From positions 1 to 34,738 of the forward strand of contig LGGM01000010.1 of the NCBI GenBank assembly GCA_001509345.1: 34,738 bases of DNA, written 5' to 3'. How positions within the stretch are numbered: the first letter of the stretch is position 1; each line of letters opens with the position of its first letter. This stretch comes from Clostridiales bacterium 38_11. Lineage in GTDB: Bacteria; Bacillota; Clostridia; Tissierellales; Dethiosulfatibacteraceae. Below are positions 1 to 34,738 of this stretch, one piece after another. The position numbers and the translations under genes were made by a program. A model generated the notes under the pieces. It saw only the letters and a program-made list of their open reading frames with translations. It searched no databases and was not told where the DNA came from.

Positions 1-440
1 AAGAAGTCAGCATAGTTCTCACCATGCGCGCCCAGGGTATCCATGGGAATCAGGACGTCTTTGTACTGTTCCAGCTGCGCTACATTCCAGAAAGCTACGT
101 CTGGTGGAGTGCCTGCCTGCACTTTGGTATCCAGCAGAGCCTGATCACGGGTGGATTCAGGTTTCAGAACCACACCACATTGTTCCACAAAAGGAGCAAG
201 GATCGTGTTCAGTTTTTCTTCCTCGTCACCAGACCACTGATAGAGCAGGGTGATCTCGTCACCGGGTTGTGCACCCATGCAGGGATCATCTTCTACTACT
301 GCTTCTTCTTCTGCCGGCGCTTCTTCAGGTGCAACCTCTTCGGCAACGGCAGGCTCTTCAGCAGCTGCAGGTTGGCAGGCTGCCATCACCATCGCGAAAA
401 CGGTGACAAGCGAAACAAGTAACCAAAATCGTTTTTTCAT
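1..440 (-). CDS. ABC transporter extracellular substrate-binding lipoprotein (sugar-type), N-terminal fragment running off the window start
   Basis: Manual minus-strand translation from ATG at 440: MKKRFWLLVSLVTVFAMVMAACQPAAAEEPAVAEEVAPEEAPAEEEAVVEDDPCMGAQPGDEITLLYQWSGDEEEKLNTILAPFVEQCGVVLKPESTRDQALLDTKVQAGTPPDVAFWNVAQLEQYKDVLIPMDTLGAHGENYADF. Signal peptide with lipobox (VMAAC), acidic Ala/Glu linker, then SBP-like 'ITLLYQWSGDEEEKLNTIL...AGTPPDVAFW'. RBS gaggaga upstream. Not in the ORF track because it is open at the edge. Confidence 0.85.
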   Translation of the reverse strand, partial: MKKRFWLLVSLVTVFAMVMAACQPAAAEEPAVAEEVAPEEAPAEEEAVVEDDPCMGAQPGDEITLLYQWSGDEEEKLNTILAPFVEQCGVVLKPESTRDQALLDTKVQAGTPPDVAFWNVAQLEQYKDVLIPMDTLGAHGENYADF

Positions 441-514
441 TTTTTTCTCCTCGATTTATTAAATTTCCTGCTTGACGAACACAAATTCTTCCAATCACCT
501 CCTTCTTAGTAGGA

Positions 515-715
515 TTATTTATTTTTTGGTTGTTTTCGCGAACCACAGGATTCACGAATGATAATTTCGGTGTCTAAAATGCAATCTTTTTCAGGGATTT
601 CACCCTGGTCAAGCCATTTGATCAATAAATTTGCGGCATTCCAACCCAAGCTGTGGGCAGGGATGTTTATGGTGGAAAGAGGTGGTGCCAGATGTTTGGA
701 AAGGGGGATATCATC
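515..715 (-). CDS. LacI/GalR-family transcriptional regulator, C-terminal fragment (interrupted at the junction)
   Basis: Minus-strand translation DDIPLSKHLAPPLSTINIPAHSLGWNAANLLIKWLDQGEIPEKDCILDTEIIIRESCGSRKQPKNK*, matching the LacI C-terminal pattern (FDD-P-S--L-PPLTTI--P...LG--AA--L...L...IIIRESC). Stop at 515-517. Homology is lost upstream of 715. Confidence 0.85.
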   Translation of the reverse strand, partial: DDIPLSKHLAPPLSTINIPAHSLGWNAANLLIKWLDQGEIPEKDCILDTEIIIRESCGSRKQPKNK

Positions 716-2719
716 AAGGAATTGAAAAAAGAAGCGGCTAAGGCCGATAAGGTTTTCCTTGCAACTGACCCCGACAGAGAGGGTGAGGCCATTTCATGGC
801 ATCTAGCTACTATACTGAAATTGAATCAAGAAGACAATATCAGAATTGAATTTCATGAAATAACCAAAAATGCTGTTACAAATGCTAAAAAGACTCCTCG
901 AAAAATAAACATGGATTTGGTGGACTCTCAACAGGCAAGACGTGTTCTGGATAGGATTGTAGGATACCAGATAAGCCCACTTCTCTGGAGAAAAGTAGAC
1001 AGGGGATTGAGTGCTGGTCGAGTTCAATCAGTAGCGGTCAAATTAATCTATGATAGGGAAAAGGAAATCGAGGCTTTTATACCGGAGGAATATTGGACAA
1101 TAGATGGTGACTTTGGAAAAGAGGAAGTTATCACTGCCAGATTGATAGGTGAAATCTCAGACGATAAGGTCAAAAGAATAAAGATTAAAAACATCGACGA
1201 AATGACGGCTATCCTTGACATTTTAAAAAAGCACAATAGTGGTATAATCAATAAAATCACGAATAAGAAATTTATGAAAGCACCGTTGCCACCTTACACC
1301 ACAAGTTCTTTGCAGCAAGATGCCAGCAGAAGCCTTAACTTCACGACTAAAAAGACCATGATGATAGCCCAGCAGCTTTATGAAGGCATTGAAATAAAAG
1401 GCGAAGGCACAACTGGTTTAGTTACCTATATACGAACAGACTCAACCAGGGTTTCAGAGGAATCAAAGACTGAGGCAGCAGGATTTATCAAGGAAAAATT
1501 TGGGGAGAAATACCTCAAGCTCGACAGGGTCTTTAAAAAGAAGAAAAAAAGCGACACTCAGGATGCCCATGAGGCTATACGACCTACATATGCACTTAAA
1601 ACACCGGATTCTATTAAGGATTCTCTATCCAATGATCAGTATAAACTGTATAGGATGATATGGAACAGGTTCATCTCCTCATTAATGTCCTCTGCTGAAT
1701 TTGAAAACATTGGAATTACAATAGTAGTGGCTGATTATGCATTCAGATATACCGGAAAGAGATTACTATTTGACGGATTTATGAAAGTGACTCCTGTCAA
1801 GGAAAAGCTGATAGAGTTTCCTGATATGACTGAAGGAGATAATATAAACTTGAAAAAACTGCTTGAAAAACAGAACTTCACCAATCCACCTGCTCGATAT
1901 AATGAGGCTTCTCTGGTAAAAATGATGGAAGAATTGGGTATAGGAAGACCAAGCACCTATTCTCCGACTGTATCAACCATTCTAAATCGAGGTTATGTGG
2001 AAAAGAAAGAGAACCAATTCTACATTACAGATATAGGAGTTATTGTAACTGAGTTGCTTGTGGAGCATTTTGGTGATTTTATCAATGAAAAATTTACAGC
2101 TGCATTGGAAGATAAGCTCGACAACATTGAGACAGGCGATTACCAATGGAAAGAAATTATTAGAGAGTTTTATAAAGATTTTGAAATTGCTATGAATGAA
2201 GCGGACAAAAAGATTGAAAAAGTAGAATTGGAAGATGAAACAACCGACGTGATTTGTGACAAATGTGGCTCCAACATGATTGTAAAGAAAGGAAGATTTG
2301 GTAAATTTCTTGCCTGTCCGAATTACCCTGAATGTAAAAACACAATGACATTCAGCGATCAACCTGAAAAACCAATAGTAAGTGATGAGATTTGCGAAAA
2401 ATGTGGTGTCAACATGGTTGTAAAAAAAGGAAGATACGGCGATTTTCTAGCATGTCCCAATTATCCTGAATGTAAAAACACCAAACAGATTGTAAAAAAA
2501 CTGGGTGTGAAGTGTCCAAAATGCAATGGGGATGTCATAGAAAAGCGAACCAAAAAAGGTAGAAAATTTTATGGTTGCAATAACTATCCCAAATGCGACT
2601 ACACCTCCTGGAAAGAACCTGTCACGGAAAAATGTGAAATATGCGGGGAATTGAAAGTAAAAGACAATTCATCTGATGACGGAGAAACCATTTGTATGAA
2701 TAAAGACTGCAAAAAATAA
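698..2719 (+). CDS. topA: DNA topoisomerase I, 5'-truncated
   Basis: GKGDIIKELKKEAAKADKVFLATDPDREGEAISWHLA (Toprim DxD region), type IA core, four C-terminal Cys4 zinc-ribbon motifs (CDKCG..C..YPEC etc.). The conserved N-terminal 'VESPAKAKTI...' segment is absent. The track's start at 653 reads through antisense LacI sequence. Confidence 0.93.
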   Translation, partial: GKGDIIKELKKEAAKADKVFLATDPDREGEAISWHLATILKLNQEDNIRIEFHEITKNAVTNAKKTPRKINMDLVDSQQARRVLDRIVGYQISPLLWRKVDRGLSAGRVQSVAVKLIYDREKEIEAFIPEEYWTIDGDFGKEEVITARLIGEISDDKVKRIKIKNIDEMTAILDILKKHNSGIINKITNKKFMKAPLPPYTTSSLQQDASRSLNFTTKKTMMIAQQLYEGIEIKGEGTTGLVTYIRTDSTRVSEESKTEAAGFIKEKFGEKYLKLDRVFKKKKKSDTQDAHEAIRPTYALKTPDSIKDSLSNDQYKLYRMIWNRFISSLMSSAEFENIGITIVVADYAFRYTGKRLLFDGFMKVTPVKEKLIEFPDMTEGDNINLKKLLEKQNFTNPPARYNEASLVKMMEELGIGRPSTYSPTVSTILNRGYVEKKENQFYITDIGVIVTELLVEHFGDFINEKFTAALEDKLDNIETGDYQWKEIIREFYKDFEIAMNEADKKIEKVELEDETTDVICDKCGSNMIVKKGRFGKFLACPNYPECKNTMTFSDQPEKPIVSDEICEKCGVNMVVKKGRYGDFLACPNYPECKNTKQIVKKLGVKCPKCNGDVIEKRTKKGRKFYGCNNYPKCDYTSWKEPVTEKCEICGELKVKDNSSDDGETICMNKDCKK

Positions 2720-2721
2720 TA

Positions 2722-2750
2722 TTTACAAGCCATAAAACCTATGATATACT
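2722..2750 (+). promoter_or_regulatory. sigma-A type promoter for rpsB
   Basis: TTTACA (2722-2727), 17-bp spacer, TATACT (2745-2750), 100 bp upstream of rpsB. Confidence 0.65.
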
Positions 2751-2849
2751 ACTACAGGAATTACACACAGTTGATAATTTTTGTAGACTTGCCTCGCAAG
2801 AGGTCCTATGAGAAGATGATTCAATTGGAGGATTAAAAGGAGGAACACA

Positions 2850-3608
2850 ATGTCAGTATTAAGTATGAAAAAACTGCTGGAAGCAGGTGTGCATTTCGGA
2901 CACCAGACTAGAAGATGGAATCCCAAAATGGCGGAGTACATTTTCACCGAAAGAAACGGTATTTACATCATAGACTTGCAGAAGACGACTGTATTGATTG
3001 ACAAGGCATATGCATTTGTCAAGGATGTGGTGGCAAACGGTGATGAGATCATATTTGTCGGAACCAAAAAGCAGGCGCAGGAATCAATAAAGAAAGAGGC
3101 AGAAAGATGCGAAATGCATTTTGTCAGCCAAAGATGGCTGGGTGGTATGTTGACAAACTACAAAACCATCAGAAGCAGAATAGACAGACTGCATGAACTT
3201 GAAAAAATGGAAGAAGACGGGAAATTTGACATGTTGCCTAAGAAAGAAGTTATTAAGCTCAGACATGAAGCTGAAAGACTTGAAAAATTCCTGGGTGGAA
3301 TCAAGAACATGAATAAATTACCAGGTGCGATGTTCATCGTAGACCCCAAGAAAGAAAGAATCGCAATCAGCGAGGCTAAGATTATGGGTATCCCGATCAT
3401 AGCTATAGTTGATACAAATTGTGATCCTGACGAAATAGATATTGTTATACCGGGAAATGATGATGCCATAAGAGCTGTTAAGCTTTTAACTGCAACTATG
3501 GCAGACGCAGTCATTGAAGCTCGACAAGGCATGCAGATGGTAGACAGCGTCTCTGTGGTGGAATTGGGTGAGGAAGTACCTGAAGAAGAATTTTCAGAAG
3601 AAGTATAA
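2850..3608 (+). CDS. rpsB: 30S ribosomal protein S2
   Basis: [49 protein letters not shown] aaaggagg. Confidence 0.98.
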
Positions 3609-3624
3609 AATAAGCGTTAAAATT

Positions 3625-3669
3625 AAGGTAAGGGGAAAGGGATGTAATCCCTTGACTGACTTACCTTTT
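3625..3669 (+). promoter_or_regulatory. nested intergenic hairpin between rpsB and tsf
   Basis: Outer stem AAGGTAAG (3625-3632)/CTTACCTT (3660-3667) and inner stem AAGGGAT (3637-3643)/ATCCCTT (3647-3653), followed by a short T run. Confidence 0.6.
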
Positions 3670-3686
3670 ATTAATAGGAGGTCGTA

Positions 3687-4337
3687 ATGGCTAATATTAC
3701 ATCAGCAATGGTTAAAGAATTAAGAGAGATTACAGCAGCAGGAATGCTGGATTGTAAAAATGCATTAGTGGAAAATGATGGCAATTTAGAAGCGGCAATA
3801 GATTATCTCAGAAAAAAAGGATTATCTAAAGCAGCAAAGAAATCCGATAGAGTGGCAGCTGAAGGATTGGTATCAGCTTATATTCATGGTGGCAGAATTG
3901 GTGTTCTGATTGAAGTCAACAGTGAAACTGATTTTGTAGCAAAGAATGAAGAATTTCAGGCTTTTGTGAAAGATCTGGCGATGCAAGTAGCTGCCCAAAA
4001 TCCTAAATACATAAGACCGGAAGATGTCCCTGCGGAAGTATTAGAAAAAGAAAAAGAAATCCTTAAGGCGCAGGCACTTAACGAAGGCAAGCCTGAAAAG
4101 ATTGTCGATAAGATGGTTGAGGGACGAATTAAGAAATATTATGATGAAAATTGCTTGGTTTGTCAATCTTTTATCAAAAATCCCGATATAACAATCCAGG
4201 ATCTTCTGAATGAAAAAATCTCCAAGATTGGCGAGAATCTTATTATAAGAAGATTTACGAGATATGAAGTCGGTGAAGGAATTGAAAAGAAAGTTGAAAA
4301 CTTTGCAGAAGAAGTTGCTAAACAAATAAATATGTAA
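3687..4337 (+). CDS. tsf: translation elongation factor Ts
   Basis: [60 protein letters not shown]; follows rpsB. Confidence 0.98.
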
Positions 4338-4346
4338 TATTATTAG

Positions 4347-4369
4347 ATGGAGGACAATTTGTTCTCCAT
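4347..4369 (+). promoter_or_regulatory. intergenic hairpin between tsf and pyrH
   Basis: ATGGAG (4347-4352) and CTCCAT (4364-4369) with ACAA/TTGT pairing inside; no strong T run. Confidence 0.4.
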
Positions 4370-4396
4370 TATAATTATACTGGGTATGGAGGTTTT

Positions 4397-5110
4397 ATGG
4401 AGCATAAGTATAAGAGAATTGTCTTGAAGATAAGTGGTGAAGCCTTAGGTGGTGAAAAAGGCAATGGTATAGATGAAATGACAATATCTCATATTGCCAG
4501 AGTCATCAAGACAGTCAATGAGATGGACATTCAAGTTGCTGTGGTTGTCGGAGGTGGTAATATCTGGCGAGGTGCCAGCGCTAAGACAACAGATCGCGCC
4601 ACTTCAGATTATATGGGAATGCTTGGTACCATTATCAACGGAATGGCTTTGCAGGACGCTCTGGAGAAAATAGACGTTCCGACCAGAGTTCAGACTGCTA
4701 TAGAGATGAGACAGGTCGCAGAACCCTACATTAGAAGAAGAGCCATCAGACACCTTGAAAAGGGTAGAGTTGTTATTTTTGCAGGTGGTTCTGGGAATCC
4801 TTTCTTTTCAACCGACACAACCGCCGCACTGAGAGCCGCGGAGATTGATGCTGATGTGATACTCCTGGCAAAGAAAGGGGTAGACGGTGTTTATGATGCC
4901 GATCCTAAAATCAATCCTGATGCTACAATGTTCACGGAACTCAACTATATAGAGATACTGAACAGGGGATTGAAAGTCATGGATTCAACAGCCACATCCC
5001 TTTGCATGGATAACAGCATTCCTATCATCGTATTTGGACTCGAAAACCCTGAGAATATAATAAAAATTGTCAACGGTGAAATGATAGGCACCATGATCAA
5101 CAATGAATGA
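4397..5110 (+). CDS. pyrH: UMP kinase
   Basis: [22 protein letters not shown]...[13 protein letters not shown]; standard position after tsf. Confidence 0.98.
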
Positions 5111-5121
5111 GGAGGATTAAT

Positions 5122-5679
5122 ATGCTATTGGAAATCCATAAGGAATTAGAGAAAAAAATGAAGAAATCCATTGAATTTTTTGTCAGTGATTTATCTACCA
5201 TAAGAGCTGGTAGAGCAAATCCAAAACTACTTGACAAATTGAGAGTGGATTATTACGGGACACCAACTCCTATTAACCAACTGTCTAATATTTCAGTACC
5301 CGAACCAAGATGCCTATTGATTCAACCATGGGACATCAATGCTTTAAAGGAAATATCCAGAACAATCAGTTCCTCTGATTTAGGTATCAACCCTAGCAAT
5401 GACGGAAAAGTGATTAGATTGATTATACCGGAACTGACGGAAGAGAGAAGAAGGGATTTGTTGAAGGTCATCAAAAAGGAAACCGAAAATGCCAAGGTAG
5501 CCTTGAGAAACCTAAGAAGAGACACCAACGATACGCTAAAAAAGATGGAAAAAGATGGTGAATTGACAAAAGATGGTTTAAAGGATGCCGAGATGGAAGT
5601 GCAGCAATTGACTGACAAATACATCAAGATGACTGATGAAATCTACAATGATAAAGAGAAAGAGATTTTAGAGGTTTGA
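5122..5679 (+). CDS. frr: ribosome recycling factor
   Basis: MLLEIHKELEKKMKKSIEFFVSDLSTIRAGRANPKLLDKLRVDYYGTPTPINQLSNISVPEPR. The ATG at 5122 with upstream gaggagg is a better start than 5107. Confidence 0.97.
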   Translation: MLLEIHKELEKKMKKSIEFFVSDLSTIRAGRANPKLLDKLRVDYYGTPTPINQLSNISVPEPRCLLIQPWDINALKEISRTISSSDLGINPSNDGKVIRLIIPELTEERRRDLLKVIKKETENAKVALRNLRRDTNDTLKKMEKDGELTKDGLKDAEMEVQQLTDKYIKMTDEIYNDKEKEILEV

Positions 5680-5682
5680 ATA

Positions 5683-5877
5683 ATGAAAGAATTGATAGGC
5701 TCTGAGCTTCGAAAAGCAATAGAAGTAATAGAAGCAATTGATAGTGATAGCGATATAATAGAAATAGCATACATCAAAGGAACCAATAAGAATTTCCTAC
5801 CCGTATTAGAAAAACCGATAGTGGTAAGACACTTGAAGATTAAAGATAGACATAACCTGACAGTTGCTTATTTTTAA
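5683..5877 (+). CDS. small conserved-looking hypothetical protein (64 aa)
   Basis: MKELIGSELRKAIEVIEAIDSDSDIIEIAYIKGTNKNFLPVLEKPIVVRHLKIKDRHNLTVAYF; 3-bp gap after frr, followed by a terminator. No family recognised. Confidence 0.6.
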   Translation: MKELIGSELRKAIEVIEAIDSDSDIIEIAYIKGTNKNFLPVLEKPIVVRHLKIKDRHNLTVAYF

Positions 5878-5899
5878 TCCCCGCAAGGGGATTTTGTTT
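5876..5899 (+). terminator. rho-independent terminator after the frr-orf64 unit
   Basis: AATCCCC-GCAA-GGGGATT followed by TTgTTT; overlaps the ORF stop codon. Confidence 0.8.
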
Positions 5900-5903
5900 A
5901 ACC

Positions 5904-6028
5904 CGATGACTAACAGTGCTAAGACTCCCACTTATATAGTGGGAGATAAGCACTGTAGAGTCCCTGGATAACGGTCTCTAAGGTTCAGATGGCGTTTAAA
6001 ACACCATCTGAAACCAAGAACCCTGTTA
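5904..6028 (+). ncRNA. structured RNA in the uppS leader; candidate stand-alone HEARO/omega-RNA-like element
   Basis: ACAGTGCT (5913-5920)/AGCACTGT (5949-5956) enclosing CTCCCACT (5925-5932)/AGTGGGAG (5938-5945); TAGAG-CC (5956-5963)/GG-CTCTA (5973-5980); TTCAGATGG (5984-5992)/CCATCTGAA (6004-6012); tail ACCAAGAACCCTGTTA immediately followed by ATGA (6029-6032). The structure is directly visible; the family assignment is tentative. Confidence 0.55.
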
Positions 6029-6042
6029 ATGAGGTGGATTGA

Positions 6043-6762
6043 TTGACAATAGAGCTCGATAGGAAAAATATTCCAAAACACATTGCAATTATAATGGATG
6101 GCAACCGAAGGTGGGCGAAGAAAAACAAGAAGTTTAAGAATGCGGGCCATAGAGAAGGCATGCTAAGATTTAGAGAAACAGTTGAAGAATGCGTAAGACT
6201 AGGCGTTGAATATTTGACTGTGTATGCTTTTTCAACTGAAAATTGGGGTCGCGAAAATGACGAAATCACTTACCTGATGAATCTTTTGCTGGAATTTTCG
6301 GAAACCATGATAGAACCATTGAATACAGCAGGTGTCCGAATAAATGTTTTCGGGAACCTCGATGACTTCCCCGAAAAATCAAAAGCAGGTATCAGAAAAT
6401 CAATTGAAATAACCAAAAACAACAAAAATCTAAATCTTAACATAGCATTAAGCTATGGTGGAAGAAATGAGATTGTTCATGCTACACGACTAATTGCAAT
6501 GGCAGTCATGGAAAACACAATCAATATAGATGAGATTAGTGAACAACTCATTAGCGATTGTTTGTATTCCAAGGGTCAAAGTGATCCGGATCTTCTAATC
6601 AGAACTAGTGGTGAACAAAGACTAAGCAATTTTATGTTATATCAAATGGCGTATACGGAATTCTATTTCACAGAAGTGCTTTGGCCTGACTTCAAGGCAG
6701 AAGAATTGCATAAGGCGATAGCGGAATATCAGAACAGAAGCAGAAGATTTGGCAAGGAGTAA
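6043..6762 (+). CDS. uppS: isoprenyl transferase (undecaprenyl diphosphate synthase)
   Basis: PKHIAIIMDGNRRWAKKNKK..GHREGMLRFRETVEECVRLGVEYLTVYAFSTENW; TTG start after gaggtgg. Confidence 0.97.
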   Translation: MTIELDRKNIPKHIAIIMDGNRRWAKKNKKFKNAGHREGMLRFRETVEECVRLGVEYLTVYAFSTENWGRENDEITYLMNLLLEFSETMIEPLNTAGVRINVFGNLDDFPEKSKAGIRKSIEITKNNKNLNLNIALSYGGRNEIVHATRLIAMAVMENTINIDEISEQLISDCLYSKGQSDPDLLIRTSGEQRLSNFMLYQMAYTEFYFTEVLWPDFKAEELHKAIAEYQNRSRRFGKE

Positions 6763-6765
6763 TCA

Positions 6766-7533
6766 ATGAAAAAAAGGGTTTTAACAGGTCTTATCGGAGG
6801 ATTCTATATCGGCTTAGCGACCTATTTAGGTGGCGCTCTTTTTAGTTTTACAGTTTTAGGAATTACATTAATTGCTCTTTTTGAGATGGATCAGGCAGTG
6901 AACAAGAAGACCAATATCATCTTCAAACTCAACTATATTACTGCTATCATCATATTTTCTCTTCTCATATTCAGCATTGATTTTAACTTATATATGCTTA
7001 TTACAGCACACACTGTTATGGCAGGCATTATTTTTGTTGTTCATGAAGGTACTGATTTCAGAGACTTATCGGTTACTTTTTTCGGTTTTGCTTACATTGT
7101 ATTACTTTTTTATCATTTTGTTGTTTTTTCAGCCTATCAACATTTTTGGCTTGTATATGCCATTACTTTCAGTGCAGATTCTTTTGCGTATTTGATCGGC
7201 AGCAATTTTGGCAAACACAAGCTGTGTCCAAGATTAAGCCCCAAAAAAAGTATAGAAGGTGCGGTTGGAGGGATTTTTGGAGCTATAATTGTCTCCCTGA
7301 CTGTCAATGCATTTTTATTGAAAGAACCGACTTATTTGATTATAATCATCGCTTTGATTGGCAGTATCGCTTCAATTTTTGGAGATTTATTGGCATCAAA
7401 AATTAAGCGGGAATTCAGCATAAAGGATTATAGTAATGTTCTACCCGGACATGGTGGCATCCTTGACAGATTTGACAGCGTCCTGTTGATGACCCCCATT
7501 ACTTATTACCTGGTAATGATATTGCTATTCTAG
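6766..7533 (+). CDS. cdsA: phosphatidate cytidylyltransferase
   Basis: Multi-TM; C-terminal signature GSIASIFGDLLASKIKREFSIKDYSNVLPGHGGILDRFDSVL. Confidence 0.96.
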   Translation: MKKRVLTGLIGGFYIGLATYLGGALFSFTVLGITLIALFEMDQAVNKKTNIIFKLNYITAIIIFSLLIFSIDFNLYMLITAHTVMAGIIFVVHEGTDFRDLSVTFFGFAYIVLLFYHFVVFSAYQHFWLVYAITFSADSFAYLIGSNFGKHKLCPRLSPKKSIEGAVGGIFGAIIVSLTVNAFLLKEPTYLIIIIALIGSIASIFGDLLASKIKREFSIKDYSNVLPGHGGILDRFDSVLLMTPITYYLVMILLF

Positions 7534-7542
7534 GAGGAAGAT

Positions 7543-8781
7543 ATGTTAACAGCTATAGCTTCAATTCTGATTTTTTCAATGGCCATATTGATTCATGAAC
7601 TTGGCCATTTTTGGGCGGCAAGACAAGCCGGTATCAATGTCAGTGAATTCTCAATCGGGATGGGCCCTGTTCTGTTTCAAAAAAAGGGTAAAGAAACCAT
7701 TTATTATATAAAAGCGCTACCTATCGGTGGTTATATAAAAATGGAAGGTGAGGACGAGGAAGCCATTTCGGAGAGAAGCTTCAGCTCCAAATCGCCATGG
7801 CAGAGATTCAGAGTGATTTTGATGGGACCAGTTATGAATTTTGCATTGGCTCTGGTTATTTTTTTTGTGATTGTGCTTGCCTATGGCATTGCCGGGACAA
7901 CAGTGGATTATATAGACGAAAACGCAACAGAATACGCAGCTGGTTTGAGACCTGGCGATAAAATTACAGAGATTGAAAATACTCGTGTTAGATACTGGGA
8001 AGATCTGACCAACGAAATAATAAAGCATGAAGATCAATACACTTTGACTGTTATTAGGGATAAAGTGGAAAAGACAATTGAAATAAAGCAGAATTATCGC
8101 TACATTATTGGTATCTCTCCTGTAGAAACAGACGGAGAGTATACGACAGAACTTGCGGTTGTCAATGCCAATTATCCAGCTGAAAAGGCCGGGTTGAAAC
8201 CGGGTGATAAGATTTTGTCCATCAATGGAGTTGAAACACTTACTTGGGAAGAAGTCAGGAGCAACATTGCAAACTCGGGTGGAGCGAACCTATTGTTGGA
8301 AATTGAAAGGGATAATCAGACACAGACAGTAGCGGTTATACCGGAAAATCAGATTACAATAGGTTTTTATACAGAGATGAATAAAAGCATTCTGACAGCA
8401 ATTACCGGTTCGATTCATCGCGTTGTGTTTTATATCACGTTGATGTTTCAGCTTATTGGCATGATGATTACCGGACAAGTTGGATCAGAAGCTGTTGCAG
8501 GACCAATCGGAATCATTTCAATGGTGGGCGAAGCTGCTAGGCTTGGATTGTACCCATTGCTGAATCTTATGGCCTTCATTAATATCAACCTTGGATTTAT
8601 AAACCTGATGCCTGTACCCGCACTGGATGGTAGCAGGTTGGTGTTCATTGCCATCGAGGGTATCAGAGGCAAAAGAATATCTCCAGAAAAGGAAGGCTAT
8701 ATTCATTTCATCGGATTTGTGTTTCTGATGGCATTGATGTTCTTTGTTTTGTATAAGGACATTATTAAAATATTGAACTGA
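7543..8781 (+). CDS. rseP: site-2 protease family membrane metalloprotease (RseP/RasP) with two PDZ-like repeats
   Basis: IHELGHFWAARQAGI (HExxH), FSIGMGPVLF, two PDZ-like segments (YAAGLRPGDKITEIE; KAGLKPGDKILSINGVE), NLMPVPALDGSRL. Confidence 0.95.
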   Translation: MLTAIASILIFSMAILIHELGHFWAARQAGINVSEFSIGMGPVLFQKKGKETIYYIKALPIGGYIKMEGEDEEAISERSFSSKSPWQRFRVILMGPVMNFALALVIFFVIVLAYGIAGTTVDYIDENATEYAAGLRPGDKITEIENTRVRYWEDLTNEIIKHEDQYTLTVIRDKVEKTIEIKQNYRYIIGISPVETDGEYTTELAVVNANYPAEKAGLKPGDKILSINGVETLTWEEVRSNIANSGGANLLLEIERDNQTQTVAVIPENQITIGFYTEMNKSILTAITGSIHRVVFYITLMFQLIGMMITGQVGSEAVAGPIGIISMVGEAARLGLYPLLNLMAFININLGFINLMPVPALDGSRLVFIAIEGIRGKRISPEKEGYIHFIGFVFLMALMFFVLYKDIIKILN

Positions 8782-8789
8782 GGTTTCAA

Positions 8790-9827
8790 ATGAAAAAAAA
8801 AGTATATTACGGAGATGTTCCAGTAGGTGCCGATAGTGTCATAACCGTTCAGTCCATGACCAATACATCAACAGCTGATGCTGCTTCAACAATCGAACAA
8901 ATCAAATTGCTGGAATCGGTGGGATGCGATATCATACGTTGTGCGGTACCGGACATGGCAAGTGCTCGAGCAATTCTAAAAATTAAAAAGCAAATAAATA
9001 TACCATTGGTGGCGGATATCCATTTTGATTATAGGCTAGCTGTAGAATCAGTCAAAATGGGAGCCGACGGTATCAGAATCAATCCGGGAAACATAGGTAA
9101 CAGGTCAAAAGTCATTGAGGTTGTGCGTGCCTGCAAAGAAAGGAATATTCCTATAAGGGTAGGTGTGAACTCAGGATCCGTGAACCAAGCGTTTTTGGAT
9201 AAATTTAATGGATTGAACAAACATTCTCTGGTAGAGAGTGCCCTAGAGCAAGTCAATATCATTGAGGATACTGGTTATGACAATTTGGTTATTTCTATCA
9301 AATCATCTGATGTACGACTGACTTATGATTCCTATTCACTCATGTCACAGAGAACAGATTACCCTTTACATCTGGGTGTTACAGAAGCTGGTTCCTATTC
9401 AAATGGAGTCATAAAATCCGCTATGGGTATCGGGAGTCTGCTATTGAATGGCTTAGGAGATACGATACGGGTTTCTCTGACAGACACACCTGATAAGGAA
9501 GTGATAGTTGGTAGAAAAATACTGCAGTTTTTGAAACTCAGACCCTATGGTCCCAATATCATATCCTGTCCAACCTGCGGCAGGACCAAAATAGATCTAA
9601 TAGGCATTTCTACAGAAGTTGAAAAAAGACTCACCACATGCAAAAAAGACGTAACGGTCGCCATTATGGGTTGTGTTGTGAATGGACCCGGAGAGGCGAA
9701 AGAAGCGGATATTGGAATTGCTGGTGGCAAAGGGGAAGCTGTTTTGTTTAAAAAAGGACAGATAATTAGAAAAGTTCGCGAGGATGAAATAATCGATGTA
9801 TTAATGGAAGAAATTGAAAAAATATAG
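8790..9827 (+). CDS. ispG: (E)-4-hydroxy-3-methylbut-2-enyl-diphosphate synthase
   Basis: VITVQSMTNTSTADAASTIEQI..GCDIIRCAVPD; CPTCGR and GCVVNGPGEAKEADIGIAGG. Confidence 0.97.
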   Translation: MKKKVYYGDVPVGADSVITVQSMTNTSTADAASTIEQIKLLESVGCDIIRCAVPDMASARAILKIKKQINIPLVADIHFDYRLAVESVKMGADGIRINPGNIGNRSKVIEVVRACKERNIPIRVGVNSGSVNQAFLDKFNGLNKHSLVESALEQVNIIEDTGYDNLVISIKSSDVRLTYDSYSLMSQRTDYPLHLGVTEAGSYSNGVIKSAMGIGSLLLNGLGDTIRVSLTDTPDKEVIVGRKILQFLKLRPYGPNIISCPTCGRTKIDLIGISTEVEKRLTTCKKDVTVAIMGCVVNGPGEAKEADIGIAGGKGEAVLFKKGQIIRKVREDEIIDVLMEEIEKI

Positions 9828-9849
9828 CTGCTGACAGGCAGCTATTTTG
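9824..9849 (+). terminator. hairpin at the ispG stop, possible terminator
   Basis: ATAGCTGC (9824-9831)/GCAGCTAT (9838-9845) followed by TTTTGT; overlaps the ispG TAG. Confidence 0.5.
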
Positions 9850-9859
9850 TGGAGATACT

Positions 9860-12800
9860 ATGCTTGATGAATCTAAGAAACCTCTAAAAAAATCTCAAAT
9901 CTCTAAAATATGTCTTAATCATACGGAACGCAATATACTAATAGGAATCAATAGTGATGTTCTGTATTCCATAAATGATATTGATAATCTCAGTGAATGG
10001 TACAAAAGCAGGCTGGGATTTGATTACGATATCCAGATTTCCTATATGGATGAGATCGATACAATAGAAAAAGAAATGCTTGTAAGCAATATATTGTATC
10101 TGCTTAAAAATAACCACAATTCATTGGTAAAGGAAATTGATAAAGATTGTATCAGTCTGACAAATGTCAGTGAGGTTTCAATAACCGTCAAGAACAGGAT
10201 TCTTTATGAGAAAATGCTACTAAACAAGACCAGTCAAAAGATTTCTCAGATTTTCAAATCCCTTTACCAATATGACATTCAAATGACTTTAGATTTTAAA
10301 GAGCAGGTAAGTCATATGGATCTTACAAAGGAATTGGAAAAAATAGTCAGAGAGACAACACAATCAAACACACCGGTACAAAAAAAGACAAATAGCAAGA
10401 AAAAAAGGATTAACAAGGAAGTCTTGTTCGGAAAAAAAATCAGCGATATACCTGTCGACATCAATGACATAGATGATGTCGATGGTTTGGAATATTGCAT
10501 CAAGGGAGAAATTCTTAATACCAGAATAAAAGAAATAAAAAAGGACCTCTATCTTATTCAGATGGATGTTACCGATTATACCAACTCTGTAACGGTTAAA
10601 GCTTTTATAAGGGGAGAAGAAAAGATCAATAAGTTAAAGACCCCAATAGTTGGCGATGTTGTTCTAGTCAAGGGCAAAAGCATGTATGACAGCTTTTCCA
10701 GAGAACACCTGATTATAGCTCAAAGCATTAACTCTTGCAATGAAAAACGGATAATGAGAGACCTAAGTGAAGAAAAAAGAATTGAGCTACATGTTCATAG
10801 CAAAATGAGCGCACTTGACGGTATCAGTGATTTCGACAAAATCGCAAAAAGAGCGAAGGAATGGGGACACAAAGCAATAGCACTGACAGATCATGGTGTT
10901 TTGCAAGGGTTTCCGGAAGCTATGTTAACCGCTAAAAAGCACAATATAAAAATTCTATACGGTATGGAAGGTTATTTATGCGAGGACGGCGTTGATATCA
11001 TCAAAAATCCTATTGATTATGATTTCACCGAAGAGATAGTCGTTTTTGACTTGGAAACAACGGGATTGTCACCTGTAAGCGACCGAATTATAGAAATCGG
11101 AGCAGTTAAGCTTAAAAATCTTGAGGTTGTTGATACATTTCATATAATGGTCAATCCTAAAATAGACATACCCTATAAAATAACAAAGATTACCGGCATT
11201 ACCAATGAAGATGTCAAGAAAGAACCAGATATAAAGTCAGCTCTGGTAGATTTTCTTGGTTTTATTGGTGATTGTGAGGTTTTATGCGCTCATAATGCCA
11301 GCTTCGACTATTCATTTCTCAGAAATAATCTAGATTCACCAAGACAGTTCTGTGTTATTGATACACTGGAGCTGTCTAGATATCTACTAAAAAAACGCAA
11401 AAGCTACAAGCTGAGTAATCTATGTAAGGATTTAAATATAACACTAGAAAATCATCACCGTGCTACAGATGACGCATTGGCTGCAGCAAGGCTCCTTGTC
11501 ATCTTGATTGAGATGTTGCAATCTAAGAATCTTGAAAATATAATTGAAATCAACACCAACATAGGGGAAGAAAGAAGCATTGCGAATTCAAAAACATACC
11601 ATGTTATTATATTGGTAAAAAACTATATTGGATTGAAAAATCTATATAAGTTGGTTTCTGAATCACACCTGAATTATTTCTATAAAAAACCTTTGTTGCC
11701 AAGATCACTCCTAAACCAATACAGAGAAGGTCTTATCCTAGGAACAGCCTGTCAATCAGGGGAATTGTTCAAAGCTATACTTTCAGGAGCACCAGACTAT
11801 GAGTTGGATAAGATTGTTCAACAATACGATTTTCTGGAGATTCAACCCTTGTCCAATAATTTGAATCTGGTCAAGAGTGGTAGATTAAGAGATGAGAAAG
11901 ATTTGATTGAAATCAATAAAAAAATCATAGACCTGGGAACCAGAAACAACAAACTGGTTTGTGCCACAGGAGATGTTCATTTTCTTGACAAGAAGGACAG
12001 TATAGTCAGAGAAATACTGATGACCGGACAGGGATATAATGATGCGGATGACCAGCCATCAATCTATTTTAAGACTACAAATGAAATGCTCGCTGAATTC
12101 GAATACCTGGACAAGACTGTAAGAGAAGAGGTTGTCATCAAAAATCCTAATCTAGTCGCTGATTGGATTGAAGAGATTCAACCAATTCCAGAGGGTGTAT
12201 ATCCACCTATTATTGAGGGATCGGATATCAACTTAAGAGACATCACAATCCAGAATGCCGTTAAAATGTATGGGGATCCTTTGCCTGAGCTTGTGCAGGA
12301 AAGACTGGAAAGAGAGCTACATTCGATTATCAGCCACGGTTATGCCGTTATGTATGTCATTGCAAGGAAATTGGTCGAAAAATCTGTTGAAGATGGATAC
12401 ATCGTAGGCTCCAGAGGGTCTGTCGGATCCTCGTTTGCAGCTACAATGAGCAATATAACCGAGGTCAATCCGCTTCCACCGCATTACATATGCCCAGCAT
12501 GTAAGCATAGTCAATTTGTGACAGATGGCAGCTATAGCTCCGGCGTGGATATGCCTTCAAAATCTTGTCCTATGTGCGGAGTATCATATATTAAGGAGGG
12601 ACACGACATACCTTTCGAAGTCTTTTTAGGATTTGAAGGCGACAAGGAACCCGACATTGACTTGAATTTTGCGGCCAAGGAGCAGATAGAAGCCATGAGA
12701 TATACTGAGGAACTATTTGGAGAAGGGTATGTTTATCGTGCTGGAACAATTGGAACTATAGCCTCCAAAACTGCCTACGGGTTTGTTAAAAATTATTTTG

Positions 12801-14074
12801 ATGATAAGAGTATCCAATTAAGAAATGCTGAGACAAACCGCTTGGTAGATTATTGCACAGGTGTCAAAAAAACCACTGGACAGCATCCGGGAGGTGTGAT
12901 GATTGTTCCTAAAAATAAAGAGATATATGATTTCACACCCATTCAATATCCTGCAAATAATAGAAAATCCGGAGTCAAAACGACACATTTCGATTATCAT
13001 TCGATCTCTGGAAGAATACTTAAACTGGATATTCTCGGACACGATACACCAACCATTATCAAGATGCTCGAAGATATGACGGGATTCAGAAGCTCAAATG
13101 TCCCGTTAGATGATGAAGCAACTTTATCCCTATTTGTATCTCCTAAGGCCTTAGGTGTAACATGTGATGAAATTGGATGTGAAACAGGAACACTGGGAAT
13201 CCCTGAGTTTGGGACAGGTTTTGTCAGACAGATGCTGATGGATACTAATCCAAAGACTTTTTCAGACCTTGTGAGGATATCCGGATTATCCCATGGTGAG
13301 AGTGTCTGGGTTGGAAACGCGCAGGATTATATCAGAAGTAACCAAACTACCATAAAGCATGTTATATCAACAAGAGATGATATTATGACTTTCCTGATAT
13401 ACCAAGGCTTAGGTAAGAAGAAAGCCTTTGATATTATGGAAAGAGTCAGAAAAGGAAAAGGCGTAACAGATGAAGACGTTGAGGAAATGAAACAACATAA
13501 TGTACCTCAATGGTACATTGATTCATGTAACAAGATTAAATATATGTTTCCAAAAGCGCACGCTGTTGCATATGTAACCATGTCTGTCAAAATTGCTTAT
13601 TATAAGGTTCATTTCCCATTGGCTTTTTATGCAGCTTTTTTCACAATGAAAGCGCTTGATTTTGATGCGGACCTGATTCTAAAAGGTGAGAAACATATTC
13701 AAAATGTTATTAAAGAAATAAATAACAGGGAAGACAAATCCCAAAAAGACAAGAATTCTATAGTTGTTTTAGAGGTAGTACTTGAAATGTATAAGAGAGG
13801 CTATGAGATCTTGCCTGTGGATTTATATCTATCAGACCATAAAGAGTTCAGAATTAGAGATGATAAATTATTACCACCACTTATATCGCTGGAGGGTATA
13901 GGTGAGACAGTTGCAGCCAACATCCAATCAGAAAGAAAGATAAGCCCTTTCATATCTGTTGAAGACCTGATGAAAAGGGCTAAAGTCAACAAAACCAATA
14001 TTGAAGTCTTTAAGACACATGGATGCCTTGATGGGCTCAATGAGAGTAATCAAATATCAATATTTAATATTTGA
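9860..14074 (+). CDS. polC: DNA polymerase III alpha subunit, PolC type
   Basis: 1404 aa; OB domain, PHP (LHVHSKMSALDGISDF...ALTDHG), DEDD exonuclease (VVFDLETTGLSPVSDRIIEIGAVK), SRGSVGSS, zinc-binding CPACKHS..CPMCG, EPDIDLNF. Confidence 0.98.
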   Translation: MLDESKKPLKKSQISKICLNHTERNILIGINSDVLYSINDIDNLSEWYKSRLGFDYDIQISYMDEIDTIEKEMLVSNILYLLKNNHNSLVKEIDKDCISLTNVSEVSITVKNRILYEKMLLNKTSQKISQIFKSLYQYDIQMTLDFKEQVSHMDLTKELEKIVRETTQSNTPVQKKTNSKKKRINKEVLFGKKISDIPVDINDIDDVDGLEYCIKGEILNTRIKEIKKDLYLIQMDVTDYTNSVTVKAFIRGEEKINKLKTPIVGDVVLVKGKSMYDSFSREHLIIAQSINSCNEKRIMRDLSEEKRIELHVHSKMSALDGISDFDKIAKRAKEWGHKAIALTDHGVLQGFPEAMLTAKKHNIKILYGMEGYLCEDGVDIIKNPIDYDFTEEIVVFDLETTGLSPVSDRIIEIGAVKLKNLEVVDTFHIMVNPKIDIPYKITKITGITNEDVKKEPDIKSALVDFLGFIGDCEVLCAHNASFDYSFLRNNLDSPRQFCVIDTLELSRYLLKKRKSYKLSNLCKDLNITLENHHRATDDALAAARLLVILIEMLQSKNLENIIEINTNIGEERSIANSKTYHVIILVKNYIGLKNLYKLVSESHLNYFYKKPLLPRSLLNQYREGLILGTACQSGELFKAILSGAPDYELDKIVQQYDFLEIQPLSNNLNLVKSGRLRDEKDLIEINKKIIDLGTRNNKLVCATGDVHFLDKKDSIVREILMTGQGYNDADDQPSIYFKTTNEMLAEFEYLDKTVREEVVIKNPNLVADWIEEIQPIPEGVYPPIIEGSDINLRDITIQNAVKMYGDPLPELVQERLERELHSIISHGYAVMYVIARKLVEKSVEDGYIVGSRGSVGSSFAATMSNITEVNPLPPHYICPACKHSQFVTDGSYSSGVDMPSKSCPMCGVSYIKEGHDIPFEVFLGFEGDKEPDIDLNFAAKEQIEAMRYTEELFGEGYVYRAGTIGTIASKTAYGFVKNYFDDKSIQLRNAETNRLVDYCTGVKKTTGQHPGGVMIVPKNKEIYDFTPIQYPANNRKSGVKTTHFDYHSISGRILKLDILGHDTPTIIKMLEDMTGFRSSNVPLDDEATLSLFVSPKALGVTCDEIGCETGTLGIPEFGTGFVRQMLMDTNPKTFSDLVRISGLSHGESVWVGNAQDYIRSNQTTIKHVISTRDDIMTFLIYQGLGKKKAFDIMERVRKGKGVTDEDVEEMKQHNVPQWYIDSCNKIKYMFPKAHAVAYVTMSVKIAYYKVHFPLAFYAAFFTMKALDFDADLILKGEKHIQNVIKEINNREDKSQKDKNSIVVLEVVLEMYKRGYEILPVDLYLSDHKEFRIRDDKLLPPLISLEGIGETVAANIQSERKISPFISVEDLMKRAKVNKTNIEVFKTHGCLDGLNESNQISIFNI

Positions 14075-14099
14075 AAAAGTAAAATTAATATGTTATAAT
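14071..14099 (+). promoter_or_regulatory. sigma-A type promoter for the rimP-nusA-infB operon, -35 overlapping the polC stop
   Basis: TTGAAA (14071-14076), 17 bp, TATAAT (14094-14099). Confidence 0.75.
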
Positions 14100-14126
14100 A
14101 CAATGTGAGTAAAGAAATTGGCCGAT

Positions 14127-14150
14127 AAGAGTGGGAATTCCCACTCTTTC
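14127..14150 (+). promoter_or_regulatory. terminator-like hairpin in the rimP leader (candidate attenuator)
   Basis: Perfect 9-bp stem AAGAGTGGG-AATT-CCCACTCTT followed by TC, 25 bp upstream of rimP. Confidence 0.65.
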
Positions 14151-14172
14151 TAATTGCCTTAAGGAGCTTTGA

Positions 14173-14634
14173 ATGGACAAGAAAAATCTAATTAAAAATG
14201 TGACTCTAATAGCTGAAAAAGCGATGCAAAATACAGACTTAAGAATATTTGACATTGAGTATGTCAGGGAAAGTGGCATCAATATTTTAAGAATTTTCAT
14301 CGATAAAGAAAATGGTGTGGACCTAGAAGACTGTGCTATTGTAAGCAACCTAATCAGTGACGAGCTAGATAAATACGACTTCATTGATGAAGCATATCAT
14401 CTTGAGGTGTCTTCACCGGGTATAGACAGGCCATTTAAATCAGATGGAGATTATAAAAACAACATTGACAACTTGGTTGAAGTGAAATTATATAAGAAAC
14501 TGAATGATTCAAAGTTGTATGTCGGAAAGCTCAAAAGCTTCAATAGTGAAGAGATAGAGCTTGAAGAGAACGGAGAAATAATCAGAATTTCAAGGAGCGA
14601 TATATCTAAAATAAATAAAGGAATTGAATTTTAA
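14173..14634 (+). CDS. rimP: ribosome maturation factor RimP
   Basis: IFDIEYVRESGINILRIFIDKENGVDLEDCAIVSNLISDELD...YHLEVSSPGIDRPF; precedes nusA. Confidence 0.96.
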   Translation: MDKKNLIKNVTLIAEKAMQNTDLRIFDIEYVRESGINILRIFIDKENGVDLEDCAIVSNLISDELDKYDFIDEAYHLEVSSPGIDRPFKSDGDYKNNIDNLVEVKLYKKLNDSKLYVGKLKSFNSEEIELEENGEIIRISRSDISKINKGIEF

Positions 14635-14645
14635 TGGAGGATAAA

Positions 14646-15701
14646 ATGAACAAAGATTTTATCAGAGCTATCGAAGAGCTTGAAAAAGAAAAAGGAATTA
14701 CAAAAGAGACTGTCATTGAAGCGATAGAGATGGCATTGATTTCCGGCTACAAGAAAAACTATGGTAAAGCCGGCAATGTAAAAGTTGAAATTGATATTGA
14801 GACGGGTGAGTACAAAATATATTCTGAAAGGACCGTAGTTGATGAGATGGTCGATGAAGGGCTTGAAATAAGTCTGGAAGAAGCCAGAAAAATCGATCAG
14901 AAATTTGAAATAGGCGATAGTGTCAAGATTCAAGTCAGACCCAAGGAAGAATTTGGAAGGATTGCCGCACAGACCTCCAGGCAAGTTATACTGCAAAAAA
15001 TCAGAGAAGCTGAAAGAGAGAACATATACGAGGAGTTTCACGGCAGAGAGAGTGAGATTGTTACGGGAGTAGTACAAAGAATCAGCAAAAATAACATTTT
15101 TGTCAATCTAGGTAAGATTGAGGGGATATTAACTGAAGGTGAATTGATTCCCGGTGAAACTTACAGACAAGGAGATAGGATAAAAGCAGTAATACTGGAC
15201 GTGAAAAATACAAGCAAGGGTGCCAGTATTACCCTATCAAGGACACATCCTAATCTGGTAAAGAGGTTATTTGAATTGGAAGTACCTGAGATTTATGATG
15301 GTGTCATCGATATTTTCAACATATCAAGGGAAGCAGGTTCCAGATCAAAATTAGCCGTTATTTCCAATGATGAGAACGTTGATCCGGTTGGATCTTGCGT
15401 TGGCAACAAAGGAACAAGGGTTAAAGCTGTTGTCGATGAGATAGATGGCGAAAAAATAGACATTATAGTCTATGACAAAGATCCTGCGAAGTTTATTGCT
15501 AATAGCTTAAGCCCAGCCACCGCTGTTAAGGTTGTGATCAACGAAAAAACGAAAAGCGCCCTTGTAGTGGTACCTGATTATCAATTGTCGCTTGCTATCG
15601 GTAAAGAAGGACAGAATGCCAGGTTGGCTGCGAAACTGACCGGTTGGAAGATCGATATCAAGAGCGAAACTCAATATGCAGAACTAAAAAAAGGTGATTA
15701 G
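14646..15701 (+). CDS. nusA: transcription termination/antitermination factor NusA
   Basis: MNKDFIRAIEELEKEKGITKETVIEAIEMALISGYKKNYG; S1/KH motifs; start placed at 14646 after ggagg. Confidence 0.97.
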   Translation: MNKDFIRAIEELEKEKGITKETVIEAIEMALISGYKKNYGKAGNVKVEIDIETGEYKIYSERTVVDEMVDEGLEISLEEARKIDQKFEIGDSVKIQVRPKEEFGRIAAQTSRQVILQKIREAERENIYEEFHGRESEIVTGVVQRISKNNIFVNLGKIEGILTEGELIPGETYRQGDRIKAVILDVKNTSKGASITLSRTHPNLVKRLFELEVPEIYDGVIDIFNISREAGSRSKLAVISNDENVDPVGSCVGNKGTRVKAVVDEIDGEKIDIIVYDKDPAKFIANSLSPATAVKVVINEKTKSALVVVPDYQLSLAIGKEGQNARLAAKLTGWKIDIKSETQYAELKKGD

Positions 15702-15702
15702 A

Positions 15703-15972
15703 ATGGTAAAAAAAAAGATACCCATGAGAAAATGCTTGGGTTGTGGTGAGATATTTCCCAAGAAAAATTTGATAAGAGTTGTACACAATAAAGAGGGAGA
15801 TACTTTTATCGACCTGAAAGGCAAAGCTAACGGTAGAGGAGCTTACATCTGTAAAAAAATTGATTGCTATGAAAAAGCATTTAAGTCAAAGAGATTAAAC
15901 AAAGCATTTGAATGTGAGATATCTGAAGAAATCTATAAAGATATGCTAAAGGTGTTAGAGGATGACAGATAA
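15703..15972 (+). CDS. ylxR: YlxR family RNA-binding protein (DUF448)
   Basis: KKIPMRKCLGCGEIFPKKNLIRVV...GRGAYICKK; between nusA and infB. Confidence 0.93.
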   Translation: MVKKKIPMRKCLGCGEIFPKKNLIRVVHNKEGDTFIDLKGKANGRGAYICKKIDCYEKAFKSKRLNKAFECEISEEIYKDMLKVLEDDR

Positions 15973-16258
15973 GATATATGGTATGATTGGTTTGTCTCGG
16001 AAAAGTGGAAATTTGGTTTTGGGTTTTGATTTGGTTAAAGAACAAATCAAAAAGAAAAAACTGTATCTGGTAATCTATACCAGTGACTCTTCAGAAAAAG
16101 GCAGAAGTAATCTGATTCAATTGTGTGATGAATATGATGTAAAATATCTTGAACATGGCTCGAAACACGAGATAGGAAAAATTTTAAATAAATTGGAAGT
16201 CAGTTTTGTCGGAATCAAGGACAAAAGCATGGCGACGTATATAATAAAACAGGATTAG
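15962..16258 (+). CDS. ylxQ: L7Ae/L30e-family ribosomal protein-like (YlxQ)
   Basis: [42 protein letters not shown]; position between ylxR and infB. Confidence 0.88.
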
Positions 16259-16272
16259 TCGGAGGTGTCAGT

Positions 16273-18399
16273 ATGAGAATATATGAATTATCAAAATTAT
16301 TGAAGGTAACAAGCAAGGAAATAATGGATGCTGCTGAAAAAGAGTTGGGAATAGAAGGCATTAAAAATCACATGAGTTCCGTTAGGGAATTGGATGCGGC
16401 GAGAATTCAAAAATTGTTTCTAAAAACAAGAGAAGCAACGGGCAAGAAAGAAACATCTAATAAGTCGGTGGCTAAGACAAAGGATAAAAAGCCAAAAGGA
16501 AAAGATGGTAAGAAAGTGACACCTGAAGAGACGACGAAAGCTTTGGAAGAAAAGAAAAAAGCTCGTCCAAGAAGAAGCCTGCAGAAAAAAGAAAAGGGCA
16601 AGAAACAACAGTACAGAAAAACCAAGGACACCGATGAAGAAAAAGAATATTTGGTTGGTGAATCAATCGTTGTAAAAGACTTCGCCGAATTGCTTGATAT
16701 ACCGGTTAATGCTTTGATTACTAAGCTCATAACCAACGGTGTCATGGCAAACCTGAACCAGGAGATAGATTTTGATATTGCTTATCTAATTGCAGAAGAA
16801 ATGGGAATAAGCATCCAACGCATGGAAGATGAGGAAGAGGATGGAATAGAATTCTTGCAAGAAGAGTTTGATTCAGAGGACGATGAGGCGGATCTTCAGC
16901 AAAGGCCACCTATCGTAACTGTTATGGGACACGTTGATCATGGTAAGACCTCATTGTTGGATGCCATAAGAAATACCAATATAACTGTAAGCGAGGCTGG
17001 TGGCATTACACAGCATATAGGCGCTTCAGTTATAGAAATAAACGGTAAAAAAATAACATTTCTTGACACACCCGGCCATGAAGCTTTTACGGCTATGAGA
17101 TCCAGGGGTGCGAAGGTTACCGATATAGCTATATTGGTGGTGGCGGCAGATGATGGTATTATGCCCCAGACAATCGAAGCAATCAACCATGCGAAAGCTG
17201 CAGAGGTACCAATTATTGTTGCCATAAACAAGATAGATAAGCCAAATATCAATATAGATCGTGTAAAACAGGAATTAGCTGAGTATAAACTATTGACGGA
17301 AGAGTGGGGTGGTGACACCATATGCGTAGAAGTATCAGCACTTAAAAGAATTGGTATAGATGAACTGCTTGAAATGGTTTTGCTGGTTGCAGAGGTAGAG
17401 GAACTAAAGGCAAATCCAAACAGACTGGCAAAAGGAACAATAATTGAAGCCAATCTTGATAAAGGCAGGGGGCCTGTAGCAACAGTTTTAATTAACAAAG
17501 GAACATTGCATAAGGGTGATTTCATCATTACCGGTACATCATACGGAAAAGTAAGGGTCATGATCAACAGCAGAGGAAGAAGGATTATCTCTGCAGGGCC
17601 TTCAACACCTGTAGAGGTTACAGGTTTGTCAGAGGTTCCTGAGGCAGGGGATATTATGTACGCAGTCAAGGACGAGAAGCTTGCCAAGTCCATGGTAGAG
17701 ACAAAAAAGAAGAAAACGAAAGCAGACTCCGGGAAAACCAATCCCAAAGTATCTCTGGATGATTTATTCAGCAGAATACAGGCTGGTGAAATCAAGGATC
17801 TGAATCTTATTGTTAAAGCTGATGTGAAAGGCTCTATAGAGGCTATCAAACAATCTTTGGAGAAGCTTAGCATAGAGGAAGTCAAGGTCAATACTATACA
17901 CGGTGGAGTAGGCGGAATCAACGAGACAGACATCATGCTGGCTTCGGCATCAAATGCCATTGTTATCGGATTCAATGTCAGACCTACAAGCAGTGCCTCC
18001 GAGCTTGCAAAGAGAGAAAATGTAGACATTAGAACATATCGTGTCATATACAATGCAATAGATGACATAGAGGCTGCGGTGAAGGGTATGCTAGATCCTG
18101 AATTCAAGGAGATAGTGATCGGTAGAGCAGAGGTAAGAGCTACCTTTAAGGTGCCAAATGCAGGTACAATAGCAGGTAGTTACGTTATTAGCGGCAAAAT
18201 CACAAGAAAATCAAAGATAAGATTATTGAGAAACGATATTGTTATTCATGAAGGCGAAATTTCATCCCTGAGAAGATTTAAAGACGATGCTTCTGAAGTT
18301 GTTACAGGTTATGAATGTGGTATCAGTTTAGATAAATTCAACGATATAAAAGATGGAGACATAATAGAAGCATACATTATGGAAGAAATAAAAAGGTGA
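16273..18399 (+). CDS. infB: translation initiation factor IF-2
   Basis: [23 protein letters not shown] (G1), [16 protein letters not shown] (G3), NKID (G4). Confidence 0.98.
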
Positions 18400-18403
18400 T
18401 AGT

Positions 18404-18760
18404 ATGAATATTAAAAAACGAAGAAGACTGGAAGAGGATATCAAAAGATTTCTGAGCCAGATTATTCACAGCAGTGTCAAGGACCCTAGAATCAATGAAC
18501 ACCTGACCATCACAGAAGTCAGTATCACTGATGATATGAAGTACGCAAAGGTGTACGTATCTGTCATCGGAACTGAGAAAGAGAGAAAATCAACCATCGA
18601 TGTCTTGGCAAAGGCTAAAGGATTTATCCGCAAGGAGCTAAGTGGTAGTCTCAGCACGAGATACACACCTGATCTTACATTTTTATTGGACGAAGGTACT
18701 GAGAACACTATAAGAATCAATCAGCTTCTGCGCAGTTTAGAGCAGGGGAAAAGCGAGTAA
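18404..18760 (+). CDS. rbfA: 30S ribosome-binding factor RbfA
   Basis: RRLEEDIKRFLSQIIHSSVKDPRINEHLTITEVSITDDMKYAKVYVSVIG; follows infB. Confidence 0.96.
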   Translation: MNIKKRRRLEEDIKRFLSQIIHSSVKDPRINEHLTITEVSITDDMKYAKVYVSVIGTEKERKSTIDVLAKAKGFIRKELSGSLSTRYTPDLTFLLDEGTENTIRINQLLRSLEQGKSE

Positions 18761-18765
18761 ATAAG

Positions 18766-19743
18766 ATGAATTTACAAAATATTAATTATGTAAACTTATT
18801 CAAAGATAAATTGGATAATTCAAAATCAATAGCGCTCATGTCACATAAAGACCCTGATGGTGACTGTCTCGGGTCTTTGTTAGGGTTTGGGCACATACTT
18901 CAGACAAATGGTAAGTCAATTAAAATGTATTTAGAAGGAGAAATTCCTTTCAATTTTAGATTTTTACCTGATATATCAAAAATATTCAATAAGCCAGACA
19001 ATGATATACATGATCTTGTCTTGGTTTTGGATTGCAGCGATATCACTCGAATCGGTTCGATGGTGGATGTGTTCAATAACTCGAAGAAGAGCGTTTGTAT
19101 CGATCATCATGTCTCCAATGACGGTTTTTGTGATCTTGATATCATTGAAAGCGATTACAGTTCTACAGGAGAACTGGTTTATGAGATTTGCAAGCATTTT
19201 GGATATCTGATTGACAAGGAAGCAGCGACAAATATTTATGCCGCAATATTGACAGACACAGGTAAATTCATCTACAATAACACCAGTTCTCAAACGATGC
19301 GAAATACAGCTGAACTGATTGATAAGGGTATAAATTTCAGCAAGATTGCAGAGAACATCTATGGCAATGAAGATAAGAATGTTTTTCTTATCAAGAACAG
19401 AATTATGTCAGAGGTAGAGTTTTATCATGATGGCAAAGTATCTCTCGCGCCTATTACAAAAGCGATTTTGGACGATTATGGAGTCAGCCTGAAGGATGTC
19501 GATGGCATAGTCGAATCTATCAGAGATATTGAGGGTGTCATGGTGTCATGTGTGTTAAAGGAAATCAGTTTCAAGAATACGAAAGTTAGCCTACGTTCAA
19601 AAGGTGAGATCGATGTCTCAGCTATCAGCGTCCGCTACAATGGAGGCGGACATGAACGAGCAGCCGGATTTAATCTGGAGTCAGATATAAATGAAAGTAA
19701 AAAGATTATAGTGGAACAGCTGAGAAAGCAGATGGAGGATTGA
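18766..19743 (+). CDS. nrnA: DHH/DHHA1 family bifunctional oligoribonuclease/PAP phosphatase (NrnA-type)
   Basis: SHKDPDGDCLGSLLG, VLDCSD, CIDHHVSN, DTGKF, C-terminal GGGHERAAGF. Confidence 0.94.
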   Translation: MNLQNINYVNLFKDKLDNSKSIALMSHKDPDGDCLGSLLGFGHILQTNGKSIKMYLEGEIPFNFRFLPDISKIFNKPDNDIHDLVLVLDCSDITRIGSMVDVFNNSKKSVCIDHHVSNDGFCDLDIIESDYSSTGELVYEICKHFGYLIDKEAATNIYAAILTDTGKFIYNNTSSQTMRNTAELIDKGINFSKIAENIYGNEDKNVFLIKNRIMSEVEFYHDGKVSLAPITKAILDDYGVSLKDVDGIVESIRDIEGVMVSCVLKEISFKNTKVSLRSKGEIDVSAISVRYNGGGHERAAGFNLESDINESKKIIVEQLRKQMED

Positions 19744-19749
19744 TATGAT

Positions 19750-20625
19750 ATGAATGGTATCGTGAATGTTCTAAAACCTACTGGCATGACTTCACATGAT
19801 GTCGTATCGAGACTTAGAAAAATAACCTCAATTAGAAAAATCGGCCATGCAGGTACACTGGATCCCAATGCATCGGGTGTTTTACCGGTTTGTATCGGAA
19901 AAGCCACGAGACTTTCAGATTATCTGATGGAATATGACAAGGAATACATATTTGTGTTGAAACTAGGATTGCTAACTGATACGTATGATATTTACGGTAA
20001 GATAATAACCGAAGACAAAAATCTCCAAGTATTGGAACAAGCAACAGTCTCAGCTGTTATTCGGTCTTTTGAGGGAGAGTCATGGCAGACTCCCCCAATC
20101 TATTCGGCCCTGAAATTGGATGGCAAGAAATTATACGAATATGCAAGACAAGATATTGCAGTAAATATTAAAAAGAGAAAGATAAACATAAAGAAAATTG
20201 AACTACTGGATTATTCATTTCCTTTTATAAGAATAAAAGCTAATGTCACAAAAGGTACGTATATCAGAAGCATTTGTCATGATATCGGTCTAGCTTTGGG
20301 TACAAATGCCGTTATGGCGATATTGGTTCGTACTGCCTCAAAAAATCTGAGCATCAACAATTCCTACACTTTGGAGCAGATTGATGAAATGTATAGGCTT
20401 GATGACTTGAGATTTCTAATGGCTTACGACGCAGTCTTAAAGCTTGAAAGCATGTTTTTTGACGATGACAGTTTAAGCAGGCTAATAAATGGTGTAAAGA
20501 TTCCAAAAAAGGAATTAGAAAATTATCCACAATTTTTTTACATCAGAAACACGAAATCAAAGATTTTCGGCATAGGAGAGATAGTGGATACGACATATGT
20601 CAAATTCAAAAGGCTTTTGATATAG
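19750..20625 (+). CDS. truB: tRNA pseudouridine(55) synthase TruB
   Basis: MNGIVNVLKPTGMTSHDVVSRLRK..KIGHAGTLDPNASGVLPVCIGKATR; TPPIYSALKLDGKKLYEYAR. Confidence 0.97.
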   Translation: MNGIVNVLKPTGMTSHDVVSRLRKITSIRKIGHAGTLDPNASGVLPVCIGKATRLSDYLMEYDKEYIFVLKLGLLTDTYDIYGKIITEDKNLQVLEQATVSAVIRSFEGESWQTPPIYSALKLDGKKLYEYARQDIAVNIKKRKINIKKIELLDYSFPFIRIKANVTKGTYIRSICHDIGLALGTNAVMAILVRTASKNLSINNSYTLEQIDEMYRLDDLRFLMAYDAVLKLESMFFDDDSLSRLINGVKIPKKELENYPQFFYIRNTKSKIFGIGEIVDTTYVKFKRLLI

Positions 20626-20633
20626 GAGAACAT

Positions 20634-21374
20634 ATGAGATATATTACAGCGGCTATTGGAAACTTTGATGGAATACACATGGGACACGATCAGATTATCA
20701 GAAAATGCATCCATATTGGTAATCAATCAGAACAAGATAAAAAAATTGTAACCTTTGAGTATGAGTTTGACAAATTTACCAATATTGCAAAAAAATACAA
20801 GAAAATATACGGAAAACACGGTAAAATATCAACCTTCAAGAATTATGACATTGATGATATTATTTTTTACGCTTTGGATAGTCAGACTGCAATAATGTCT
20901 CCTGAGAGCTTTATTTCAGAAATTTTGATCGACAAGCTTTGCATTAAAAATATTGTTGTAGGATTCAACTTCAGGTTTGGGCATAAGGCCAAAGGTGATA
21001 TTCAGCTACTTCAGGATCTTTCTAACAAATACAACTACAGTGTTGAAGTAATCAGTGCCGTCAAACAAGATGGTAAGGTGATAAGTAGCTCCATGATAAG
21101 GGAATTGATTGCTGCTGGTTGCATTGTGGAGGCTAATAAATTATTGACAGAAGACTACCGGATTGATTTCAGAGATCATCACTATGAGGTGATAAGCAAC
21201 AAGGAATTGTTGATTTTCGACACTGATTTTATCTATCCGCTGGAGGGTTCATATCTGGTTATTGAAAACCAAAACAAATTGAAGATTAAACTTGAAAACG
21301 AAAATGGAATATTACGATTGAAATCAAATGATAGCTTGACCCCGGATATTATTCAGTTTATCAAAAAAATCTGA
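20634..21374 (+). CDS. ribF: RibF-like FAD synthetase (FMN adenylyltransferase domain) without a recognisable riboflavin kinase domain
   Basis: AIGNFDGIHMGHDQII, VVGFNFRFGHKAKGD, SSSMIRELI; the usual GFPTAN riboflavin kinase signature is absent; 246 aa. Confidence 0.85.
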   Translation: MRYITAAIGNFDGIHMGHDQIIRKCIHIGNQSEQDKKIVTFEYEFDKFTNIAKKYKKIYGKHGKISTFKNYDIDDIIFYALDSQTAIMSPESFISEILIDKLCIKNIVVGFNFRFGHKAKGDIQLLQDLSNKYNYSVEVISAVKQDGKVISSSMIRELIAAGCIVEANKLLTEDYRIDFRDHHYEVISNKELLIFDTDFIYPLEGSYLVIENQNKLKIKLENENGILRLKSNDSLTPDIIQFIKKI

Positions 21375-21403
21375 TTTACAAACATAAGTAAATGTGTTAA
21401 AAT
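21375..21403 (+). promoter_or_regulatory. sigma-A type promoter for rpsO
   Basis: TTTACA (21375-21380), 17 bp, TAAAAT (21398-21403). Confidence 0.65.
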
Positions 21404-21433
21404 ACTATTTGTTCCATTATCTATGTAATTCGA

Positions 21434-21480
21434 TTCCTCAACGATTCACATGGGTTTTGGTGAAAAATTGATAGGAGGAA
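21434..21480 (+). promoter_or_regulatory. candidate S15 autoregulatory leader structure sequestering the rpsO SD
   Basis: TTCCTC (21434-21439) complementary to GAGGAA (21475-21480, overlapping the SD) with internal TTCAC (21445-21449)/GTGAA (21460-21464). Confidence 0.5.
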
Positions 21481-21485
21481 CTACA

Positions 21486-21755
21486 ATGGCACTAGAAAAA
21501 CAACTTAAACAAAGCATTATATCAGAGTACAAATTGAGTGATAAGGATACCGGATCTCCCGAAGTTCAGATTGCCATATTGACTAATCAAATCAACCAAC
21601 TTACTGAGCATCTAAAAGTCAATAAAAAAGACCACCACTCAAGAAGAGGTCTTTTAAAAATGGTAGGTAAAAGAAGAGGACTTCTTAAATATCTTCAGAA
21701 CAAAGATATAGAGAGATATAGAAGTATCATCAGCCGATTAGGATTAAGAAGATAA
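21486..21755 (+). CDS. rpsO: 30S ribosomal protein S15
   Basis: [70 protein letters not shown]; 89 aa from ATG 21486 with upstream aggagg. Confidence 0.98.
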
Positions 21756-21757
21756 CA

Positions 21758-21787
21758 GGAGCGGGGTACACCCCGCTCTATTGTTTT
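21758..21787 (+). terminator. rho-independent terminator after rpsO
   Basis: GAGCGGGG-TACA-CCCCGCTC then TATTGTTTT. Confidence 0.85.
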
Positions 21788-21804
21788 AATAAAGGAGGAC
21801 TAAT

Positions 21805-23898
21805 ATGGAAAAGATTTATGAATATGAATTGGCAGGAAGAAAACTTAGCTTGACTTTCAATAAGTTCGCAGAATTTGCAAATTCAGCTTGTATGGTAAGG
21901 TACGGAGATACAGCGGTTTTTGCTGTTGTTACAGCATCAAAGAAACCCAAAGAAGGAATTGATTATTTTCCACTCGGCGTTTTTTATGAAGAAAAATTGT
22001 ACTCAGTAGGTAAAATACCCGGAGGCTTTATCAAAAGAGAGGGAAGACCGAGTGAAAAAGCGACATTGGCTTCCAGACTAATAGACAGACCATTGAGACC
22101 ACTATTCCCGCACGGATTCAGAAATGATGTCCAGGTTGTCACTACTGTCATGTCAGTAGATCAGGATTGTTCTCCTGAGATAGCGGCAATGATAGGGGCT
22201 TCTGCAGTATTGACGGTATCCGATATACCTTTTGACGGACCAATAGGTGGCGTCAATATGGGTCTAGTTGATAATGAACTGGTTGTTAATCCAAATCAAG
22301 CACAAAGAGAAGTATCAAAGCTTGATTTGACAGTTGCTGGAACCAAAGACGCGGTCATGATGGTTGAAGCCGGCGCAGACATAGTACCTGAAGAAACTAT
22401 TCTTGAAGCGATTATGCAGGCTCATGGAGAAATTATCAAAATCTGTGGGTTTATTGAAAAAATCAGAAACGAAATTGGTAAAGAAAAATCTCAGATAGAG
22501 TTCATCACACCTTCAGAAGAAATCAAGAATGAAATCCTAGCTTACGCGGATGAGAGATTTGACGACGCTATCAACTCGGCTGACAAGCAGGAGAGAGAAG
22601 AAAAAACTGAATTGGTTCAAAGCGAAGTCAAAGCATATTTCGAAGAAAAATATCCCGATCATATAAAAGATATAAAAGAAATATTGTATGATATCATAAA
22701 AGAAAAGGTTAGAACCAATATTGTCAAAAAAGGGATCAGACCCGATAATCGAAAAATAGATGAAATAAGGCCAATATCCTGTGAAGTCGGCATACTACCG
22801 AGAACACACGGCACCGGTCTGTTCACAAGAGGTCAGACACAAGTTTTAACAGTTGCAACGCTAGGAGTAGCAAGCGACATACAGATTATTGATGGTATAT
22901 CAGAGGAAGATAATAAAAGCTACATGCACCACTATAATTTTCCAGGATACAGTGTTGGAGAACCTTCCCCTATAAGAGGTCCGGGAAGAAGAGAAATCGG
23001 TCACGGTGCATTGGCTGAAAGAGCTTTGATTCCTGTATTGCCAAACAAAGAGGATTTCCCTTACACCTTGAGATTGGTATCAGAAGTTTTGAGCTCAAAC
23101 GGATCAACATCCCAAGCCAGCGTTTGTGGTAGTACGATGTCATTGATGGATGCAGGTGTTCCGATTAAAGCACCGGTAGCCGGCATAGCAATGGGTCTTA
23201 TAAAAGAAGGCGACGATGTAGTTGTATTGACAGATATTCAGGGAATGGAAGATTTCCTTGGTGACATGGACTTTAAGGTTGCTGGAACAGCAGAAGGTGT
23301 CACCGCTATTCAGATGGACATGAAGATTCATGGTATTGATAGAAACATTATTATGCAAGCACTTGATCAGGCCAAAGCAGGCAGGCTGTTCATATTGGAT
23401 AAGATGAACGAATGTATTTCAGAACCTAGAAAAGAGGTCTCCAAATATGCTCCGAAAATCATCTATATGAAGGTACATCCTGATAAAATAAGAGAGATCA
23501 TTGGTGCTGGTGGCAAAGTAATCAATAAAATTATAGAGGATACAGGCGTTAAAATTGATATAGAAGATGATGGCTCTGTTATGATTGCAGCTATAAACCT
23601 TGAGGCTGGACTTAAAGCGAAAGCGATTATTGAAGCGATCATAAAAGACATTGAAGTTGGCGAGATGTATGTGGGCAAGGTTGTTAAAATCATGAATTTT
23701 GGCGCTTTTATAGACATAGGAAACAAAAAGGAAGGCCTTGTGCACATTTCCGAGCTATCCAAACAAAGAGTCAACAAGGTGGAAGACGTTTTGAAAGAAG
23801 GCGAAGAGGTGCTTGTTAAAGTCATCGGCATAGATAAACAAGGGAAAATTAAATTATCAAGGAAAGATGCTCTTAAAGAGACAGAAACCGATAAATAA
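21805..23898 (+). CDS. pnp: polyribonucleotide nucleotidyltransferase (PNPase)
   Basis: Two RNase PH domains ([60 protein letters not shown]), KH and S1 at the C-terminus. Confidence 0.98.
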
Positions 23899-23908
23899 TC
23901 ACGGACTT

Positions 23909-23933
23909 AAATCCCTCTTTAAGAGGGATTTCT
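23909..23933 (+). terminator. terminator-like hairpin after pnp
   Basis: AAATCCCTC-TTTAA-GAGGGATTT then CTT. Confidence 0.7.
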
Positions 23934-23951
23934 TAATAGTCAGGAGGATAA

Positions 23952-25214
23952 ATGATACACAAAATAATAATGGATAATGGCTTAAGGATCATTTTCGAAA
24001 AAATAGATCATGTCAAATCTGTTTCAACCGGTATTTGGATTGGAGCCGGATCTATCAATGAAACGACAATAAACAATGGCATATCTCATATGATTGAACA
24101 TATGCTTTTTAAAGGCACCAAAAAAAGGAGTGCTTTCGACATAGTTGAAGAAATAGATAGCATGGGAGGTCAGATTAACGCCTTTACTACAAAAGAATGC
24201 ACAGGCTACTATACAAAGGTTGCTTCCTATTTTTTTGATAAATCATTAGAGATACTTTCAGATATGATCTTCAACTCTGTTTTTGATGAAGGGGAACTGG
24301 AGAAAGAAAAGAAGGTAATCATTGAGGAAATATTGATGTATGAAGACTCTCCGGAAGATTATGTACATGAATTGCTCACCAAGATATCATTTGAAGGTAA
24401 TGCTATTTCCTACCCGATACTGGGGGATATTGAATCTGTCATTGGTATAAACAGACAGATTATCGATGATTATATGGATCATTATTATACGGCTGATAAT
24501 GTTGTTATATCAATAGTGGGCAACATAACACTTGATGAGGTGAAGCAGCTATGCAACAAATATTTCAATAATTTTAGAAAGAAGAGCAAGATAACAGAAA
24601 CACCCAAATCATTCGATTACACTCTCAATAAGCAAGGTATCCACAAAAATATAGAACAACTACATTTTTGCATTGGTGTAAAGGGTTTTGAAAGAAATAG
24701 CCCCCATTATTATTCAACAAACATTTTGAACAATGTATTAGGTGGCAGCATGAGTTCTAGATTGTTTCAGAATATCAGAGAGAAAAGTGGTTTGGTTTAT
24801 AGTATATATTCATTCCATTCCAGCTATAAAATGTCAGGCTTGTTCGGTATTTACTCAGCTCTGAAGGAGAACAATGTTGAAGAAGTGCTGCAACAAATAA
24901 AACATGAGATAAACAGCTTTAGAAAAGGGAATATCTCAATCTCTGAGTTCGAAAGAGCAAAATCACAGATTAAAGGCAACTACATCTTAAGCCTTGAAAA
25001 CACATCGAACAGAATGACTGTATTGGGAAGAAGAGAATTATTTTACAATGAAACCATTCAGCCTGAAGATATCATTCCAAAAATTGAGAGCGTGGCATAT
25101 AAAGATGTAATAGACGTTTCAAAAATGCTGTTTAAGGGAAGTGACTTTAATATTGCATTTACCGGCAATATTGAAGATAATAAGGAGATAGATAGTCTAT
25201 TTAAAATGTATTAA
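23952..25214 (+). CDS. M16 family (pitrilysin-like) zinc peptidase, processing-protease-like
   Basis: [18 protein letters not shown] (HxxEH), downstream Glu region; follows pnp as in other Firmicutes. Confidence 0.95.
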
Positions 25215-25225
25215 GGAGGATTGGC

Positions 25226-25660
25226 ATGTTTGTTAAGATTCTTAAAAACAATGAATTTGATTTACCAAAGTATGAGACAGAAGGGTCATCCGGAATGGAT
25301 TTAAGGGCTAATGTCGACGAATCTATTGTATTAAAGCCTTTCGAGCGATCTCTCGTACCTACAGGTATTTCCTTAGAGATACCCAGAGGATTTGAGGCTC
25401 AGATCAGAGCAAGAAGTGGTCTGGCCATCAAACATGGGATAAGCTTAGTGAACGGCATAGGAACAATTGACAGCGATTATAGAGGTGAAATCAAGGTGAT
25501 ACTAATCAATCTCGGAAATGAGAATTTCGAGATAAATAAAGGCGACCGCATAGCTCAGATGATATTTACCAAAGTCGAGGTGGCTGAAGTCAGGGAAGTA
25601 AAAGTGATTGAATCGTCCGACAGGGGGTCTGGAGGATTTGGACACACCGGTCTGAATTGA
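25226..25660 (+). CDS. dut: dUTP diphosphatase
   Basis: [54 protein letters not shown] (trimeric dUTPase motifs). Confidence 0.97.
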
Positions 25661-25686
25661 TATTCATCTGCAATTTGTGATATAAT
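25657..25686 (+). promoter_or_regulatory. sigma-A type promoter for uppP
   Basis: TTGATA (25657-25662), 18 bp, TATAAT (25681-25686); -35 overlaps the dut stop. Confidence 0.7.
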
Positions 25687-25701
25687 CACCTTGGAGGAAT
25701 T

Positions 25702-26511
25702 ATGACTGTTTTCGAAGGAATTTTTTTAGGCTTAACACAAGGACTGACGGAATTTTTGCCTGTCAGCAGTTCTGGGCACCTTGCAATAATGAGCAAATTA
25801 TTTGGTATTCAAGAAGGCAATATTTTTTATAGTGTCATGTTGCATTTTAGCACTTTAATCGCAGTCCTCATTTATTTTCGAAAAGATATCATAAGATTGT
25901 TTTTTTCGTTGCTCAGTCTTATCAGAAAGATTGCCAAAATGCAAAATAGCAAATTGGCTCTTTATGAACGAATGGTATTGCTGCTCTTGATTGCCACTAT
26001 CCCAACAGTTGTCATCGGATTGTTGTTCAGTGATCAGTTCGAATTCTTATACACCGATTTGAGATTTGTTGGATTTGCATTGATTATTACCGGGACCTTA
26101 TTGTTATTGTCGGAAAAAATTGGAAAAAGGAATCTTGATTTATCGAATATCTCTTTCCCGAAAGCAATACTAATAGGCTTGTTTCAAGGCTTGGCCATCG
26201 CACCGGGTATATCCAGATCGGGTTCGACTATAGTTGGTGCATTATTTGTTGGCCTTAATCGAGAGGAAGCAGCAAGATTCTCATTCCTGCTATCCATTCC
26301 AGCTATTTCCGGAGCAGCACTTTTGGAGATGCTTTCTATAAATACTGCAAATGTTGTTCTGAATGCAAATCTATTTTTGGGTATGCTGACTGCATTTACA
26401 GCAGGCATGCTGTCAATCGGCATTTTAATGAATCTGATTAGAAAAGGAAAACTTTATTATTTTTCAATATATGTCTTTGCACTTGGGCTATTCACAATTT
26501 TCTTCCTGTAA
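25702..26511 (+). CDS. uppP: undecaprenyl-diphosphatase
   Basis: GLTQGLTEFLPVSSSGHLAIMSKLFG; PGISRSGSTIVGALFVGL. Confidence 0.97.
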   Translation: MTVFEGIFLGLTQGLTEFLPVSSSGHLAIMSKLFGIQEGNIFYSVMLHFSTLIAVLIYFRKDIIRLFFSLLSLIRKIAKMQNSKLALYERMVLLLLIATIPTVVIGLLFSDQFEFLYTDLRFVGFALIITGTLLLLSEKIGKRNLDLSNISFPKAILIGLFQGLAIAPGISRSGSTIVGALFVGLNREEAARFSFLLSIPAISGAALLEMLSINTANVVLNANLFLGMLTAFTAGMLSIGILMNLIRKGKLYYFSIYVFALGLFTIFFL

Positions 26512-26540
26512 TCAAATCGATTCTATAAGTGGGTGATATA

Positions 26541-28934
26541 TTGAGTAATAAAACCGGCAAAACAACAAAAGGCAAAACAACAAAAATCAATAAAAGAAAA
26601 CCTGCCGGGAAGACATCGAGAATAAATGACCGATTGCTTAATGAGGTAAAGGGTGTTATTTATATTGTCATAGCTTTATTGTTTTTTGTTTCCAGGCGTT
26701 ATGAGACAGGTCTGATATTTGGTTATCTGACACGTTTTCTCAAGGTGTTGTCAGGCAAAGGCTTTATATTAGTGCCATATTTGTTTCTAGCTATCGGACT
26801 TCTTTATTTTGTCAATTATAGGAAACAACAAAAGGCATCCAATGTCAAATTTGCATTGGTCATATTTATATGCATCATTTCAATACTGACAATCACTGAT
26901 ACGGAAGTTGTGGATTCCAATATTTTTTCTGAAAGAGATATAAGAACAGTAGCGGATTATTTTATCAAAGGAAGCCTTGATGCGCAGATTTCCGGTGGTG
27001 GTATTATCGGTGGATTGATATCCTATATATTGATTTTTTTATTCGGTAGAGTCGGGTCTCTTATAGTTGACAGTGCTGCGATTCTAATCTGCCTGATACT
27101 AATCACTCAAAAGAGCGCTTATCTGATGTCCAGCACTTTTTTTAACCGTGTACAAACTTTTTTTCAGACATTATCCAGATCCATTTATGAATTTGTGTTT
27201 ATTGAAGAGAAGAGTGAAAAAAAAAGTAAAAGGAAAACAACCGTTGGGAAAGAAACCGATATAAGCCCCCTAAAGGATTATTCCTACAATGACTACAATA
27301 TAAAAGGTGAAGTCAACAAGCAACGGGTTTTTGATATGGATCTGTCAACAAAAAAACCATCTGAAATAAATAGAACCAATGAATATCGAGACAGAAAGGC
27401 TGACGATACCCATCCCCCTATAAAAATTGGAAAATCGGAAAAACCGCTTGAGAAAAAGGATGATACCTTTGAACAGGTTAAATTGAAAGCTAATTTAAAA
27501 TCGAAAAATGATTTCTACAGGTTACCGGATATCAGTCTACTCGATGATAATATAAAGAATAATATTACCAATGAGAAGAGAGAAGCGATTGAGAGCGCGG
27601 ATATTCTTTTGAAAACATTGAAAAGCTTTGGTATTGACTGTAAATTGGTTCAAATCAACAGAGGCCCGACGATCACAAGATACGAACTGCAGCCTGCACC
27701 AGGTGTTAAAGTCAGCAGAATCACGAATCTTTCTAAGGATATCGCTTTAAACCTCGCCAAGTCAGATGTCAGAATAGAAGCACCAATACCGGGAAAAGCG
27801 GCAATAGGGATTGAGGTTCCCAATAACAACAAATCCGATGTTTTTCTAAAAGAACTGATTGTCTCGAAAGAATACAAGGATGACACCATTTCTATTCCTT
27901 TCGCGATTGGAAAAGATATAGCCGGGAAAAATATGGTGTCAGATATAGCAAGCATGCCTCATCTTCTGATAGCTGGGGCGACAGGATCAGGTAAAAGTGT
28001 CTGTATCAATGCTCTGCTGATGAGTATATTATTCAGAGCAAAACCTGATGACATCAAGCTTATATTGATTGATCCAAAAGTGGTGGAACTTAATATTTAT
28101 AATGGACTTCCACATTTGCTCATACCCGTGGTCACTGATCCGAGAAAAGCGGCAAATGCTCTTGGGTGGGCAGTACAGGAAATGTCCAACAGATATGAAA
28201 TTTTTGCGCAAAACAGCGTCAGGGACATAACATCATACAACAATAAAAAATTAATTGAGAATAAAAAAGAAGAGATTATTCCTAAAATAGTCATCGTGAT
28301 AGATGAGCTTGCTGACCTGATGATGGTCGCTGCAGGAGAGGTTGAGGACAGCATCACAAGGTTGGCACAATTGGCAAGAGCAGCTGGAATCCATCTGGTA
28401 ATAGCAACTCAAAGACCTTCGGTGGATGTCATAACAGGCACCATAAAAGCCAATATTTCAGCGAGGATTGCTTTTTCGGTTTCTTCATACATTGACTCCA
28501 GAACAATTCTCGACTCCAGCGGGGCAGAGAAACTACTGGGTAAAGGCGATTTACTCTACCACCCTGTCGGTACAAACAAACATATCAGAATACAAGGTGT
28601 ATTTGTCAGTGATGAAGAGGTCAGGCGAATAATAGCTTTTATCAAGAATCAAAAATTTACCACTGAAGATAATGCGGTAGAGGAAGAAATCATAAACGTG
28701 CAAATCAACAAGGACAATGATTATGATGAGTACCTGCAAAGAGCCGCAGAACTGGTTGTCATGGAGGGTCAGGCATCGGTATCCTATATGCAGAGAAAAT
28801 TGAAGGTTGGTTATTCCAGGGCGGCAAGGATTATTGATCAGTTGGAAGAAATTGGCATAGTAGGTCCTCATGAAGGTAGCAAACCGAGAAAAGTGCTGAT
28901 AAACGCAGAGGAACTGGATGAATTAAATTTTTAG
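26541..28934 (+). CDS. ftsK: DNA translocase FtsK/SpoIIIE
   Basis: N-terminal TM segments; LLIAGATGSGKSVCINALLMSIL (Walker A), IVIVIDELADLMM (Walker B), IHLVIATQRPSVDVITGTIKANI; winged-helix gamma domain. TTG 26541 or GTG 26529 start. Confidence 0.96.
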   Translation: MSNKTGKTTKGKTTKINKRKPAGKTSRINDRLLNEVKGVIYIVIALLFFVSRRYETGLIFGYLTRFLKVLSGKGFILVPYLFLAIGLLYFVNYRKQQKASNVKFALVIFICIISILTITDTEVVDSNIFSERDIRTVADYFIKGSLDAQISGGGIIGGLISYILIFLFGRVGSLIVDSAAILICLILITQKSAYLMSSTFFNRVQTFFQTLSRSIYEFVFIEEKSEKKSKRKTTVGKETDISPLKDYSYNDYNIKGEVNKQRVFDMDLSTKKPSEINRTNEYRDRKADDTHPPIKIGKSEKPLEKKDDTFEQVKLKANLKSKNDFYRLPDISLLDDNIKNNITNEKREAIESADILLKTLKSFGIDCKLVQINRGPTITRYELQPAPGVKVSRITNLSKDIALNLAKSDVRIEAPIPGKAAIGIEVPNNNKSDVFLKELIVSKEYKDDTISIPFAIGKDIAGKNMVSDIASMPHLLIAGATGSGKSVCINALLMSILFRAKPDDIKLILIDPKVVELNIYNGLPHLLIPVVTDPRKAANALGWAVQEMSNRYEIFAQNSVRDITSYNNKKLIENKKEEIIPKIVIVIDELADLMMVAAGEVEDSITRLAQLARAAGIHLVIATQRPSVDVITGTIKANISARIAFSVSSYIDSRTILDSSGAEKLLGKGDLLYHPVGTNKHIRIQGVFVSDEEVRRIIAFIKNQKFTTEDNAVEEEIINVQINKDNDYDEYLQRAAELVVMEGQASVSYMQRKLKVGYSRAARIIDQLEEIGIVGPHEGSKPRKVLINAEELDELNF

Positions 28935-28941
28935 GAGAACT

Positions 28942-30261
28942 ATGGAAAAAATACATATCATAACATTGGGATGCTCAAAAAACACGGTGGATACCGAGTA
29001 CATGCTGGGACTCCTCCAGTCAGAATATACAATCACATCGAATATTGAAGATAGCGATGTTGTTATCATCAACACCTGTACCTTCATTAACGATGCAAAA
29101 GAAGAATCAATTGAAGCCATATTCGATGTGGTGAAGTTAAAAAAAGATGGAATCATAAAAACTATCGTATTGGCAGGATGCCTGTCACAGCGCTACGCTG
29201 ATGAATTGGTTCAGGAAATACCTGAAATTGACATGTTCATAGGCACGTCCAATTACGATGAAATTGTTGACATACTAAAAAAAGAGTCTAAGGTCAACAT
29301 AGAGGATCCTTCCCGTGAAATTGCAGAACATATTCCCAGAGTTCTCACAGAAAGTGATTACTATGCTTATGTCAAGGTGTCAGAAGGATGCGACAATCGT
29401 TGCACCTACTGTATCATACCAAGTGTGAGAGGCAGACACAGAAGCAGAAGTATCAAAAATATTCTAGAAGAAGTGATTGCTTTGACTAAACAGGGCATAA
29501 GCGAAATCATTATCATAGCCCAGGATACCAGCAAATATGGTACCGATCTTTATGGTAAAAAAATGCTTCACAAATTATTAAAAGAGATTTCCTGCATCCC
29601 GGATGTAAAATGGATTAGAGTGCATTACATTTATCCGGAGGACTTTTACGATGAACTCCTTGATGAATTTGCATTAAACAATAAACTGCTGAATTATTTT
29701 GAGATTCCTATCCAACATATAAATGATACCCTATTAAAAAGAATGAATCGGAAAACCAATAGGGCTGATATCATAGATCTTATCAGCAGAATACGGGCAA
29801 AGATTCCGGATGCGATTATCAGAACAACTCTGATTGTTGGATTTCCGGGTGAAACAGAAAAGCAATATCTGGAATTGAAACAATTCGTGGAAAACTATAG
29901 ATTCGATAGACTGGGGGTATTCGCTTATTCTGAGGAAGAGGACACACCAGCCTACAAGCTGCCACATAAGATTCCTGAAGGAATAAAAGAAAGACGCAGA
30001 GACGAAATTATGCTGATACAGCAAGACATCACCTTCAAAAAGAATAATCAATTGAAAGGAACCAGCATCGAATGCATTGTTGATTCTTTGATAAATGGTA
30101 ACCAATATTTGGGGAGAACATACATGGATTCCCCTGATATAGATAGCGTCATCTATTTTGAAAGCTTAAGCAAGCTAGAGTCAGGTGATGTTGTGACTGT
30201 AAAAATTTTGGATTATATGGAATACGATCTTATAGGAGTACATGATGAATCTTCCAAATAA
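28942..30261 (+). CDS. rimO: ribosomal protein S12 methylthiotransferase
   Basis: IHIITLGCSKNTVDTEYMLGLL; radical SAM CDNRCTYCIIPSVRG; C-terminal TRAM-like region. Confidence 0.95.
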   Translation: MEKIHIITLGCSKNTVDTEYMLGLLQSEYTITSNIEDSDVVIINTCTFINDAKEESIEAIFDVVKLKKDGIIKTIVLAGCLSQRYADELVQEIPEIDMFIGTSNYDEIVDILKKESKVNIEDPSREIAEHIPRVLTESDYYAYVKVSEGCDNRCTYCIIPSVRGRHRSRSIKNILEEVIALTKQGISEIIIIAQDTSKYGTDLYGKKMLHKLLKEISCIPDVKWIRVHYIYPEDFYDELLDEFALNNKLLNYFEIPIQHINDTLLKRMNRKTNRADIIDLISRIRAKIPDAIIRTTLIVGFPGETEKQYLELKQFVENYRFDRLGVFAYSEEEDTPAYKLPHKIPEGIKERRRDEIMLIQQDITFKKNNQLKGTSIECIVDSLINGNQYLGRTYMDSPDIDSVIYFESLSKLESGDVVTVKILDYMEYDLIGVHDESSK

Positions 30262-30781
30262 ACTGACCATTATAAGAGTTTTGTTCATCCCTTTTTTCAT
30301 GTTTTTTCTTATGACCGAAAGCATCAGATACGCATCGATAATGGCCCTTATCCTATATGTTGTTGCTTCGCTGACAGATACATTGGATGGCTACATAGCC
30401 AGAAAATACAAAATGATAACCGACTTTGGAAAATTTATAGATCCGCTGGCAGACAAACTTCTTGTCACAGCTTCATTGATCTGTTTTGTAGAGCTGGGTT
30501 ATATCAATTCATGGATAGCGATGGTTATCATATCCAGAGAATTGATCATAACGGGATTCAGGACATTGGCAGCTTCAAAGGGGATAACTTTGGCAGCAAA
30601 TAATTGGGGTAAGCTGAAAACCATATTTCAGATGATCACCATTATGCTAGTCTTGACTCTCAACGCTGGACTGCCATATGACTTATGGATTTTGACAACA
30701 GTATTGTGGGCAATCACAATCATATTGACCCTGCTGTCGGGTACTATCTACTTATGGGAGAATAAATCAATACTGAAGTAA
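30242..30781 (+). CDS. pgsA: CDP-diacylglycerol--glycerol-3-phosphate 3-phosphatidyltransferase
   Basis: NLPNKLTIIRVLFIPFF; DTLDGYIARKYKMITDFGKFIDPLADKLL (CDP-alcohol phosphatidyltransferase signature); 20-bp overlap with rimO. Confidence 0.96.
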   Translation: MMNLPNKLTIIRVLFIPFFMFFLMTESIRYASIMALILYVVASLTDTLDGYIARKYKMITDFGKFIDPLADKLLVTASLICFVELGYINSWIAMVIISRELIITGFRTLAASKGITLAANNWGKLKTIFQMITIMLVLTLNAGLPYDLWILTTVLWAITIILTLLSGTIYLWENKSILK

Positions 30782-30784
30782 TAT

Positions 30785-30813
30785 TTGACATAAACAATAA
30801 TTTACTCTATAAT
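30785..30813 (+). promoter_or_regulatory. consensus sigma-A promoter for recA
   Basis: TTGACA (30785-30790), 17 bp, TATAAT (30808-30813): both hexamers exact consensus. Confidence 0.85.
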
Positions 30814-30818
30814 AAAGA

Positions 30819-30830
30819 GAACAAATGTTC
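30819..30830. promoter_or_regulatory. LexA (SOS/DinR) box
   Basis: GAACAAATGTTC, matching GAAC-N4-GTTC, 5 bp downstream of the recA -10. Confidence 0.85.
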
Positions 30831-30854
30831 TAAATCATAAAAGGCGGTAAAGAA

Positions 30855-31880
30855 ATGGAAAAAGAAAAAGCTCTAGACTTAGCAATTGTTCAAATTGAAA
30901 GGCAATTTGGCAAAGGATCCATTATGAGATTAGGTGAAGACAGCGTATTGAATGTGGAGGCTATCTCTACAGGCGCTTTGCCTTTAGATATTGCATTAGG
31001 AATAGGAGGCCTTCCAAAAGGCAGAATTGTAGAAATATTCGGACCGGAATCTTCCGGTAAGACAACAGTGGCATTGCATGTCATAGCTGAAGCTCAAAAA
31101 AATGGGGGAATAGCAGCATTCATTGATGCGGAGAATGCTTTGGACCCTGCATATGCCAAAAACCTTGGTGTAAAAATCGATGACTTGATTGTTTCTCAAC
31201 CTGACACGGGAGAGCAGGCATTGGAAATTGCAGAAGCCCTTGTAAGAAGCAATGCTGTAGATGTCATTGTCATTGACTCTGTAGCGGCCTTGGTCCCAAG
31301 AGCTGAGCTTGAAGGTGAAATGGGGGACAGTCATATGGGTTTGCAGGCAAGATTGATGTCCCAAGCTTTGAGAAAGCTGTCAGGGGCCATCAAAAAATCC
31401 AATACAAGTGTTATTTTCATCAATCAACTTAGGGAAAAGATAGGTGTCATGTTCGGAAACCCTGAAACAACCACAGGCGGTCGTGCCTTGAAGTTTTACG
31501 CATCTGTGAGATTGGATGTCAGAAGAATAGAGACATTGAAAAAGGGAACTGAGATGGTTGGAAACCGTACAAAGATAAAAGTAGTCAAGAATAAAGTGGC
31601 CTCACCCTTTAAGACAGCAGAGTTTGATATTATTTATGGAAAAGGTATATCCAACGAAGGTTGCATATTGGATCTTGGTGTGGAAAACGACATTGTCAAT
31701 AAAGCAGGTGCTTGGTACAGCTATGGTGAAACTAGACTAGGCCAAGGAAGAGAAAACTCTAAAGAGTTTCTGGAATCCTCTCCCGAGCTAACAAAAGAAA
31801 TTGAATTGAGAATCAGAGAAAAATTGGGTTTTGGAATCAAGAAAAAACCAAATGTGGAAGTGGAAAATGAAGAGCAGTGA
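30855..31880 (+). CDS. recA: recombinase RecA
   Basis: [42 protein letters not shown]; full length. Confidence 0.99.
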
Positions 31881-31893
31881 TGCTCTTTTTTTT
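31871..31893 (+). terminator. rho-independent terminator overlapping the recA stop codon
   Basis: AGAGCA-GTGA-TGCTCT followed by a T8 tract; TGA stop lies in the loop. Confidence 0.8.
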
Positions 31894-31941
31894 ATGTCTT
31901 GATTCTTTCTCATGTGTGAAAATAGGGGAAAATCAAATTTC

Positions 31942-31970
31942 TTGACACCAAGTTAAAAAAATACTAAAAT
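31942..31970 (+). promoter_or_regulatory. sigma-A type promoter for rny
   Basis: TTGACA (31942-31947), 17 bp, TAAAAT (31965-31970). Confidence 0.75.
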
Positions 31971-32052
31971 GTCTATATGGTTTCTCAAAGAATGAGTTCT
32001 ATTAATTTGAATAGATTTGTATCTTGATAACTGAATACTAGGAGGTGACAAT

Positions 32053-33594
32053 TTGTTAGAATTACAAAATGTTTTATTTGCTTTGGCTGGAACACTGATT
32101 GGTGGATTAATCGGATTTTTCGTCAGAAGAACAGTTGCTGAAAGAAAAATAATCAGTGCAGAAAGCGAAGCTAGGAGAATAATTGAGGATGGAATCAAAA
32201 CTGCTGAAACAAAAAAGAAAGAATTTTTGATAGAAGCTAAAGATGAAGTCCACAAGTTGAGAAATGAAGCTGACAGAGAAAATAAGGAAAGAAGAGCAGA
32301 ATTACAAAAAACCGAAAAGAGATTGCTGAAGAAAGAAGAATTACTGGACAATAAAAATGAATTGTTTGAAAAACGCGAAGAAAAACTGAACAGAAAGTAC
32401 AAAGAAATCGAATTGAGAGAAAAAGAAATTGACGAATCATTGGAACGGGAAAGGATAGAACTGGAAAGAATTTCGGGATTGACCTCAGAAGAAGCGAAAG
32501 ATATGCTACTGTTAGGTATCAGAAAAGATGTTGAGCATGATGCTGCAATAATGATTAAGGAAATTGAAAGAGAAGCTAAGGAAACCGCAGACAAAAAAGC
32601 AAGAGAACTAATCACATATGCAATACAAAAATGCTCTGCGGATCATGTCGCCGAAACTACCGTATCTGTAGTAGACTTACCGAATGATGAAATGAAAGGC
32701 AGAATCATAGGACGTGAAGGAAGAAATATAAGAGCCTTGGAAACATTAACAGGTATTGATCTGATAATTGACGACACTCCTGAAGCCGTTGTTGTTTCAG
32801 GCTTCGATCCAATCAGGAGGGAAGTTGCAAGAATAGCATTGGAAAAATTGATTGCAGATGGAAGAATTCACCCCGCAAGAATTGAAGAAATGGTTGAGCG
32901 TGCGAGGAAAGAAATCAATCAGATTATTAAGGATGAGGGCGAAAAAGCCGCCTTTGATACTGGGGTTCATGGGTTAAGAAGTGAAATGACAAAGCTGTTG
33001 GGTCGATTGAAATATAGAACGAGTTATGGACAAAATGTATTAAAACACTCTATAGAAGTTGCCCATCTTAGCGGTATTATGGCAGCTGAGCTCGGGGCAG
33101 ATATTAAGATTGCCAAAAGAGCCGGTTTACTCCACGATATCGGAAAAGCTGTGGATCATGAAATTGAAGGACCTCATGTTGAAATCGGTGGAGATATTGC
33201 TAGAAGATATAAAGAAAGCAATGAAATTGTACATGCTATTGAATCACATCATAATGACATTGAACCACAAACAGTTGAAGCTATTATTGTACAAGCTGCA
33301 GATGCTATATCAGCAGCCAGACCTGGTGCAAGAAGAGAAACACTTGAATCTTACATAAAAAGATTGGAAAAGCTTGAAGAAATCGCCAATTCATTTGAGG
33401 GCGTGGAGAAATCATTTGCTATTCAAGCCGGCAGGGAGATTAGAATTATGGTTAAACCTGAAGCTGTCAACGATGACAGTATTGTTTTAATAGCGAGAAA
33501 TATTGTCAAGAGAATTGAGCAGGAGCTGGATTATCCGGGACAAATTAAAGTCAATGTTGTCAGGGAGACAAGAGCTATTGAGTATGCTAAATAA
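32053..33594 (+). CDS. rny: ribonuclease Y
   Basis: N-terminal TM, long coiled coil, KH ([45 protein letters not shown]), HD ([23 protein letters not shown]). TTG start after aggaggt. Confidence 0.98.
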
Positions 33595-33604
33595 TGAAAA
33601 TAAA

Positions 33605-33631
33605 GGAGTAAACGAAAGTTTACTTCTTTTT
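33605..33631 (+). terminator. rho-independent terminator after rny
   Basis: AGTAAAC-GAAA-GTTTACT followed by TCTTTTT. Confidence 0.75.
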
Positions 33632-33693
33632 CATAAGTCACTTACGCTCCTAAAGTAAGAAAAAATATTATTGAATAAAAAGGAGGGATTGAC

Positions 33694-34738
33694 ATAAAAG
33701 ATTATACTTCATACACGAATCCGCTTATAACAAGATACTCTAGCAAAGAAATGAGCTACATATTTTCTGATGAAAAAAAATTTTCAACCTGGAGAAAGCT
33801 TTGGGTTGCCCTGGCAAAGTCAGAAAAGGAATTAGGTCTGAACATTAGTGATGCACAGATTCAAGAGCTGGAGAGCAACATATACAACATAGATTTTGAA
33901 ATGGCCGCTCAGAAAGAAAAGGAATTCAGACATGATGTCATGGCCCATGTTCACACCTATGGTGACCAGTGTCCACTGGCAAGATCCATTATCCATTTAG
34001 GAGCGACCAGCGCTTATGTAGGTGACAACACAGACATCATTCAGATGAGAGAGGCTTTGGAAATGATTAGAATCAAGCTGGTCAATCTGATGAGTGAACT
34101 TGCAAAGTTCGTCATTAAATATAAAGATATGCCTACACTGGGATACACCCACTTTCAACCGGCACAGCTGACAACAGTGGGGAAGAGGGCATCGTTATGG
34201 CTGCAGGATTTATATTTTGATTATGGTGATCTGGAATATGTCCTTTCAGGCTTGAAATTACGAGGTGCAAAGGGGACTACAGGCACACAAGCCAGTTTTT
34301 TAAGCCTTTTTGACGGGGATATGGGGAAAGTAGCAAGGCTTGATATGCTTATAGCTGAAAAAATGAATTTTGAAGGATTTTATGATGTCACAGGTCAGAC
34401 GTATTCGAGGAAAATCGATGTTAAAGTAACCAATGTTTTGAGTGGTATCGCGCAATCTTTGCACAAGATGACAAATGATTTCCGACTGCTCCAGAGCTTG
34501 AAGGAAATTGAAGAACCTTTCGAGTCGCATCAGATAGGATCATCAGCTATGGCCTACAAGAGAAACCCCATGAGAAGCGAGAGAATAGCTTCTCTAGCAC
34601 GTTTTATCATCAATACATCCCACAGTACGGAAGACACTGCATCAACGCAATGGTTCGAGCGAACACTTGATGACTCAGCAAACAAACGTTTGACTATTCC
34701 GCAGACATTTCTGGGGTGCGATGCAATTTTATCGATAG
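33694..34738 (+). CDS. purB: adenylosuccinate lyase, 3'-truncated by the window end; non-canonical start (AUA or AUU)
   Basis: Translation from 33694: (I)[48 protein letters not shown]...[42 protein letters not shown]...[23 protein letters not shown]...[15 protein letters not shown]. Missing from the ORF track because it has no standard start near the 5' end and no stop in the window. Confidence 0.93.

Follow-up and report, generated by a model that had tools for sequence, protein, structure and literature searches.

The compact non-coding stretch between orf64 and uppS in the analysed window (the whole 34,738-nucleotide stretch of contig LGGM01000010.1 from Clostridiales bacterium 38_11) is probably a mobile DNA element of the IS200/IS605 type, one of dozens of copies of a non-autonomous, MITE-like repeat. 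The element is a gene-less sequence of ~131 bp with two imperfect hairpins, one left and one right. Its insertion point lies precisely 3' of TTTAT or a similar T-rich pentamer, and its own last bases are TTTAT, TTGAT or TTAAT, after which host sequence resumes. The first-pass annotation had proposed a minimal inserted element, free of genes and dependent on enzymes in trans, and had compared it with IS200/IS605 elements: both proposals are supported, the latter by the T-rich 5' target, the absence of duplication, the subterminal hairpins and the characteristic right end.

Folding of positions 5880-6060 yielded a minimum free energy of -66.3 kcal/mol (z -6.63), which none of 200 shuffled sequences equalled, bearing out the several strong hairpins described earlier; likewise the tail GAAACCAAGAACCCTGTTA is present, and no nuclease or transposase gene lies beside the element. 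On the other hand its extent, originally given as 5895-6042, was corrected: alignment of the copies in its own genome, together with empty sites in relatives, places the whole element (CCGATGACTAAC...CTGTTAAT) at 5903-6030 of the plus strand (128 bp), an interval that takes the general form CCGATGACTAA..CTGTTRAT in the flank-including alignment. Positions 5895-5902 are host DNA, made up of the end of the orf64 hairpin and T-tract and of the target pentamer TTAAC (5898-5902, plus strand), which lies directly 5' of the element, reads TTGAT or TTAAT in the relatives (ancestrally TTRAT) and corresponds to left pentamers that are mostly TTTAT or similar among 69 copies. The guide formerly placed at 5890-5908 consists of host terminator and the element's first bases. 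At the other end, the terminal pentamer TTAAT (6026-6030, plus strand; TTGAT or TTTAT in other copies), the presumed right cleavage site, is delimited by the right pentamers of the 69 copies, behind which unrelated flanks begin. The ATGA at 6029-6032, once read as an insertion signature, is composed of the last two bases of the element (AT) and two bases of flank (GA), and unrelated bases stand 3' of other copies.

The insertion parts the orf64 hairpin from the uppS ribosome-binding site (6031-6037), which is intact and belongs to a ribosome-binding region (6031-6042) outside the element. The uppS gene (6043-6762, plus strand, TTG start, PF01255 match) is intact as well, and the same context occurs free of the element in two genomes of the same genus (G001 and G002). 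The terminator-like hairpin at 5876-5899 (AATCCCCGCAAGGGGATTTTGTTT) lies directly 5' of the uppS ribosome-binding site in these insertion-free genomes and near it in G006, and may be either a terminator of orf64 or an attenuator of uppS. The short orf64 (5683-5877) is without a Pfam match and, in several genomes of the family, seems to be conserved in its place between frr and uppS.

A search for other copies and for empty sites, as the first-pass annotation had suggested, found both. The orthologous uppS leaders are empty: GGGGATTTTGTTTGAT runs directly into GAGGTGG in G001 and GGGGATTTTGTTTAAT into GGGGTGA in G002, with the junctions GTTTGAT-GAGG and GTTTAAT-GGGG respectively. Since the leaders of both relatives are empty, the uppS element is an insertion and not a leader RNA. 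By joining the flanks of copies from the window's own genome (G000; 1.88 Mb, 97% complete), five further exact empty sites without duplication were identified in G001 (L004, L009, L012, L018 and L021), and the sites L006, L019, L010, L016 and L008 were filled in both species. Therefore the element was active both before and after the species split. In G000 the genome search recovered several partial copies besides more than 20 of near full length; the left-end 15-mer, with up to two mismatches, was found 34 times in G000 (i.e., ~34 copies), 129 times in G001 and 80 times in G002, as against 2, 7 and 1 times for the reversed control. Median nearest-neighbour identity was 0.95-0.96 in G000 and G001, from which most copies are judged not to be very recent.

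At uppS, at the five other empty sites and at nested junctions, the element follows directly on a T-rich pentamer, in most cases TTTAT, and the target is not duplicated. Among 69 distinct full copies, 27 had TTTAT as the left pentamer and the others a variable T-rich one, and the right pentamer, independently of the left, was TTGAT in 53 and TTAAT in 12. Several copies in G001 are nested within the left-hairpin loop of another copy, with the exact junction CTTCTAT-element-AAGTGG; moreover left halves are found stacked and right halves doubled in this genome. Other repeats were noticed as well: in G002, the larger repeats at L225-L239 (around TTTTATCC..CACATAATGCGCGACTC) make up a mosaic of their own, frequently located at contig ends, that carries a CTCAC subfamily of the element, and G032 (L055, 1496-1605, and other loci) harbours a different short IS605-type MITE-like repeat, TTTAT followed by CTTTTGATAAGACTCCCACTTCTATAAGTGGGAG..GAGTTCAC, which has its inner hairpin in common with the uppS element and is found at many contig ends.

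Structurally, the left end forms a two-tier hairpin (5914-5955, plus strand) with an outer stem of 5914-5920/5949-5955 and an inner stem of 5925-5932/5938-5945, supported by the fold and by compensatory changes across families of the order. The hairpin is extended outward by pairing of GACT (5908-5911) with AGTC (5959-5962) on the same strand, and a right-end hairpin follows at 5982-6015 (plus strand), where 8 of 12 pairs are changed on both sides; fold and compensatory changes support both. In the order-level alignment 90.6% of cells pair, and both sides are changed in 20 of 39 pairs: 63 doubly changed cells were observed, compared with 21 +/- 3.8 after shuffling (0 of 500 shuffles reached 63), and sliding the partners destroyed the signal. 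The structure was derived from alignment A2, which holds intact copies; alignment A1, with decayed G002 copies included, gave no consensus fold.

Between the two hairpins lies the central motif GGATAAC (5966-5972, plus strand). The left unit takes in a pairing of TTATCC with the central GGATAA (columns 2-8/70-76), so that the element can pair with part of the host target. On the other side, the base that follows ATAA in the motif covaries with the one that precedes TTTAT at the right end: the combination was C-G in 17 cases, G-C in 10 and G-G in two, with few others (11, 8 and 1 in a smaller set). Thus one central motif can pair with both end sites.

Elements of the IS200/IS605 family insert 3' of a T-rich pentamer (such as TTGAT, ATTAT or TTTAT), are specific on the 5' side only, cause no duplication and carry subterminal palindromes (PMC4227781); in IS608 the cleavage site is chosen by base pairing with guide sequences (PMC5934647). 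Like members of this family (IS608, ISDra2, group A IStrons) and their MITEs, the uppS element lies 3' of such a pentamer without target duplication, has subterminal hairpins on one strand and a right end with its own site, and contains an internal motif that may pair with the end site. It differs in being gene-less, in having no autonomous parent that we could find and in the conservation of its family across the class. Moreover it has one central motif able to pair with both ends, whereas IS608 has separate guides 5' of each hairpin, a classical position at which no confident match was found in the element. An autonomous TnpA+TnpB element in G044, which was retrieved through its protein family rather than through DNA similarity, resembles the uppS element in the two-tier hairpin of its left end (AGTGC..CTCCC..GGGAG..GCACT; 87% over 45 bases, E 1e-6), and the right ends differ. 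Because of the IS200/IS605 traits, the base-paired guides of IS608 and the similar left hairpin in G044, we infer that a Y1 (HUH) tyrosine transposase, supplied in trans, would recognise the hairpins on single-stranded DNA. The central ATAA(C/G) would serve as the guide, base-pairing with the right-end site as well as with the left target, and the excised single-stranded circle would rejoin 3' of a new T-rich pentamer, including those in the left-hairpin loops of other copies.

An autonomous parent was not found: the Y1 and TnpB loci of six genomes are without matching ends, and none carries both. The enzymes of G000 comprise one intact Y1 of the REP-associated type (NF047646) and a decayed remnant; no element copy lies beside the intact gene or within its locus (L032), nor at the Y1 loci of G002, and no neighbour protein recurs beside copies. 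A lagging-strand bias could not be shown. In G001, which has the most copies and 99% completeness, there was no Y1 and no TnpB match. The enzyme may have been lost, may be hidden in an assembly gap or may belong to another kind, and absence from a draft genome is no proof.

This absence speaks for a second, unlikely explanation, namely that the same mobile element is moved by a different enzyme, either one acting in the manner of site-specific recombination or a transposase whose action duplicates two base pairs (AT). Consistent with it, AT ends most left flanks and also the right end, and a site-specific-recombination-like mechanism has been proposed for the TTTAT-associated bcr1 (PMC6542083). 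An AT duplication may conceivably have occurred at some sites; however, left ends of GT, TT, TC or AC beside right ends of AT speak against it, and the 5'-side-only specificity, the hairpin-plus-guide architecture and the similar left end on a true TnpA element argue against another enzyme in general.

The repeat just mentioned, bcr1 of the Bacillus cereus group, is 147-167 bp long (PMC2267715), MITE-like, chromosomal and intergenic, with TTTAT-associated ends, up to 130 copies and no known mobiliser (PMC6542083, PMC3446304). Compared by description only, it resembles the uppS element in approximate size, MITE-like character, intergenic location, TTTAT-associated ends, high copy number and the want of a known mobiliser; it is, however, described as restricted to the B. 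cereus group. Functionally, bcr1 is the closest parallel, and on the best reading the uppS element would work as bcr1 does. REP/REPIN palindromes with TnpA-REP (RAYT) are likewise intergenic, and a related Y1 is encoded in some host genomes (NF047646 in G000); the uppS element differs from them in being much longer, in its T-rich target, in not flanking a Y1 gene and in the lack of a Y1 match in G001.

The compensatory changes and the conservation throughout the class would also be expected of a structured RNA with a selected function that spread as a repeat and whose hairpins act in transcripts (e.g., as 3'-UTR or processing structures), an explanation that we consider quite improbable, and one that is not exclusive of a mobile element. 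Nearly all copies are intergenic (one of 67 examined in the genus was ORF-internal), a terminator-like hairpin lies 5' of the insertion at 15 of 54 sites, and bcr1 copies are often transcribed in UTRs (PMC3446304). On the other hand, copies stand in either orientation next to unrelated genes, species of a single genus differ in which sites are occupied, and decayed and hairpin-deleted copies are common; nor was enrichment behind terminators significant, judged by energy differences between the 54 sites and control windows.

Almost certainly wrong is the identity favoured in the first-pass annotation, a stand-alone HEARO/omega-RNA dependent on IscB in trans. The element is structured, inserted and has a GAACCAAGAA-like tail, and HEARO/omega-RNAs are structured and reside in inserted elements related to IS200/IS605; however, covariance-model scanning against Rfam, HEARO included, found no family that reached its gathering threshold, either in the window or in 12 loci that contain relatives of the element, a relaxed scan gave matches only far below the family cut-offs (none of them HEARO), and the rule of insertion before ATGA or GTGA fails in other copies. 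Searches for IscB (RRXRR, PF14239) had no match in eight element-bearing genomes, which is weak evidence given that the positive control was also silent. The remaining proposal, a cis-regulatory leader RNA of uppS, fits the position directly 5' of the ribosome-binding site and is ruled out by the empty orthologous sites and by the dispersal of copies among unrelated genes.

The family extends well beyond the genus. A sequence profile detected it in 11 genera of the order (13 of 249 genomes), and a covariance model based on 20 intact copies in 24 genera of the class (32 of 391 sampled genomes), several of the 32 being single-contig genomes. Members are 110-150 bp long, have two hairpins and mostly TTTAT at both ends, and have in common the scaffold TTTATCCGATGACTA..GTCCCTGGATAACGATTTCTAAG..CAAGAACTCTGTTTAT. 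Among 72,556 plasmids there was no convincing match to variants of the family, and nothing convincing among phages. One IMG/VR contig carries a family member (L310, 3328-3452; 43 bits, E 1.3e-7), possibly in host DNA or as a prophage-borne copy. An exact 19-mer match in a Lokiarchaeal MAG (L031), with unrelated flanks, and 16-mer matches in IMG/VR were dismissed as chance.

Normally a MITE-like element is similar to a parent within its species and does not outlive it. Here, a non-coding element of ~131 bp has kept a common sequence scaffold, both hairpins and a central motif that covaries, in at least 24 genera, with no parent found in the same genus. The interesting question is what keeps the sequence and structure of such an element across a class, with no Y1 match in its most copy-rich genome, G001. 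A speculative answer, which we hold to be doubtful, is that a widely conserved chromosomal enzyme that processes single-stranded DNA, and not an autonomous parent, may sustain this long-lived gene-less family in trans, the single central guide pairing by turns with the right cleavage site and the left target. What merits pursuit is the conservation across the class with no parent in sight; the literature covered was that of open-licence papers, and an earlier description is possible. A curated model would prevent copies from being misread as leader RNAs or omega-RNAs. Moreover, with many substrates and compensated changes at the presumed guide, the family makes the question of what mobilises orphan palindromic repeats such as bcr1 and REP directly testable.
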